Made by a program: the position numbers and the translations under genes. Below are positions 1 through 64,000 of a stretch of DNA of 64,000 nt, piece after piece; position 1 is the stretch's first letter, and every line of letters begins with the position of its first letter. The stretch comes from Nocardia sp. BMG51109 (GTDB lineage: Bacteria; Actinomycetota; Actinomycetes; Mycobacteriales; Mycobacteriaceae). The stretch is from positions 1,426,001-1,490,000 of the forward strand of contig NZ_JAFQ01000004.1 of assembly GCF_000526215.1 (NCBI RefSeq). Direction: 5' to 3'. The notes under the pieces were generated by a model. The model was given only the letters and a program-made list of their open reading frames with translations. It searched no databases and was not told the origin of the DNA.

Positions 1-2
1 CC

Positions 3-2300
3 CGCCGTAGGTTCGGGGATGTCGAGGTTGAGCTGAGCAACCTCGACAAGGTGCTGTATCCCGCCACCGGCACCACCAAGGGCGAGGTCATCGAGTACTT
101 CACCGCGATCGCCCCGGCACTGCTCCCGCACATCGCCGGCCGTCCGGTAACCCGCAAGCGCTGGCCCAACGGCGTCGATGAGCCGTCGTTCTTCGAGAAG
201 AACCTGGCCGCGCACGCGCCCCGGTGGATCCGGCGGCAGACGGTCGAGCACTCCGATCGCCACGTGACCTACCCGGTGATCGATTCGGTGGCGGGGCTGG
301 CCTGGCTCGGGCAGCAGGCGTCGCTGGAAATCCATGTGCCGCAATGGCGGTTCGCGCGCGGCGGGAGCGTCGGGCCCGGAGGCGAGCCCGCGGACGCCGC
401 CGTCGATACGGCTCGCGGGCCGGTCACCAGGCTGGTGTTCGATCTCGATCCGGGCCAGGGCATCGGGCTCGGGGAATGCGCGCAGGTCGCGCTGTGGATC
501 CGCGATACGGTGCGCGATGCCGGGCTGGACGCCTACCCGGTGACGAGCGGCAGCAAGGGCATCCACGTCTACGTCCCGCTGGACCGGGAGCTGAGCCCGG
601 GCGGCGCCTCGACGGTGGCCAAGCAGCTGGCGACCGGCCTGGAGAAGCTGCATCCGGATCTGGTCACGGCCACCATGGCCAAGGCGGCCCGCCCCGGCAA
701 GATCTTCCTCGACTGGAGCCAGAACAACCCGTCCAAGACCACCATCGCGCCCTATTCGCTGCGCGGGCGCACCCATCCGACGGTGGCCGCGCCCCGCACC
801 TGGGCCGAGCTCGAGGATTGGAAACGCCTGCGGCACCTGACCTTCGACGAGGTGCTGGCCCGCTGGCGCGACCACGGCGACGTGCTGTCCGGCCTGGATC
901 CGCCGCTGCCGGAACACGCACCCGACCCGCTGACCACCTACCGCTCGATGCGCGACCCGGCCCGCACCCCCGAACCCGTCCCACCCGAGCCCCCGGCCGC
1001 GGGTCCGGGCGACCGCTTCGTGATCCAGGAGCATCACGCCCGGCGGCTGCACTGGGACCTGCGCCTGGAGCGCGGCGGCGTGCTGGTGTCCTGGGCGGTG
1101 CCGAAGGGTCCGCCGACCTCCCCGAACGAGAACCGCCTGGCGGTGCACACCGAGGATCATCCGCTGGAGTACCTGGAGTTCCACGGCACCATCCCGAAGG
1201 GCGAGTACGGCGGCGGCGAGATGACGATCTGGGATTCGGGTACCTACGAGACCGAGAAGTGGCGCGACGACGAGGTGATCGTGCGCCTGCGCGGTTCCCG
1301 GCTGAGCGGCCGCTACGCGCTCATCCGGACCAACGGCAAACAGTGGCTGATACACCTGATGAAGCCGGAATCCACTGCGGCCCCGACGATTTCGGAAAAC
1401 AAGCCGAGACAGCCCGCCCAGTTCCCGCACGGACTCACCCCGATGCTCGCCACCGCGGGCGATGTCTCCACCCTCGACACCGACGAGTGGGCCTTCGAGA
1501 CGAAATGGGACGGCTTCCGGCTGATCGCCGAGATCGAGGACGGCACGGTCACGCTGCGCAGCCGCGCCGGCAACACGGTCACCGGGCGCTACCCGCGGCT
1601 GGCGGCACTGGGCCGCGAGCTCGCCGGGCACGGCGTGGTCCTGGACGGCGAGGCGGTGGTCTTCGACGATCACGGCGCCGCGAATCTCGGCCTGCTGCAG
1701 GCGGATGCGGCCCGCGCGGTGTTCGTGGCGTTCGACGTGCTCTACCTGGACGGCACATCGCTGGTGCGCAAGCGGTATTCGGATCGGCGACGGGTCCTGG
1801 AGGCACTGGCCGGGCGGGCACCGTCGCTGGTGGTGCCGCCGCAGTTGGACGGGCCGGGCGCGCAGGCGCTGCGCCACAGCCAGGAGCACGGCATGGAGGG
1901 CGTCGTCGCCAAGCGCAGGGATTCGGTGTATCTGCCGGGCCGGCGCGGGCAGTCCTGGGTCAAGACCCGCAACTGGCGCACCCAGCGGGTCGTGGTCGGC
2001 GGCTGGCGGCGCAGCGATGCCCGCCAGTTCGCCTCGCTGCTGGTCGGCGTCCGCCACGAGGGCCGGCTGTTCTACGTGGGCCGGGTCGGCACCGGATTCA
2101 GCGAGCAGGAGATGACGGAGCTGGCGGCCCGGCTGCGCCGACTGGAGCGCAAGACGAGCCCGTTCGACAACGAACTGACGTCCGAGGAGCGCAAGGACGC
2201 GGTCTGGGCGACGCCGACCCTCACCGGCACCGTGCGCTACATGAACTGGACCGAGTCCGGCCGGATGTGGCATCCGGCCTGGATCCCGGCCACCGACTGA
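3..2300 (+). CDS. ligD: ATP-dependent DNA ligase LigD, multidomain (5' end at or beyond window edge)
   Basis: Three-part LigD of bacterial non-homologous end joining, which works with Ku (not in the window). The frame is open to the left edge and reads VELSNLDKVLYPATG, the usual LigD N-terminus, so the GTG at 51 is internal. Polymerase/primase domain covers about residues 10-300 (FDLDP metal-binding acidic motif near 148; SGSKGIHVYVPL). The 3'-phosphoesterase domain is about 335-455 (VIQEHHARRLHWDLRLE; HTEDHPLEY; PKGEYGGGE). The C-terminal ligase has the adenylated lysine in KWDGFR (about residue 501), then LDGEAVV, EGVVAKRRDS and SWVKTR. Length matches the mycobacterial POL-PE-LIG protein. 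Confidence 0.95.
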   Translation, partial: RRRFGDVEVELSNLDKVLYPATGTTKGEVIEYFTAIAPALLPHIAGRPVTRKRWPNGVDEPSFFEKNLAAHAPRWIRRQTVEHSDRHVTYPVIDSVAGLAWLGQQASLEIHVPQWRFARGGSVGPGGEPADAAVDTARGPVTRLVFDLDPGQGIGLGECAQVALWIRDTVRDAGLDAYPVTSGSKGIHVYVPLDRELSPGGASTVAKQLATGLEKLHPDLVTATMAKAARPGKIFLDWSQNNPSKTTIAPYSLRGRTHPTVAAPRTWAELEDWKRLRHLTFDEVLARWRDHGDVLSGLDPPLPEHAPDPLTTYRSMRDPARTPEPVPPEPPAAGPGDRFVIQEHHARRLHWDLRLERGGVLVSWAVPKGPPTSPNENRLAVHTEDHPLEYLEFHGTIPKGEYGGGEMTIWDSGTYETEKWRDDEVIVRLRGSRLSGRYALIRTNGKQWLIHLMKPESTAAPTISENKPRQPAQFPHGLTPMLATAGDVSTLDTDEWAFETKWDGFRLIAEIEDGTVTLRSRAGNTVTGRYPRLAALGRELAGHGVVLDGEAVVFDDHGAANLGLLQADAARAVFVAFDVLYLDGTSLVRKRYSDRRRVLEALAGRAPSLVVPPQLDGPGAQALRHSQEHGMEGVVAKRRDSVYLPGRRGQSWVKTRNWRTQRVVVGGWRRSDARQFASLLVGVRHEGRLFYVGRVGTGFSEQEMTELAARLRRLERKTSPFDNELTSEERKDAVWATPTLTGTVRYMNWTESGRMWHPAWIPATD

Positions 2301-2516
2301 GCGTCCCTGTCCCGTCCGCCGCACCCCGATACCCGTATCCGAAAAGCATGAGCATGTTCCCGTCGCGCATCGGCCCCGACCTGACACGGACCCATGCTCA
2401 CGCCGTTCGGACAGCACAACATTGCGACCGCACCCACGCGACCTGGAGGCCGGGCCGCCGATCGAGCGGTGCGCCGGCGCACCGCAGCTCCGGAAACCCG
2501 CTGCGGCGCAACCGGA

Positions 2517-3119
2517 CTAGTAGCCCTGCACGACCTTGCGTAGTGCGTACTCGGTGACCGAGACGAGCGCCTGCTTCACCGGCTCGCGCCTGCGGGCGTC
2601 GATCGACATGATCGGCACGTCCGCGGGCACCGCCAGGGCCTGACGGATGTCCTCTAGCGGGTACTTCGGCGCATCGTCGAACTCGTTGATGGCCACCAGG
2701 AACGGCAGGCTGCGCGCCTCGAAGTAGTCGACGGCCGCGAAGCTGTCCTCCAGCCTGCGGGTATCGACCAGCACCACGGCACCGATGGCACCGCGGATCA
2801 GGTCGTCCCACATGAACCAGAAGCGGTACTGGCCGGGGGTGCCGAACAGATACAACACCAGGTCGTCGGCGAGGCTGATCCTGCCGAAGTCCATGGCCAC
2901 CGTGGTGGTGGCCTTCGTCGGCACGGCCGACAGGCTGTCGACACCGACGCTGGCATTGGTCACCAATGCCTCGGTGCGCAACGGCACAATCTCCGATACC
3001 GCACCGACCAGGGTCGTCTTACCTACACCGAAACCGCCCGCAACCACGATCTTCGCCGAGGTGGGCTTACTGGTACGGGTATCGACCTGGGCCGTCGAAT
3101 CAAATACGCCGGAGTCCAC
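2517..3119 (-). CDS. cvnD: Conservon GTP-binding protein (CvnD-type)
   Basis: Small Ras/MglA-like GTPase of the actinobacterial conservons. The P-loop GGFGVGKTTL lies at about residues 29-38, followed by a switch II-like DFG/LFGTPGQ segment (FGTPGQYRFWFM) and an INEFDDA guanine-recognition motif. It is the last gene of a leftward four-gene operon. Its GTG start overlaps the stop of the DUF742 gene by 20 nt, implying translational coupling. It probably cycles at the membrane with the roadblock protein in kinase signalling. The role is inferred from Streptomyces conservons. Confidence 0.93.
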   Translation of the reverse strand: MDSGVFDSTAQVDTRTSKPTSAKIVVAGGFGVGKTTLVGAVSEIVPLRTEALVTNASVGVDSLSAVPTKATTTVAMDFGRISLADDLVLYLFGTPGQYRFWFMWDDLIRGAIGAVVLVDTRRLEDSFAAVDYFEARSLPFLVAINEFDDAPKYPLEDIRQALAVPADVPIMSIDARRREPVKQALVSVTEYALRKVVQGY

Positions 3120-3474
3120 TGAGAACCCTTTCGATCAGCTCGCGACGTTCATCGTCGCTCGAATCGTCTTTCAATGTCGCCGAAACCCGCACATGTCCGG
3201 CCTCGATAAGGTCGGCGACGAGTACCCGAGCCACCCCGATCGGAATACCCAGCCGGGCGGCCAGTTCTGCGACAGACGGCGATTCTCTGCACAACTCCAC
3301 GATTGACGTCTCGATGTTGGTGAGCTCGAACTGCCGCTCTAGGGCGACCGGATGCGATGCGACGAGAGCCTCCAACGCCAACTCGACCGTCGGCCGCGTA
3401 CGACCGGCGGTCAACGAGTATGGGCGAACGAGGCTTGGCTCGGCGCTCCCCATGCGCTGGTTGTCTATGTCCAT
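3100..3474 (-). CDS. cvnC: DUF742 conservon protein (CvnC-type)
   Basis: 124-residue DUF742 protein: EPSLVRPYSLTAGRTRPTVELALEAL near the start is the family signature, and a winged-helix-like part (SVAELAARLGIPIGVARVLVADLIEAGHV) follows. I chose the ATG at 3474 because family members begin a few residues before (E)PSLVRPY and it sits 7 nt after the roadblock stop. An in-frame start at 3561 would add an unrelated stretch overlapping the roadblock gene. Third gene of the conservon, between roadblock and GTPase genes; cytoplasmic adaptor role inferred. Confidence 0.9.
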   Translation of the reverse strand: MDIDNQRMGSAEPSLVRPYSLTAGRTRPTVELALEALVASHPVALERQFELTNIETSIVELCRESPSVAELAARLGIPIGVARVLVADLIEAGHVRVSATLKDDSSDDERRELIERVLSGLRRI

Positions 3475-3481
3475 CCCACCA

Positions 3482-3895
3482 TCAGGAACCCATCGTGACG
3501 CGAGGCGTGGCCTGGATAGTCTGGCCAACCCGCTCGACCAGCAAAGCCATCTCGTATCCAACTTGTCCGATATCGCAGGATGTATTGGTCAGCACCGCCA
3601 GATAGGAGCCGTCGCCGACCGCCATCAGTAGCAGATAGCCGTGTTCCATCTCGACCACCGACTGCAGCACAGTGCCGCCTTCGAACAGGTTCGAGACACC
3701 GACCGAGAGGCTGGCCAGCCCCGCGGTCACAGCCGACAACTGTTCGGCACGGTCGACGGGCAACTGAGCGCTCGCGGCCATCAACAGACCGTCCGCCGAA
3801 ACCAGCACGGCATGAGCGACGCCCGGAACCTCGTTGGCGAAGTTCGAAACCAGCCAATCCAGCTGACGGTTCGTACCACCTAGATCGGGGTTCAT
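3482..3895 (-). CDS. cvnB: Roadblock/LC7 domain protein (CvnB-type)
   Basis: 137-residue roadblock/LC7 fold ([34 protein letters not shown]; then the [24 protein letters not shown] strand pair). Roadblock proteins act as partners and regulators of small GTPases, here the downstream CvnD-type protein. The start ATG overlaps the kinase stop as ATGA, and an AAAGGAG ribosome site lies just ahead inside the kinase gene. This is the classic conservon order kinase-roadblock-DUF742-GTPase. Confidence 0.94.
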
Positions 3896-6800
3896 CGGTC
3901 TCCTTTATCTCCGGTTAGGTTCATTGCTCTCATTGCGCGGCCATCCCGGACGCCCTGCTGGTGACGACTCAGACTTGACCTGATGGATTCTGCATCGCGT
4001 GGCGGTGTGTGGTCGGCCTTTCCGACCACACCGCCGGGAACGAGCCGGTTGCCCGGATCGCGCTGTGGCAATCCGGCCGCCGTCCGCTTCTCCGGCTCGG
4101 TCTCGACGGCCCGTCGGGCGGCCTGCCAGCCTTCGTCACCCGGTGATTCGAAGGAGGCGGCCACCTGGGACCGATCGGAGTTCGGATCCGACAGCCACGC
4201 CGACATCATCTCGGCGAAGATGGGCGTGCCGCCGCCCATCACGGAGCTGGTTTCCTCGGCGGGCTGCAGTCGGGTCTGGAAGAACGAGGCCGTCTTCTGC
4301 GGATTCGACTTGAAGCTGTGCCGACCCTGCTCGCGGTCCGCGGCCGCGGCCGACTGGTCGCCCTCGTCCGACAGCGGGTCCCGCTTCGGCAGGCCCAGCC
4401 CCGGTGTGGGGGCGGGGCGGGGCGGCAGGTCGGCGCCCGGCCGGCGCTGCGGCAGACCGGTGGAACCCGATGTCCGCTGCGGCAGGCCGCCGGTGTCCTT
4501 GCGGTCGGCCAGCGGGTCGGCGGGCGGCGTCGACAGCGCGTGCGCGCCGGTCGACTCACGCTGCGGCAGGCCGCTCCCCGGCTCACGCTGCGGGAGACCA
4601 GGCGCACCCGACTCACGCTGCGGGAGACCGCCGGGTTCACGCTTCGACAGACCCGTTCCGCCGGGCGCCCGCTGCGGCAGGCCGGTCGTGCCCGACTCAC
4701 GCTGCGGCAAACCACCCGACTCACGCTGCGGCAGATCGGTCCCGGCCGAATCACGCTGCGGCAAACCACTTCCGCCACCGCGCTGCGGCAGACCGCTGCC
4801 GGGCGCGCGCTGCGGCAGGCCGGTCCCGCCGGGCTCACGCTGCGGCAAACCGGTTCCGGCCGAATCACGCTGCGGCAGGTCTGTTCCGCCGGGCGCGCGC
4901 TGCGGCAATCCGGTTGCACCGGACTCACGCTGCGGGAGACCAGGCGCACCCGACTCACGCTGCGGCAAACCGGTCGCCCCGGACTCACGCTGCGGCAGAC
5001 CAGGCGCACCGGACTCACGCTGCGGCAAACCGGTCGCACCCGACTCACGCTGTGGCAGACCAGGCGCACCCGGCTCACGCTGCGGCAGATCGGTCCCGGC
5101 CGAATCACGCTGCGGCAGACCACTTCCGCCACCGCGCTGCGGCAGACCACCGGCACCGGGCCGCCGCTGCGGCAGACCGTTCCCACTCTCACGCTGCGGC
5201 AGACCAGGCGCGGCCGAATCGCGCTGCGGCAGGCCCGTGCTCCCGGGCTCGCGCTGTGCGGCGGGCCGCTCCGGCGCGCCCTCGGCATCCGGCGGCGGTG
5301 TCTTCGGCGCGGGCGAACGCTGCGGGAGACCGGTCGCCCCCGAACCCCGTTGCGGCAGACCGGAACCGGGCTCGCGCGGCGGTACACCGCCGGCACCGGA
5401 CTCGCGCTGCGGCAGGCCGCTCCCCGGCTCGCGCTGTGGCGCACCGCCCTCGCGCGGCGGGAGCCCCCCGCCGCCGGACTGGCGCTGCGGCAGGCCCGTC
5501 AGCCCGGACGGCCGCGACGGCGGCTGACCACCGGCGCCGGGCGCCCGCTTGAGCATGTTGGCGGCCAGGCCGGCGTGCGGCTGGGCCGGACCGCCGCTGC
5601 CGCGCTGCGGCAGATTCGCATCGGGCTGCGCCGCCGGCGCCTGCGGCCCGTTCGCACCCGGTTCCCGTTGCGGGAGACCCGGATTCGCACCGTCGCCGGG
5701 ACGGGTCTCGCCGCCGGCCAAGCCGTGGCGCACCGTCGGGCCGTTCGCACCGGGCTGGCGCCGCGGCAGGCCGCCGGGCACCGCGCTGCCGGGCTGGCGC
5801 TGCGGGAGCGAGCCGTTCGGCGCGGCGCCGTTGGCCGCCGCGGGACGCTCGCCCGCCGCCGGCCGGTCTCCGGACCGATCGATCGGGCCACTGGCCCCGG
5901 GGTCGACGGTGACCATCATGTTGCCGCTGGGCGTGCGGGTGACCCCGCGCGTCTGCATGGGCTGCGGGCCGGACCGCTGCGTGCCGGGCGCCTGCTGATG
6001 CGGACCCGAGACCTGCTGGTTCGGCCCCGACGTCTGATTCGGCTGCTGGGTCGGGATCTGGACCGTGCCACCGGGCGCCACGATGAGCGGCTTGGGCACG
6101 TGCACGGTGACCGTCACGCCGGGATCGCGGGCGGTGTCGAAGGTGGGCCGCAACCGCACCGTCAGGCCGTGTCGCTCGCCCAGGCGGCCGACCACGAACA
6201 GGCCCATGTGCCGCGCGGTGTCGGGACCGACCTCGGCCACGTTCTCCAGGCGGCGGTTGATCTCGGCCATTTCGGCCGGCGGCATACCGATGCCGCGGTC
6301 GGCGACCTCGATCAGCAGGCCCTGATCGTGTGCCTGAGCGAAGGTGAACTTGACGTCGGTCTCGGGCGGCGAGGCGCGCAGGGCGTTGTCGAGCAGCTCG
6401 GCGAACAGGTGCGCCATATCGGAGGCGGCCGGTTCGGTGATGGCGCCGCGCGGGGTGGCGCCCAGCTTCACCCGCTCGTAGTCCTCGACCTCCGAGATGG
6501 CCGCGCGCAGCACGTCGGCGATCTCGACGGGGGCCGTCTTGCCCCGGCGCTGCTTCGGCGTACCCGCCAGAATCAGCAGGTTGTCGCCGTTGCGGCGCAT
6601 GCGGGCGGCGAGATGGTCCAGCCGGAACAGATTCTCCAGCAGGCGCGGATCCTTCTCGTCGTACTCCATCGCCTCGATGAGCGAGAGCTGATGGTCGACC
6701 AGCGACTTGGACCGCCGGGCCAGGGTCTCGAACATGTCGTTGACCTGAGTACGCATGGCGGCCTGATCGGCGGCCAGGCGCAGCGCCTGCCCGTGGATGT

Positions 6801-7959
6801 CGTCGACCGCGCGGGCGAGCTGGCCGACCTCCTCCTCGGTATGCACCGGCATCGGTTCCAGCGGCACGTCCTCGGGGCTGGCGCCGTCGCGCAGCCGGGA
6901 CACCTCGTGGCCGAGGTCGTGCTCGGCGACGCGCAGCGCGGCCAGGCGCAGCTTACGCAGCGGCACGATCATCGAGCGCGCGATGAGCACCGCGAGCACC
7001 AGGGCCGCCAGAATGGTGGCGATCACGATGACCGCGTAACGGATGGCGGCGGTCCGGGCGTTGTCGGCCAGGCCCTTCACCTGGGAGTCGATTTCCGCTG
7101 TGGACTGACCCACGATCTTGGTGTAATCGGTCAGGCTGTCCAGCACGGACTGGCGCAGATCCTGCACCGGGATCTGACCCGAGGCCGCCTGCGGCCCGGT
7201 GATCAGCTGAATTCGACTGTCGACCAACTGATTCAGGTTGGCGATCACCGGATCGCCCTCCGGGAAGCGGTTGGTGAGCACGTTCAGCATCTCGCGCTCG
7301 GTGTTCGCGGCGATCTGCATATCGACCAGCCCGCCCCGGGGATCACCGCGCAACGCCGTGGCCAGCCCGGCCGCCTCCTTCACCATCACCGCGCGGGTGT
7401 TCAGGGAGTCGATCAGCCGCATCTTCGGCGACTCGACACCGGGATCGGCGATCGTCGCCATGATCGCCTCCACGGTGCCGACGCTGTCCTGGCGGATCGC
7501 CTCTTCCTGATTGATGGCGTCCTCGACGGTGGCGGTGGGCGCCTTGCCGCCCTGTCGAACCGCCTTGGCACCGTTGATCATTCCATCGATCGCGGCCCGC
7601 CCGCCGGGTACGCCGTCCAGCCGGGGCGCCGCCTTCTCGGCCGAGGTGATCGCGTTGTCGAGCTGCGTCAGATCGGCGTCCTGCACCAGCGACTGGCCGG
7701 GGCCCAGCTGCACCATCTGCTCACCGGAGACGACGGCCGCCGCGGCGCTCAGGCCGGTGACGGCCGGAATCGTCTGAACGTGCTGGACGGCGGTATCCAG
7801 TTCGCTGGAGTCGCCGAACTGTGCCGCGATCCTGGAAGCCCCGAGCACCACCGCGACGAGGAGGGGGACGGCCAGCACCGCCGTAACCTTCCAACGCAGG
7901 TCCCAGTTGCCAAGCGCCCAACGCTTATTGCCGGACCTAGCGGCGTCACGCATCTCCAC
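3892..7959 (-). CDS. cvnA: Nitrate/nitrite sensor-type histidine kinase of conservon, with LPQR-repeat tail
   Basis: 1355-residue membrane kinase heading the conservon. TM1 at about 25-47, a nitrate/nitrite-sensing (NIT-like) extracytoplasmic region at 55-300, TM2 at about 305-330, then HAMP ([21 protein letters not shown]). The dimerisation box [16 protein letters not shown] precedes a GHKL ATPase with N-box [12 protein letters not shown] and G-boxes [10 protein letters not shown] and MGLFVVGRL. From about residue 640 to 1250 the chain is low-complexity with some 33 LPQR units; a conserved C-terminal [15 protein letters not shown] and a short helical end follow. Start is GTG 7959, or ATG 7953 which is better spaced from GGAAAG. 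Ligand specificity for nitrate is not proven. Confidence 0.93.
4434..5500 (-). repeat. In-frame 30-bp tandem repeats encoding (G)LPQR(E/D)SG(A)(P/T)
   Basis: Dense array inside the conservon kinase gene. The unit is mostly 30 bp (10 residues), with 24- and 27-bp variants. Between about 4920 and 5090 units alternate [10 protein letters not shown] and [10 protein letters not shown], a 60-bp higher-order repeat, implying recent unequal exchange or slippage. Outlying copies extend to about 5806 and 4050. All units keep frame, so selection keeps the protein intact. Confidence 0.95.
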
Positions 7960-8271
7960 TCACTTTCCAAACTGGCCCCAGCCATGCACCATCAGCGAGC
8001 CACCCACGTTCGCGCGCGTGGCTCGACAGGCAGACCTGACCGAGAACTGCGGCTGGCCGAGAAATTGCGTCCATGACGGCCGACATATGTGGCATGCGAT
8101 TCTAACGGATCAATAACTTCTTGTGTGACCTGTTGGCAACGTCCAGCCGTTGACCTGGCGGTTCCAGACAAAATCAAAGGTCGCGGCGCCCGCCCGGACG
8201 TCGCGTGAAGTCTGCCACAATCAGGCAGATCTATCGAGGCGGGCATCGAGGCAAGGCAGGGAGTCACACGG
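7960..8271. other. Divergent intergenic region (conservon / prpE)
   Basis: 312 bp between the divergent conservon and prpE starts. It should contain both promoters, but I see only weak candidates (for example TTGACC at 8150-8155). A GGGAG ribosome site lies before the TTG start of prpE at 8272. No RNA gene or ORF with family similarity was recognised. Confidence 0.5.
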
Positions 8272-10359
8272 TTGAACGCGAAGCAGGAGTACCGGCCCAC
8301 CTACCAGACCAGCCTGGTCGATCCGGCCGACTTCTGGGGCACCGCCGCGCAGGCCGTCAACTGGGATGTTGCACCCACTCAGATCCTCGACAGCGCCGCC
8401 CGCCCGACGGCCCGCTGGTTTGCGGATGGTCGCCTCAACACCTCCTACAACGCACTGGATAGGCATGTGCGCGATCTCACAACAGGCGAGGGCCCGGCGG
8501 ATACCGGACTCCCACCGACGGGCGGACGCGCCAATCAACCGGCCCTAATATACGACTCCGCTATGACGGGCGCCACACTCGTCTACACCTACGCGGAGCT
8601 GCTGGACGAGGTCGCCCGGTTTGCCGGTGCGATGCTCCGGCTCGGAGTCGGCGCCGGTGACCGGGTCGTCATCTACCTGCCGATGATCCCCGAGGCCGTG
8701 ATCGCGATGCTGGCCTGCGCCCGGATCGGCGCCGTGCACTCGGTGGTTTTCGGCGGATTCGCCGCGCATGAACTGGCGGCCCGCATCGATGACGCGGAAC
8801 CTGTGTTGATCATCACCGCATCCGGCGGCCTGGAACCCGGCAGACGCATCGAATACCCGCCGATCGTGCTGCAGGCGCTGGAACAGGTCGAGACCACCGC
8901 GCCCCGGCACGTCGTGGTCAAGCAGCGCACCGGATTCCCGGCCAACCGCTTCGCCGCGCCCCAGCCCGCCACCGACCGGTTACCCGGCTCCGCCGAATCC
9001 GTTGCGGCACAGTGGCTGGACTGGGAGGACATGATCCGCGACGCCGAACCGGCCGATCCGGTCCCGGTGGCCGCCACCGACCCGCTCTACATCCTCTACA
9101 CCTCCGGCACCACGGGTAAGCCCAAGGGCGTGGTGCGCGACAACGGCGGTCACGCGGTCGCGCTGACCTGGTCCATGCGCAACATCTACGACGTCGGCCC
9201 GGGCCAGGTGATGCTCACGACCTCCGACGTCGGCTGGGTGGTCGGGCATTCCTATATCGTCTACGCGCCGCTGCTGGTCGGCGCCACCACCGTGCTGTAC
9301 GAGGGCAAGCCGGTCGGCACGCCGGACCCGGGCACCTACTGGCGCCTGGTCGACCGGTACGACGTACGCGTCATGTTCACCGCACCGACCGCCCTGCGGG
9401 CCATCCGCCGCGCCGATCCCGAGGCCGCGGCCGCCGGCCGGTACGACCTGTCCACGCTGCGGGCGCTGTTCTGCGCCGGCGAGCGGCTGGACCCGGCCAC
9501 CTTCGCCTGGACCCGCGACGTGCTGCTGGCCGACCGGCCGGACTGCCCGGTGGTCGACCACTGGTGGCAGACCGAGACCGGCTGGCCCATCTGCGCGGAT
9601 CCGCTGGGGCTGCAGGAACTTCCGGTCAAGCCGGGTTCGGCGTCGGTGCCGGTGCCGGGCTACCGGATCCGCGTCCTGGACTACGAGGGCGATGCGGTCG
9701 CGGCCGGCACCGAGGGCAATATCGTGATCGGCCTGCCGCTGCCGCCGGGCACGCTGACCACCCTCTGGGGCGACGACGAGAGATTCACCCGCTCGTATTT
9801 ATCGGCCTTCCCGGGCCACTTCCTGACCGGCGACGCCGGCTACTTCGACGAGGACGGCTACCTGTTCGTGCTCGGTCGCAGCGACGACGTGATCAATATG
9901 GCCGGGCATCGCCTGTCGGCCGGCGGTATCGAGGCCGCCGTCGCGGGCCACGAGTCGGTGGCCGAATGCGCGGTGATCGGGATCCCCGACGAGCTGAAGG
10001 GCCAGCGGCCGATCGCCTACGTGGTGCTCAGGACCGGCGCCGACATCGACCCGGCGCAGCTGCGCCGGGAGGTCGGCGAGCGGGTACGCAGTCAGATCGG
10101 CGCCATCGCGAGCCTGCACGACGTGATCGTGGTGGCGGCGCTGCCCAAGACGCGGTCGGGCAAGATCCTGCGGCGCAGCATCCGCCAGATCGCCTCCGGG
10201 GAACGCCCGGAGATGCCGGCCACCATCGAGGATCCGGCCGTGCTGATCGCGCTCGAGGACCAGATCCTCGCCGGTCGGCCGCAGGCCGGCGCGGGCTCGC
10301 ATCCGGACCGGTCGGGTTCGGCGGACACCCCGGCCGACGGGCAACCCGTCGTCGGGTGA
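8272..10359 (+). CDS. prpE: Propionyl-CoA synthetase / short-chain acyl-CoA synthetase
   Basis: 695-residue AMP-forming acyl-CoA synthetase, activating propionate (or acetate) to the CoA thioester. The ATP loop YTSGTTGKPKGVVRDNGG, the stretch TSDVGWVVGHSYIVYAPLLVGATTVLYEGKPVGTPD, and ASGGLEPGRRIEYPPI are typical of PrpE/ACSS3 rather than acetyl-CoA synthetase Acs. WWQTETGWP, the TGD motif and the C-terminal lysine in KTRSGKILRR (often regulated by acetylation) are present. TTG start with GGGAG upstream. Single transcription unit divergent from the conservon. Substrate preference is inferred. Confidence 0.92.
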   Translation: MNAKQEYRPTYQTSLVDPADFWGTAAQAVNWDVAPTQILDSAARPTARWFADGRLNTSYNALDRHVRDLTTGEGPADTGLPPTGGRANQPALIYDSAMTGATLVYTYAELLDEVARFAGAMLRLGVGAGDRVVIYLPMIPEAVIAMLACARIGAVHSVVFGGFAAHELAARIDDAEPVLIITASGGLEPGRRIEYPPIVLQALEQVETTAPRHVVVKQRTGFPANRFAAPQPATDRLPGSAESVAAQWLDWEDMIRDAEPADPVPVAATDPLYILYTSGTTGKPKGVVRDNGGHAVALTWSMRNIYDVGPGQVMLTTSDVGWVVGHSYIVYAPLLVGATTVLYEGKPVGTPDPGTYWRLVDRYDVRVMFTAPTALRAIRRADPEAAAAGRYDLSTLRALFCAGERLDPATFAWTRDVLLADRPDCPVVDHWWQTETGWPICADPLGLQELPVKPGSASVPVPGYRIRVLDYEGDAVAAGTEGNIVIGLPLPPGTLTTLWGDDERFTRSYLSAFPGHFLTGDAGYFDEDGYLFVLGRSDDVINMAGHRLSAGGIEAAVAGHESVAECAVIGIPDELKGQRPIAYVVLRTGADIDPAQLRREVGERVRSQIGAIASLHDVIVVAALPKTRSGKILRRSIRQIASGERPEMPATIEDPAVLIALEDQILAGRPQAGAGSHPDRSGSADTPADGQPVVG

Positions 10360-10482
10360 AACCCCTCACAATTTTCTCAGGCTCGGCTCAAGCCGTGATC
10401 AGAACGTGGCCCTACCGTCGAGGCGACCGTTGCGTGTGACCATCCGGCCAGCACGATCCGGCCCCGACCCGAAAGGTCCGAC

Positions 10483-10872
10483 ATGACTTCGCTGCGCGCT
10501 CGACTCACCGGTACCGTCCTGACCGTCGGCGGCCTCGCCACCACCGCCGCCCTGTTGCTTCCCGGGACGGCCGCCGCGGCCGACCCGACCGAAATGCTCG
10601 CCCCGCTGCTGAATTCGGACTGCACCTTCGACCAGATCGACGCCGCCCTGCACGCCGAGAACCCGAACGTGGCCTCCGCGCTGGACTCCAACCCGCAGCA
10701 GAAGCAGATGTTGCAGCAGCAGTTCGACCAGCCGGTGGAGCAGCGCCGCGCCGCGGTCCAGCAGTACCTGAACGAGCATCCCGAGGCGACCCAGCAGGCC
10801 GAGAACGATCCGCGCGCCGAGGCCGCCCGCCAGACCATCCAGAACGTGGCGAATTCCTGCCACAACTACTGA
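10483..10872 (+). CDS. Secreted hemophore-related (MHB-type) protein
   Basis: 129 residues with a Sec signal peptide (hydrophobic TVLTVGGLATTAALLLP, cleavage after TAAAA). The mature part is a small helical domain with two cysteines near both ends (DCTFDQIDAAL... and ...VANSCHNY) that can form one disulfide, as in the mycobacterial hemophore-related family (Rv0203-like). Gln/Glu-rich middle (QQKQMLQQQFDQP). GAAAGG ribosome site before the ATG. Haem binding is a family-level assumption; no haem ligand can be assigned here. Confidence 0.8.
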   Translation: MTSLRARLTGTVLTVGGLATTAALLLPGTAAAADPTEMLAPLLNSDCTFDQIDAALHAENPNVASALDSNPQQKQMLQQQFDQPVEQRRAAVQQYLNEHPEATQQAENDPRAEAARQTIQNVANSCHNY

Positions 10873-10965
10873 CGTGCCCGACGCCCGCGGCGCTCGGCGG
10901 GTCCGCGATCCCCGAGCCGCCCCGCTCGCGGCGGCCGTCGCCCCGGCGGCCGCCGACCGAGCCGC

Positions 10966-11085
10966 GCCGCACGCACTCACCACCGCGTCGGCGCAGACAT
11001 TCACCATCGTGCCGCCGCACCCACTCACCATCGCGCCGCCACACGCACTCACCACCGCGCCGCCACACCCACCCGACGCTGTGCC
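10966..11085. repeat. 24-bp tandem repeat between hemophore gene and prrA
   Basis: Five imperfect 24-bp units (from 10966, 10990, 11014, 11038, 11062) with core CCGCAC(G/C)CACTCACCA. Because 24 is a multiple of 3 the array stays open, giving a 94-codon ORF (10874-11158) with 8-residue repeats such as PHALTTAP. That ORF has no ribosome site or recognisable domain, so I treat it as non-coding. Confidence 0.85.
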
Positions 11086-11154
11086 AGCGCATACATCGGA
11101 CACAGTGCCGCCGCTCGTATCCGCCCCAGTGCCGGCACAGCAGAATGGACTGTT

Positions 11155-11865
11155 GTGACGAGCGAGCGTGACACCCCCAAGGTCCTGCTGGTCGACGACG
11201 ACGAGGACCTGCTGGCGTCGGTCGAGCGGGGGCTGCGGCTGTCCGGGTTCGAGGTGCTGATCGCGCGCGACGGCGCCGAGGCGCTGCGCTGCGTCGGCGA
11301 CGACTCGCCGGATGCGATCGTGCTCGACATGAACATGCCGGTGCTCGACGGCGCCGGGGTGGTCACGGCGCTGCGCGCGATGGGCAACGAGGTGCCGATC
11401 TGCGTGTTGTCCGCCCGCAATTCGGTCGACGACAGAATCGCCGGGCTGGAGTCCGGCGCGGACGACTATCTGGTCAAGCCGTTCGTGCTGGCGGAGCTGG
11501 TGGCCCGGATCCGCGCGCTGCTGCGCCGCCGCACGGACACGGCCGCCACACCCGCCACCCCGGGCGCGATCACCGTCGGCTCGCTGGAGATCGATGAGGC
11601 CGGCTACCGCGCGCTGCTGCACGGCCGCGAGATCGAGCTCACCAAGCGGGAATTCGAACTGCTGTCCACGCTGGCCCGCAACACCGGGGTGGTGCTGAGC
11701 CGGGAACGACTGCTGGAACTGGTGTGGGGCTACGACTTCGCCGCCGACACCAATGTCGTCGACGTATTCGTCGGCTACCTGCGGCGCAAACTGGAGTCCG
11801 ACGGCACCCCCCGGCTGCTGCACACCATCCGGGGCGTCGGCTTCGTGCTGCGGGCACCGAAATGA
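11155..11865 (+). CDS. prrA: Response regulator PrrA, OmpR family
   Basis: 236 residues: receiver domain ([14 protein letters not shown]; phosphoacceptor D58 in [15 protein letters not shown] and K in [12 protein letters not shown]) and OmpR winged helix ([50 protein letters not shown]). Nearly every block matches M. tuberculosis PrrA. GTG start with a CAGAAT box ending 8 nt upstream, possibly leaderless. Its stop overlaps the prrB ATG (ATGA), so the pair is coupled. Confidence 0.95.
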
Positions 11866-13331
11866 CCGGCTCCGGAACCACCGGCGCCGAAACCGGTGCC
11901 GAAACCACCGGCTCGGAGACCACCGGCGCCGAAACGACCGGCAACGAAACGACCGGCGCCGCCGCCGCTTTCGTCCCCTCGCGGCACCGGGCGTATTCGC
12001 TGCGCACCCGCGTGGCCGCCGCGGCGGCGCTGGGCGCGATCGTCATCACCGCGGTGCTGAGCTGGGTGTCGGTGCGCGCGCTGGAGCGCAACAACCTGGC
12101 CCAGGCCGACCAGTCGCTGACCATCGCCTCGCGCATCGTGCTGATGCAGCCGGTGGTCGCCGTCGGGGTGCTGTGGCTGATGCCGCCGAACGAGAACCTC
12201 GCCGTCACCGTCCGACAGAACGGCGGGGTCGTGGCCTCCTCCAGCCTGGAGCTGCCCGCCCTGGATCCCGGCTCGCACACGATCACCCTCGACGGCACGC
12301 CGTTCCGGGTGCTGACCACCACCGAGAATCAACCGGCGGGCCGCACGGTGTCTATGGCCATTCCGCTGACCGACGCCTATCACGCCACCGCCGAGCAGCG
12401 CCGCTGGGTACTGGCCGCGGCGGCGCTGACGGTGACCGCCGCGGCCGGGCTGGGCTGGGTGTTCGGCGGGCGCGCCGTGCGCCCGATCGTGGATCTCACC
12501 CGGCAGGTCGGCGCGCGCCGGGGCACCGTCGAGGACGAGGCGCCGGTCGGCAGCACCGGCGTCCGCGAGGCGGAACAGCTTGCCGACGCGGTGAATTCGC
12601 TACTGGACCGGGTGCACCGGGCCCAGGCGGAGACCGCCGCCGCGCTGGAGACCGCGCGCGACTTCGCGGCGGTATCGGCGCACGAGCTGCGCACCCCGCT
12701 CACCGCCATGCGCACCGATCTCGAGGTGCTGCGCACGCTGGACCTGGACGAGGCCCAGCGCACGGAGATCCTGGCCGACCTGCAGCGCAGCCAGAGCCGG
12801 GTGGAGACGACGCTGGCCGCGCTGGAACGGCTGGCCGCCGGCGAGCTGACCAACGACCGCGACCATGTCGAAACCGACGTGGGTGACCTGGTCGACCAGG
12901 CCGCGCACGACGCGATGCGGCACTTCCCGCAGCTGACCGTGCGCATCGACACCGGCCGCGAATTGGTCACCCGGGGCCTGCCCACCGGGCTGCGGCTGGC
13001 CGTCGACAACGCGCTGGCCAATTCGGCCCGGCACGGCGGCGCTACGGCGGCCCTGGTATCGGCGCATCGCACGGCCGACGGCGACATCGTGATCTCCGTC
13101 GACGACAACGGCCGCGGGATTCCGCCGCAGGAGCGCACGGCCGTCTTCGAACGGTTCTTCCGCGGCAGTCAGGCCAGTAAGGGCGGCTCCGGGCTGGGGC
13201 TGGCGCTGGTCGCCCAGCAGGCCCAATTGCACGGCGGGCGAGCGTACTTCGACGACGGCACCCTGGACGGAGTGCGATTGGTGCTGGTCCTCCCGGACCG
13301 TGCCGCCGTGCCCGACGCCGCCCGGCGGTGA
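11862..13331 (+). CDS. prrB: Sensor histidine kinase PrrB
   Basis: 489-residue membrane kinase, partner of PrrA. A Thr-Gly-Glu repeat leader (about residues 1-33) precedes TM1 (about 50-66), a short extracytoplasmic sensor, TM2 near 185-205, HAMP, H-box [18 protein letters not shown] (H274), N-box [18 protein letters not shown]1 [10 protein letters not shown]-box FERFF and G2 [12 protein letters not shown]. Start ATG overlaps the prrA stop. The N-terminal repeat is not in the M. tuberculosis protein as I recall it, so translation might also start further in. Confidence 0.94.
11865..11957 (+). repeat. 15-bp in-frame repeat (TTGAE) at the prrB 5' end
   Basis: Imperfect 15-bp units (ACCACCGGCGCCGAA) encode [15 protein letters not shown] at the N-terminus of the PrrB-type kinase, starting immediately after the prrA/prrB overlap. 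Confidence 0.85.
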
Positions 13332-13463
13332 CCGGCCGGACAGTCGCGCCCACCGAGACACGGTGGCGGCCATGATCATTCGGTCCGGCGTGGCAAACCG
13401 GCCGCATCCGCAACCCTTACCGAATCCTCAGAGTAGGGCCAGTGCGGGACCATCTCCCGCCGC

Positions 13464-13469
13464 TACGGT
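13464..13469 (+). promoter_or_regulatory. -10 box TACGGT, leaderless start of YhgE-like gene
   Basis: TACGGT ends 7 nt before GTG 13477, so transcription would begin at or next to the start codon. This supports 13477 over the upstream in-frame ATG at 13372. Confidence 0.6.
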
Positions 13470-13476
13470 CTGTCGA

Positions 13477-14646
13477 GTGTTCGCAAAACGTACCCGCTGG
13501 ATCCTGCTCGTCGTCGTACTGCTCGCCGTCGCCGGTGGGGTGACCGGCGGGGCGCTCGCGCTGCAACGGTCCACCGCCCCGACGGCGGTGGCGATCGTGA
13601 ATTCCGATACCGGCCAGACCGGAGCGAAGATCGTCAAGGGCCTGCAGGACGGCGGGATCCACGACTGGACCGTCGCCGCGCCGGGCGAGGTGAGCACGGC
13701 CGACTACGCCGCGGTGATCACGCTGCCCGGCGACCTGTCCGGCTCCCTCACCACCCTCGCCTCCACCCGGCCGCACCGCGCGCAGCTCACCGTGGACACC
13801 AACGCGCACGCGGACGCGGACCTGGTGAACGACGCGCTGAACGAGGTGACCCGCCGGATCAGCGCGGCCGGAATGGACCAGACCCTGGCGGCCGTCAGCA
13901 CCGCCCGCGGATCGGTCCAGCAGGTGTCGTTCACCACCCAGCTGCTCGGCGCCGGGGTCAGGATGGCGACCGATGCCTCCGGCCAGTTCACCGGCGGCGC
14001 CGACGAGATGCTCGGCTTCCTGAACACCGCCAAGGACGGCGCCGGACAGCTCACCGCGGGAATCTCGCAGCTGAACAATGTCCTGGGCGCGGCGACGACG
14101 CAGGCCGACGGCCTGGCCGGGGCGCTGGACGCGACCGGGGTGACCATCGGCCAGGTGTCCGGCACGGCCGCCGCGCTGTCCACCGGCCTGAACGAGACCC
14201 TGCCGCTGCTGCGCGCGCTGCCGTTCGCGAACGATCCGCGGCTGGCCGACATCATCGGCAAACTCGATGCACTGCAGGGGATTTCCAGCCAAGCCGATGC
14301 GCAACTGGCCGGATTCGCCCAGCTCACCGGGTCCAGCACCGATCCGAGCACCCCGGTGAGCACGCTGCTGCGCGATGCGGCGGGCCGGCTGACGGAGGCG
14401 GGCGCCCAGCTGAACCAGGGCGCCGAACTGGCGAAACAGGTTCCACAGCTGGCCGATCAGGGCGCCGCCCAGCTGACCGGCGCGATCCAGGCGCTCACCG
14501 GCGGCATCCAGCAGTTGCAGCAGATCGTCACCAATCTGGGAACCCAGACCGGAAATGCGCTCAACGCGTTGCCCGCACACGGCAGCAGCCAGCAGTCGGC
14601 GATCGCGACGAACCTCAGCGATCCCGTGGAGATTGTCCGGAACTGA
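13477..14646 (+). CDS. YhgE/Pip-like protein without C-terminal membrane domain
   Basis: 389 residues. One N-terminal TM (RWILLVVVLLAVAGGVTGGAL) is followed by the YhgE-type extracytoplasmic domain: AIVNSDTGQTGAKIVKGLQDGG...DYAAVITLPGDLSGSLTTL, then long helices with GA-rich heptads (TGGADEMLGFLNTAKDGAGQLTAGISQLN). Full YhgE/Pip proteins (phage-infection/ESX-like export family) then continue into about five TM helices; here the ORF stops just after LSDPVEIVRN, where that domain should begin. No remnant is visible in the next 190 bp in any frame. Function unknown; likely an anchored surface protein. Confidence 0.75.
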   Translation: MFAKRTRWILLVVVLLAVAGGVTGGALALQRSTAPTAVAIVNSDTGQTGAKIVKGLQDGGIHDWTVAAPGEVSTADYAAVITLPGDLSGSLTTLASTRPHRAQLTVDTNAHADADLVNDALNEVTRRISAAGMDQTLAAVSTARGSVQQVSFTTQLLGAGVRMATDASGQFTGGADEMLGFLNTAKDGAGQLTAGISQLNNVLGAATTQADGLAGALDATGVTIGQVSGTAAALSTGLNETLPLLRALPFANDPRLADIIGKLDALQGISSQADAQLAGFAQLTGSSTDPSTPVSTLLRDAAGRLTEAGAQLNQGAELAKQVPQLADQGAAQLTGAIQALTGGIQQLQQIVTNLGTQTGNALNALPAHGSSQQSAIATNLSDPVEIVRN

Positions 14647-14843
14647 TCCTCCAGCCCTCTTGACACGCGGGCGGCAAATGCGAAGCGCAGCGTTTTCGCG
14701 TCCTGGCGAGGTAGATTTTCGGTATGGCCGCAGTGCGATTCGGGCGGGCATCGGGCATACCGCGGGGACGGGCGCAATCCGCATTCCGTGATTTGCTCGT
14801 GAGTAGCTAGGCTTACTCGTACGAGGATCGGGAGGTGTCGGAA

Positions 14844-15578
14844 GTGCCGTCCACAACTTCGTCCCTCTGGTACGTCGACGATCCCGATCCGGTGGCGGTC
14901 CTGCGCGCCCACCCCGATCCGGATCCCGCGGCCGCGCTGGCACTGGCCAAGCAGCTCAATCCGGACCGCGACGTGGTACCGGCCGCCTCGGGCACGCTGA
15001 AGGTATGGGCCGGGCCGGATCCCGGATCGATCTACATCGGCTGCTATCCGGGCGTGACGGTGGTGTGCACCGGGCAGGCCGCGCCGAGCCGGCCGACCGC
15101 GCTGCCCGAACTGCTCGTCCGGCCGCTGGCCTCGGCGCACACCTACCTCGTCTCCTACGACATCCCGCGCGGCTGGGGCGCGTTCGCGCATTGGGAGCGA
15201 GGCGAATTCCGCCGCGCGTTCAGCGCCACCCGGGTCAACATCCTGGAGGACGAGGGGCTGCCGCTGGTGTGGGAGCGCCCGTTCTGGGCGGGCGAGCACC
15301 CGGTGCACCTGCAACCCGGGGAGCTGCCCGATCCGCAGATCCTGCCGTTCGATCCGCCGGCCTTCGCCGACGAGGCGAATGCCGAATGGCTCGGATTCCG
15401 GTATCGCGGAGCGACGTCCGAGGACGCGCTCAAGCCCACCGATATCGCGGTGTGCGGGTTCAGCCTGTACCCGAAGGGCGAGGCGCCGCCGCCGATCGTG
15501 CCGGAGGAGCCGAAGGCCCCGCCGCACAACGGGAAACGCTGGTTCGGCTGGTTGCGCAGCCGGGATCGGGTGTCCTGA
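14844..15578 (+). CDS. Uncharacterised DUF6928-like protein
   Basis: 244 residues, cytoplasmic, no TM. The pattern LWYVDDPDPVAVLRAHPDPDPAAALALAKQLNP, a YIGCYPGVTVVCTG block and a central HTYLVSYDIPRGWGAFAHWERGEFRRAFS block resemble the actinobacterial DUF6928 family as I remember it. The C-terminus is Pro-rich then basic (KRWFGWLRSRDR). GTG 14844 is preferred over GTG 14835 because the GGGAGG ribosome site (14830-14835) lies 8 nt ahead of 14844 but overlaps 14835. A TAGGCT -10 candidate is at 14808-14813. No known activity. Confidence 0.7.
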   Translation: MPSTTSSLWYVDDPDPVAVLRAHPDPDPAAALALAKQLNPDRDVVPAASGTLKVWAGPDPGSIYIGCYPGVTVVCTGQAAPSRPTALPELLVRPLASAHTYLVSYDIPRGWGAFAHWERGEFRRAFSATRVNILEDEGLPLVWERPFWAGEHPVHLQPGELPDPQILPFDPPAFADEANAEWLGFRYRGATSEDALKPTDIAVCGFSLYPKGEAPPPIVPEEPKAPPHNGKRWFGWLRSRDRVS

Positions 15579-15705
15579 GCGGATCGGCGTGGGCGCCGAG
15601 CCGAGACCGTCGTGACTGCGCCGAGGAGACGGCCGTGGCCACACCGGGAACACGCCAGGAACACGGCTCTGAGCGGCGGGACCGCGGCAATGACCAGGCC
15701 GAACC

Positions 15706-15815
15706 GCGGCAGCGGCACTGCGGCAGCGGCACTGCGGCAGCGGCACTGCGGCAGCGGCACTGCGGCAGCGACAGTGCGGCAGCGACAGTGCGGCAGCGAC
15801 AGTGCGGCAGCGACT
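15706..15815. repeat. 14-bp minisatellite at 3' end of DUF2537 gene
   Basis: Seven full 14-bp units plus a 12-bp partial: four GCGGCAGCGGCACT (15706-15761) then three GCGGCAGCGACAGT (15762-15803) and GCGGCAGCGACT. The last partial unit runs into the stop codon (15814-15816) of the leftward DUF2537 gene. Period 14 cannot be coding. Confidence 0.97.
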
Positions 15816-16116
15816 AGGCCGAGACGGCGGCGACGAGCAGTACGAACCAGCCGACGGCCACGCCCGCGGCCACCCCGCCGAGCACCCAGCGCGTCACCGG
15901 TGTGTTGCGCCAGCGCCATGCGGTGGGTGCGGCGCCGCCGGCCGCGATCAGGTTCACGGCGACCGCCAGCAGCCAGTGCACATGCGCCAGCGCCGCGCCG
16001 AACGAGTAGACCGCGGCGGCGGCGAGCACCGCGACGAGGGTGGCGACGGCCAGGCCCGCCGCCCACGGTGTCGGTTCCGGACCGGGATCCGGTCGGGCCC
16101 CGTACGGCCGGTTCAT
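15814..16116 (-). CDS. DUF2537 membrane protein
   Basis: 100-residue protein with three predicted TM helices (AAGLAVATLVAVLAAAAVYSF; HWLLAVAVNLIAAGGA; WVLGGVAAGVAVGWFVLLVA) after a Pro-rich N-terminus. Matches DUF2537 (Rv0882-like), which sits beside the same methyltransferase gene in mycobacteria. Its ATG overlaps the methyltransferase stop (ATGA), so the two are co-translated. Function unknown. Confidence 0.85.
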   Translation of the reverse strand: MNRPYGARPDPGPEPTPWAAGLAVATLVAVLAAAAVYSFGAALAHVHWLLAVAVNLIAAGGAAPTAWRWRNTPVTRWVLGGVAAGVAVGWFVLLVAAVSA

Positions 16117-16916
16117 GAGGTGCGCACCCTTTCGTAGAAGGCCATCGCCGCGGCGGTGGCCACGTTCAGCGAGTCGGTTCCCGGCGCCATCGGAATGCGG
16201 GCGCGCAGGTCGGCCGCGCGCAGCGCATCCGCGGTCAGGCCGGGGCCCTCGGCACCGAGCAACAGCGCCACCCGGTCCTCGGTCATGGCGGCGGCCAGGT
16301 TCGCCGCCGCGCCGTCGGGGGTCAGCGCAATGATCCGGAAGCCCTTGGCGCGCAGCCCGTGCAGGCCGTCGGGCCAACTCGGCAGATGCGCGAACGGCAC
16401 CCGCAGCACATGCCCCATCGACACGCGCACGGCACGCCGGTACAGCGGGTCGGCGCAGCGGTCGCCGAACAGTATCGCGTCGGCGCCCAGCCCGGCCGCG
16501 TTCCGGAAGATCGAGCCGATGTTCTCGTGATCGTTGACGCCCTCCAGCACCGCCACCGTGCGGGCACCGGCGAGCACCTCGTCCACCGACAGCTCGGCCG
16601 GGCGGCGGGCCGCGGCCAGCACGCCGCGATTGAGGTGAAAACCCACCACCGCGGCCATCACCTGCGCACTGGCCCGGTAGTACGGAACGTCCACGCCGGC
16701 AAGGTCGCCGGCCAGCGCCTCGTGTCGGCGCCCCACGCCGAACAGCGCGAACGGGGCGAACCGCGAGGCCAGCATGCGCTGCACCACGACCACGCCCTCC
16801 GCGATCACCAAACCCTTGCCGCCCGGCAGGTCCGGGCGCCGATCCGCGGAATTCAGGTCGCGGAAATCGGCGACCCGGGGATCGGCCGGGTCGTCGACGT
16901 CGATCACTACGGCCAC
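16113..16916 (-). CDS. SPOUT (TrmH/SpoU) family RNA 2'-O-methyltransferase
   Basis: 267 residues. SpoU motifs are intact: motif 1 GVNDHENIGSIFRNAAGLGADAILF, motif 2 LLLGAEGPGL and motif 3 IPMAPGTDSLNVATAAA, forming the knotted SAM site for 2'-O-methylation of tRNA or rRNA. An N-terminal substrate-binding extension (GKGLVIAEGVVVVQRML) is present. GTG 16916 is chosen because the protein similarity starts at VAVVIDVDDPADPRV; a CAAGAT box ends 8 nt upstream. Orthologue of Rv0881 by context. RNA target unknown. Confidence 0.9.
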   Translation of the reverse strand: MAVVIDVDDPADPRVADFRDLNSADRRPDLPGGKGLVIAEGVVVVQRMLASRFAPFALFGVGRRHEALAGDLAGVDVPYYRASAQVMAAVVGFHLNRGVLAAARRPAELSVDEVLAGARTVAVLEGVNDHENIGSIFRNAAGLGADAILFGDRCADPLYRRAVRVSMGHVLRVPFAHLPSWPDGLHGLRAKGFRIIALTPDGAAANLAAAMTEDRVALLLGAEGPGLTADALRAADLRARIPMAPGTDSLNVATAAAMAFYERVRTS

Positions 16917-16963
16917 GGGCGTCCATCTTGCCCTGCCCGCCTCGGTCACCGGCCGGGCAGGCT

Positions 16964-17100
16964 TGCGACACCGCGGGACCCGACACCGCTGGGCAGCCGT
17001 ATGACACCGTCCAGCTCGACCGCATGACACTGCCCAACCGGTCGTATGACACTGCCGAACGGCCGCATGACACCGCCCCGAACGGCCATACGATGCCGCC
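16964..17100. repeat. About 22-bp degenerate repeats, core (C/T)ATGACAC(C/T)G
   Basis: Seven copies of a GACACCG-like core at 16967, 16982, 17003, 17026, 17048, 17069 and (GATGCCG) 17092; the last five intervals are 21-23 bp. They fill the region between the divergent methyltransferase and FKBP genes. They could be a degenerate minisatellite or a phased array of protein sites two helical turns apart. Confidence 0.8.
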
Positions 17101-17221
17101 GAGCCCGGCCGCGACAAGCTGGGCCGCGGCTTCATGCCACCGTTCGGGCCCGGCTCCCGCACATCGCCGGAAGCCCCGACCTCGCGACACGGCGGGACCC
17201 GGCTGGTTTCAGCGTGGCCAC

Positions 17222-17227
17222 TATGGT
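17222..17227 (+). promoter_or_regulatory. Candidate -10 (TATGGT) for FKBP gene
   Basis: TATGGT lies 43 bp before the ATG. A GGAAGAGG ribosome site at 17258-17265 then gives a short conventional leader. No convincing -35 seen. Confidence 0.35.
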
Positions 17228-17269
17228 GAACACTGTGTGGCGGCTTACCCATCGAACGGAAGAGGATGC

Positions 17270-17635
17270 ATGACCAAGCCGGAAGTCGAGTTCCCGGAAG
17301 GCCCCGCGCCCACTGAACTGGTCGTCAAAGACATCGTCATCGGCGATGGCCCCGAAGCCGTGCCGGGCGCCACGGTCGAGGTGCACTATGTGGGCGTCGA
17401 ATACGACACGGGTGAGGAATTCGACTCCTCCTGGAACCGCGGCGAATCCCTCACGTTCCCGCTGCGCGGCCTGATCCAGGGCTGGCAGGACGGCATTCCG
17501 GGCATGAAGGTCGGCGGCCGCCGCCAGCTCGTCATCCCGCCCGAACTCGCCTACGGCCCCGAGGGCGCGGGGCACCAGCTGTCAGGCAAGACCCTGGTCT
17601 TCATCATCGATCTGCTGAACGTCTCCGAGCAATGA
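17270..17635 (+). CDS. FKBP-type peptidyl-prolyl cis-trans isomerase
   Basis: 121-residue single-domain FKBP: VEVHYVGVEYDTGEEFDSSW, SLTFPLRGLIQGWQDGIPGMKVGGRRQLVIPPELAYGPEGAG and TLVFIIDLLNV. The hydrophobic pocket residues (Y, F, D, W, Y, F) of FKBP12-type enzymes are kept. No signal peptide, so cytoplasmic. Strong GGAAGAGG ribosome site. Convergent with sepH across a hairpin. Confidence 0.95.
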   Translation: MTKPEVEFPEGPAPTELVVKDIVIGDGPEAVPGATVEVHYVGVEYDTGEEFDSSWNRGESLTFPLRGLIQGWQDGIPGMKVGGRRQLVIPPELAYGPEGAGHQLSGKTLVFIIDLLNVSEQ

Positions 17636-17685
17636 CGACGGGCCACCGCACGCCCTCCGTGAGTGCGGTGAGCCGGCCGATACCG

Positions 17686-17712
17686 CCGCGGGCACCAACC
17701 CGGTGCCCGCGG
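17686..17712. terminator. Hairpin between convergent FKBP and sepH genes
   Basis: Perfect 11-bp stem CCGCGGGCACC / GGTGCCCGCGG with a 5-nt loop, 50 bp after the FKBP stop. No U-run on either side, so a possible bidirectional terminator of the GC-hairpin type. Confidence 0.55.
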
Positions 17713-17732
17713 TCTCGTTGGCGGAGAGAGGT

Positions 17733-17770
17733 CCGCACCAACGACAGGCGCCCGCACCAACGACGGGCAA
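17733..17770. repeat. 19-bp direct repeat near the sepH 3' end
   Basis: Two tandem copies of CCGCACCAACGAC(A/G)GGC(G/A)(C/A), at 17733-17751 and 17752-17770, in the FKBP-sepH convergent gap. Confidence 0.85.
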
Positions 17771-17820
17771 CGACCGACCGGCTGCCCCAGTAGGGGAAGC
17801 GATCCGCTCCGGGTGGGCGC

Positions 17821-18945
17821 CTAGTGGCCGGAGCTGCGCACGCCTAGCAGCACGTCCTCCCAGGACGGCATCGGCGCCTTCCCGCCGCGCTTGGAGCGGC
17901 TCGACTTCTGCGCGGCCGGCTTCGCGGTGCCGGACTTGCCCGAGTTTCCGGACTGCGCCGACCGATCCGCCGGAGTGCCGGCCGCCGGAGCGGCAGGGGC
18001 GGCGGGAGCCGCCGGGGCAGCGGGAGCCGGTTCGCTCGCCGGCGCCGGGGGTGGCGGCGTGGCAGGCGAATTCGCGGCGGGCGCGGCCGTGGCGGTGCCT
18101 GTGCCCGTGCCGGCGGGCGGGGTCGGGGCGGGAGCGTTCTTCTGTTGCGCGGGCTGCGTCGGCGCGCCCTTCGCCGGGACCGGAGCGCTGCCGCCCACCG
18201 CAGGGCGCTGTTCGATGTACTCCGGCTCGTCCTGCTCATCGGCGATCTGCGCGGGCTCCGGTGCGGCGAGCGCGGGGGCCGGCTCCTCGACCGGGGCCTG
18301 CTCGACCGGGGCGGGCTCGGCCGCGGATTCCGGCAGTATCGTCGCCAGACCGCGCAGCGCCCGGCCGAAATCGGGATCGATCAGGTCGGTGGCCGGATCG
18401 TCGAGCGGGGTGACCGAACCGCCGTGCGCGTCGGGCTGGAAGCGCCAGTGCGCCGCGATCACCGAACGACCCGCCTGCCACTGCAGTTGGGTCACCCAGT
18501 AGCCCTTCTCGTCCTTCCAGGCATCCCACTCGGCGATGTCGATGTTGTGGCCGCGCTCGGCGAACGCGGCGGATACGACGTCGATCAGGGTCTCCACGGC
18601 GGGTCCGTCCTTGCGGACCGGGTGGGCGCGCTGGGCCAGCTCGGCGGCGCGGGCGCGCTCCAACAGCACGGGGTAGGCGAAGCGCTCCACCCGGGACGTC
18701 GGCATACCCGACTCCTCGGTGACCTGTTCCACGGAGGCACCGGCACGGATACGGGCCTGGATATCGCGAGGACGCATAGTAGCTTCCGTTTCGATCTCTA
18801 TCTGGCCGAATCGGGCAAGATCTCCGCGGGCGGCGGCCCGCAGCTTCTCGTCGGCGGCGAGCCGGTACTTCACGCCGGTCTCTGGGTCGACACACACGAT
18901 GTGCGCGGAATCGGGCGTCAATCCGATCACTCGAAGTTCACGCAC
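17821..18945 (-). CDS. sepH: Septation protein SepH (DUF3071)
   Basis: 374 residues. The N-terminal DUF3071 domain (MRELRVIGLTPDSAHIVCVDPETGVKYRLAADEKL) with the helix-turn-helix-like RPRDIQARIRAGASVEQVTEESGMPTSRVERF matches SepH, which binds and stimulates FtsZ assembly during cell division in actinobacteria. The conserved part extends to about residue 215; the rest is a Pro/Ala-rich linker ending in a short basic conserved tail (KRGGKAPMPSWEDVLLGVR). GTG start with an ideal AAGGAGG site. Same neighbour (serC) as in mycobacteria. Confidence 0.93.
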   Translation of the reverse strand: MRELRVIGLTPDSAHIVCVDPETGVKYRLAADEKLRAAARGDLARFGQIEIETEATMRPRDIQARIRAGASVEQVTEESGMPTSRVERFAYPVLLERARAAELAQRAHPVRKDGPAVETLIDVVSAAFAERGHNIDIAEWDAWKDEKGYWVTQLQWQAGRSVIAAHWRFQPDAHGGSVTPLDDPATDLIDPDFGRALRGLATILPESAAEPAPVEQAPVEEPAPALAAPEPAQIADEQDEPEYIEQRPAVGGSAPVPAKGAPTQPAQQKNAPAPTPPAGTGTGTATAAPAANSPATPPPPAPASEPAPAAPAAPAAPAAPAAGTPADRSAQSGNSGKSGTAKPAAQKSSRSKRGGKAPMPSWEDVLLGVRSSGH

Positions 18946-19190
18946 CGTTACCTCCTTATCGCTGCGTCGAACACAGCTGCGCCTAACCAGCTCGCGACAC
19001 GGCCTGAGCGGTCAGGCCCCGGCGGCAGCTTGCGAAACCCCGCAGGGGCCCCGCTCTGGCCACATCGAACACCGCCCACGTTCTGGAACAGTAGTGCACT
19101 TCTGAGATTCATGTGGCAAGACACGCGCGCGGAAATCTGTGGCGAGACTCCCGCGCGCGCTATGGTTCTCTATTCGCCGCGTTCAGTGTG

Positions 19191-20435
<1,245 letters not shown>

Positions 20436-20436
20436 T

Positions 20437-20442
20437 TACGGT
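20437..20442 (+). promoter_or_regulatory. -10 box TACGGT, leaderless start of 20449 gene
   Basis: TACGGT ends 6 nt before ATG 20449, fixing the start of the unknown gene. Confidence 0.55.
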
Positions 20443-20448
20443 AGGGCC

Positions 20449-21210
20449 ATGAGCGGCGGTACATACCGGTCCGAATCCGCCCGCGCGACCGCGGGCGGAC
20501 GGGATCCGGCCGCGAGTGCGCTCGCGGAATCCGCACGGCCGGCCGGTCGTTCCGGCCAGGACGCCTCGCCGCGGCGTCGACGGGGGCTGCGGCAGCGGCT
20601 GTCCGCGCGGCTCGAATCGCACGGAATCGTGTTCCGCCGCGGCGCGCTGTCCGCCGGTGCCCGGCGCGAACTACTCCTGCGCGGCCTGCCCGGTACCGCC
20701 ACGGTCCTCGGCGTCCGGCCGCGCCGCACCGAGCCCGGGTACCACTTCTGGGTGCGGGTGCGGGCGGAGGGCCTGCCGCCGTACGAGACCCGCGTGCGGC
20801 AGTGGGTCGGCGACGCCGACCTGGAACTGATGCGGCCCGGCGACGTGGTCGGCTGCCGGGTAGACCCGGGCGACCACGAACGGATGGTGCTGTACGCGCC
20901 CGGCCCGGCGGAGGCGACCAGGGTCAGCATCGCGAAGATCCTGGCCGACGGCCGACGCGCCGACGCGACCGTGCTCACCACGACGCCCGTCGCCGCCGAC
21001 TACAGCGATCGCGACAATCCGCTGCTGCGGCTGGACATGGAGTTGCGGGCCTGGGACGAACCGCGGCCGTGGCGGGTGCGGATCGTGCAGCCGGTCCCGC
21101 TGACGGCCCTCCAACTGGTCGATCTCGGAAGGCATCTGGAGGTCGCCTTCTTCACCGTCGATCGGGGGGAGTCCGTCGCGGTGGACTGGCAGGCGTCGGC
21201 GGAGATCTGA
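20449..21210 (+). CDS. Uncharacterised protein with duplicated beta-rich domain
   Basis: 253 residues; I do not recognise the family. A basic, low-complexity N-terminus (to about 60) with RRRRGLRQRL is followed by two similar units of about 75 residues: GLPGTATVLGVRPRRTEPGYHFWVRVRAEG...MRPGDVVGCRVDPGDHERMVLY and RADATVLTTTPVAADYSDRDNPLLRLDMELRAWD...LGRHLEVAFFTVDRGESVAVDW. No TM or signal. Each unit looks like a small barrel ending in a '(V)xxCRVDPxDxxxV'-type strand. Divergent from serC, convergent with citA. Confidence 0.75.
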   Translation: MSGGTYRSESARATAGGRDPAASALAESARPAGRSGQDASPRRRRGLRQRLSARLESHGIVFRRGALSAGARRELLLRGLPGTATVLGVRPRRTEPGYHFWVRVRAEGLPPYETRVRQWVGDADLELMRPGDVVGCRVDPGDHERMVLYAPGPAEATRVSIAKILADGRRADATVLTTTPVAADYSDRDNPLLRLDMELRAWDEPRPWRVRIVQPVPLTALQLVDLGRHLEVAFFTVDRGESVAVDWQASAEI

Positions 21211-21253
21211 CGCGAGGACACCCGCGCGCGGATATCCGCCGTTCGCCCCGGAT

Positions 21254-22393
21254 CTACTTGCGGACCACGCTCTCCCACCCGGTGACCGATGCCGCCGCGC
21301 GGGGCTCCGGGCCGGTGTAGATGGCCGCCGGGCGAACCAGCTTGCCCAGCCGCTTCTGCTCCAGGATGTGCGCGCACCAGCCGGCCGTGCGGCCGCAGGT
21401 GAACATGGCGGGCATCATGTGCGCCGGAACCTCGGCGAAGTCCAGGATCACCGCCGCCCAGAACTCGACGTTGGTCTCGATGGCACGGTCGGGGCGCCGC
21501 TCGCGCAGTTCGGCGAGCGCGGCCTGTTCCAGCGCGGCGGCCACCTCGAAGCGCGGGGCGTCGAGCCGCTGGGCGGTCGCACGCAGCACCCGGGCGCGCG
21601 GGTCCTCGGCGCGGTAGACCCGGTGACCGAAGCCCATCAGCTTCTCCTTGCGGTCCAGGATGCCCTTCACCAGAGCCCGTGCGTCGCCGGACTTCTCGAC
21701 CTGTTCGATCATGGGCAGCACCCGCGCCGGGGCGCCGCCGTGCAGCGGCCCGGACATGGCGCCGATCGCGCCGGACAGGCAGGCCGCGACGTCGGCGCCG
21801 GTGGAGGCGATGACGCGGGCGGTGAAGGTGGAGGCGTTCATGCCGTGCTCGGCGGCCGAGACCCAGTAGGCGTCGATGGCCTCGATGTGCCGCGGGTCCG
21901 GATCACCCTGCCAGCGGACCATGAACCGCTCGGTGATCGTGTCGCACTCGTCGATCTTCTTCTGCGGCACCGCGGGATGGTAGATGCCGCGGGCGGACTG
22001 CGCCACATACGACAGCGCCATCACCGAGGCGCGGGCCAGATTCTCCCGCGCGGTGTCGTCGTCGATGTCCAGCAGGGGTTGGTAACCCCAGATCGGGGCG
22101 AGCATGGCCAGGCCGGCCTGCACGTCCACCCGGACGTCGCCGGTGTGCACCGGCAGCGGGAACGGTTCGGCCGGCGGCAGGCCGCGCCCGAATTCGCTGT
22201 CGACCAGCAGCGCCCAGACGTCGCCGAAGGTCACCCGGTTCGTCACCAGATCCTGGATGTCGACGCCGCGGTAGCGCAGCGCGCCGCCGTCCTTGTCGGG
22301 TTCGGCGATATCGGTGGTGAAAGCCACCACACCTTCCAGGCCGCTGACGAAATCGGGGGGTACGGCCGGGCCGGCCGCAGCGCTGGTAGTCAT
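21254..22393 (-). CDS. citA: Citrate synthase 2 (CitA type)
   Basis: 379 residues, citrate/methylcitrate synthase family. Catalytic histidines in SGPLHGGAP (about 217) and MGFGHRVYRAEDPRA (about 255); catalytic aspartate in NVEFWAAVILDFAEVP (about 315). Shorter than GltA, like M. tuberculosis CitA (Rv0889c). ATG 22393 has AAGGAG 9 nt upstream; the longer frame is spurious. It may take propionyl-CoA as well as acetyl-CoA; specificity cannot be read from sequence. Divergent from pdxH. Confidence 0.93.
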   Translation of the reverse strand: MTTSAAAGPAVPPDFVSGLEGVVAFTTDIAEPDKDGGALRYRGVDIQDLVTNRVTFGDVWALLVDSEFGRGLPPAEPFPLPVHTGDVRVDVQAGLAMLAPIWGYQPLLDIDDDTARENLARASVMALSYVAQSARGIYHPAVPQKKIDECDTITERFMVRWQGDPDPRHIEAIDAYWVSAAEHGMNASTFTARVIASTGADVAACLSGAIGAMSGPLHGGAPARVLPMIEQVEKSGDARALVKGILDRKEKLMGFGHRVYRAEDPRARVLRATAQRLDAPRFEVAAALEQAALAELRERRPDRAIETNVEFWAAVILDFAEVPAHMMPAMFTCGRTAGWCAHILEQKRLGKLVRPAAIYTGPEPRAAASVTGWESVVRK

Positions 22394-22609
22394 GTTGTGA
22401 CTCTCCTTGCCATTCGAGCCGCACGATCCGTGGGCGGCCACGCGTAGTCGATCCGGCGCCAGCGCAAGCCCTGCGTGTCCGCACGCGGTTCCCGCTATGG
22501 GCTCGACAACTCCCGCCGGGTCCGATGCGGCGCCCGCCGGCCGCACGCGATTGCGCAGGCCGGACACGCGTCGATCAGTGAGAACCTTAGTCCCTCCTCT
22601 ACCCCGGAG

Positions 22610-22615
22610 TAACGT
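22610..22615 (+). promoter_or_regulatory. -10 box TAACGT, leaderless pdxH
   Basis: TAACGT ends 7 nt before ATG 22623 and decides between this start and the upstream open frame. Confidence 0.6.
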
Positions 22616-22622
22616 CTGGCCC

Positions 22623-23366
22623 ATGCGCGACGAGCAGAATTCACCTGGGGTGACGGAGCAGCCCGAGGCCGTCCGGATCGGTCCGGCGATGCGGGCGCAA
22701 CTGGACATCGCGGCGATGCGGGCGGAGTACGGCGGCGACCCGGATCTGGACGAATCATGGCTGGTCGAAGGCTGGGAACCGCTGCTGCGCATCTGGATCG
22801 AACAGGCTACGCGCGCGGGCATCGCCGAGCCGAACGCCATGGTGCTGGCCACCGTGGAACGCACCGATGCGGGCCCGCGGCCGGCCTCGCGCACCGTACT
22901 GTGCAAGGGACTGTCGGGCGAGGGTGTGACTTTCTACACCAATTACGACTCCGCCAAGGGCGATCAGCTCTCGGCGGTTCCCTACGGTTCGATCACCTTC
23001 ACCTGGCCCGCGCTGGGCCGGCAGGTCACGCTGCGCGGGCCGGTCGCACCGGTGCCGTCCGAGGTGACCTCGGTCTACTGGCGGTCGCGGCCGCGCAATT
23101 CGCAGCTGGGCGCCTGGGCCTCGCAGCAGTCCCGGCCGATCGCCTCGCGCACCGAACTGGACCGGGCACTGGCGGACGTCACGGCCCGCTTCGAGGGCGT
23201 GGAACAGGTTCCGGTCCCGGCGAACTGGGGCGGATATCTCCTGCGGCCCGAACAGGTCGAGTTCTGGCAGGGGCGGCGCAGCCGGCTGCACAACCGGATC
23301 CGGGTGCTGCTGGAGGCCGGCAATACGGATGCCTCGGCCATGAAGATCGAGCGACTCCAGCCCTGA
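22623..23366 (+). CDS. pdxH: Pyridoxamine 5'-phosphate oxidase PdxH
   Basis: 247 residues. FMN enzyme oxidising PNP/PMP to pyridoxal phosphate, the cofactor of SerC and DapC also encoded here. Motifs: [67 protein letters not shown] and the C-terminal [17 protein letters not shown] with final KIERLQP (E. coli WKIDRLAP). The substrate-binding RLH and FMN-binding segments are intact. Confidence 0.95.
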
Positions 23367-23431
23367 ACACCCGCCTTGTAATCATGGGATGACCCGCCGA
23401 AAATCGGTGACCATGCGCCCGATCGACCCGC

Positions 23432-23437
23432 TACCCT
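23432..23437 (+). promoter_or_regulatory. -10 box TACCCT, leaderless start of MFS gene
   Basis: TACCCT ends 7 nt before GTG 23445. Confidence 0.5.
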
Positions 23438-23444
23438 TCCGCCG

Positions 23445-24728
23445 GTGAAGCTCCTCGCGGACACCGCGCCGCTCCGCGATACCGACTACCGCCGGCTGTG
23501 GACCACGGGCATCGTCACGGTGATCGGCGCGCAGCTGTCGGTGGTGGCCGTGCCGCAGCAGATCTTCCAGATCACCGGCAGCTCCGGCTATGTCGGCCTG
23601 GCCGGGGTGTTCGGGCTGGTCCCGCTGATCGTGTTCGGCCTGTGGGGCGGCGCGCTGGCCGACGTGATGGACCGGCGCAAGCTGCTGCTGATCACCAGCG
23701 CCGGTACCGGACTCACCTCCGTCGCGTTCTGGGCGCAGGCCGCCGCCGGGCTGAACAACGTGTGGATCGTCCTGGTGCTGTTCGCGATTCAGCAGGCGTT
23801 CTTCGCGGTGAACCAGCCCACCCGGTCGGCGATCTTTCCCCGGCTGCTGCCGAACGAACTGCTGCCCGCGGCCAACTCGCTGAACATGACGGTGACGCAG
23901 TTCGGCGCCATCGCCGGGCCGGTGCTGGCCGGATCGCTGATCCCGCTGACCGGGCTGCCGACGCTGTATCTGCTGGACTCGATCGCGTTGCTGGCAACGC
24001 TGTGGGCAGTGTGGCGGTTGCCGTCGGTCCCGCCGACCGGTGCGCCCCGCCGGGCCGGGCCGCGGGTCGTGATCGAGGGCTTCGCCTATCTGGCGACGCA
24101 GCGAATCCTGCTCGCATCCTTCGCCGTCGACATCATCGCGATGGTGTTCGGCATGCCCCGGGCGTTGTTCCCGCAGATCGCCCGGGACAGCTTCGGCGAT
24201 CCGGCGGAGGGCGGCGTCGCGCTCGGCCTGCTGTTCGCGGCGATCTCGGCCGGGGCGGTGGCGGGCGGGGTGTTCTCCGGCTGGCTGAGCCAGGTCCGCC
24301 GGCAGGGGCTGGCCGTCGTCGTGTGTATCGCCCTGTGGGGCCTGGCGATGGTCGGATTCGGGATCGCCGTCGGCGCCACCGGGCACGGCCCGGCCGTCCG
24401 GCTGGGGCTGTGGATCGCCCTGGCCTGCTTGGCCTTCGGCGGTGCGGTGGACATGTTCTCGGCCGCGCTGCGGACCACCATGCTGCAGCAGGTCGCCACC
24501 GACGAGATGCGCGGCCGGCTGCAGGGGGTGTTCGTCGTGGTGGTGGCGGGCGGCCCGCGCATCGGTGATGTTTCCCATGGTTTTGCCGCCGCGGCCCTGG
24601 GTACGACGGTGGCCGCGGCGGGCGGTGGAGTCCTGGTGGTGATCGGGGTCGTGATCGCCGCGGCGGCGTTTCCGGCATTCGTGCGCTACCGGGTCGCCCG
24701 CGCGCCCGCCGAGGTCCCGATGCCGTAA
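23445..24728 (+). CDS. MFS exporter, EntS-like
   Basis: 427 residues, about 12 TM helices, MFS_3/EntS-type: an N-terminal amphipathic start (LRDTDYRRLWTTGIVTVIGAQLSVVAVPQQIFQITGSS), GLWGGALADVMDRRKLLL as the A-motif, NQPTRSAIFPRLLPNELLPAANSL, and a late TMLQQVATDEMRGRLQGVF loop. Relatives export catecholate siderophores or drugs. A siderophore link is only suggestive because the salicylate genes are 35 kb away. GTG start, leaderless pattern. Confidence 0.85.
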   Translation: MKLLADTAPLRDTDYRRLWTTGIVTVIGAQLSVVAVPQQIFQITGSSGYVGLAGVFGLVPLIVFGLWGGALADVMDRRKLLLITSAGTGLTSVAFWAQAAAGLNNVWIVLVLFAIQQAFFAVNQPTRSAIFPRLLPNELLPAANSLNMTVTQFGAIAGPVLAGSLIPLTGLPTLYLLDSIALLATLWAVWRLPSVPPTGAPRRAGPRVVIEGFAYLATQRILLASFAVDIIAMVFGMPRALFPQIARDSFGDPAEGGVALGLLFAAISAGAVAGGVFSGWLSQVRRQGLAVVVCIALWGLAMVGFGIAVGATGHGPAVRLGLWIALACLAFGGAVDMFSAALRTTMLQQVATDEMRGRLQGVFVVVVAGGPRIGDVSHGFAAAALGTTVAAAGGGVLVVIGVVIAAAAFPAFVRYRVARAPAEVPMP

Positions 24729-24970
24729 AACGGACCGCCCGGCCTGCGGTGATCGATCCCGCGGCGGACCACACCGCCCGGCCCCGCCGTCGGCCGCCGC
24801 ACCAATACCACGACCCACCGGTCCGGCTCACCTCGATCGGAGGTGACCGTGAGGTAGTTAACGGCCACCCTCGCTGATCACGTACATCGCCCAGCGGCTA
24901 GCGTTGAGAGAGGCGCATCGGACGCCGACCGCGCCGGTGCCTTCGGTTCTAGCCTGAGAGGGATCCTTCC

Positions 24971-26323
<1,353 letters not shown>

Positions 26324-26337
26324 AAACAGCCGCCAGA

Positions 26338-26369
26338 AACCCGCTTCCGGACTTCCGGAGGCGGGTTTC
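26338..26369 (+). terminator. Intrinsic terminator after gltA
   Basis: 13-bp stem AACCCGCTTCCGG / CCGGAGGCGGGTT with one mismatch and an ACTT loop, 15 nt after the stop and followed by TTCGTCGT. Confidence 0.8.
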
Positions 26370-26516
26370 GTCGTATCACGGGGCCCGCCGGGCGAAAAAA
26401 TAACGGCGCCCGTGGAACCGAACCGGGATCCGGGCCGTCCAATCGGGGCATAGAGAGCAATCGATCGGTCGTCCCGGGGGGCGGCCGGTCCTGGAAAAGC
26501 TGTACCGGGGGAGCAC

Positions 26517-28223
26517 ATGAAGTCGGCAACCGTCCTTGTCCACGAGAGCTCCGCGCGTCAGGAGTTCGCGCGCCGGCTCGCCGCCCTGCATCGCGCGGCC
26601 GGGGCACCCTCCTTGCGCAACGTCGCGATGCTGGCGCAGCAGCGGGTGGCGGACGCCGGCGGCGCGGGCCGTTCGGCGCTGGCCTCCGCGCAGCGCATCA
26701 GCGACTGGATGAGCGGCCGCAATGTGCCGGCGAAGTTCGACTCGCTGGTCCCCGTGCTGCACGTGCTGGCCGCCCGGGCCCGCCGCAGGTCCGGAATGCC
26801 CAGCCGGGCGATGAATCTGCGGGAGTGGCGTTCGCTGTGGTCGGCGGCCCGCACCGCACCGCCCGACCGGACCGCCGCACCGGCGACGCAGCTCTACCCG
26901 GCCGAGGGCCCGTATTCCGCGGAGCACGAAGGAATCTTCTTCGGCCGGCAGCGGGCGCTCGCCGCGCTGCTGGAGTTGGTGCGGGCATCGGCCAGCCCGC
27001 ACCGCGCGAGTGATGTGGTCGTGCTGACCGGCGCCTCCGGGGTCGGCAAGTCGTCCCTGCTGCGGGCCGGTGTCCTGCCGGTACTGAACGTGGAGACCGA
27101 ACGGTGGGCGGTCATGACGATGACGCCCGGCCCGGACCCGCTCCGGACGATGAGCCGCATCCGCGAGAGGACGGCGGCATTCGGCGGCCGGGAGGGCCGG
27201 CGTCCGCTGATCGTCATCGACCAGTTCGAGTCGCTGTTCGCCCCCGGCGTGGAATCCGTTGTGCGGGAGTACTTTCTGACCTCGTTGCAGCAGCTGTGCA
27301 CCGCCGGGTCGGTCATCGTCTCGGTGCGGTCCGATCATCTCGCCGAATGCGCGCAGTATGCCTGGCTGGCGCACGCGATCCGGCACAACAGTTTCACGCT
27401 GAATCCCATGACCCGCCAGGAACTCACCGCGACGATCGTCGGCCCACCGCGGACCCGCGGCGTGACGGTCGACCAGGGCGTCGTCGAACTTCTGCTCACC
27501 GCGCTGGAAACGCCTCGATACTGTCTCGACCGGCAGCATGCCGATCCGGGCGTGCTCCCGGTCCTGCACGCCACGCTGTCCTCGATGTGGGCGCGGCACA
27601 CCGACGATCGGCTGGGCGTCGCCGACTACCGGCGCATCGGCGGCCTGGAGCGCACGGCCCGCACCCTCGCCGAGCAGGCATGGCGCGAGCTGTCGTCCGA
27701 CGAGCGGACCGATGCCCGGCAACTGCTGCTCGCGCTGGTCACCGTGCACCGCGACGGCGGCATCACCCGCCGGCGGCTGCCGGTCGGCGAACTGCGGCGC
27801 ATCGCCACGCAGAACGCCACCGGCCGGGCACTCATCGACACCCTCGTGCGGGCACGGCTGATCACCGTCGACTACAAGCACGCCGCTCTGGTGCACGACA
27901 CCCTGCTCGGCTGGGATCGCCTGTCCACGTGGATATCCGAGCAGCGTGCGCCCCTGCTGTGGCGGCACCGCATCGAGGAGGATGCCGCCGAATGGGATAC
28001 CGCCGACCGCGACCCGGGCCTGCTGTACCGCGGCAGCCGGCTGACAACGGCGGTCCGCCATGCCACTCCGGCCCTGACGGCCGTGGCGACCGAGTTCCTG
28101 CGCCTGTCCGCCCGGTCGGAACTCGCCGATACGGGCACGAGCACCGAGAGCGACGCGGTCGAACCGCCGGCGGCGGCCGGACAGCCCCGCAACGGGACGA
28201 CGTGCATGCAAAGCAATCGATGA
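26517..28223 (+). CDS. nSTAND-type P-loop NTPase with N-terminal HTH, no sensor repeats
   Basis: 568 residues. An XRE-like helical region (ARRLAALHRAAGAPSLRNVAMLAQQ...RISDWMSGRNVPAKF, 15-90) precedes a novel-STAND ATPase: a GIFFGRQRALAALLELV entry segment, Walker A LTGASGVGKSSLLRAG (about 172-182), Walker B PLIVIDQFESLF (about 230-240), an RSDHL sensor and the winged-helix part YRRIGGLERTARTLAEQAW. Relatives usually go on through FLxxS...E into a TM or WD40 beta-propeller; this one ends soon after EFLRLSARSELA, so the C-terminal sensor is absent. GGGGGAG ribosome site. A signalling or defence role is possible but not shown. Confidence 0.85.
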   Translation: MKSATVLVHESSARQEFARRLAALHRAAGAPSLRNVAMLAQQRVADAGGAGRSALASAQRISDWMSGRNVPAKFDSLVPVLHVLAARARRRSGMPSRAMNLREWRSLWSAARTAPPDRTAAPATQLYPAEGPYSAEHEGIFFGRQRALAALLELVRASASPHRASDVVVLTGASGVGKSSLLRAGVLPVLNVETERWAVMTMTPGPDPLRTMSRIRERTAAFGGREGRRPLIVIDQFESLFAPGVESVVREYFLTSLQQLCTAGSVIVSVRSDHLAECAQYAWLAHAIRHNSFTLNPMTRQELTATIVGPPRTRGVTVDQGVVELLLTALETPRYCLDRQHADPGVLPVLHATLSSMWARHTDDRLGVADYRRIGGLERTARTLAEQAWRELSSDERTDARQLLLALVTVHRDGGITRRRLPVGELRRIATQNATGRALIDTLVRARLITVDYKHAALVHDTLLGWDRLSTWISEQRAPLLWRHRIEEDAAEWDTADRDPGLLYRGSRLTTAVRHATPALTAVATEFLRLSARSELADTGTSTESDAVEPPAAAGQPRNGTTCMQSNR

Positions 28224-28828
28224 CGCACCGCCGCCCGTCGGTACCGCCCGTCGGCCGCCGGGAAACCGGGCTGGATGGTGTTCTCCGCCCGGTACTCCCG
28301 GTTCGCCGGGCACTGTGCGGACCACGGCCGAGCGCACCGCCGAGTAGCTCGATCGCCGTGGCCACCAGCGAAGCCGGCACGATATCCGGGGAGGCCGCAT
28401 CGATCGAGCCGCCCCGAGGCGCCAGGCTCACCGCGTACCTCCGGAACAGCGGACCCGTCGACCTCCGATCGGGTCCGGGCGAATGCCGGTACACCCGGCA
28501 TGTGCGTAATAACTTGCCGCCCAATGGTTTCCGACCGACAAGCAGTTGTTAAGCCGACGCGAAGCAGGAACTCGCACAGTAGAAGCAGCACGGCAGAGGT
28601 CGTGCGGCGCCCGGCCCGCATCGCGCCGAGCTGCCAAGGCGGGGACGGCAGATCGGACAGGTCACCGGTGCGGGCCGGTGCGTTATCCGGATGCGCGGAG
28701 TGGCCGGTACGGGCAACGAGGCCACGTACGACAACGTCGTCGGGCCACTCCGCGCCCGGATGCCGGCCGTGCCGACGCCCGCGCGTAATTCGCGTGCGCC
28801 GGGCCACGCACCGTGCCATCGTCGGACC
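28224..28828. other. 605-bp gap without a supported gene
   Basis: All frames here give only composition-driven ORFs lacking ribosome sites or recognisable domains. The stretch near 28500-28560 is less GC-rich. It may contain the promoter of the acetyltransferase gene (CATCGT box 28817-28822, 6 nt before the ATG). Confidence 0.5.
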
Positions 28829-30028
28829 ATGGCGACTGCATCCGACATCACGCTGCGGGCGGCGACCGAGGCGGACGTTCCGGCTGCCCGGCTGCTACTG
28901 GCCACCGCCTTCGGCGGACCACCGGATGTCGATCCCGTCCGGCTCGAGCAGGGGCCGAAGCTCTTCCCGCTCGACCGGGTCATCCTGGCCGTCGAGGCCG
29001 GCCGCGTCGTCGGCCACACCCAGGACCGGACGATGACGCTGACGGTGCCGGGCGAGCGCACCGTCGAGGCGAGCGGCGTCGCCGCGGTGGCGGTCGCGCC
29101 CACCCACCGGCGGCGCGGCATCCTGCGCGCGATGTACACCGAGCTGCATCGGCGCACCGAGGCGGCGCGACTCCCGCTGACCATCTTCACCGCGAGCGCG
29201 GGCACCATCTACGGGCGGTTCGGATACGGCCCGGCCGTACTGGGGAGCCAGGTGACGATCGATCGGCGCTTCGCCGAATTCCGGCCCACCACACCGGATC
29301 CCGGCGGCGTCGAGCTGATCCGGCTGGAGCACGCGATCCCCCTGCTGCCGGAGCTCTACGACCGCTGGCGCCGCGTGACACCCGGCGCCCAGGTGCGACC
29401 GGAACCGGCGTGGAAGATCTGGCTGTCCCAGTTCCGGGGCGACGACGGACTGTTCGCCCTCATCCATCCCGACGGTTACGCGCTCTACAACTGCCGCCAC
29501 ACCGAAACCGGTCTCACCGCCGAGGTAGCGGAGCTGCGTGCGGTCACCCCCGACGCCCACGCCGCGCTGTGGCGAGTGCTGCTGGGCCTGGATCTGGTGA
29601 ACACCGTGGAGGCCCCGATCGGCGACGACGACCCGCTCCCCTACCTGCTCACCGATCCCCGCCTGGCTCGCACGACCGCGCGCTACGACCAGCTGTGGGC
29701 CCGGGTGATGGATGTCCCCGCCGCCCTGTCGGCCCGCGGGTACCAGGGAGATCTGGACGTGGCGCTCGGCGTGCACGACCCGTTCCGGAATGCCGGCGGC
29801 ACCTTCGCGCTGCGCGTGCGCGACGGCGTGGCGGACTGCGCGCCCACCACCCGCGAGGCCGATATCGAACTCGGCATCGACGTGCTCGGCAGCCTGTACC
29901 TCGGCGCCCACCGCGCCCGGGTGTTCGCCGCGGCGAACCGCCTGCGGGCCAAGGATCACGCGCACCTGCGCGCCTTCGACACGGCCTTCGGCGCCGACCG
30001 GGCCCCGGCCCTCGGCTGGTTCTTCTGA
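28829..30028 (+). CDS. eis: Eis-family N-acetyltransferase
   Basis: 399 residues, the Eis size: N-terminal GNAT (ITLRAATEADVPAARLLLATAFGG; acetyl-CoA loop VAVAPTHRRRGILRAMYTELHRR; ASAGTIYGRFGYGPA with the conserved tyrosine), a second partly degenerate GNAT region, and a C-terminal SCP-like region ending ALGWFF, where the family uses the terminal carboxylate in catalysis. Eis enzymes multi-acetylate aminoglycosides and other amines; natural substrate unknown. ATG 28829 fits the family N-terminus. Confidence 0.88.
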   Translation: MATASDITLRAATEADVPAARLLLATAFGGPPDVDPVRLEQGPKLFPLDRVILAVEAGRVVGHTQDRTMTLTVPGERTVEASGVAAVAVAPTHRRRGILRAMYTELHRRTEAARLPLTIFTASAGTIYGRFGYGPAVLGSQVTIDRRFAEFRPTTPDPGGVELIRLEHAIPLLPELYDRWRRVTPGAQVRPEPAWKIWLSQFRGDDGLFALIHPDGYALYNCRHTETGLTAEVAELRAVTPDAHAALWRVLLGLDLVNTVEAPIGDDDPLPYLLTDPRLARTTARYDQLWARVMDVPAALSARGYQGDLDVALGVHDPFRNAGGTFALRVRDGVADCAPTTREADIELGIDVLGSLYLGAHRARVFAAANRLRAKDHAHLRAFDTAFGADRAPALGWFF

Positions 30029-30061
30029 GCGGGTGCGCGCCGAGCTCTTCCGAGCGGGTGC
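30027..30061. repeat. 25-bp period direct repeat at the eis stop
   Basis: GAGCGGGTGC occurs at 30027 and 30052, the first copy containing the eis stop codon; flanking bases are partly conserved. Confidence 0.6.
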
Positions 30062-30117
30062 CGGCGACCACGTCGACCACGGTGGCCCGGTGTCCCGGCG
30101 GCTGGCATCCTGGAGTG

Positions 30118-30516
30118 GTGACCCTGCTCCGGTTCGTCCTGAATGTGCTGTGGCTGGTATTCGCCGGCTTCTGGATGGCGGTGGGCTACCTGCTGGCGGG
30201 CATCATCTGCTGCATTCTGATCGTCACCATCCCGTTCGGGATCGCCTCGTTCCGCATCGCCGCGTACGTGCTGTGGCCGTTCGGGCGCGAGGTGGTGGCA
30301 CGGCCCGACGCGGGGGTGCCGTCCGTGGTCGGCAATGTCATCTGGTTCATCGTGGCCGGCTGGTGGCTGGCGCTGGGACACCTGTTCACCAGCATCCCGC
30401 TGTTCGTCTCGATCATCGGGATCCCGTTCGGCTGGGCCAACCTGAAGCTCATCCCCGTGTCGCTGATGCCACTCGGCCGCGAAATCGTGCCCAGCGACGG
30501 GGCTTTCGCTCGCTGA
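30118..30516 (+). CDS. YccF-family membrane protein
   Basis: 132 residues with two copies of the YccF (DUF307) domain: LNVLWLVFAGFWMAVGYLLAGIICCILIVTIPFGIASFRIAAYVLWPFGRE and VGNVIWFIVAGWWLALGHLFTSIPLFVSIIGIPFGWANLKLIPVSLMPLGREI. Four TM segments in two hairpins. GTG 30118 with a CATCCT box 6 nt upstream (GTG 30115 is an alternative). Function unknown. Ends 3 bp from the convergent MarR stop. Confidence 0.92.
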   Translation: MTLLRFVLNVLWLVFAGFWMAVGYLLAGIICCILIVTIPFGIASFRIAAYVLWPFGREVVARPDAGVPSVVGNVIWFIVAGWWLALGHLFTSIPLFVSIIGIPFGWANLKLIPVSLMPLGREIVPSDGAFAR

Positions 30517-30519
30517 GCA

Positions 30520-30957
30520 TTATTCCGATTCGGCCACAATCTGTTTCATGATGTCCACGGCATCGTCGAGAATCTTCAGCTGCTCGGGTGTCAGCCCGGA
30601 CAACTGCTCGGTCATCCACGCCTCGCGGGCATTGTTCTCGTCCTGAACCAGCGCCCGCCCGGCCTCCGACAGCGAGACGATGATCTGGCGGCCGTCGGTG
30701 GGGTGGGGATTGCGTTCCACCAGTTGCAGTTCCGCGAGCGAGGCGATCACCCGCGTCATCGACGGCGGCTGCACCCGCTCCTTGGCCGCCAGCGCACCGG
30801 GCGTCATATCACCTTCGCGCTTGAGCGTCGCAAGCGCCGACAGCTGGGTCAGCGATATCTGAGCGTCGACACGCCGGCCGCGCAGATGCCGCGTCAGGCG
30901 CACGACTGCCAGGGAGAGCTCGGCGGCCAGCGCGCGAATGTCGGAAGGCGTTGTCAC
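30520..30957 (-). CDS. MarR-family regulator (Rv0880-like)
   Basis: 145-residue winged-helix regulator: LTQLSALATLKREGDMTPGALAAKERVQPPSMTRVIASLAELQLVERNPHPTDGRQIIVSLSEAGRALV is a complete MarR DNA-binding core with the DGRQ wing. Orthologue of Rv0880 by similarity and its place next to the DUF2530 gene. GTG start without ribosome site; TATCGT (30966-30971, minus strand) ends 8 nt upstream. It probably binds the 63-bp divergent gap, but no clear palindrome was found. Confidence 0.9.
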   Translation of the reverse strand: MTTPSDIRALAAELSLAVVRLTRHLRGRRVDAQISLTQLSALATLKREGDMTPGALAAKERVQPPSMTRVIASLAELQLVERNPHPTDGRQIIVSLSEAGRALVQDENNAREAWMTEQLSGLTPEQLKILDDAVDIMKQIVAESE

Positions 30958-31020
30958 AGAGCCAAACGATACGGGACGCGCCCCGGGGGAATCGTCCGTT
31001 CAGGCCGTAAGGTGGACATC
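30958..31020. promoter_or_regulatory. Divergent leaderless promoters, MarR / DUF2530
   Basis: Rightward TAAGGT (31008-31013) ends 7 nt before GTG 31021; leftward TATCGT (30966-30971) ends 8 nt before GTG 30957. The gap is only 63 bp, so both -35 regions share it. Confidence 0.55.
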
Positions 31021-31257
31021 GTGACACGGAATGTGCCCCAAATTCCGCCGCGGCTGACCGATCCGCGGCCGGTACTGGCGGTGGGGACGGCGCTGTGGGC
31101 GATCGCGACCGTGCTGGTGTGGATCGACGACAGCTGGGCCGACGCCCGGCCGATCGGCCTGATGGGTTTGGCCGTCGGACTACTCGGATACGCCATCTTC
31201 CTGATCCAGCGCCGGGGTGCGCGACGCGGCGACAAGGGCGCCCAAACGGGTCTGTAA
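31021..31257 (+). CDS. DUF2530 small membrane protein (Rv0879c-like)
   Basis: 78 residues with two TM helices (VLAVGTALWAIATVLVWI and PIGLMGLAVGLLGYAIFLI) and a basic C-terminus (QRRGARRGDKG). PxLTDPRPVLAVGTALW is the DUF2530 signature. Divergent from MarR as in mycobacteria. Function unknown. Confidence 0.88.
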   Translation: MTRNVPQIPPRLTDPRPVLAVGTALWAIATVLVWIDDSWADARPIGLMGLAVGLLGYAIFLIQRRGARRGDKGAQTGL

Positions 31258-31349
31258 GAAGGAATCATCCCGCCTCCGATCGCGCGCCACGGACGACTTT
31301 CTGTGCGCGCGAATTGACTGATCGCCTGATTACCGCTTAACTGCGTGGA

Positions 31350-31976
31350 GTGTCCTCCCGATTGAGCGTCGAAGAACGACGAGCCCACCTTATCGAGGCG
31401 GCTATCGGCCTAGCCGAAAAGAAAGGCGTGGCCGGGGTGACCACGCGCGATGTGGCACAGGCAGCCGGTGTTTCGCTCGGTGTGGTGCATTACTGTTTCG
31501 AAAACAAGGACGCCTTGATGACCGAGTTGGTCAAGGCGTTGTCCATGGAATTACGCGATTCCGTGGAAACCAACGAAACGGTATGGCAAGGCGTCGGAAG
31601 TGGAAAAGAATCGCTTCAAAATTTGGTACGAGCGAGCCTCGAACTACTGTGGTTGAACATCGAAGCGACACCCGAACGGCAGTTGTTGACGTACGAGACG
31701 ACGACATACGCGCTGCGCGAAAGTGAACAGACACCGGCGAAACTCGCTATCGCGCGTGAGCAGTACGCGTTCAACGATTCCACGGTCGCCGATGTCCTCG
31801 AGCACGCCCGCGATGCCACGGGGACCGAATGGCGCGTCCCGGTGCAGACCCTGAGCCGCTTCACCCTCTCCCAGATCGACGGCATCGTGCTGCGCTGGCT
31901 GGTGGACAACGACAGCGCCGCGGTGCGCGGGCAGCTCGACGTCCTCGCGGAAATGATCATCACCTACGCCGTGTGA
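31350..31976 (+). CDS. TetR-family regulator
   Basis: 208 residues: HTH RRAHLIEAAIGLAEKKGVAGVTTRDVAQAAGVSLGVVHYCFENKDALMTELV, then a ligand-binding helical domain with TQTLSRFTLSQIDGIVLRWLVD. The first 400 bp are visibly less GC-rich than the surroundings (runs such as GAAAAGAAAGG, AATCGCTTCAAAATTTGG), suggesting recent acquisition. No neighbour points to a target. GTG start without a clear ribosome site. Confidence 0.9.
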   Translation: MSSRLSVEERRAHLIEAAIGLAEKKGVAGVTTRDVAQAAGVSLGVVHYCFENKDALMTELVKALSMELRDSVETNETVWQGVGSGKESLQNLVRASLELLWLNIEATPERQLLTYETTTYALRESEQTPAKLAIAREQYAFNDSTVADVLEHARDATGTEWRVPVQTLSRFTLSQIDGIVLRWLVDNDSAAVRGQLDVLAEMIITYAV

Positions 31977-31998
31977 CGGTCGCGCTCCCCCGCGAGTG

Positions 31999-34900
31999 TC
32001 AGCGTTGGGCCGGCGGCGGAAACAGCTGGATGTGGGTCGTGGTTCCGTCGCGCCACCAGGGCACCTCGAGGGTGGCCTCGTAGTCACCGGAGAGCCGGAC
32101 CCGAAGACGGTCGTGCAGCACCAGCGGGCCGTCCGGCGGCGGCGAACCGAACTGCAGGCGCACCGCGACGCCGAGTGGAGCGTCGGTCCAGCTGGTCACC
32201 GTGCCGGTGCCGAGCACCTCGGCGACGACGGCCTCCGACACCAGCGGCAGATCGAGCAGGGTCGCCAGTGCGCCCGCGGTATCGATATCGCCGGCCACCA
32301 GCCGATCCGGGGGTACGGCCAGGGCGTACCACGGGCGGTCCAGCACCATCGCGTCGCCGGGGTCGATCACCGCCCCCGACAGCGCGCGCACCCGTTCGGG
32401 CAGGCCGAGTTCGTCGAGGTCCAGCCGGTCCGCGGCGGCCGCGAGCCGCCGGTGGGCCTGCGCGATCGCCTCCGGCGACGGAGTTCTCGCGGGATCGGCG
32501 AGCCCGTCCAGCAGCGCGGCCGCCAGTTCCGGCGTGACGGTGTCCGGATCGGCCAGGACCGCGCGCAGGGCGTCGAGTTCGCCGGGTGCGAAACCGGTCG
32601 GCGCCGGAAGGAGATCGGCGAATACCGGATCGTCCGGGGCGCGGAACAGGCCGAGCGGCGTCCCGTCGATACGGGCGTGCCGGCGCAGCCACCAGGCGGT
32701 GTAGCCGTCGCGCTCGGCGAGCAGGTGCCGGGTCGCGGGTTCGGACATCAACAGCCGCAACGCATCCGGCCACGCCTCGTCGTCCACGAGGTCCAGGTCG
32801 CGCACGGCGGTCAGCTCCGGCGGGTCCTCCGGCAGGCTCTCCCACCACCGCTCCGCGTCGTCGAGCTGATCGTCCGGTCCGGTCGGATCGTCCTCGGCGA
32901 CAACGGTGAAGCCCCAGCCGACGCCCACGGCGCGCAGGGCCGCGGCGCCGTACCGGTCGACCAGTGCGGAATCGACCGTGCCGAACGGGGAATCGGTCAC
33001 CAGCACGCCCGCCAGCGGCGCCCCGGGCAGGAGCAGTTCGTCGGCGGGCAGCGATTCGCCGGTGTCGTCCGGCAATTCGAGCAGGCCGAGCCAGGACGGC
33101 AGCGCCGGATCGGCGGGCGTGGTCAGCTGCGCGGCCAGCCGCAGGACGGCGTCGACGGTGTCGGGGTCACCGGGCTGATGCTCCAATTCGGCACGCAGAG
33201 CCGGGTCGTCGAGCAGATCACCGGCCGTGATCCGGCGCGCACCGAGCCGTCCCAGCAGCGGGTGCGCGGCCTCCGGATGCACCAGGCGTGCCCACCGGAC
33301 CGGGATCGGCACCGCCAGTTCGTCGTCCAGGACCACCGTGCGCGGTCCGGTGACGAGGCGGCCGTCGGCCAACGGCACGGCCAGCGCGCCCAGTTCCTCG
33401 ACGGCCAGCGGGTCGACGACGAACGGCTCCAGTGCGTCGTAGAGCGAATACCACCACCGCAGTGGGCGTTCCAGGCCGATCGAGAGTTCCGCTATGCGCG
33501 CCAGGCCGATCCGATGCACCTCGAGCACGGCCAGCACGTCTGCGGCGGACCGGCCGGACAGTTCCGGAATCGCCAGCGGCCCGACGACATCCGCGAGCAG
33601 CTCCGCCAATTCGGCTGTGATTCCGGTGAATACACTCGCCCGCTGCGGCGCCGCGGTGCGCTCACGTGTCCGCGCGGGGGCAGACGCCGCGGTGCCCGGT
33701 TGTCTGCGTGCGCTTTTCCCCAAGTCCCGGACGGCGCTCCCGCTCGACTCCCCGGGGGCAAATGTCCACGAGCTTCCCTCCGTGTCTTCACCCGGCTCCG
33801 CAGGCCACGAGTCGTTCCCCTTCGGCTCGGCCGGAGTGAACCCTCGGGAGCCTCGCACAGCGTCCCCGACCGGCCCCGGCGAGGCGTTCCCGGACGCCTC
33901 GGCGTCGATCTCACCCGATGATGCCGGGGCAAACTCATCCGAGACCGCGCCGGTGCGCTCGCCGGAGGACACCGCGGCGACCACAGGCAGCCACGATGCG
34001 GTGCGCAGCTCGGCGATCAGGGCCTCGCGCAGGATCGCATCGGTCTCGCTGCGGGCGAATCCGGGTGACGGCACCAGTACCAGTCGGTCGCGGGGCGGCA
34101 GAGCGGCGGCGAAATCGGCGTAGCCCGTGGCCAGTTCGGCGATCCTCGCGCCGGGCAGCAGGCGGCGGCGATCCGGTTGCATCGCGATATCGGCGATCAC
34201 CAGCGCGGGCAGCGACAGTTCCTCGTCGGAGCGGGTGGGTGCGCGCAAGACGTCCGGGTCGACCGGATGCGGTCGTCCCGAGCGGACGGGGAGCAGCCAG
34301 CGGGCCCGGGCGGCCGAGAACTGCCACCAGACGTGTTCGCCCCGATCCGGACCGGTGATTCGCAGCTCCTGCACACCGTCGCCGAGTTCCGAGACGGCGC
34401 TGGTGAGCTCGTCGTCGCCGATCCGGATCTCCCGCAGGGCGGGCAGTTCGAGCAGCAGATCGGCCGCCTCCGCCCGCATGCCCGTCAGCAGCGCCTCGGG
34501 ATCGACATCGTCCCGCAGCCGGACCACGATCTCGCTGTCGAAACCCGCGGCCGGATCTTCCGCGATCGGCCAGGCCAGGCGCAGTACCGGCGGAACGAAA
34601 TCGTCGTCGCCCGGGATATCGATACCGTTGCCGCGCAACTCCGCCCAGGTGCCGGATCGCGAGAAGCGCAGCGAGCCCGCGGTGGAACGGAACTCGATGT
34701 CGTCACCGGCCGAGAGCACGGCGGTGAAGCCCACCCCGAACCGGCCGACGGACGATCCGGCGCCCGGCTTCGCCGAGACGCGCAGCGCGGTCAGCGCGTG
34801 CACACCCGAAATATCCAGCGGCACACCAGTATTGGCGATGCGCAGCGTACTGCCGTCGAGCCTGGCCACCAGCCGGCCGGGAACCGCGGCCTTGGCGGCG

Positions 34901-35082
34901 GCGTCGGCGGCATTCTGCGCCAGCTCGGTCAGCAGCCGATCGCGATATCCGGCTCGGACCAGATCGGCCTCCGTGGCCGCATCCTCACGCAGCCTGGTCG
35001 GCGAATCCCGCCAAGCGGCCAGCACACTCGCGCGCAGCGCCGCCGTCCCGAACGGATCGGCGCCGACCTCGTCGCCGCTCAG
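31999..35082 (-). CDS. Sacsin-like GHKL ATPase protein
   Basis: About 1000-1027 residues. The N-terminal Hsp90-like ATP site is intact: ELAQNAADAA (N-box), RIANTGVPLD, and GRFGVGFTAVLSAGDDIEF. Sacsin N-terminal-like family; a long alpha/beta C-terminal part follows. A disordered insert (about 370-470, Pro/Ser/Glu-rich) splits the protein. The first ATG/GTG/TTG in frame is GTG 35025, but the codons before it read ADPFGTAALRAS, which I remember as the conserved family N-terminus, so I place the start at CTG 35082, overlapping the upstream stop (CTGA). Cellular role unknown. Confidence 0.85.
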   Translation of the reverse strand: MSGDEVGADPFGTAALRASVLAAWRDSPTRLREDAATEADLVRAGYRDRLLTELAQNAADAAAKAAVPGRLVARLDGSTLRIANTGVPLDISGVHALTALRVSAKPGAGSSVGRFGVGFTAVLSAGDDIEFRSTAGSLRFSRSGTWAELRGNGIDIPGDDDFVPPVLRLAWPIAEDPAAGFDSEIVVRLRDDVDPEALLTGMRAEAADLLLELPALREIRIGDDELTSAVSELGDGVQELRITGPDRGEHVWWQFSAARARWLLPVRSGRPHPVDPDVLRAPTRSDEELSLPALVIADIAMQPDRRRLLPGARIAELATGYADFAAALPPRDRLVLVPSPGFARSETDAILREALIAELRTASWLPVVAAVSSGERTGAVSDEFAPASSGEIDAEASGNASPGPVGDAVRGSRGFTPAEPKGNDSWPAEPGEDTEGSSWTFAPGESSGSAVRDLGKSARRQPGTAASAPARTRERTAAPQRASVFTGITAELAELLADVVGPLAIPELSGRSAADVLAVLEVHRIGLARIAELSIGLERPLRWWYSLYDALEPFVVDPLAVEELGALAVPLADGRLVTGPRTVVLDDELAVPIPVRWARLVHPEAAHPLLGRLGARRITAGDLLDDPALRAELEHQPGDPDTVDAVLRLAAQLTTPADPALPSWLGLLELPDDTGESLPADELLLPGAPLAGVLVTDSPFGTVDSALVDRYGAAALRAVGVGWGFTVVAEDDPTGPDDQLDDAERWWESLPEDPPELTAVRDLDLVDDEAWPDALRLLMSEPATRHLLAERDGYTAWWLRRHARIDGTPLGLFRAPDDPVFADLLPAPTGFAPGELDALRAVLADPDTVTPELAAALLDGLADPARTPSPEAIAQAHRRLAAAADRLDLDELGLPERVRALSGAVIDPGDAMVLDRPWYALAVPPDRLVAGDIDTAGALATLLDLPLVSEAVVAEVLGTGTVTSWTDAPLGVAVRLQFGSPPPDGPLVLHDRLRVRLSGDYEATLEVPWWRDGTTTHIQLFPPPAQR

Positions 35083-37559
35083 CGTTCCCCCGCCGCCCCG
35101 GACTCGCCGTGCTGCTGCACCCGGACCGCCGACACCGCCCAGCCTTCGCTGTACTGGGTGCGCCCGCCGTACTGACCGTCCGCGTCATCGGCTCCCGTAT
35201 CCACGGCGGCTCCCCCGGCCGCATCACCCGAAGTCGTATCCGCAGCCTCGATGGCACCGGTCGGATCGGCCTCACCCGCCGAGGATGTCTCGGGCACGTC
35301 GGCGATGAAGCCCTCCGCACCGGACGCTGTCTGCTCAACGCCGGAATCGCCGTGCCCCGCATCGAACACGACCGATTCCCCCTGCAACCCATCGGCAGCG
35401 CCCACACCGAACCCGCCGCCCCGGAAACCCGTCGTTCCCACGGTGGCACCGGACTCCTGCGACGCACCCGCCGCCCCGGACCCAACGGCCGAACCACCAC
35501 CGCGAGCAGCGGACTCGGCCGTCTCGGCCCACCCGCCGACCCCGACGGCACCGGCCGGAGCCGACCCGTGCGAGACATCAGCGGCACCGAACTCCTGCGG
35601 CACACCAGCCGACGCGTTCCCGGCGAGGTCCTCCCCGCGTTCGATGGCGGACTCGGCGGTTGCCTCCTCCCGCATACCGGCTCTCCCGGCATCAGCAGGT
35701 TCGACGGTTGCTCCCTCCCGCACACCGGTTCCCCTGGCGTCAGCAGGCGCGGCGGACGTCTCACCCTGCACGGCGACCTCGGACGGCCCGGCCGGCTCGG
35801 CGCCGAACTCCCGCACCGCGCCCGGCTCGGCCATATCCTCGATCGGCGCCGAAGCACTCCCGGCCGACCCGGCCGAAACGTCATCTGCCCGACTCGATTC
35901 GGTGGACGCGCCATCGGGCAGCACAGCAGGATCCGGCGCTTCCGCCGCGCCCGTGTCCGCACTCGTCCCGACCGACCCCGACGGACCCTCCTCGCCCGCA
36001 ACGAGATTCGACTTCTCCGGAACATCCGGCTCACCGGCGGACGACGCGGCGCCAAGTGGTTCGGGCCCGGGGACCAACCCGGCACCCGGTGCAGCCGTCT
36101 CGGCAGCCGGCGCGGTCGTCGGTCCTGCCGGCTCGCCAACTCGGCGATCGTCCGCAACCGTCGCACCCCTGCCGGTCGGCTCTCCGAAAGCAGCGGAATA
36201 GGCAACGGCGGCACCTGTTTCCGCCGTCGACCCCGCACCGGCCTGCTCGCCCGGCGCAGCGGCGCCACCGCTGTCGGCTGCCGGAGATTCATCCGTCGAA
36301 GATTCCACCGCAGTATCGGCGGCGCCCGACGCAGCGACTTCCGCCTCGGTCGACCGGGAACCCTCGAGCTCCGACGGCTCGCTTACCTGCCCACCGGCCT
36401 CGCCTGGCACACCCGCACCGGCCCCTTCGGCACCAGCGGATTCGGCAGTAGCAGAACCGGTCCCCGACGCCACACCCGCCCGCTCCCCCGATGCGGTCTC
36501 GCCCCCGTCGCCCGGCACACCCGTACCGACCACCGCAGCAGGCCCTTCGCCACCAGCTGATTCGGCAACGGCCGCACCGGTTCCGGACGAGATATCGGCC
36601 GGTTTGCCGGTATCGGCACCGCTCACAGCGGTTGTCGCGGATTCGCCTTCGCCCGATCGCTCTGCCGCTGGGGCAGCCACGGCCGGGGCGCCGACATCAC
36701 CTCGAGTGGCCGCGCGCGGTGTTGCTTCCGCCCCGGCATCGTCCTGGACGGCCGAATCCTCGGCGGCGGGCTCGGGATCGTCGGCCGCGGGCCTCGAATC
36801 GGGCGCGCGCAGGTCCTCGGGAGGAATCACCTCGACCGCGGCGTCGTCGTAGGCCTCGTAGATCGGGGAGCCGCCGCCGGTGGGGAGGATCGTGTCGGAG
36901 TGGGCGCCGCAGCCGTATTCCGCGTGCACGACACGCCCGTCGGCGCCCATGGCGTTGCCGCAGACGCCGAAGGCCGAGCGCAGCGAGCCGGCCAGCGGGA
37001 GGAAGAACCCGCACAGCCCGCAGGTCGACGGCGCGGCGCGGGCCATCTCGGCCTCGGGTCCGTACTCGGAGTACCAGCGCTCCGCGGCCTCCGCCCGGCC
37101 CTCCCGGCTGAGCACCTGGCTGCGGCCCAGGCCGATATCGTCGGCGACCTCGTCGACCACCGGATCGCCGGTCGCCAGGTAGGCGGGCACCAGCCGCGGA
37201 TCATCGGGCCGGGGCGCCAGCAGGTCGCCCGGGGCCAGATCGCCCGGCCGGACCCGCCGGTCCCACGGCACGAAGTCCGGCGCGACCAGCGCGTCGGGAC
37301 CGGGCAGCAGGGCGGACTCGCTGACGGTCGCGTGGTCGGCCTCCGGGGGCGCCGCCACCACCACGGCCCACTGCCAGCCGCGGTATCCGGGCAGGGTGGC
37401 CTCGAAGCGGTGCGTGGCCGCGCAGTCGTCCTCGGCCGACACGCCCAGATGGTCACCGACACCCGTTGGTTGCAGCTCCGCGAGCGCGCGCCGGGCCAAG
37501 CCGACCGCCTCCGCGAGGATCGGTCGCACCCCGGACTCCGAAACAGATACTGCGCTCAC
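35079..37559 (-). CDS. DUF3027 protein with 560-residue low-complexity tail (Rv0877-like)
   Basis: 826 residues; the DUF3027 part is residues 1-260: LARRALAELQPTGVGDHLG, GYRGWQWAVVVAAPPEADHATVSE, PWDRRVRPGDLAPGDLL and a CGLCGFFLPLAGSLR...CGNAMGADGRVVHAEYGCGAHSD cluster whose four cysteines (with His) could bind zinc. M. tuberculosis Rv0877 ends about here; this protein goes on as Ala/Gly/Glu/Thr/Ser-rich acidic sequence to the stop. GTG start with CAAAAT ending 7 nt upstream. Overlaps the sacsin-like gene, so likely co-transcribed. Confidence 0.88.
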   Translation of the reverse strand: MSAVSVSESGVRPILAEAVGLARRALAELQPTGVGDHLGVSAEDDCAATHRFEATLPGYRGWQWAVVVAAPPEADHATVSESALLPGPDALVAPDFVPWDRRVRPGDLAPGDLLAPRPDDPRLVPAYLATGDPVVDEVADDIGLGRSQVLSREGRAEAAERWYSEYGPEAEMARAAPSTCGLCGFFLPLAGSLRSAFGVCGNAMGADGRVVHAEYGCGAHSDTILPTGGGSPIYEAYDDAAVEVIPPEDLRAPDSRPAADDPEPAAEDSAVQDDAGAEATPRAATRGDVGAPAVAAPAAERSGEGESATTAVSGADTGKPADISSGTGAAVAESAGGEGPAAVVGTGVPGDGGETASGERAGVASGTGSATAESAGAEGAGAGVPGEAGGQVSEPSELEGSRSTEAEVAASGAADTAVESSTDESPAADSGGAAAPGEQAGAGSTAETGAAVAYSAAFGEPTGRGATVADDRRVGEPAGPTTAPAAETAAPGAGLVPGPEPLGAASSAGEPDVPEKSNLVAGEEGPSGSVGTSADTGAAEAPDPAVLPDGASTESSRADDVSAGSAGSASAPIEDMAEPGAVREFGAEPAGPSEVAVQGETSAAPADARGTGVREGATVEPADAGRAGMREEATAESAIERGEDLAGNASAGVPQEFGAADVSHGSAPAGAVGVGGWAETAESAARGGGSAVGSGAAGASQESGATVGTTGFRGGGFGVGAADGLQGESVVFDAGHGDSGVEQTASGAEGFIADVPETSSAGEADPTGAIEAADTTSGDAAGGAAVDTGADDADGQYGGRTQYSEGWAVSAVRVQQHGESGAAGER

Positions 37560-37576
37560 CCCCTACATTTTGCCGT
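37560..37576. promoter_or_regulatory. Overlapping divergent leaderless promoters in a 17-bp gap
   Basis: Rightward TACATT (37564-37569) ends 7 nt before ATG 37577. Leftward CAAAAT (minus strand, 37567-37572) ends 7 nt before GTG 37559. The two -10 hexamers share three base pairs and the -35 regions must lie inside the opposite genes. Confidence 0.55.
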
Positions 37577-38359
37577 ATGAAGTGCAAACGCCGTCCGTGG
37601 GCCGCGACTGGACTGATCCTGCTGGCAGCGGTGTCGACCGGAGCGGTCGCTTGTAACGAGACCGACCAGGCTCCGTCGCTGCGGGTGGAGGTGGTGGCGA
37701 GCCGCCCGCACGACCGCACCGCCTTCACCGAGGGCCTCGAAATCGGCGACGGGATTCTCTACGAGAGCACCGGCCTCGAGGGCCGCTCCGATGTCCGCAC
37801 GACCGACCTGGGCAGCGGCGACCGGACGGCCCGTGCCGATCTGCCCGCCGAGTACTTCGGCGAGGGAGTCACCAGGGCGGGCCCGACTGTGTGGCAGGTC
37901 ACCTGGAAGAACGAGGTGGCGTTCGCGCGCGACCCCGCCACCCTCGCCGAACGCGGCCGGGCGCGCTACGACGGCGAGGGCTGGGGGCTGTGCACCCGCG
38001 GCGACCGCATCGTCATGAGCAACGGCAGCGACACCCTGACCTTCCGCGACCCGGTCACCTTCGCCGCCACCGGCTCGGTGCGGCTCACCAGCCATCACGA
38101 CGCCCGGCTCAACGAATTGGACTGCGCCGCGGACGGTTCCGTATACGCCAACACCTGGCCGACCGACCACATTCTGCGGATCGACCCCGGCACCGGCGCG
38201 GTACTGGCCGACATCGACGCCGGTGGACTGCTGCCGGCGGACGAGCGTGCCGGCACCGACGTCCTCAACGGCATCGCGCAGCTACCCGGCACCGATCGCT
38301 TCCTGATCACCGGCAAGTACTGGCCGCGCATTCTCGAGGTTCGCTTCGTCCCGACGTGA
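37577..38359 (+). CDS. Glutaminyl-peptide cyclotransferase, secreted (Glu_cyclase_2 family)
   Basis: 260 residues. N-terminal basic-hydrophobic signal (RRPWAATGLILLAAVSTGAVAC) with a possible lipobox cysteine. The five-bladed propeller signatures are clear: RPHDRTAFTEGLEIGDGILYESTGLEGRSDVR, YFGEGVTRAGPTVWQVTWKN, GEGWGLCTRGDRIVMSNGSDTLTFRDP, LNELDCADGSVYANTWPTDHILRIDP and LNGIAQLPGTDRFLITGKYWPRILEV. It converts N-terminal Gln to pyroglutamate on exported peptides. Leaderless ATG. Confidence 0.93.
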   Translation: MKCKRRPWAATGLILLAAVSTGAVACNETDQAPSLRVEVVASRPHDRTAFTEGLEIGDGILYESTGLEGRSDVRTTDLGSGDRTARADLPAEYFGEGVTRAGPTVWQVTWKNEVAFARDPATLAERGRARYDGEGWGLCTRGDRIVMSNGSDTLTFRDPVTFAATGSVRLTSHHDARLNELDCAADGSVYANTWPTDHILRIDPGTGAVLADIDAGGLLPADERAGTDVLNGIAQLPGTDRFLITGKYWPRILEVRFVPT

Positions 38360-38379
38360 CCGCCCCGGTGGCCCGACCA

Positions 38380-38385
38380 TAGACT
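38380..38385 (+). promoter_or_regulatory. -10 box TAGACT, leaderless start of MFS gene
   Basis: TAGACT ends 6 nt before GTG 38392. TGACCG at 38357-38362 lies 17 bp upstream and could serve as -35; it overlaps the stop of the preceding gene. Confidence 0.6.
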
Positions 38386-38391
38386 CGGTAT

Positions 38392-40146
38392 GTGGCTGCC
38401 TCCCGTGACTCCTCCGGCGCCGATCCGGGTCCGTGGGACGGCGAGGAGTATTCGCTCACCCAGCGGCATCCCGGCTACGACCGGTATCCACCGCCACCGC
38501 ATACCTCGCCCCGCCGTCCGCTGCCGCCGCTGCCCGACCGCGGCGGCGAATCGGACGTGCCCGAATTCGTCACCCGCCGGATGGCCGCCGGGCAGCCGCC
38601 CCGAGATCTCCCGCCGCGTTCCGAGGCATCGCAGGAGCCACCCCCGGATCCGCCCGCCGATACACCTCCGGCCGATACACCGTCGCCCGAACCACCGCCC
38701 GAAGCCCCGAAAGGCCGCGGCCGCCAGCGGATTCCCCGCAAACTGACGGTGACCAGGGTGCTGGCGATGCGCAGCATCGAACTCACCGAGAAGGGCTTCA
38801 ACACCTTCCAGCGGGCGGCGAAGGCCGACGGCGCCGACCGCTCCGGCCTCACCGCGCTCGTCTACGCGACGATGGCCAACTTCGCGCTGGACGCCGCCAT
38901 CGCCGTCGCCCTGGCCAATACTCTGTTCTTCTCCGCCGCCTCCGCCGAATCCAAATCGAAGGTGGCGCTGTATTTGTTGATCACGATCGCACCGTTCGCG
39001 GTGATCGCGCCGCTGATCGGCCCGCTGCTGGACCGGCTGCAGCACGGCCGCAGGCTGGCGCTGGCCAGTTCGTACGCCGCGCGCATCGTGATCGCGATCC
39101 TGCTGATCTTCAATATCGACACCTGGGCGCTGTATCCGCTCGCCCTGTGCATGATGATCCTCAGCAAGTCGTTCGCGGTACTCAAGAGCGCCGTCACGCC
39201 GCGGGTACTGCCACCGGGAATCGACCTGGTGCGCACCAACTCCCGGCTCACGGTATTCGGCCTGGTGGGCGGGACGATAGGCGCGGGAGCCGTGGCCGGC
39301 CTGATCGCCGGCGTCGCCGGGTCGCCGGGCGCGCTGGTGTTCGCCGCGCTGATCGCCTGTGCCGGAACCTATCTGAGCCTGCGCATCCCGTCCTGGGTGG
39401 AGGTCACCGAGGGCGAAGTGCCCGCCACCCTCGGCTACCACCGCGACACGGAGGTGCTGAACGGGGCACAGTCGTCCACGGTCAAGCCGGGCCGGCGCCG
39501 TCAGCCGCTCGGACGATCGGTGGTGACGGGGCTGTGGGGCAACAGCGCGATCCGGGTGCTCACCGGATTCCTCACCTTCTATGTCGCGTTCGTGGCGAAA
39601 TCGACCGAGCATCGCCCGGTGCAGCAGGCCGCGATGCTCGGCGTGGTCGGGGCCGCCGCGGGTATCGGCAACTTCGCCGGCAATGCCACGGGCGCCCGGA
39701 TGAAACTGGGCCGCCCGGCGCTGAGCGTGGTGATCTGTACGGCGGCGTGCACGGTGGTCGCGCTGGTCGCGACGGTCACGGACAACCTGCTCGGCGCGGC
39801 GATCGCGGCGCTGGTCGGCTCGTGTGCGAGCGCGCTGGCGAAGGTCTCGCTGGATGCCTCGATCCAGGACGACCTGCCGCCGGAGTCGATCGCGTCCGGT
39901 TTCGGTCGTTCGGAAACGGTGCTGCAACTGTCCTGGGTCGTCGGCGGCGCCGGCGGCGTCCTGCTCCCGACGGAGTACTGGAAGGGATTCGCCGTGGTCA
40001 CCGCCGTGCTGGCGGTCGGACTGATCCAGACCTTCGTGAGCTACCGTGGTCATTCGCTGCTGCCCGGGCTCGGCGGCAATCGCCCGCAGCATGCGAAACA
40101 GGAGGTGCCGGACGGTGCCGCACCGCATCCGGCCGCCCCGAACTGA
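38392..40146 (+). CDS. MFS-type membrane protein (Rv0876c-like)
   Basis: 584 residues: a Pro-rich cytoplasmic N-terminus of about 110 residues, then RKLTVTRVLAMRSIELTEKGFNTFQRAAKADGADRSGLTALVYATMANFALDAAIAVALANTLFF and about 10-12 TM helices (LIGPLLDRLQHGRRLALASSYAARI; ASIQDDLPPESIASGFGRSETVLQLSW). Matches the Rv0876c family of unknown substrate. GTG start. The DUF2771 gene begins 27 bp later, so they form an operon. Confidence 0.88.
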   Translation: MAASRDSSGADPGPWDGEEYSLTQRHPGYDRYPPPPHTSPRRPLPPLPDRGGESDVPEFVTRRMAAGQPPRDLPPRSEASQEPPPDPPADTPPADTPSPEPPPEAPKGRGRQRIPRKLTVTRVLAMRSIELTEKGFNTFQRAAKADGADRSGLTALVYATMANFALDAAIAVALANTLFFSAASAESKSKVALYLLITIAPFAVIAPLIGPLLDRLQHGRRLALASSYAARIVIAILLIFNIDTWALYPLALCMMILSKSFAVLKSAVTPRVLPPGIDLVRTNSRLTVFGLVGGTIGAGAVAGLIAGVAGSPGALVFAALIACAGTYLSLRIPSWVEVTEGEVPATLGYHRDTEVLNGAQSSTVKPGRRRQPLGRSVVTGLWGNSAIRVLTGFLTFYVAFVAKSTEHRPVQQAAMLGVVGAAAGIGNFAGNATGARMKLGRPALSVVICTAACTVVALVATVTDNLLGAAIAALVGSCASALAKVSLDASIQDDLPPESIASGFGRSETVLQLSWVVGGAGGVLLPTEYWKGFAVVTAVLAVGLIQTFVSYRGHSLLPGLGGNRPQHAKQEVPDGAAPHPAAPN

Positions 40147-40173
40147 CCCGACGACCGACAGGACCCGCAGGCC

Positions 40174-40710
40174 ATGACCAAGCCCGGCACCCGCACGATC
40201 CTCGCGCTGGCGGCGACCGCCGTGCTCGTGGTGGTGGTCGCCGTCGCCGCCGTGGTGGCCGTGGCGGTCCGCAACGCCACCGAACCCGATCCGGAGATCA
40301 CCGCCTACGCGCACGGCACATCGGTCACGGTGCCGCCGTACCGGTATTGCACGGTGACGCAGTCGGATACGGACGGCCAGCTGGGCCTGGACTGCCGCGA
40401 GGGTGCCACCACGGTCACGCTCGACACCCCGGCCGGCTATCCGCTGCAGCTGTCGCTACCCCGGCAGATCGCCGACGCGCCGTGGGTGATGGTGCTGGAG
40501 TACAGCCGCCCCGACGGCACCGTCGTGCAGCGCCTGACCTCCTACCGCGAGTACCCGGACAAGACCCGTGCCGTCACGGTGCCCTCGCACCCGGAACCCG
40601 ATCTCCGGCTGAGCGGCGTGGAGGTGCAGCTGGTGGTCCCGGTGCGCGATGCGACCGGCGCCGAATCGTTCGCCCCGTACCAAGCCTGGTCGATCAGCAC
40701 GGCTCGGTGA
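40174..40710 (+). CDS. DUF2771 protein (Rv0875c-like), membrane-anchored
   Basis: 178 residues: N-terminal TM/signal anchor (RTILALAATAVLVVVVAVAAVVAVAV), then an exported beta-rich domain with two cysteines (RYCTVTQ...LGLDCREG), LSLPRQIADAPWVMVLEY and the end SFAPYQAWSISTAR. Matches DUF2771. Second gene of the MFS operon. The stop region is part of a 21-bp repeat. Confidence 0.85.
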   Translation: MTKPGTRTILALAATAVLVVVVAVAAVVAVAVRNATEPDPEITAYAHGTSVTVPPYRYCTVTQSDTDGQLGLDCREGATTVTLDTPAGYPLQLSLPRQIADAPWVMVLEYSRPDGTVVQRLTSYREYPDKTRAVTVPSHPEPDLRLSGVEVQLVVPVRDATGAESFAPYQAWSISTAR

Positions 40711-40781
40711 TCGCTCCGCACGGCTCGGTGATCGCTCCGCACGGCTCGGTAATCGCCGCCCTGCACGGCTCAGTGATCGAG
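40698..40781. repeat. 21-bp tandem repeat across convergent stops
   Basis: Units CACGGCTCGGTGATCGCTCCG at 40698-40718 and 40719-40739, a 24-bp variant at 40740-40763 and a partial from 40764. The array includes the stop codons of both the DUF2771 gene (40708-40710) and the convergent cold-shock gene (40770-40772). Confidence 0.92.
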
Positions 40782-41183
40782 TTCGCGGGCTACGCCCCGC
40801 ACCACCTCGGCGATGCGCTGGGCCGTCTTGCGGTCGGGGTACCTGCCCTTGCGCAGGTCCGGCTGCACCTTCGCCTCCAGCAGGGTGATCATGTCCTCGA
40901 TCATCCCGTGCAGGTCGTCAGGGGCCTTGCGCGGATGCGCGGCCGGTTCCTTGCGGGCCTGCGAGCCCCGCACCGACGGCGGCGGTTCCAATAGCTTCAG
41001 GCTCAGGGCCTGCGGGCCGCGGCGACCCGCCGCCATCCCGAACTCGACTCGTTGCCCGGGCTTCAGCACCTCGACACCCTTGGGCAACGCGGACGACCGA
41101 ACATAGACGTCCTCACCCTCATCCTGGGAAAGGAAGCCGAAGCCCTTTTCGACGTCGTACCACTTCACCTTGCCGGTCGGCAC
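40770..41183 (-). CDS. cspB: Cold-shock-like protein CspB with C-terminal extension (Rv0871-like)
   Basis: 137 residues. Cold-shock domain [37 protein letters not shown] has RNP1 KGFGFL and RNP2 VYVRSSAL, lacking the usual His of VFVH. A long helical C-terminal extension ([49 protein letters not shown]) is shared with the mycobacterial orthologue. GTG 41183 preferred (family starts (M/V)PTGKVKWYD); GTG 41192 possible. RNA chaperone by family. Confidence 0.92.
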
Positions 41184-41353
41184 TGCGCTCACCCGTTCGT
41201 CATCGATGCCCGGTCCGCCCGGGCACAGCCGTTGCCCCGGAAGCGAATTCCGGAACCTAACTCGTATGCGAAAAGAACGCGCCCTACACAGCTATGCAGG
41301 ACGCGAATGCTATCGAGTCTACCCCGGTGCCGATGTCCGGAGCACACCAGTTT

Positions 41354-41359
41354 TACGGT
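41354..41359 (+). promoter_or_regulatory. -10 box TACGGT, leaderless start at 41366
   Basis: TACGGT ends 6 nt before ATG 41366, which sets the start of the small membrane protein within a longer open frame. Confidence 0.55.
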
Positions 41360-41365
41360 GCGGTA

Positions 41366-41599
41366 ATGCCCGATTCTCCCTCGCACCGCCCGCAGCGCCG
41401 GTCCGGCGATCCGCTGATGTTCGTGGCCCTGGGCCTGTTCGCGGTCGGCGTTCTGGCGGTGATCGCGATCTTCCTGACGCCGATCCTCACCGATGGCAAG
41501 CCCGGACTGTGGCTGTATCTGGTGGCGATGACCGGTACGCCGCTGGGACTTCTGCTCGCGGTGATCTTCGCGCTCTGGTCCGGCCGTCGCGCACGGTAG
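41366..41599 (+). CDS. Small two-TM membrane protein
   Basis: 77 residues: polar basic N-terminus (SPSHRPQRRSGDP), TM1 LMFVALGLFAVGVLAVIAIFL, loop TPILTDGKPG, TM2 LWLYLVAMTGTPLGLLLAVIFALW and a basic end GRRAR. Position between cspB and rpfA resembles the small Rv0870c-type membrane protein of mycobacteria. Function unknown. Confidence 0.8.
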   Translation: MPDSPSHRPQRRSGDPLMFVALGLFAVGVLAVIAIFLTPILTDGKPGLWLYLVAMTGTPLGLLLAVIFALWSGRRAR

Positions 41600-41637
41600 C
41601 CACCCAGTATTTGCCCAGCTCGCACTCCGACTATGCG

Positions 41638-41653
41638 TGTGATCTTCATCACA
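41638..41653. promoter_or_regulatory. CRP-family binding site upstream of rpfA
   Basis: TGTGATCTTCATCACA matches the TGTGA-N6-TCACA consensus perfectly. In M. tuberculosis the CRP homologue Rv3676 controls rpfA, so this is likely the equivalent site. It lies about 165 bp upstream of the candidate -10. Confidence 0.8.
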
Positions 41654-41662
41654 TAACGGTGC

Positions 41663-41680
41663 GGTCACAGGACGGTCACA
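41663..41680. promoter_or_regulatory. GGTCACA direct repeats (possible MtrA site)
   Basis: GGTCACA at 41663-41669 and 41674-41680, 11 bp apart on one helical face, resembles the GTCACA direct repeats bound by MtrA upstream of cell-wall hydrolase genes. Family match only. Confidence 0.5.
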
Positions 41681-41804
41681 ACCGGTACCGAGCTCGGACA
41701 CGCCGCATCCACCTGCACAGACGCCTACCGGAAGACCTTGCGCCGGACCGTGACCCGGCCGCACACGCCGGTTACCAAATGGTGATTTTTCGCGGCGATC
41801 GTCG

Positions 41805-41810
41805 TACGGT
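41805..41810 (+). promoter_or_regulatory. Candidate rpfA -10 (TACGGT)
   Basis: TACGGT would start transcription near 41817, giving a leader of about 250 nt that holds the riboswitch. Confidence 0.45.
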
Positions 41811-41814
41811 CTAA

Positions 41815-42741
<927 letters not shown>

Positions 42742-42749
42742 CCCGCACC

Positions 42750-42792
42750 ACGACGAGGCCCCCGCACCGATTCGGTGCGGGGGCCTCGTCGT
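42750..42792 (+). terminator. Strong hairpin terminator after rpfA
   Basis: Perfect 21-bp inverted repeat (42750-42770 with 42772-42792) around a single T, 8 nt after the rpfA stop, ending CGTCGTATT. It also faces the convergent small gene and may act both ways. Confidence 0.88.
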
Positions 42793-42809
42793 ATTCGAGC
42801 CGTATCCGA

Positions 42810-42998
42810 TCAGCGATTGATCACCGTGCGCGGGTGCACGTACGGCACCTCTTCGGCCGGTACCGGAAACTCGGTGTCCTCACCGTAGGGCGAGAGCCCA
42901 CCGGAACGGGTCGACGAGAGCTCGGTGACCGCGTGGTCGCCGTTGCCCAGCTCGGGCCAGCCGTTGTCGACGTAGGGTTTCTTCGATTTGTTCACCAC
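42810..42998 (-). CDS. Conserved small protein (Rv0863-like)
   Basis: 62 residues, acidic, soluble: [20 protein letters not shown], then [35 protein letters not shown]. The composition and place beside the helicase-domain gene recall Rv0863. GTG 42998 (or 42995) is chosen because the text before VVNKSKKPY is low-complexity; CAGAAT ends 6 nt upstream. Function unknown. Confidence 0.72.
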
Positions 42999-43086
42999 GG
43001 CCTCATTCTGGCATGAAACCGCGTGGTCTGTGACGGCCCGGCGGTAAGTGGACCAAGGCGGCCCAGCGGGTCGCCGCGCCCGGCCG

Positions 43087-43092
43087 TACGCT
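43087..43092 (+). promoter_or_regulatory. -10 box TACGCT, leaderless start at 43100
   Basis: TACGCT ends 7 nt before ATG 43100. Confidence 0.55.
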
Positions 43093-43099
43093 GGACGGG

Positions 43100-45490
43100 A
43101 TGACCACGACCGACCGCGCGCCCCGGGCCGGGGACGACCAGCCCGCGGAGCATAATTCGGCCGAGGCCGCGTCGCTGGCCGAGTGGCTGGCCGAACGCAC
43201 CGACGACGAGCTCGTGGCCCTGCTCGAGCTGCGCCCCGACCTGGCGGTACCGCTGCCGTCGTCGATGTCGGTACTGGCCGCACGGGCCGAGCAGCGCGCC
43301 TCGGTACTACGTGCCGCCGACGAGCTCGACACCCTGGACTTCGCCGTCATCGAGACCCTGGCGGTGCACGGAGCGAGCCGGCGCACCACCCCGCTCCCCC
43401 GCGCGCGCCTGCTCGAACTCCTGGGCGACCGGGTGCCCGCGGCGAGTATCGAGGCCGCGGTGGGCCGCCTCACCGCCCGCGCCCTCGTCTGGGGCACCGA
43501 CGAGCTGTGCCTGGTGGCCGCGGCCAAGGAGGCGCTGCCGTGGCCGCTCGGCAGTACCACCGAGATACCGGACGCCCTCACCGAGGCGGAAATCGTTGCG
43601 GCGCTGGCCGACATCGGCCCTGCCGAACGGGCGCTGCTGGACAAGCTGGCGAGCACCGGCCCGCGCGGGCGCACCCGCGACGCCGCACCGGGCACCCCGG
43701 CGGACCGTCCGATACCGCGACTGCTGGCGGCGCGCCTGCTGGATTGGATCGACGAGGAAACCGTCGAACTCCCGCCGGCGGTCGGCCAGGTACTGCGCCG
43801 GGAACCGGTGACGGATCCGCACGCGCTGCGGCCGCCGCAGCCCGATCCGGACAGGCACGCCGCCGCCGACACCAACGCGGCCGCCGCGACCGAGGCAGGC
43901 GAGCTGCTGCGGCATTGCGCCGACATTCTCGAGGTCCTGGGCCGGACGCCCGCGCCGGCCCTGCGCTCGGGCGGCCTCGGCGTCCGCGAGCTGCGCCGGA
44001 TCAGCAAGCAGACCGGTATCGACGAGTCCCGGATGGGCCTGCTGGTCGAGGTGCTGGCGGCGGCGCAGCTGCTGGACAAGGGAATTCCGGAGCCGGAACC
44101 GCAGGCCGATACCGTCGAGGACTTCTGGGCTCCCACGACGCCGGCCGACGGCTGGCTGGACAGCCCGCCCGCCCGGCGCTGGGTGACACTCGCCCAGGCA
44201 TGGCTGGAGCTGGACCGTTTCCCATGGATGATCGGCCGCCGCGACGCCAACGACAAGCCGCTGGCCGCGCTGTCGATGGAACTGCGCACCGTGCACGCGG
44301 TCCGCGATCGGCGGACCATCCTCGCGCTGCTGGCCGAGCAGTCGGCCGGGTCGGGTCTGTCGGCCGCCGACGTCGCCCGCGTGCTGGCGTGGCGGCAGCC
44401 ACGGTGGCGCAGGCATTTTCGCACCGAGGCGGTCGAACAGACCCTGGCCGAGGCGAATGCGCTAGGGCTGGTCGGGCGCGGCGCGATCACCTCGGCGGGG
44501 CGTGCGCTCCTGCACAGCGACACGGCTGTGCCGGACGGCGGCACTCGCGGGCGCGCGGCCGGAGCCGACGCGACGGCCGGCAATGCCGAGGCCGAGATGG
44601 AATCCGCGCTGCCGGAACCCGTCGACCACGTGCTGGTGCAGGCGGATCTGACGATCGTCGCGCCCGGTCCGCTGGTCCCCGACCTGCAGAGCCGCATCGC
44701 CCTGGTGGCCGACGTCGAATCCGCGGGCGCCGCAACGGTGTACCGGATCGGCGAGACCTCGGTGCGGCGCGCGCTGGACGCCGGAATGACCACGGCCGAG
44801 CTGCATCAGCTGTTCGCCGCGCACTCCCGGACACCCGTACCGCAGTCGCTGACCTATCTGATCGACGATGTCGCGCGGCGGCACGGACGCCTGCGGGCCG
44901 GCATGGCCCGGTCGTTCGTCCGCAGCGAGGATCCGGCGCTGCTGGCGGAGGTGCTGGCCACCCCCGTCGCCGAGAAACTCGCATTGCGAGCGGTGGCGCC
45001 GACCGTGGCCATCTCGCAGGCAGCCCTCGGCGAGGTGCTGGAGCAGCTGCGCGCCGCGGGATTCGCACCGGCGGGCGAGGATTCGTCCGGGGCGATCGTC
45101 GATCTGCGCCCGCGCGGCGCCCGCATTCCGGCGCGGACGAATGCCCGGCAGGCCTGGCGGCCGAACCCGCCCAGCACCGACCAGCTGCGCCAGCTGGTCT
45201 CCGAGCTGCGGGCCGGCGAGAAGGCCGCGCAGGCGCGCAGCGGCCGGTCGGTGCGCTCGGACGGCTCGCGCACCAGCACGGCGGCCACGATGGCGCTGCT
45301 ACAGCTGGCGGTGCGGGTGCGGCGGCCGGTGCACATCGGCTACGTGGACGCCCAGGGCGTCGCCAGCCAGCGCGTCGTGGAGCCGCTGAAGGTCGCGAGC
45401 GGACAGCTCGACGCGCTGGACCCGGTGACCGGCGCGGTCCGGCATTTCGTGCTGCACCGCATCGCGTCGGTGGCGCTGATCGATCAGTGA
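43100..45490 (+). CDS. Helicase-associated (XPB N-domain) protein with WYL-like C-terminus (Rv0862c-like)
   Basis: 796 residues, no helicase motor. The N-terminal half is winged-helix-rich ([60 protein letters not shown]). At about 510-600 [16 protein letters not shown]...[53 protein letters not shown] is the XPB/Ssl2 N-terminal-like domain also found in the XPB helicase at 50.1-51.7 kb. The end ([52 protein letters not shown]) is WYL-like. Possibly a DNA-damage co-factor; unproven. Confidence 0.9.
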
Positions 45491-45518
45491 CCTTCGGCTC
45501 GATCAGTGACCTTCGGTC
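45481..45518. repeat. 19-bp tandem duplication across convergent stops
   Basis: CGATCAGTGACCTTCGG(C/T) occurs at 45481 and 45500, period 19. Copy 1 contains the stop of the helicase-domain gene (45488-45490) and copy 2 the stop of the convergent lipoprotein gene (45503-45505). Confidence 0.9.
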
Positions 45519-46018
45519 TCGGGGTTCGCCAGGCAGAAGGTCGTCTCGGGCCGGGACAGCAGCAGGAACGTCCCGTTCGGCGCGCAGAGCGACTGGTCGC
45601 TGCGGCCATCGATCCGAGCGACGACGCGGACCGTGGCCTCCGGCGAGGTGCAGTCGGCGTAGGCGAATCCGGTCTGCCGGTCCTGGCGGTAACAGTTACC
45701 CTGCTTGAGGTTCGGGGCCAGGCACAGGAACGCCGTCGTGCCGCCCCGGAAGGTCTCCTCGTAGGAGGAGTATTCGGGCCCGCAGTTCCGCGCGGTATCC
45801 GAGGCCGACACGATCGTGTACACCGCGCGATCGGCCGCACAGTCGATCGGTTCGGTCTTCGAAGCCGTGATCGACCCCTCGGCGACGTCGATGCAGTCGC
45901 CGACCTGGGCTCGCGCGGTGTCGGACCGGCTGGCGTCCCCCACCATCGAGCAGCCCGCGGCCGCCGGGAGCAGCACCGCCAGCAACGCCGGGACCAGTCG
46001 AGCACGCGCGCGTCCCAT
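45503..46018 (-). CDS. LppU-like lipoprotein
   Basis: 171 residues: lipoprotein signal peptide RLVPALLAVLLPAAAGC with lipobox AAGC, then an exported disulfide-rich domain (VGDCIDVAEG; PIDCAADRAVYTIVS; NCGPEYSSYEETFRGGTTAFLCLAPNLKQGNCYRQ; YADCTSPEATVRVVARI; SLCAPN; TFCLANPE). Resembles mycobacterial LppU-type lipoproteins. ATG 46018 with GAAAGG ahead; the longer open frame adds only charged low-complexity sequence. Role unknown. Confidence 0.82.
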   Translation of the reverse strand: MGRARARLVPALLAVLLPAAAGCSMVGDASRSDTARAQVGDCIDVAEGSITASKTEPIDCAADRAVYTIVSASDTARNCGPEYSSYEETFRGGTTAFLCLAPNLKQGNCYRQDRQTGFAYADCTSPEATVRVVARIDGRSDQSLCAPNGTFLLLSRPETTFCLANPETEGH

Positions 46019-46190
46019 ATACCGAAAACCTTTCTCACCCAACCGTTCACAGCGGGAGCGATCGCGGGTGAGAATACCCGACCGCACCGCGGCGACGGCC
46101 CGGCTCGGGAAGACGACCTGCGGCGGAGCATCCGACACGACCATGTCGTCTGTGTGTGTCGCATTCGTGTCGAGATGGTCCGGCGGTGGC

Positions 46191-46196
46191 TACGCT
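46191..46196 (+). promoter_or_regulatory. -10 box TACGCT, leaderless start at 46204
   Basis: TACGCT ends 7 nt before ATG 46204 and rules out the in-frame start at 46156, which would lie upstream of the transcription start. Confidence 0.6.
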
Positions 46197-46203
46197 CAGC
46201 ACC

Positions 46204-47046
46204 ATGACGCTCGACGAGGTCGCCGATCGGCTGTACGGGATGGACCCCACGCAGTTCGTCGCGGCGCGGGACGACGAGGTCAAGGCCGCCCGAGCGGCCG
46301 GCGACAAGCAGCTCGCGACCGAGATCGGGCGGCTGCGCCGGCCCACCGTCGCGGCCTGGGCGGTGAATCTGCTGGCCCGGGATGCGGCCGAGGAGATCGC
46401 GGCCCTGCTGGAACTGGGCACCGCGCTGCGCGACGCCCAGCGTCGGCTGTCCGCCGATCAGCTGCGCGACCTGACCGCCCGGCGTCAGCAGGTGGTGAAC
46501 GCGTTGGGGCGCAAGGCCGGACGGCTCGCCGAGGAGCGCGACCGGCCGCTCGGCGAACCGGTGCTGCGCGAGGTCGGCCAGACCCTGCATGCCGCGCTGG
46601 CCGATCCCGACGTGGCCGAGCAGGTGCGCCGCGGAACGCTGACCACGGCGGCGAACTACGAGGGCTTCGGTCCCGCCGACGCGGAACCGTCTGCATCCAC
46701 CGAGCCGCACGCCGAGCGGACTACCACCACACGGGACCGCACACCCGAGCGAGACCCCGACGAGGCGGCCCGCCGGGAACTGGACGACGCCCTGGAAGAA
46801 CTCGAATCCGCCCGGGAGCAAAGGGATTCCGCACAATCGGACCTCGACCGAGCCACGGCCGATACGGGCACGGCGAACAATCGCGTCGCGGCCCTCCGCG
46901 AGGAGCTGGAACACGCGGAGGACCAGCGCCGCTCGGCCTCGGCAGCGGAACGTTCGGCTCGGGACGCATGGCAGCAGGCCGAACACCGGCTGGACCGAGT
47001 GCAGCGCTGGGTGGAAAAAGCGCGATCGCGGGTGCCCGAGGAATAG
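46204..47046 (+). CDS. Uncharacterised actinobacterial coiled-coil protein
   Basis: 280 residues, soluble. N-terminal helical domain (DRLYGMDPTQFVAARDDEVKAARAAGDKQLATEIGRLRRPTVAAWAVNLLARDAAEEIAALLELGTALRDAQRRLSADQLRDLTARRQQVVNAL), then an acidic Pro/Thr linker (about 160-185) and a C-terminal coiled coil (about 188-278, ELDDALEELESAREQRDSAQSDLDRA...). I know similar proteins of unknown function in actinobacteria but no named family. Confidence 0.78.
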   Translation: MTLDEVADRLYGMDPTQFVAARDDEVKAARAAGDKQLATEIGRLRRPTVAAWAVNLLARDAAEEIAALLELGTALRDAQRRLSADQLRDLTARRQQVVNALGRKAGRLAEERDRPLGEPVLREVGQTLHAALADPDVAEQVRRGTLTTAANYEGFGPADAEPSASTEPHAERTTTTRDRTPERDPDEAARRELDDALEELESAREQRDSAQSDLDRATADTGTANNRVAALREELEHAEDQRRSASAAERSARDAWQQAEHRLDRVQRWVEKARSRVPEE

Positions 47047-47210
47047 CGCTCCGGCACCGCGACGCTCGGGTGCCACGGATCACCGGAGGATCCAGCCGCG
47101 CAGTTCGTCCGGTACCGCGCTCGGGTGCTCGGTCGTCGGTTTCCGGCCCGACCATCCCGTCGATTCAGGGGCCCCATGCGAGCGGCCTCACCCGGCAGCT
47201 CGCCCGGTTT

Positions 47211-48650
47211 TCACCCGCGCAGGCCGCCCGGATACAGATAGTCGTCCGGCGGCATGGCGGTATCGTCCAGCCAGGCGGCGAAGAACCCGGTCAGGTCGGT
47301 CTCGGTGAGGGACTGGATGAACCGCCGGAATTCCGGCATCGAGGCATTGCCGTAGGCATGCGATTGCACGAACCGGGATATCGCGGGGAAGAACACCTCG
47401 TCTCCGATCGTCCTGCGCAGCGCGTGCAGAAACAGTGGGCCCCGGTAGTAGACGGCCGTGAATTCCTTACCCGCGCCGGGATTTTGCAGCGGAATCTCCC
47501 ACCGCTCCGGCTCCGCGCGGAACTTGTCCACCGTCTCGCGATACTGCGCGTCGACGTCGGCACCGTCCTTGCGTTCCGGCCACAGGTAGTCGGCGGTGTA
47601 GCTGGCGAAGCATTCGTTCAGGCAGACGTCCGACCACTGCCGTACCGACATCGAGTCGCCCCACCACTGGTGGGCGTTCTCGTGCACGACCGTGTTCAGG
47701 TCGGTCCAGGGCGCGTAGATCGGCCGGGTCTGGGTCTCCAGCGAGATGTGCAGATCGGTGTCGATGTAGATGCCGCCCGCGCTCTCGAACGGGTAGGGGC
47801 CGTACAGGGATTCGAGAAAGTCGAGCACCTCGGGCAGCCGCCGCTCCAGCTCCCGCTTGTCACCGGCTTCCGGGGCGAACGCACTGACCAGCGGTGTGCC
47901 GCCGGGCCGGCGCCCCTCCATGAACTCGAACCGGTCGATGGCGACGGTGGTGAGATACCCGAGCGTCGGATGCCGCGACGACCACCGCACCGTCCGGTTC
48001 GGGCCGTCCACCTCCTCGCGCACCTTCAGCCCGTTCGAGATCGCCTGCCACTCCTTCGGAACCGTCACCGTCACGTCGACGGTGGCCTTGTCCGAGGGCG
48101 TGTCGTTGAGCGGGAACCAGGTGGTGGCCGAATGCGGTTCGCCCGCAACGAAGGCGCCGCCGCTGCGCGAGAGGGTCCAGCCGGATTCCGGGTGGTCGTC
48201 CTGGATCCCGGAGTACTCGACGACCACGGTGAACGGCAGCCCGGGCAGGACCGGTAGCGCCGGCGTGACCGTCAGCTCGTGAGCACCGTCGCGGGTGACC
48301 GTGGCCGGCAGGTTGTTCACCGATACCTTCGACACTGCGGGACCTTCGTAGTCCAGCGAGAACGTCCGCAGCGCCTGGGTGGCGACGGCATTCAGGCGCG
48401 CGGTCCCGTCCAGCTTCCGGCTCGGCGGGTCGTAGCCGATCGCGAGATCGTAGTGCTCGACCTGGTAGCCGCCGTTGCCGTCGTCGGGGTAGTAGGGATC
48501 GCCCAGGCCGGTGGCGCCCCGCAGCGAATCGGCCGAGGCTTCCGCGGCGACGGGCGCCGATCGAACGTACGTCGACGACAGCGTGCCCGCGACCAGTAGG
48601 CCGACCGCGAGACAGCGCTTCCATGCGGATACGTCCATGCGGCGAGGCAT
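47211..48650 (-). CDS. Secreted M1-family metallopeptidase
   Basis: 479 residues: signal sequence (WKRCLAVGLLVAGTLSSTYVRSAPVAA), N-terminal beta domain (YQVEHYDLAIGYDPPSRKLDGTARLNAVA), and gluzincin core VVHENAHQWWGDSMSVRQWSDVCLNECFASYTADYLW: HENAH zinc site near 322 and the third ligand Glu in NECF. ETQTRPIYAP corresponds to the substrate-binding segment of secreted actinobacterial M1 enzymes. It ends near the catalytic domain, without the large ERAP1-like C-terminal domain. ATG 48650 or 48638. Confidence 0.92.
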   Translation of the reverse strand: MPRRMDVSAWKRCLAVGLLVAGTLSSTYVRSAPVAAEASADSLRGATGLGDPYYPDDGNGGYQVEHYDLAIGYDPPSRKLDGTARLNAVATQALRTFSLDYEGPAVSKVSVNNLPATVTRDGAHELTVTPALPVLPGLPFTVVVEYSGIQDDHPESGWTLSRSGGAFVAGEPHSATTWFPLNDTPSDKATVDVTVTVPKEWQAISNGLKVREEVDGPNRTVRWSSRHPTLGYLTTVAIDRFEFMEGRRPGGTPLVSAFAPEAGDKRELERRLPEVLDFLESLYGPYPFESAGGIYIDTDLHISLETQTRPIYAPWTDLNTVVHENAHQWWGDSMSVRQWSDVCLNECFASYTADYLWPERKDGADVDAQYRETVDKFRAEPERWEIPLQNPGAGKEFTAVYYRGPLFLHALRRTIGDEVFFPAISRFVQSHAYGNASMPEFRRFIQSLTETDLTGFFAAWLDDTAMPPDDYLYPGGLRG

Positions 48651-48696
48651 CCTTTCCCAGGCACGGCGTGCCGACCGAAGCTCGATGCTAGTGCGG

Positions 48697-49332
48697 TCAG
48701 TTGCCGTTGCCGGAGACCGCCACGCTGGCGCCCAGGCCGATGATCATCGCGCCGCCCGCACCCCCGACGGCCTCCAGGCGGCGCGGCGATCGGGCGAACC
48801 AGTTGCGGGCGGTGCCGGCCAGCAGGGCCCAGAGGCTGTCGGATACCAGCGCGATGAGCATGAACAGACCGCCCAATTCGAGCATCTGCCACGGAATCGC
48901 CCCGCTGGCCGGATCGACGAACTGCGGCAGCACGGCCGAGAAGAAGATGATCGCCTTCGGATTGGTCACGCCGACGACGAAACCCTGCCGGAACAGCCGA
49001 CTGCTCCGCGCGGGCCGCCGGCTCTCCAGCGCCTCCCCCAGCGATCGCCGCTCCCGGATCGCCTGCACGCCGATATAGATCAGGTACAGCGCGCCGGCGA
49101 ACTTGACGACCGTCAGCGCAACCGAGGACGCCGCCACCACGGCGCCGAGGCCGACCGCGACCAGAATCAGGACGACCTGCACCCCGCAGGCGTGGGCGAC
49201 CACCGACATCAGCGCGGCCCGCCGACCGTCGGTCAGGGCGCGGCCGATGGTGAACAACACGCCCGGCCCGGGAATCACGATCAGAACGGTCGCCGCGACG
49301 AGGAAGGCCAGCATATTGGCGGCGGGTATCAC
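48697..49332 (-). CDS. LysE-family amino-acid exporter
   Basis: 211 residues, six TM helices; the LysE/RhtB signature IPGPGVLFTIGRALTDGRRAALMSVVAHACG near the start and GFVVGVTNPKAIIFFSAVLPQFVDP in the middle are intact. GTG start with TAGACT (49339-49344) ending 6 nt upstream, so probably leaderless. A second LysE gene is at 55.2 kb. Substrate unknown. Confidence 0.92.
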   Translation of the reverse strand: MIPAANMLAFLVAATVLIVIPGPGVLFTIGRALTDGRRAALMSVVAHACGVQVVLILVAVGLGAVVAASSVALTVVKFAGALYLIYIGVQAIRERRSLGEALESRRPARSSRLFRQGFVVGVTNPKAIIFFSAVLPQFVDPASGAIPWQMLELGGLFMLIALVSDSLWALLAGTARNWFARSPRRLEAVGGAGGAMIIGLGASVAVSGNGN

Positions 49333-49371
49333 GAGCTCAGTCTACGAAGCGCCGCAAGGTATTTCCTCGGA

Positions 49372-50037
49372 TCATCCCCGCAATTCGTCCGGGAGCTTCC
49401 GGGGATCGAGCAGCAGGCGCTTGGCGTCCACATGGTGCACCTTCTCCGCCAGCTCGAGGTTGTCGGCCAGCAGTTTCCACTCCACATCGCTGATGGACGC
49501 GCGGGCCCGCTCGATCACCTCGGGATCCCGGGTGCCCCAGGCGATCGGCATGGCGCTCACCGGCTGCCGCAGATCGCCGACCGAACGCGGCGCCCGGTCG
49601 GCGCGCACGGTCACCGCCGGCACCCGCTCGCCCGGCCACTGCCGATGTCCGGGCAGCGCCCGGACCACCCGGGTGATCAACGCGTAGCGCGGATCGCAGT
49701 CCGGCTTGGCGATATTCACCAGCGCCAGCAGGGTGACGCCCTTCGGATGCTTGCCCGACACCACGGTCGGCACGAGATCGCCCTCGGCATAAAGCTTTTC
49801 GATGCGGGAGCGGTAGGGCGTCCACACCGCCACGAACAGCGCGGTGATCGTGCCCAGCGCGAAGGCGACGGCCAGCAGGAACGAGTACGGGTGCTGCAAC
49901 CAGATCAGGCCCGCCGTGCCCAGCCCGAGCACGATGGCGGCGGCGAACGCCAGTATGCGCAGCCGTCGGATGGCCGCGAGCACTTCGTTCACCGCTCGGG
50001 CGTGCTCACGGTCCACCGCGAATTCGAAGCGTCGCAC
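49372..50037 (-). CDS. DUF3239 membrane protein
   Basis: 221 residues: two TM helices at about 27-47 and 50-70 (LRILAFAAAIVLGLGTAGLIW; YSFLLAVAFALGTITALFVAVW), then the DUF3239-type domain EKLYAEGDLVPTVVSGKHPKGVTLLALVNIAKPDCDPRYALITRVVRALPGH and the C-terminal LADNLELAEKVHHVDAKRLLLDPRKLPDELRG. GTG start with AGGA 7 nt upstream. Function unknown. Confidence 0.82.
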   Translation of the reverse strand: MRRFEFAVDREHARAVNEVLAAIRRLRILAFAAAIVLGLGTAGLIWLQHPYSFLLAVAFALGTITALFVAVWTPYRSRIEKLYAEGDLVPTVVSGKHPKGVTLLALVNIAKPDCDPRYALITRVVRALPGHRQWPGERVPAVTVRADRAPRSVGDLRQPVSAMPIAWGTRDPEVIERARASISDVEWKLLADNLELAEKVHHVDAKRLLLDPRKLPDELRG

Positions 50038-50089
50038 GTCTCATTCCTAGCACGTCGATCGGGGCGAATACCCCGATCGGCGGCGCAGG

Positions 50090-51748
50090 TCACCCGATCG
50101 CCGGGCCGAGTAGATCGTCCGCATCGGTGATGCGGTAGGCGTAGCCCTGTTCGGCGAGGAAACGCTGCCGGTGCGCGGCGTATTCGGCGTCCAGCGTGTC
50201 ACGGGCGACGACGGAATAGAAGTGCGCTTGCCCCCCATCGTTCTTGGGGCGCAGCAGGCGGCCCAGCCGCTGCGCCTCCTCCTGGCGGGAGCCGAAGGTC
50301 CCCGACACCTGCACGGCCACGGCGGCCTCGGGCAGATCGATGGAGAAGTTGGCGACCTTGCTCACCACCAGCACCGGAATCTCGCCGTTGCGGAACGCGT
50401 CGAACAGCGCCTCGCGCTCCTTCGTCCGCGTCGAGCCCTGGATGATCGGCGCGTTCAGGTGCTCGCCCAGTTCGTCCAGCTGATCCAGGTAGGCGCCGAT
50501 CACCAGGCTCGGGGAATCCTTGTGCCGGTTCAGGATCGACTCGACCACCGGCAGCTTGGTGCGCGCGGTCGAGCACAGCTTGTAGCGCTCGTCCGGTTCG
50601 GCGGTGGCGTAGGACATGCGTTCGGCCTCGGTGAGGGTGACCCGCACCTCCACGCAGTCGGCCGGGGCGATCCAGCCCTGCGCCTCGATGTCCTTCCACG
50701 GGGCGTCGTAGCGCTTCGGGCCGATCAGCGAGAACACGTCGCCCTCGCGGCCGTCCTCGCGCACCAGGGTCGCGGTCAGGCCCAGGCGGCGGCGCGACTG
50801 CAGGTCGGCCGTCATCCGGAACACCGGGGCGGGCAGCAGGTGCACCTCGTCGTAGATCACCAGGCCCCAGTCGCGGCTGTCGAACAGCTCCAGGTGCTTG
50901 TATTCGCCCTTGGTCTTGCGCGTGATGACCTGGTAGGTGGCGATGGTGATCGGGCGGACCTCCTTGCGCTCGCCGGAGTACTCGCCGATCTCGTCCTCGG
51001 TCAGCGAGGTGCGGGCCAGCAGCTCGCGCTTCCACTGCCGGCCGGCGACCGTATTGGTGACCAGGATCAGCGTGGTGGCGCCCGCCTTGGCCATCGCGGC
51101 CGCCCCGACCATGGTCTTGCCCGCGCCGCACGGCAGCACCACCACGCCCGAACCGCCGGCCCAGAACGAGTCGGCCGCCATCTCCTGGTAGTCGCGCAGC
51201 TGCCACTCGTGCGTGGTGAAGTCCAGGTCGATCCGGTGCGCCTCGCCGTCGACGTAACCGGCCAGGTCCTCGGCCGGCCAGCCGATCTTGAGCAGCATCT
51301 GCTTGATCCGCCCGCGCTCGGACGGGTGCACCGCCACCGTGTCGTCGTCCAGCCGGGAGCCGAGCATCGGCTGGATCTTCTTGTGCCGCAACACCTCCTC
51401 GAGCACCGCACGATCCAGGCTGACCAGCACCAGCCCGTGTGCCGGATGCTTGACCAGCTGCAACCGCCCGTACCGGGCCATGGTGTCGACGATGTCGACC
51501 AGCAGCGGCTGCGGCACGGCGTAGCGCGAATAGGTGACCAGCGCGTCGACCACCTGCTCGGCGTCGTGCCCGGCGGCCCGCGCGTTCCACAGCGCCAGCG
51601 GTGTCACCCGGTAGGTGTGCACGTGCTCCGGCGCGCGCTCCAGCTCGGCGAACGGCGCGATCGCCTGCCGCGCGGCGTCGGCCTGCTCGTGCTCGACCTC
51701 GAGCAGTAGTGTTTTGTCGCTCTGGACGATGAGCGGTCCGTCGGTCAC
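50090..51748 (-). CDS. ercc3: DNA repair helicase XPB/Ercc3
   Basis: 552 residues, close to mycobacterial Rv0861c. N-terminal XPB/Ssl2 domain (DGPLIVQSDKTLLLEVEHEQADAARQAIAPFAELERAPEHVHTYRVTPLALWNARAAGHD). SF2 motor: Walker A LPCGAGKTMVGAAAM (about 205), DEVH box YDEVHLLPAP (about 300), RED motif LVREDGREGDVFS, LGLTATL, and motif VI QEEAQRLGRLLRPK. GTG start with AGGAGG 5 nt upstream. 3'-5' helicase for transcription-coupled or excision repair by homology. Confidence 0.96.
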   Translation of the reverse strand: MTDGPLIVQSDKTLLLEVEHEQADAARQAIAPFAELERAPEHVHTYRVTPLALWNARAAGHDAEQVVDALVTYSRYAVPQPLLVDIVDTMARYGRLQLVKHPAHGLVLVSLDRAVLEEVLRHKKIQPMLGSRLDDDTVAVHPSERGRIKQMLLKIGWPAEDLAGYVDGEAHRIDLDFTTHEWQLRDYQEMAADSFWAGGSGVVVLPCGAGKTMVGAAAMAKAGATTLILVTNTVAGRQWKRELLARTSLTEDEIGEYSGERKEVRPITIATYQVITRKTKGEYKHLELFDSRDWGLVIYDEVHLLPAPVFRMTADLQSRRRLGLTATLVREDGREGDVFSLIGPKRYDAPWKDIEAQGWIAPADCVEVRVTLTEAERMSYATAEPDERYKLCSTARTKLPVVESILNRHKDSPSLVIGAYLDQLDELGEHLNAPIIQGSTRTKEREALFDAFRNGEIPVLVVSKVANFSIDLPEAAVAVQVSGTFGSRQEEAQRLGRLLRPKNDGGQAHFYSVVARDTLDAEYAAHRQRFLAEQGYAYRITDADDLLGPAIG

Positions 51749-51864
51749 GGCACCTCCTGGGATTGCGGGCCGTCGTCCATTGTTCCCGACGGGACCGACA
51801 GCTCGCCGCCAACACCTACCCTGTTCGCTGTAGGCGCAGCTCATACGGTGTGAGCCTGGTCTCG

Positions 51865-51922
51865 CGCGGGCCGAACATCCGCGGGCCGGCCGTCGCGGGT
51901 CAAACGTCCGCGGGCCAGCCGT
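51865..51922. repeat. 29-bp tandem duplication at the GNAT stop
   Basis: Two copies, 51865-51893 and 51894-51922, about 83% identical, with core TCCGCGGGCC(G/A)GCCGTCG. The leftward GNAT stop codon (51900-51902) is in copy 2. Confidence 0.88.
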
Positions 51923-52475
51923 CGGCCGGGCCCGCCGGGTCGGTGGCCAGCCGACCGGCCACCCAGTGATCGCGCCGGCGGCCGCGCTGCTCACCGCCGA
52001 GCCGTAGCAGGCCCTCGTAACGGAAGCCCACCCGCCGCACGACGGCCGCCGACGCGTGGTTGCCGACCATCGCGCGCCACTCGATCCGCTCCAGGCCCAG
52101 GCCGTCGGCGGCGAAACCGAGATCGCAGACCAGCCGGACGGCACGGGTCATCAGGCCCCGGCCCCGGGCCTGCGGCGCGAGCCAGAAACCGATCTCGGCG
52201 CCGGTCTGTTCCCGGATGCGGGCGTGCAGGCCGATCATGCCGACGATCGGCCCGTCCGCGGCCTCGCGCACGCCCCAGGTCGGGCGGCCGGCGGCCCAGC
52301 CCGGCTCGACGATGTCGGTCAGGAACGACTCCGCGTGCTCGCGGCGGTAGGGCACCGGGATCGTGGTCCATTCCCCGATGGACGGCTCCCGGCAGCACGC
52401 CACGATGGCGTCGAGGTCGGCCGCCGTCGGCCGGGTCAGCCATACCGTGTCGTCGCAGAGTCCGTAGTCCGCCAT
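51900..52475 (-). CDS. GNAT acetyltransferase (RimJ/RimL-type)
   Basis: 191 residues: TVWLTRPTAADLDAIVACCREPSIGEWT, GMIGLHARIREQTGAEIGFWLAPQARGRGLMTRAVRLVCDLGF (acetyl-CoA loop QARGRG) and GLERIEWRAMVGNHASAAVVRRVGFRYEGLLR, the Acetyltransf_3 pattern of N-terminal protein or amine acetylases. ATG 52475; CAGCAT ends 6 nt upstream. The C-terminus (ATDPAGPADGWPADV) derives partly from the tandem repeat. Substrate unknown. Confidence 0.9.
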   Translation of the reverse strand: MADYGLCDDTVWLTRPTAADLDAIVACCREPSIGEWTTIPVPYRREHAESFLTDIVEPGWAAGRPTWGVREAADGPIVGMIGLHARIREQTGAEIGFWLAPQARGRGLMTRAVRLVCDLGFAADGLGLERIEWRAMVGNHASAAVVRRVGFRYEGLLRLGGEQRGRRRDHWVAGRLATDPAGPADGWPADV

Positions 52476-52559
52476 GGCGCCATGCTGGCATGCGACCGCC
52501 CGGCATCCCAAGCCGTTTTCTTCGGCAGGACCGCTGGTCGGGGCGGGTCGTGGCGGCCG

Positions 52560-52565
52560 TAGAAT
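52560..52565 (+). promoter_or_regulatory. -10 box TAGAAT, leaderless ECF41 sigma gene
   Basis: TAGAAT, close to the housekeeping consensus, ends 7 nt before ATG 52573. Confidence 0.65.
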
Positions 52566-52572
52566 CATCGCA

Positions 52573-53496
52573 ATGGTTGCCGCTCTGCTCGCCGATCTGT
52601 TCGAATCCCATCGGGCGCATCTGCTCTCGGCGGCGTACCGGCTGACCGGCAGCGTGGCCGACGCCGAGGACGCGGTGCAGGAGAGCTGGCTGCGGCTGGC
52701 CACCGCGCACCAGTCCGAGATCGAGGATCTGCGGGCGTGGCTGACCACGGTGGTGAGCCGAATCTGCCTGGACCGCTTGCGGAGTGCCGCCGTCCGGCGG
52801 GAAAGCTATGTGGGGCAATGGCTCCCGGAACCGATCGTCACGGGCAGCACGCCGTCCCGACTGCCCGATCCGCTGGAGGCCGTTGTCCGCAAACAGGACT
52901 CCCAGCTGGCCGCCCTGATCGTCCTGGACTCGCTGACCCCGCCGCAGCGGGTGGCCTTCGTCCTGCACGACGGGTTCGCCGTGCCGTTCGACGAGATCGC
53001 CGAGATCCTCGACGTGTCCGTCGAGGCGGCCCGCCAGCTGGCCACCCGCGCCCGCCGGGCCGCCGCCCGCCGCCCCGAACCGGTCGCCGACGCCGAACAC
53101 CAGGACGCGGTGCGGAACCTGCTGGAGGCGTTGTCCTCCGGCGATATCGAACGGGTGGTCGCCACCCTGCACCCCGACGCGACGTTCCTCGCCGACGCCG
53201 GCGGCACCACCCCCACGGCGCTCAACGCCGTCGCGGGGGCCGCCAAGGTCGCCCGCCTCGCCGTCGGCCTGCTGCGCCGGTACGGCATGGACCCGGCCGG
53301 CCCGCGGGAGATGGCCGCCGAATTCGTGAACGTGAACGGGCAGCTGGGCCTGCTGCTCCCCGAGCGCGCGTCCCAGGACGGCTACCCGGGCTACCCCACC
53401 CGCGTCATCGGCTTCACCGTGCGCGACGGATTGATCTGGGGCGCTTACGATCTCGCCAACCCGGCCAAGCTCACCGGGATTCGGCTGCCGCACTGA
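52573..53496 (+). CDS. ECF41-group (SigJ-like) sigma factor with SnoaL-type regulatory C-domain
   Basis: 307 residues. Region 2 (ESHRAHLLSAAYRLTGSVADAEDAVQESWLRLA), the ECF41 linker signature RRESYVGQWLPEPIV (about 75-90), region 4 (LDSLTPPQRVAFVLHDGFAVPFDEIAEILDVSVEAARQLATRARRAA), then a fused SnoaL-like domain with DAGGTTPTALNAVAGAAKVAR (variant of the DGGGK motif) and the terminal NPAKLTG (variant of NPDKL). In ECF41 factors this C-domain replaces an anti-sigma factor. Candidate target: the AhpD-like gene at 57.3 kb. Confidence 0.93.
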   Translation: MVAALLADLFESHRAHLLSAAYRLTGSVADAEDAVQESWLRLATAHQSEIEDLRAWLTTVVSRICLDRLRSAAVRRESYVGQWLPEPIVTGSTPSRLPDPLEAVVRKQDSQLAALIVLDSLTPPQRVAFVLHDGFAVPFDEIAEILDVSVEAARQLATRARRAAARRPEPVADAEHQDAVRNLLEALSSGDIERVVATLHPDATFLADAGGTTPTALNAVAGAAKVARLAVGLLRRYGMDPAGPREMAAEFVNVNGQLGLLLPERASQDGYPGYPTRVIGFTVRDGLIWGAYDLANPAKLTGIRLPH

Positions 53497-53716
53497 CCCG
53501 CGCACGCCCCTCCGCCGAACCGATTCGAGGCCGTCCGGTGCCCGACGTGCGGCCGAGCGAAGGCGTGCGGCCGGTCGGGGTCGGCATCCGCATCATCGCC
53601 GCCGCGTCGTAGCTCTCGAACCACCACGCATCTCCCGTATGCCACACCTGCCGTCGAGTCGGGTGCGGCGGGCCGGATCGAACTCGCCCGGCACCGAGAC
53701 CGCGAGAACGACCGGC

Positions 53717-53722
53717 TACCTT
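53717..53722 (+). promoter_or_regulatory. -10 box TACCTT, leaderless dapC
   Basis: TACCTT ends 7 nt before ATG 53730; an in-frame GTG at 53721 would start inside the box. Confidence 0.55.
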
Positions 53723-53729
53723 GGTGTTC

Positions 53730-54914
53730 ATGCCGGATACGCCGACCGTTGCCCGCCTGCGTCCCTTCGGAGCGACGATCTTCGCCGAGATGACCGCGGC
53801 GGCCGTGCGGCACAGCGCGGTCAATCTGGGCCAGGGTTTCCCCGACACCGACGGACCCGCCGCCATGCTGGAGGCCGCCCGCCGCGCCATCGCCGACGGG
53901 GTCAACCAGTACCCGCCGGGCCGGGGCGTGCCCGCGCTGCGGCAGGCCGTCGCCGCGGACCGGTCGCGGCGGTACGGCACCGACTACGACCCCGACAGCC
54001 AGGTCCTCGTCACCGTCGGCGCCACCGAGGCGATCGCCGCCGCGATCCTCGGCCTGGTCGAACCGGGCCGGGAGGTGGTGCTGATCGAGCCGTACTACGA
54101 CTCGTACGCCGCGGCGGTCGCGCTGGCGGGAGCGGCCAGGCGCACGGCCCGCCTGGTGCCCGACGGTGACGGCTTCGCCCTGGACCACGACGGCCTGCGG
54201 GCCGCCGTCACCCCGAGAACCCGCATGCTGCTGCTGAATTCGCCGCACAACCCGACTGGGACGGTGCTCGGCCGCGCCGACCTGCAGGAGGTGGCCGACC
54301 TTGCCCTCGAGCACGACCTGCTGGTGGTGACCGACGAGGTCTACGAACACCTGACCTTCGACGGCCACGAACACGTCAGCATCGCCACGCTGCCCGGCAT
54401 GGCCGAGCGCACGGTCGTGATCTCCAGTGCCGCCAAGACATTCAGCGTGACGGGCTGGAAGATCGGCTGGGCCTGCGGCCCGAAACCGCTGATCGACGGG
54501 GTGATCGCCGCCAAGCAGTTCCTCACATTCGTCGGCGGCGGCCCGTTCCAGCCGGCCGTCGCCTACGCGCTCGGCAACGAGATGCCGTGGGTGGCGGCAC
54601 TGCGCGACTCCCTGTCGGAGAAGCGGATCCGGCTGTCGCGAGCGCTGTCCGACGCGGGCTTCGAGGTGAAACGCAGCGACGGCACCTACTACGTCTGCGC
54701 CGACATCTCGGGCCTGACCGCCGACGACGCGCACACCTTCTGCCGCGAACTGCCCGAACGTCTGGGTGTCGCGGCCGTACCCCTCAGCGCCTTCGCCGAC
54801 GACAAGGATTCCTGGAACCGCCTGGTGCGCTTCGCCTTCTGCAAGCGGGACGACACCCTCGACGAGGCCGTGCGCCGCCTGCACGCCGCCCATTCGGCAC
54901 CGTCGACCAGGTAA
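53730..54914 (+). CDS. dapC: N-succinyldiaminopimelate aminotransferase DapC
   Basis: 394-residue class I/II PLP aminotransferase, strongly like mycobacterial DapC (Rv0858c): RLRPFGATIFAEMTAAAVRHSAVNLGQGFPDTDGP, GVNQYPPGRG, VTVGATEAIAAAILGLVEPG, NSPHNPTGTVL, VTDEVYEHLTFD, PLP lysine in SSAAKTFSVTGWKIGWACGP, GGGPFQPAVAYAL and RFAFCKRDDTLDEA. Makes LL-diaminopimelate precursor for lysine and peptidoglycan. No adjacent dap genes. Confidence 0.92.
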   Translation: MPDTPTVARLRPFGATIFAEMTAAAVRHSAVNLGQGFPDTDGPAAMLEAARRAIADGVNQYPPGRGVPALRQAVAADRSRRYGTDYDPDSQVLVTVGATEAIAAAILGLVEPGREVVLIEPYYDSYAAAVALAGAARRTARLVPDGDGFALDHDGLRAAVTPRTRMLLLNSPHNPTGTVLGRADLQEVADLALEHDLLVVTDEVYEHLTFDGHEHVSIATLPGMAERTVVISSAAKTFSVTGWKIGWACGPKPLIDGVIAAKQFLTFVGGGPFQPAVAYALGNEMPWVAALRDSLSEKRIRLSRALSDAGFEVKRSDGTYYVCADISGLTADDAHTFCRELPERLGVAAVPLSAFADDKDSWNRLVRFAFCKRDDTLDEAVRRLHAAHSAPSTR

Positions 54915-55151
54915 CCCGGCAGACCGGAATCTGCGGCGGGGTCTCGGGGCGGGAGCCCGGCCGAGCACGTCGCGGACTCCCGCCGGCCCCGGTCGCCCAC
55001 CCTCATCGCACCTGCGGCCCGTACACCGGGTGAGCACCCGGTCCGAGACATTCGCGCCGCACCCCGAGCCGGCACCGAACCGGCCACCCAGCTCGGGGTA
55101 CTCGCATCGCACCTGCGAAACGGACCCGAATCAGCAACCCGGACGGCACGC

Positions 55152-55796
55152 TCAGGCGGGCACCGGCCGGGCGCGATCGGTGGCGAGCAGGACCGCGACG
55201 GTGCCGAGCAGCGTGCCGGTGATCCACCGCTGCGCCCGCACCCACAGCGGACGCCCGGCCAGGAACGCGGCGATGGCGCCGGAGCCGAGCACGATCAGCC
55301 CGTTCACCAGCAGTGCCACCGTGATCTGCACGGCGCCCAGGCACAGGCTCTGCAACCACACCTGCCCCCGCGCGGGCACCACGAACTGCGGGATCAGCGC
55401 CATGTACATGATCGCGATCTTCGGGTTGAGCAGGTTGGTGACCAACCCCATCGCGAACAGCCGCCGCGCCGGATCGGCGGACAGCTCGGACGGCGTGAAG
55501 GCCGAAATCCCGCCCGGCCGCAGTGTTTTCCACGCGAGCCAGCCGAGATAGGCCGCACCCGCGAGCTTCACCGCCACATACAACCCCGGGATCACCGCGA
55601 AGATCGCCGTGATCCCGGCCGCGATCGCCACCAGGTAGATCATGAACCCGGCCGCGACCCCGGCCAGCGACACGAAACCCGCCCTGCGTCCCTGAGATAC
55701 CGTGCGGGAGACCAGGTACACCATGTTCGGCCCGGGAGTGAGCACCAATCCGAGCGCGGCCACCGCCACGCCCAGCACCGCAGTCGTCTCGATCAT
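55152..55796 (-). CDS. LysE-family exporter
   Basis: 214 residues, six TM helices: LGLVLTPGPNMVYLVSRTVSQGRRAGFVSLAGVAAGF and LFAMGLVTNLLNPKIAIMYMALIPQFVVP are LysE/RhtB signatures. ATG 55796 (IETTAVLGVAVAAL) fits the family start; the longer frame adds unrelated residues. CACGAT ends 6 nt upstream. Substrate unknown. Confidence 0.92.
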   Translation of the reverse strand: MIETTAVLGVAVAALGLVLTPGPNMVYLVSRTVSQGRRAGFVSLAGVAAGFMIYLVAIAAGITAIFAVIPGLYVAVKLAGAAYLGWLAWKTLRPGGISAFTPSELSADPARRLFAMGLVTNLLNPKIAIMYMALIPQFVVPARGQVWLQSLCLGAVQITVALLVNGLIVLGSGAIAAFLAGRPLWVRAQRWITGTLLGTVAVLLATDRARPVPA

Positions 55797-55927
55797 GCCG
55801 CCATCGTGGCCGATCACCGCGGCTTCCGTCGCGGGCCGGTCGTCAACCACTGGACCGGCCGCTTCCCGTCCGCGAATGCCGTGTCACACCGGCCGATTCG
55901 CGCGGCGGGCATCGGCGGCGCCCGCGC

Positions 55928-57031
55928 TCAGCCCCGGCGAGCCTCGACGGCAGCGGCGAGGCGGTCGAGCTGCGCGGCCGTGGTGTCCCAGTCGAGGCAG
56001 GCATCGGTGATGGACCGGCCGTACTCCAAATCGGCGGCGCGCCCCAGGGTGAGATCCTGCCGGCCCGCGCCCAGGAAGCTCTCCATCATCACCCCGACGA
56101 CGCTGCGATCACCGGCCGCCAGCCGCTCGGCGATATCGGTGACGACATCGACCTGCTTGGTGTGGTCCTTGTTGCTGTTGCCGTGGCTGGCGTCGACCAC
56201 CACCCGCTCCGGCAGCGACGCCTTCTCCAGCCGGATGCAGGCCTCGGCCACCGAGGCGGCGTCGTAGTTGGGCCCGGTGCTGCCGCCGCGCAGGATCACG
56301 TGGCAATCCTGATTGCCGACCGTGCGGATCAGCGCCGACCGCCCGTCCAGGCCGGTGCCGGGGAAGACGTGACTGGCCGCGGCCGCGCGCACGCCGTCGA
56401 CGGCGACCTGCACGTCACCGTCGGTGCTGTTCTTGATGCCGATCGGCATCGACAGCGCGCTCGCCAGCTGCCGGTGCACCTGGCTGGCCGCGGTGCGGGC
56501 GCCGATCGCCCCGTAGGAGACCAGATCGGCGATGTACTGCGGGGTGATCGGATCGAGGAACTCGCACGCGACCGGTAACCCGAGCGCGGTGATGTCCACC
56601 AGCAGCCGTCGGCCCAGTCCCAGACCGGTATTGATGTCGAAGGTGCCGTCCAGGTGCGGGTCGTTGATCAGGCCCTTCCAGCCGAGCGTGGTGCGCGGTT
56701 TCTCGAAGTACACCCGCATCACCACGTGCAGCCGATCGGACAGCTCGGCGGCCTTGGCGGCCAGTCGGCGACCGTAGTCGAGCGCGGCCTCGGGATCGTG
56801 CACCGAGCAGGGCCCGACGATCACCATCAGGCGGTCGTCGGCGCCGTTCAGCACGTCGACGGTGGCCTTGCGGCCGGCCCGCACGGTGGCGGCGTGCGTC
56901 TCGTCGATCGGGTGGTCGCGCCGCACCTCGGCGGGCGACAGCAGCGGGCTGATGCTCAGGGTGCGCTGATCGTCGAGATCGGCAGTGGCCGCGGGAGTCG
57001 AATGCGCGTCGGCATCGGCTGCGGTCGTCAT
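55928..57031 (-). CDS. aroG: DAHP synthase, class I (AroG/F/H type)
   Basis: 367 residues. First enzyme of the shikimate pathway, supplying aromatic amino acids and chorismate for the salicylate synthase at 61 kb. Type I alpha signatures: LMVIVGPCSVHDPEAALDYGRRLA, MRVYFEKPRTTLGWKGLINDPHLDGTFDINTGL, ACEFLDPITPQYIADLVSYGAIGARTAASQVHRQLASALSMPIGIKNSTDG, HVILRGG, DASHGNSNKDHTKQ and GVMMESFLGAGRQ. ATG 57031 has GGAG 6 nt upstream; ATG 57043 lacks a site. Preceded by an aromatic leader peptide. Confidence 0.95.
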   Translation of the reverse strand: MTTAADADAHSTPAATADLDDQRTLSISPLLSPAEVRRDHPIDETHAATVRAGRKATVDVLNGADDRLMVIVGPCSVHDPEAALDYGRRLAAKAAELSDRLHVVMRVYFEKPRTTLGWKGLINDPHLDGTFDINTGLGLGRRLLVDITALGLPVACEFLDPITPQYIADLVSYGAIGARTAASQVHRQLASALSMPIGIKNSTDGDVQVAVDGVRAAAASHVFPGTGLDGRSALIRTVGNQDCHVILRGGSTGPNYDAASVAEACIRLEKASLPERVVVDASHGNSNKDHTKQVDVVTDIAERLAAGDRSVVGVMMESFLGAGRQDLTLGRAADLEYGRSITDACLDWDTTAAQLDRLAAAVEARRG

Positions 57032-57043
57032 CGGGGGCTCCAT

Positions 57044-57193
57044 TTCTCAGGCCGGCCCACCGAGTAACTGTCCCGTCGAGCCGGTCTGGTCTTCCGGCTC
57101 GGGGTGGGAGAAGGTCAGCGCGGTTCACCGACCGGCCCACCCGGGGCCGGTTTGATAAACCAGAAATACGCGCGCTGCACGTCCTGGACTGTA
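57044..57193 (-). promoter_or_regulatory. Attenuator-like leader region of DAHP synthase gene
   Basis: TACAGT (57188-57193) ends 7 nt before the leader GTG (57180). Segment A CCGGCCC (57144-57150) pairs perfectly with B GGGCCGG (57132-57138). B can instead pair with the palindromic GGCCGGCC (57050-57057) just ahead of the aroG GGAG site. A separate 8-bp hairpin CGAGCCGG/CCGGCTCG (57077-57101) lies between. No U-run, so control may act on translation or via Rho. Confidence 0.6.
57115..57180 (-). CDS. Aromatic-amino-acid leader peptide (21 codons) upstream of aroG
   Basis: GTG-started ORF reading MQRAYFWFIKP then APGGPVGEPR and TGA. Codons 5-8 are Tyr-Phe-Trp-Phe, all products of the pathway started by the downstream enzyme: the layout of a ribosome-stalling attenuator. 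It has a -10 box at leaderless distance (TACAGT-7-GTG) and ends 84 nt before aroG. Leader peptides are known before DAHP synthase genes of other actinobacteria, for example Corynebacterium, as I recall. Confidence 0.8.
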   Translation of the reverse strand: MQRAYFWFIKPAPGGPVGEPR

Positions 57194-57250
57194 CCAGGCG
57201 GTGTCGTGCGCTCGAACAGTCGGACCGGCGCCGGTGAGAAGCACCACAAT

Positions 57251-57301
57251 CGACGGCGAGCCCGGCCGCGGATCGACAATCCGCGGCCGGGCTCGCCGTC
57301 G
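57251..57301 (-). terminator. Strong hairpin terminator after the AhpD-like gene
   Basis: Perfect 23-bp inverted repeat (57251-57273 with 57279-57301) around CGACA, 8 nt beyond the AhpD-like stop. It isolates that gene from the aroG leader promoter. Confidence 0.88.
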
Positions 57302-57309
57302 AGCGGGAC

Positions 57310-57783
57310 CTATCCGAACATGCCGGGCTCGTAGCCACCCGCCGGCGTACCGGCGATGACGTTGAGCCTGTTGTAGGCGTTGATGACGGCGATCGCCGAG
57401 ATCAGCGCGCCGATCTGCTCGTCGTCGTAGTGCTTGCGCACCTGCGCCCAGGTCTCGTCGGACACTCCGGTGTGCGCGTCCGCCAGCCGGGTGCCCTCCT
57501 CGGCCAGCGCGAGCGCGGCCCGCTCGGCCTCGGTGAAGACCGTGGCCTCGCGCCAGGCGGCCACCAGGTTCAGCCGCACCGAGGTCTCGCCCGCGGCCGC
57601 GGCGTCCTTGGTGTGCATATCGGTGCAGAATCCGCAGCCGTTGATCTGGCTGGCGCGGATCTTGACCAGTTCGTAGGTCGCCTTCGGCAGGGTCGACTGG
57701 TCGACGATCTGGCCCGCGTTGGTGAGCCGCTTGGTGAACTTGGCGGCGATCTCGTTGTCGAACAGGTTGATTCGGGGTTCCAT
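57310..57783 (-). CDS. AhpD/carboxymuconolactone decarboxylase family protein
   Basis: 157 residues: KATYELVKIRASQINGCGFCTDMHTKDAAAAGETSVRLNLVAAWREATVFTEAERAALALAE has the AhpD-core CxxC...H site (CGFCTDMH, about 50-57), and DEQIGALISAIAVINAYNRLNVIAGT ends the fold. Likely a peroxide-linked disulfide oxidoreductase. ATG 57783 is preferred over GTG 57786 because AGGAGG lies at the better distance. An ECF41-type promoter precedes it, and CMD proteins are classic partners of ECF41 sigma factors. Confidence 0.93.
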   Translation of the reverse strand: MEPRINLFDNEIAAKFTKRLTNAGQIVDQSTLPKATYELVKIRASQINGCGFCTDMHTKDAAAAGETSVRLNLVAAWREATVFTEAERAALALAEEGTRLADAHTGVSDETWAQVRKHYDDEQIGALISAIAVINAYNRLNVIAGTPAGGYEPGMFG

Positions 57784-57834
57784 CACTGCCTCCTGATCCT
57801 CTGCCGCTCGGCCGCGGCGTCGGTATATCAGGAA

Positions 57835-57861
57835 GACGAGGCAGGTACTCCGGGTGTGACA
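57835..57861 (-). promoter_or_regulatory. ECF41-type promoter (TGTCACA-N16-CGTC)
   Basis: On the minus strand TGTCACA (57855-57861), exactly 16 bp, then CGTC (57835-57838), 50 bp upstream of the AhpD-like start. This equals the promoter consensus I recall for ECF41 sigma factors, and an ECF41 gene lies at 52.6 kb. Confidence 0.78.
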
Positions 57862-57888
57862 GGCCGGGATGTGACCTGCGTCATACGG

Positions 57889-58770
57889 TCAGCGGCGGGG
57901 GAACGAGTAGGCGACCTTGGTCAGCTGCTCGGACTGCTCCCACAGCCGCCGCGCCATCATCTCGTCGCGGGAGGCGGCGGACGATCCGGACCGGGCCGGG
58001 TACCCGCGCATGCCGCCGAATCGGGCCGGGCCGTAGAACGCGCCCGGCTCGACCTCGGCAGTGGCCGCGAACAGCGAAGGCAGCGCGCCCATCTCGGCGC
58101 TCTGCGCCACCAGCCGGTTGCCCAGCGCCATGATCGTGTCCAGGAACGATTCGGTGTGCGACTGCAGATCCGTTGCGGCATAACCGGGATGAGCCGCCAC
58201 CGACACCTTCGGCGAGCCGGCCGCGGTGAGCCGGCGCTGCAGTTCGTAGGCGAACATCAGATTCGCCAGCTTGGCCTGCCCGTACGCCTGCCACCGCTCG
58301 TAGCGGCGGGTCTCCCAGTTCAGGTCGGACGAATCGATCCGGCCGAGCCGGTGCGCGCCGCTGGACACCGTGACGACTCGATCGGAGATCTTGTCCAGCA
58401 GCAGACCGGTGAGCGCGAAGTGCCCGAGATGGTTTGTGCCGAACTGCATTTCGAAACCGTCGGCGGTGCGGCGCAGCGGCACCGCCATCACGCCGGCATT
58501 GTTGATCAGCACATCGGCTCGCTCAACGGAATCGGCGAACTGCCGCACCGAGGCCAGGTCGGCCAGGTCCAGCCGGCGGACCTGGGCCCGGTCGCCGATC
58601 GAGTCGGCCACCGTGCGCGCCTTCACCTCGTCGCGGCAGGCCATGATCACCTGCGCACCGGCCCCGGCCAGCGCCCTTGCCGTCACCGCGCCGAGGCCGC
58701 TGTTGGCGCCGGTGACGACGAACGTGCGGCCGCTCTGATCCGGCATGTCGGAAGTGTCCCAACCTGTCAC
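57889..58770 (-). CDS. Short-chain dehydrogenase/reductase
   Basis: 293 residues, classical SDR of the retinol-dehydrogenase-like type: TGANSGLGAVTARALAGAGAQVIMACR (TGxxxGxG), NNAGVM, VTVSSGAH, YGQAKLANLMFAYEL (YxxxK) and HPGYAATDLQ. GTG 58770 rather than ATG 58746, because TAGACT (58778-58783) ends 7 nt before it. Lies upstream of the ECF41-type promoter and next to the AhpD-like gene; substrate unknown. Confidence 0.9.
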   Translation of the reverse strand: MTGWDTSDMPDQSGRTFVVTGANSGLGAVTARALAGAGAQVIMACRDEVKARTVADSIGDRAQVRRLDLADLASVRQFADSVERADVLINNAGVMAVPLRRTADGFEMQFGTNHLGHFALTGLLLDKISDRVVTVSSGAHRLGRIDSSDLNWETRRYERWQAYGQAKLANLMFAYELQRRLTAAGSPKVSVAAHPGYAATDLQSHTESFLDTIMALGNRLVAQSAEMGALPSLFAATAEVEPGAFYGPARFGGMRGYPARSGSSAASRDEMMARRLWEQSEQLTKVAYSFPRR

Positions 58771-58777
58771 GTGGTCG

Positions 58778-58783
58778 AGTCTA
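58778..58783 (-). promoter_or_regulatory. -10 box TAGACT, leaderless SDR gene
   Basis: Minus-strand TAGACT ends 7 nt before GTG 58770, fixing the SDR start. Confidence 0.6.
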
Positions 58784-58822
58784 GAGCCACGAAGCGCCGC
58801 AGTCTTGTGCCGACATCGTAAT

Positions 58823-58841
58823 ATAGGGTTGCCTAACCTAC
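58823..58841. promoter_or_regulatory. IdeR/DmdR1 iron box before the salicyl-AMP ligase gene
   Basis: ATAGGGTTGCCTAACCTAC matches 14 of 19 positions of the IdeR consensus TTAGGTTAGGCTAACCTAA. It overlaps TAATAT (58819-58824), a good -10, so iron-loaded IdeR would block the ligase promoter. Confidence 0.82.
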
Positions 58842-58881
58842 ATAATTGTCCCGCGAATGAACCAGTGACGAGGCAGCATCC

Positions 58882-60495
58882 ATGACAGCGACACCCCTCC
58901 GGAACGACCGCGACGGTTTCGTCCCGATCCCCGCCGAGTTCGCCGAGACCTACCGGGCCGCCGGGTATTGGACCGGAGAACCGCTGGGCGAGCTGCTCCG
59001 CCGCGCGGCCCGGCAGTGGCCGGGGCGCCCGGCCCTGCACACCGCGGACGGCACCCGCGACTACGCCGAGCTCGACGCCGACGCCGACCGGATGGCCTAC
59101 GGCCTTGCGGCCCTGGGCATCACCCCCGGCGACCGCGTCGTGGTGCAGCTGCCGAACGTCCCCGAATTCGTGCCCGTGCTGTTCGGCCTGATGCGCGCCG
59201 GGGCCGTTCCGGTGCTGACGCTGCCCGCGCACCGCCGCACCGAGATCGAGCATCTGGCCGCATTGTCCGGCGCCGTGGCTTATATCACGGTCGACCGCAC
59301 GGCCGATTTCGATTACCGCGAGCTGGCCGCCACCGTCGCCGCACAGGTGCCCACGCTGCGCCACGTGCTGATCCTCGGCGACGCCGGACCGTTCACCGAC
59401 CTGAGAACCGTTCCCCGCGACCACGGTTCGCTGCCCGAGCCGGCCGCCGACGACATCGCGGTGCTGCTGGTCTCCGGCGGTACCACCGGACTGCCCAAGC
59501 TGATCGCCCGGACCCACGACGACTACGGATACAACGCCCGCGCCTCCGCCGAGATCTGCGAGTTCGGGCCCGACGATGTCTACCTGGCGAGTCTGCCCGC
59601 GGCACACAACTTTCCGCTGTGCTGCCCGGGCATCCTCGGCACGATCGCCACCGGCGGTTCGATCGTCCTGACCGCCGACCCGAGCCCCGAGGCCGCCTTC
59701 GCCGCCATCGAGCGGCACCGGGTGACGGTGACGGCCGTGGTCCCGCCGCTGGCGCAACTGTGGTGCGCCGCAACCGAATGGGAGACGGCCGACCTGTCGT
59801 CGCTGCGCCTGCTGCAGGTCGGCGGCGCCAGGCTGGCGGAGGTGAACGCCCGCGACGTCGAACCGGCCCTGGGCGTGAAACTCCAGCAGGTGTTCGGCAT
59901 GGCCGAGGGCCTGATCAACTACACCCGGCTCGACGACGACACCGATATCGTCTGCACCACCCAGGGCCGTCCCCTGTCGCCGGCCGACGAGGTCCGCGTC
60001 GTGGACGGCGACGGCAACGACGTGGCGCCGGGCGAGGAGGGCGAGCTGCTCACCCGCGGCCCTTACACCATCCGCGGCTACTACCGTGCGGCGGAACATA
60101 ATTCCCGCGCGTTCACCCCCGACGGCTACTACCGCAGCGGCGATCTGGTCCGCCGGCTGCCCAGCGGGCACCTCGCCGTCTCCGGGCGGATCAAGGACGT
60201 CATCAACCGCGGCGGCGAGAACGTCTCCTGCGACGAACTCGAGGAACACCTGCTCGCCCATCCCGCGGTCCGGCACGCCGCCGCCGTCGGCCTGCCCGAT
60301 CCCGCGCTCGGCGAAAAGGTCTGCGCGGTCCTGGTGGTCGACGGTGACCTGCCCGCCCTCGCCGAGATCAAGCAGTTCCTCATCGACCGCGGACTGGCCA
60401 CCTACAAGCTCCCCGATGTCCTGCGCCGGGCCGACACGCTGCCGGTGACCGCGGTCGGCAAGATCGACAAGAAGGCCCTGCGCGCCCAGGGCTGA
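58882..60495 (+). CDS. mbtA: Salicyl-AMP ligase (MbtA/DhbE family)
   Basis: 537 residues; aryl-acid adenylating enzyme that activates salicylate and loads it on a carrier domain for mycobactin/nocobactin-type siderophores. VSGGTTGLPKLIARTHDDYGYNARASAEIC (ATP loop, about 197), aryl-acid signature ASLPAAHNFPLCCPG (about 235-250), FGMAEGLINYTRL, SGDLVRRLPSGHLAVSGRIKDVINRGGENVSCDELE and the C-terminal lysine in VGKIDKKALR. 2,3-dihydroxybenzoate is possible, but the convergent salicylate synthase argues for salicylate. IdeR box upstream. Confidence 0.92.
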   Translation: MTATPLRNDRDGFVPIPAEFAETYRAAGYWTGEPLGELLRRAARQWPGRPALHTADGTRDYAELDADADRMAYGLAALGITPGDRVVVQLPNVPEFVPVLFGLMRAGAVPVLTLPAHRRTEIEHLAALSGAVAYITVDRTADFDYRELAATVAAQVPTLRHVLILGDAGPFTDLRTVPRDHGSLPEPAADDIAVLLVSGGTTGLPKLIARTHDDYGYNARASAEICEFGPDDVYLASLPAAHNFPLCCPGILGTIATGGSIVLTADPSPEAAFAAIERHRVTVTAVVPPLAQLWCAATEWETADLSSLRLLQVGGARLAEVNARDVEPALGVKLQQVFGMAEGLINYTRLDDDTDIVCTTQGRPLSPADEVRVVDGDGNDVAPGEEGELLTRGPYTIRGYYRAAEHNSRAFTPDGYYRSGDLVRRLPSGHLAVSGRIKDVINRGGENVSCDELEEHLLAHPAVRHAAAVGLPDPALGEKVCAVLVVDGDLPALAEIKQFLIDRGLATYKLPDVLRRADTLPVTAVGKIDKKALRAQG

Positions 60496-60519
60496 CGTCG
60501 CCGGCGCCGGGTCGAGGGA

Positions 60520-61881
60520 TCAGCCCTCGACCACGTACGGCGCTATGCTGCCGAGCTTTTCGCAGGTCTCCTCGAACTCGCGGGCGGGCCGGGACTGGCC
60601 GACGATTCCGGCACCCGCGCGCAACCAGGCCCCCTCGGTGGTCTGGTAGACCGCGCGCAGCACCAGGGTGGCCTCCAGCGCACCGGTCGGCGAGACCGTC
60701 ACCACGGCACCGGAATACAGGCCGCGCGGATCGTGGTCGAGCCGGAACACCGCGTCCACGCCGGCATCCTTCGGAATGCCCGAGGCGGTCACCGAGGGGA
60801 ACAACGTTTCCAGTGCGTCCCAGGCGGTCCGGCCGTCGGCCAGGCGGCCACGCACGGTGGAGGCCAGGTGCTGCACGCTGCCCCGCTCGCGCACCGCCAT
60901 GAAATCCGACACCGCGGTGCTGTCCGGCGCGGCCACCGCGGCGATCTCGGCGAACGACGTCTGCACGGAGATCGCGTGCTCCACAATCTCCTTGGGATCG
61001 GCGACCAGCTCGGCCCGGGCGGCCCGGTCGGCGTCCGCGCCGCGCCCGAAGGCCCGGGTTCCGGCCAGCGGCTCGGTCGTCACGATGCGCTCCCGATCCA
61101 CCGAGGCCACCAGTTCCGGGCTGAATCCGGCCGCCTCCAGCCCGCCCAGCCGCAGCAGGAACGAGCGCGCCGGCGTGTTGTGCGCCCGGCCGAGCCGGTA
61201 GGTGGCCGGCACGTCCACGACGAACGGCAGGTCGACCTTCCGGGACAGGATCACCTTCTGGTACTTGCCGTGCCGGATCTCCTCGATCGCCTCGGCCACC
61301 CGGTCCCGGTAGGCGGTCGGATCGATGGTGACGTCGGCCGGATGCGCCCGCGGCAGCTCGGTGCCCTGCGCGGCGGCGATCAACTCGTGGATATCGGCGG
61401 TCTCACCGGGCGTGGCGCCGCCGACCCGCACGCCGGACGCATCGATCCGCACCTCGATCCGCGGAATCATCAGGTGCGCCAGCGTGGTTCGCGGGGCCAG
61501 GTGCTCGGTGGCCCGCAGCGACCACGCGCAGAACTCGAATCCGATCCAGCCGTAAACGTTCCGGCCGGCCAACGGGAGCGCGGCCAGCGCCCGATCGATC
61601 ACCTCGGCCGGCCGGCCCTGCCACGCGGCGGCGCTCGTGCGCCCGTCCCAGCCGACCCGCAGTTCGTGGACATCGAGTTCAACGCTGCCGATCGGATCGG
61701 CGGCGAACACCCACTCCCCGGGACGCTCGTAGACGACGTACTCACCGAACCGGTCGGCGGCGGCCAGCGCCGCCAGAGCCGCCGCCGGATCGGTCACATG
61801 TTCGCCCCAGCGTGCTGAGTTCGATGTCGCCCCCGGACCGTCCTTCTCATCGATCAGCGTTCGCTCGTCCGTGGTCGGCAC
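60520..61881 (-). CDS. mbtI: Salicylate synthase (MbtI/NbtS type)
   Basis: 453 residues. Chorismate to isochorismate to salicylate plus pyruvate, Mg-dependent. Very like MbtI: GKYQKVILSRKVDLPF (catalytic Lys near 209), YRLGRAHNTPARSFLLRLGG, TTEPLAGTRAFGRG, KEIVEHAISVQTS, VRERGSVQHLASTVRGRL, SGIPKDAGVDAVFRLDHDPRGLYSGAV and AGAGIVGQSRPAREFEETCEKL (metal-binding Glu). GTG 61881 is chosen since TTGGAGG (61887-61893) is its ribosome site; a TTG start at 61893 would be the site itself. Two IdeR boxes precede it. Confidence 0.95.
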   Translation of the reverse strand: MPTTDERTLIDEKDGPGATSNSARWGEHVTDPAAALAALAAADRFGEYVVYERPGEWVFAADPIGSVELDVHELRVGWDGRTSAAAWQGRPAEVIDRALAALPLAGRNVYGWIGFEFCAWSLRATEHLAPRTTLAHLMIPRIEVRIDASGVRVGGATPGETADIHELIAAAQGTELPRAHPADVTIDPTAYRDRVAEAIEEIRHGKYQKVILSRKVDLPFVVDVPATYRLGRAHNTPARSFLLRLGGLEAAGFSPELVASVDRERIVTTEPLAGTRAFGRGADADRAARAELVADPKEIVEHAISVQTSFAEIAAVAAPDSTAVSDFMAVRERGSVQHLASTVRGRLADGRTAWDALETLFPSVTASGIPKDAGVDAVFRLDHDPRGLYSGAVVTVSPTGALEATLVLRAVYQTTEGAWLRAGAGIVGQSRPAREFEETCEKLGSIAPYVVEG

Positions 61882-61890
61882 CCAGACCTC

Positions 61891-61909
61891 CAAGGTTATG
61901 CTTACCTAA
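61891..61909. promoter_or_regulatory. IdeR iron box 1 before salicylate synthase
   Basis: TTAGGTAAGCATAACCTTG (minus strand) matches 14 of 19 IdeR consensus positions, with intact TTAGGT and AACCT half-sites. It abuts the ribosome site. Confidence 0.8.
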
Positions 61910-61919
61910 GTTCTATGTG

Positions 61920-61938
61920 TGAGGTTAGCATCACCTGA
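61920..61938. promoter_or_regulatory. IdeR iron box 2 before salicylate synthase
   Basis: TGAGGTTAGCATCACCTGA matches 14 of 19 positions; its centre is 29 bp from box 1. Paired boxes suggest cooperative iron repression; box 2 might also affect the divergent plsB gene. Confidence 0.72.
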
Positions 61939-62041
61939 TCTGTCGGTGGTTGTTCCGAAGCACACACTCACCGTCCCAACCTCCTGCGCGAAATGCTCGG
62001 CCCGGGCTTCAATGGGGACGTCACCTGATGGAAGGCCCCGC

Positions 62042-64000
62042 ATGATCGACGACCGCGCCGACGCACCCACGGCGCCCCCACCCGACACCGCGCCGAATTC
62101 GGTGGTCGCACTGGTGGATGCCACCTCGCCGACCGAGCGTGAACTGATCGGCGGCTGGCTGGCCGAGGGCGGTATCGCCGCGGAGTTCGGAGTCGACGCG
62201 CCGGTGACGCAGATCGACCTGGATCCCGCCGCGGTAACCACGCGACTGGTGCACCGCCGCGACGATCCGCTGGTGGTTCCGGTCCGGGTGGTGTGGCTGC
62301 CGCCGGAGCGAAACGGCGTGCGCCGCACCACCTTCGCCGACCTGGCCACGCTCTCCGATCCCCGCCGGCCGCACCGGCTGATGCAGCGCCGGCTGCTGGC
62401 CAAGGCTCCGGACCGGCACCTCGTCCTGACCGGGCAGCCCGCCCGGCTCAGCGAGTTGCGCACGAACAATCCGGCCGTCGCCGGGACCGACGAACCGTTC
62501 GCCCGGGCCGTCGTGCGCGCGGGAATCGTGGCACTGGAACGGGCCGAACGCGCCGTGATCGGCGACCGCTACAAGGTGCCGCGACTGGTCGCCGAGGAGA
62601 TCCTGGATTCGCCGGAGTTCCTTCGCCGGCTCGACGCCATCGCCGAGCACACCGGGGTCTCCTCCCGCGAGGTGTACCGGCGCGCCGAGAAGTCGCTGCG
62701 CGAGCTGGTCGCGGCGCAGAGCCGCCTGGTCTCCGACCTGTTCACCCAGGCGATGCGCCCGGTGCACGCCTCGACCTGGAAGGTCGACTGCGACTCGTCC
62801 GGACTGGCCGAACTGCGCCGGCTCAACAGCCGCCATCCGCTGGTGTTCCTGCCCTCGCACCGTTCCTACGTGGACGCCTTCGTGCTCGGTGATGCGCTGG
62901 CCCGGCACGACTTTCCGCCCAACCACGTGATCGGCGGCGCGAACCTGCGGTTCTGGCCGATGGGGCCGATCGCGCGGCGCACCGGAACCGTCTTCATCCG
63001 CCGGAGCTTCGGCGACGACGAGGTGTACAAGGCGGTGGTCGAGGAATACTTCGCCTACCTGCTGACGAAGCGGTTCAACATGGAGTGGTACTTCGAGGGC
63101 GGCCGCACCCGCACCGGCAAACTCCGCCCGCCGCGTTACGGACTGCTGAACTACCTGGCGGCGGCGGTCCGTTCGCGCCGCGTCGACGACGTCATGCTGG
63201 TGCCGGTCTCGATCACCTACGAGCGGCTCAACGAATTGGGCGCGATCGCCACCGAACAGTCCGGCGGCGCCAAGAAACCCGAGGGGCTGACCTGGCTGGC
63301 GCGTTACGTGCGCAACCAGCAGCATTCGGCGGGGCACGTGTACCTCCGGTTCGGCGCCGCGTTGTCGGCGCGCGAACGCCTTGCCGCGCACGGTGATCCG
63401 CTGACGCCCGATCCGGGCCCGGGCGTTACCGCCGAGCCAGAGACTCGCGAGCGGGAGCGAGCCGCGGTGCAGCGGTTGGCCTTCGAAGTCGCCGTCGGCA
63501 TCAACGCCGTCACGCCGATCGCCGCGAACGCGCTGGTCACCCTCGTGCTGCTGGGTGTGCACGAGCGTGCGCTGACCCTGAGCGAGGTGCGCGGGGTGCT
63601 GGCACCGGTGCGTGACTACATCCGCCGCCGCGGTCTGCCCAGTGGCGAACTCGACACCCTCGGCGACGATCACGGGCTGGCGGTGGTCCTCGAACAGCTG
63701 TCGCTGGCGCGCGTGGTGACGGTGTACCGCGGCGGACTGGAGCCGGTGTACTCGATCGAGCCGGGTGCGCATCTGGAGGCGGCGTTCTACCGCAACAGCG
63801 CGGTGCACTGGTTCGTCAACCGCGCCATTCTCGAACTGGCCATCCTGGCGGCCGTGGATGCCCCGGAGGGCGAGCAGCTGCAGGCCGGCTGGGATGCCGC
63901 CTTCCGGCTGCGCGATCTGCTCAAGTTCGAATTCTTCTTCCCCGAGCGCGCGGAATTCACCGCCCGGATGACCGCGGAAATGCGGCTGGTGGACGAGGAT
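62042..64000 (+). CDS. plsB: Glycerol-3-phosphate acyltransferase PlsB (3' end beyond window)
   Basis: 653 codons visible; family length is about 780. First acylation of phospholipid and triacylglycerol synthesis at the inner membrane. Acyltransferase block I PSHRSYVDAFVL (HX4D, about 272-278), block II FIRRSFGDD, block III WYFEGGRTRTGKLRPPRYGLL and block IV VMLVPVSITYERL are present. The N-terminus has a phosphate-kinase-like RHRLM... region common to mycobacterial PlsB2. GGAAGG site 6 nt before the ATG. Divergent from the salicylate synthase gene. Confidence 0.93.
   Translation, partial: MIDDRADAPTAPPPDTAPNSVVALVDATSPTERELIGGWLAEGGIAAEFGVDAPVTQIDLDPAAVTTRLVHRRDDPLVVPVRVVWLPPERNGVRRTTFADLATLSDPRRPHRLMQRRLLAKAPDRHLVLTGQPARLSELRTNNPAVAGTDEPFARAVVRAGIVALERAERAVIGDRYKVPRLVAEEILDSPEFLRRLDAIAEHTGVSSREVYRRAEKSLRELVAAQSRLVSDLFTQAMRPVHASTWKVDCDSSGLAELRRLNSRHPLVFLPSHRSYVDAFVLGDALARHDFPPNHVIGGANLRFWPMGPIARRTGTVFIRRSFGDDEVYKAVVEEYFAYLLTKRFNMEWYFEGGRTRTGKLRPPRYGLLNYLAAAVRSRRVDDVMLVPVSITYERLNELGAIATEQSGGAKKPEGLTWLARYVRNQQHSAGHVYLRFGAALSARERLAAHGDPLTPDPGPGVTAEPETRERERAAVQRLAFEVAVGINAVTPIAANALVTLVLLGVHERALTLSEVRGVLAPVRDYIRRRGLPSGELDTLGDDHGLAVVLEQLSLARVVTVYRGGLEPVYSIEPGAHLEAAFYRNSAVHWFVNRAILELAILAAVDAPEGEQLQAGWDAAFRLRDLLKFEFFFPERAEFTARMTAEMRLVDED

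Follow-up and report, generated by a model that had tools for sequence, protein, structure and literature searches.

An aromatic leader peptide upstream of class I DAHP synthase in Nocardia and its relatives: a putative attenuator with a probably translational output

How might a Nocardia cell match the first enzyme of the shikimate pathway to its supply of aromatic amino acids? In the window, i.e. the whole stretch of 64,000 nucleotides analyzed here, a short open reading frame (ORF) with clustered aromatic codons raises this question. A first-pass annotation had described a 21-codon GTG ORF with Tyr-Phe-Trp-Phe as codons 5-8, a TACAGT box at leaderless distance and a position directly upstream of the first shikimate enzyme. 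We found all of these again, and the downstream gene matched the class I DAHP synthase profile. The annotation had also placed a 23-bp terminator upstream of the leader. The inverted repeat is real and has perfect 24-nt arms, but it is not followed by a U-run. The elements concerned are as follows.

57188-57193, minus: -10 promoter box TACAGT; the leader GTG follows after 7 nt, a leaderless spacing
57115-57180, minus: leader ORF, 21 codons from GTG to TGA, translation VQRAYFWFIKPAPGGPVGEPR and stop, leaderless-looking
57157-57168, minus: putative sensing codons TAT TTC TGG TTT (Tyr-Phe-Trp-Phe, codons 5-8)
57250-57302, minus: perfect inverted repeat, arms 57250-57273 and 57279-57302, after the preceding AhpD-like gene
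55928-57031, minus: class I DAHP synthase gene, start placed by alignment (57043 according to the ORF lister)

The synthase was identified by a TIGR00034 match of 486 bits (cut-off 173). Its true start is probably 57031 and not 57043, because aligned relatives start 12 nt later (alignment A1, see below); the ATG at 57043 falls within the ribosome-binding site. Elsewhere in the same genome lies a gene for a class II DAHP synthase (PF01474, 635 bits), which makes the leader-bearing gene one of at least two isozymes. A second class II-like gene at G000:C4:7622819-7623934 on the minus strand (L304) was matched as two adjoining pieces. Among named loci, those of Nocardia match best (83-86%). The closest relative of the window's synthase in our sample is L082 with 92% protein identity. 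Two class I matches were present in 12 genomes of the genus sample, and the lower-scoring copies (L154-L165) had no leader in 12 of 12 cases; these second copies are perhaps parts of specialised-metabolite clusters. A counter-case is L125: it scores higher than the other copy of its genome (L180) but has no leader, while L180 has one.

To count leaders we used a fixed definition, namely an ORF of 10-40 codons within 420 nt upstream of the synthase, with TANNNT 6-8 nt before its ATG or GTG and at least three aromatic residues in five codons. Such a leader was found in 161 of the 182 related synthase loci L081-L262, or 160 of 181 distinct ones as L219 and L236 are the same place, while the antisense strands gave 0/262 and dinucleotide shuffles 3/1310. 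The 21 loci without it comprise the 12 second copies named above, L125, five loci (L230-L234) and three (L216, L228 and L248) which by eye carry a related leader outside the fixed definition. L230-L234 are from a single family within the class sample; these five have a class I DAHP synthase but no aromatic leader under this definition. Among the loci L001-L080, 33 had a leader, made up of 22 of the 24 with an actinobacterial title (all except L019 and L036) and 11 others. Further loci of the same family had the leader in 40 of 40 cases once the aromatic window was widened to six codons. The first-pass annotation had suggested aligning the region to look for conserved YFWF codons. YFWF was present in 38 of the 40 loci L001-L010 and L081-L110, the remaining two reading YWF, and in 104 of 109 distinct close relatives (from 120 rows, with L200 set aside and duplicates dropped); because the sequences compared are kin, these conservation counts and those of the chain tests below are not independent. 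Other leader words were YWRF, YRWF, YRYF, WYAYF and RFYF. Among the 109 relatives, TANNNT stands 7 nt before the start codon in 91 cases, 8 nt before it in 13 and 6 nt before it in 5, which points to a leaderless start of the leader behind this box. Moreover, the Trp codon and the conserved stop lie a multiple of 3 nt apart in 108 of 109 sequences, a spacing that takes five different values; the remaining sequence has an earlier in-frame stop. Judged by these comparisons, the leader peptide upstream of DAHP synthase is real, strongly conserved and old.

The choice of codons is similarly restricted. The Tyr codon was TAT in 107 and the Phe codon after Trp was TTT in 106 of 109 leaders; the Phe codon before Trp was TTC in 93 of 105. 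In the synthase genes themselves (open frames of 45 of the same loci), Tyr was spelled TAT 5 times in 275 and Phe was spelled TTT in none of 240 cases. TATTTCTGGTTT occurs once in the genome and the other six matches of TAYTTYTGGTTY are spelled with other codons. We take the near-fixation of TAT and TTT as a sign of selection, either for slow decoding or on the RNA as such. Codon position 3 of the leader was not its most variable position, which counts against the explanation preferred below.

The RNA downstream of the box can be divided into segments that would form mutually exclusive helices, one of them overlapping the leader ORF.

57144-57150, minus: segment 1, CCGGCCC, within the leader ORF
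57132-57138, minus: segment 2, GGGCCGG, which gives hairpin A its 3' arm (1:2, paired in 96.5% of cells across 86 sequences)
57113-57133, minus: small hairpin F around the leader stop codon
57094-57108, minus: segment 3 (C), CCCACCCCGAGCCGG, able to pair with 57136-57150 (87% complementarity over 15 nt) or partly with segment 4
57078-57084, minus: segment 4, CCGGCTC, 3' arm of hairpin D (3:4) and alternative partner of segment 5
57052-57058, minus: segment 5, GGGCCGG, overlapping the GGCCGGCC palindrome
57029-57041, minus: segment 6, ribosome-binding site GGAG and start codon, predicted to be closed by segment 5 and its flank

In alignment A1, which holds 86 of the 109 sequences, hand-picked to thin near-duplicates, 95.6% of the cells were paired for 3:4, 73-76% for 5:6, 98.7% for 4:5 and 92.9% for (1-2):3, and the arms of hairpin D fitted the pattern in all 109 sequences. 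For 1:2, 3:4 and 5:6 taken jointly, none of 500 shuffles reached the observed percentage of pairing; as a point against these helices, a one-column slide gave more two-sided cells (26 vs 21). The palindrome next to the ribosome site is present at 57050-57057 as annotated. Its partner in the first-pass annotation was a leader segment. While the idea of alternative folds was borne out, we rejected this 1:5 pairing; 96.8% of its cells are paired, but it showed no two-sided change in the 86 sequences and one of its pairs was broken in 11 of them. Segment 4 appears to be the partner instead. Here two compensatory changes from C-G to U-A occurred in L082 and L100, i.e. two two-sided cells compared to 0.1 in shuffles, a value reached by 1 of 500, and another 4:5 pair was U-A in place of U-G in nine sequences. 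For (1-2):3, shuffles reached the observed covariation values within the YFWF group, and it is therefore only the comparison between groups that argues for this helix. It is found in changed letters as GGATG:CATCC in L211, GGTTG:CAACC in L215, TTGGTG:CACCAG in L020 and CTGGGTGG:CCACCCAG in L039. In the window a 2:4 helix of GCCGGTC (57130-57136) with GACCGGC (57080-57086) competes, and a search allowing one mismatch preferred 2:4 over (1-2):3 for the window and L010. Besides, in the window the stretch ATTTCT of the Phe codon region (57162-57167) matches AGAAAT (57042-57047) over 6 nt on the minus strand just before the ribosome-binding site and could pair with it, which recalls the LEU element discussed below.

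A greedy gapped-duplex test of the relay gave no signal and rarely exceeded shuffles, because GC-rich strands all find some partner. Therefore, we used ungapped helices 3:4, 4:5 and 5:6 that share strands 4 and 5 and compared them with dinucleotide shuffles. This chain test gave p<=0.05 in 52 of 55 loci of the YFWF group (every second of the 109), in 32 of 33 YWRF-kind leaders from the same family and in 10 of the 28 remaining loci, which belong to other families or are more distant members of the same family. The unconditional shuffles destroy 3:4 as well; with strand 4 held fixed, 75 of 109 loci of the YFWF group and 29 of 33 of the YWRF kind passed. The window itself reached p values of 0.016 unconditionally and 0.085 with strand 4 fixed. 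Thirty-three of 36 loci wanted for alignment A2 were aligned (L275 was unmatched, L269 a duplicate and L296 omitted). The YWRF kind of leader in the same family forms 3:4 as CCGGAGCCC:GGGCACCGG and 4:5 as AGGGCACC:GGTGCCCT, and 5:6 over the ribosome-binding site reads GTGCC:GGCAC in L207 and CTGGTG:CACCAG in one genus (L281). As far as complementarity goes, the relay is thus found again, in different letters, in same-family leaders that retain a U-run terminator.

These results bear on three other readings of the locus. DNA of 71% GC pairs easily, as the gapped duplexes illustrate, and a chance ORF beside GC-rich palindromes could look like a leader; the conservation of the leader compared to the controls, the chain tests, the rare codons and the maintained frame all contradict this, and we regard it as extremely improbable. 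A direct ligand riboswitch or a T-box sensing uncharged tRNA, with the ORF being incidental, would account for the strong RNA conservation within the ORF. However, from one family to another the letters of the RNA differ, whereas the aromatic codons, the frame and the promoter spacing stay the same. The leader region and 15 related loci gave no Rfam match at the gathering score, and a permissive search returned 14 matches, all below their gathering scores; 11 of these were to microRNA families and fell at or close to the inverted repeat upstream of the leader. Such an element is therefore very unlikely. The gap of 83 nt between the leader stop and the proposed synthase start would suit translational coupling or re-initiation into the synthase without any sensing of amino acids, but this leaves the near-fixed Tyr, Phe and Trp codons and the mutually exclusive helices unexplained, and we consider it highly improbable as well.

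The explanation that we favour, with moderate confidence, is a ribosome-mediated attenuator which senses charged tRNA for Tyr, Phe and Trp through a six-strand relay and has a mainly translational output. The transcript would start at or beside the leader GTG. In the OFF fold, 1:2, 3:4 and 5:6 would be paired and the ribosome site shut; in the ON fold, (1-2):3 and 4:5 would form and the site would be open. When aromatic amino acids are plentiful, the ribosome would reach the stop codon and lie over the beginning of segment 3 and some of segment 2, which would keep the (1-2):3 helix from forming fully. Segment 3 would then pair with segment 4 as hairpin D, and segment 5 would be free to shut the ribosome-binding site via 5:6. 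A shortage of Tyr, Phe or Trp would instead hold the ribosome at codons 5-7, upstream of segment 1; (1-2):3 could form, segment 4 would be released and capture segment 5, and the site would open. Whereas the ORF, the conservation of the leader and the complementarity of the five helices can be read from the aligned sequences, we infer the transcript start, leader translation, stalling, the order of switching and the mainly translational output. Together with its competing hairpins, which many related bacteria share, the leader very probably lets the cell make the synthase mainly when aromatic amino acids are scarce.

Folding calculations were compared with this scheme. The predicted unpaired fraction of the window's ribosome-binding site was 0.21 compared to 0.49 in shuffles, 13% of 30 shuffles being as low, and across the 109 sequences accessibility was 0.45 vs 0.56 in shuffles (Wilcoxon, 3e-9), which is consistent with a hairpin closing the site. 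Forced ON and OFF states were compared in the 100 of 109 sequences that had all forced pairs, with an assumed ribosome footprint that extends from the first base in the A-site codon over 15 nt on the upstream and 12 nt on the downstream side. The mean difference, ON minus OFF, was +8.5 kcal/mol without a ribosome and +15.4 kcal/mol with a ribosome at the stop codon, compared to +6.6, +6.8 and +12.8 kcal/mol for ribosomes stalled at Tyr, Trp and the last Phe. ON was preferred in 7% of sequences when stalled at Tyr, in 5% at Trp and in none in the other states. Thus, the energy shifts in the right direction on stalling, yet OFF is favoured on average in every state, and switching would therefore have to be kinetic. 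Similarly, equilibrium folding of the window with ribosome footprints left the ribosome site closed. With the ribosome stalled at Tyr or Trp, forcing the ON fold made the start codon freer (0.83-0.86 vs 0.51-0.58) and the ribosome site slightly so (0.54-0.58 vs 0.45-0.52). The first-pass annotation had assumed that a stalled ribosome covers the leader segment A, but with the assumed footprint at most its first base is covered at Tyr5, Phe6 and Trp7. A better fit is that the alternative helix is blocked by a ribosome which has reached the stop codon. What stood of the original proposal is the aromatic leader with alternative folds and leaderless promoter spacing, conserved upstream of DAHP synthase; details of the pairing and of the ribosome cover did not.

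The terminator bears on whether the output is translational. A loosely defined U-run hairpin was found in 16 of 129 YFWF-type leaders compared to 77 of 94 leaders of other types. In those of the latter that have it, inspection by eye places it between strands 3 and 4; in the YFWF group these strands close directly into hairpin D. A terminator scan of the window gave no terminator-like site at hairpin D, which is followed by GACGGGACAGTTACTC. Because hairpin D of the window has no U-run and the YFWF group is mostly without this terminator, the output in this genome is probably mainly translational. The same leader might instead act by transcription attenuation, with hairpin D terminating alone or with Rho and the ribosome-site hairpin being secondary. 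In L139, from another genus of the family, hairpin D is followed by seven T and resembles an intact terminator, as the sole case of 109; T is mildly enriched after D (3.48 vs 2.61 in the best 8 nt), and seven betaproteobacterial YFWF leaders show the classical antiterminator/terminator form by eye. The C. glutamicum aroR leader is assigned to the transcription level in the consulted part of one review and to translation in that of another paper. However, only 12% of the 109 have at least five T in 8 nt soon after D, against a background of 5%, and together with the window's own sequence after D this makes transcription attenuation unlikely, though a serious alternative to the translational attenuator. 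From the distribution of the terminator we also infer its loss and the direction of the change. A tentative scenario, to which we give somewhat less than even chances, is that class I DAHP synthase of actinobacteria ancestrally had a six-strand relay with two outputs, which transmitted the position of the leader ribosome to the ribosome-binding site, and a terminator nested between strands 3 and 4; this terminator would have been lost in the Nocardia/Rhodococcus lineage, leaving a purely translational Tyr/Phe/Trp switch that works through near-invariant rare codons. In other families we saw by eye no mutual exclusion between the nested U-run terminator and (1-2):3.

The annotation had rightly noted that related leaders are known in other actinobacteria, but it left unnamed the attenuator of the same enzyme, aroR of Corynebacterium glutamicum. 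This leader was reportedly studied by Neshat et al. in 2014. According to the accessible text of later papers, it lies before aroF, one of two DAHP synthases, and reads Phe-Tyr-Phe; Phe limitation raises expression while Tyr availability has no effect (PMC4046766, PMC11802643, PMC7356990). Like aroR, the window's leader is a small reading frame immediately before a class I DAHP synthase, and its aromatic codons are clustered. Unlike it, leaders of the window's type read Tyr-Phe-Trp-Phe, are mostly without a U-run terminator and appear to have their ribosome site closed by the strand relay. The aroR-like loci L204, L215 and L218 (one genus, presumably Corynebacterium, with RFYF leaders) share the promoter spacing and the (1-2):3 helix. 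The LEU element upstream of leuA in Actinobacteria likewise combines a run of sensing codons with a ribosome-binding site within the fold, as far as the available text describes it (Seliverstov et al. 2005, PMC1262725), but it differs in gene and codons and has a pseudoknot. The same text states that in Actinobacteria, with N. farcinica in the set, phenylalanine and tyrosine operons were not seen to be preceded by a conserved RNA structure. In the transcription attenuator of M. tuberculosis ilvB1, as outlined in the part of the article consulted, a ribosome at the leader stop masks the antiterminator and upstream stalling permits it (PMC13236596). The proposed relay resembles it in that a ribosome at the stop codon would block one helix which an upstream stall lets form, while the U-run terminator output and branched-chain sensing are features of ilvB1. 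The ermC attenuator has four strands and responds to a drug. It is like the proposed switch in that a stalled ribosome alters the pairing which hides a ribosome-binding site, and unlike it in that the latter has six strands and starvation codons. The excerpt seen of one paper names ermC as a translational attenuator (PMC2965389).

In the mainly openly accessible literature searched, C. glutamicum aroR was the sole described relative before DAHP synthase that we found, and the texts available held no description of the wider family, the terminator-less variant or the relay. From the accessible part of an S. lividans re-annotation we noted eight leader peptides, none of them for DAHP synthase. 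The principle is thus known from C. glutamicum aroR, and it is the terminator-less, probably translational variant that we did not find described. If the proposal is true, entry into the shikimate pathway would be under one old RNA switch in many actinobacteria, and leaders with the terminator present, vestigial or absent would form a natural series for the change from a transcriptional to a translational attenuator. There is also a practical use: according to the portion of one article at hand, aroF was freed from its control by exchanging the aroR leader during the construction of an aromatic producer strain of C. glutamicum (PMC7356990).

Two further observations concern other sequences. 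A c-di-AMP riboswitch (ydaO/yuaA leader) is predicted in the window at 41872-42058 on the plus strand with 49.9 bits (gathering score 38). Moreover, seven loci with betaproteobacterial titles (L027, L032, L034, L042, L050, L056 and L072) carry leaders like MNSARFYFGYFWFSRFTGGREI upstream of DAHP synthase. These contain the word YFWFS, and their ATG follows a TANNNT box at a distance of 6-8 nt; variants of the word are FFWF in L044 and HFWF in L021. By eye, the 5' arm of a U-run terminator has its complement in an ORF segment like CCGGCGGT of the betaproteobacterial leaders, as in a classical antiterminator.
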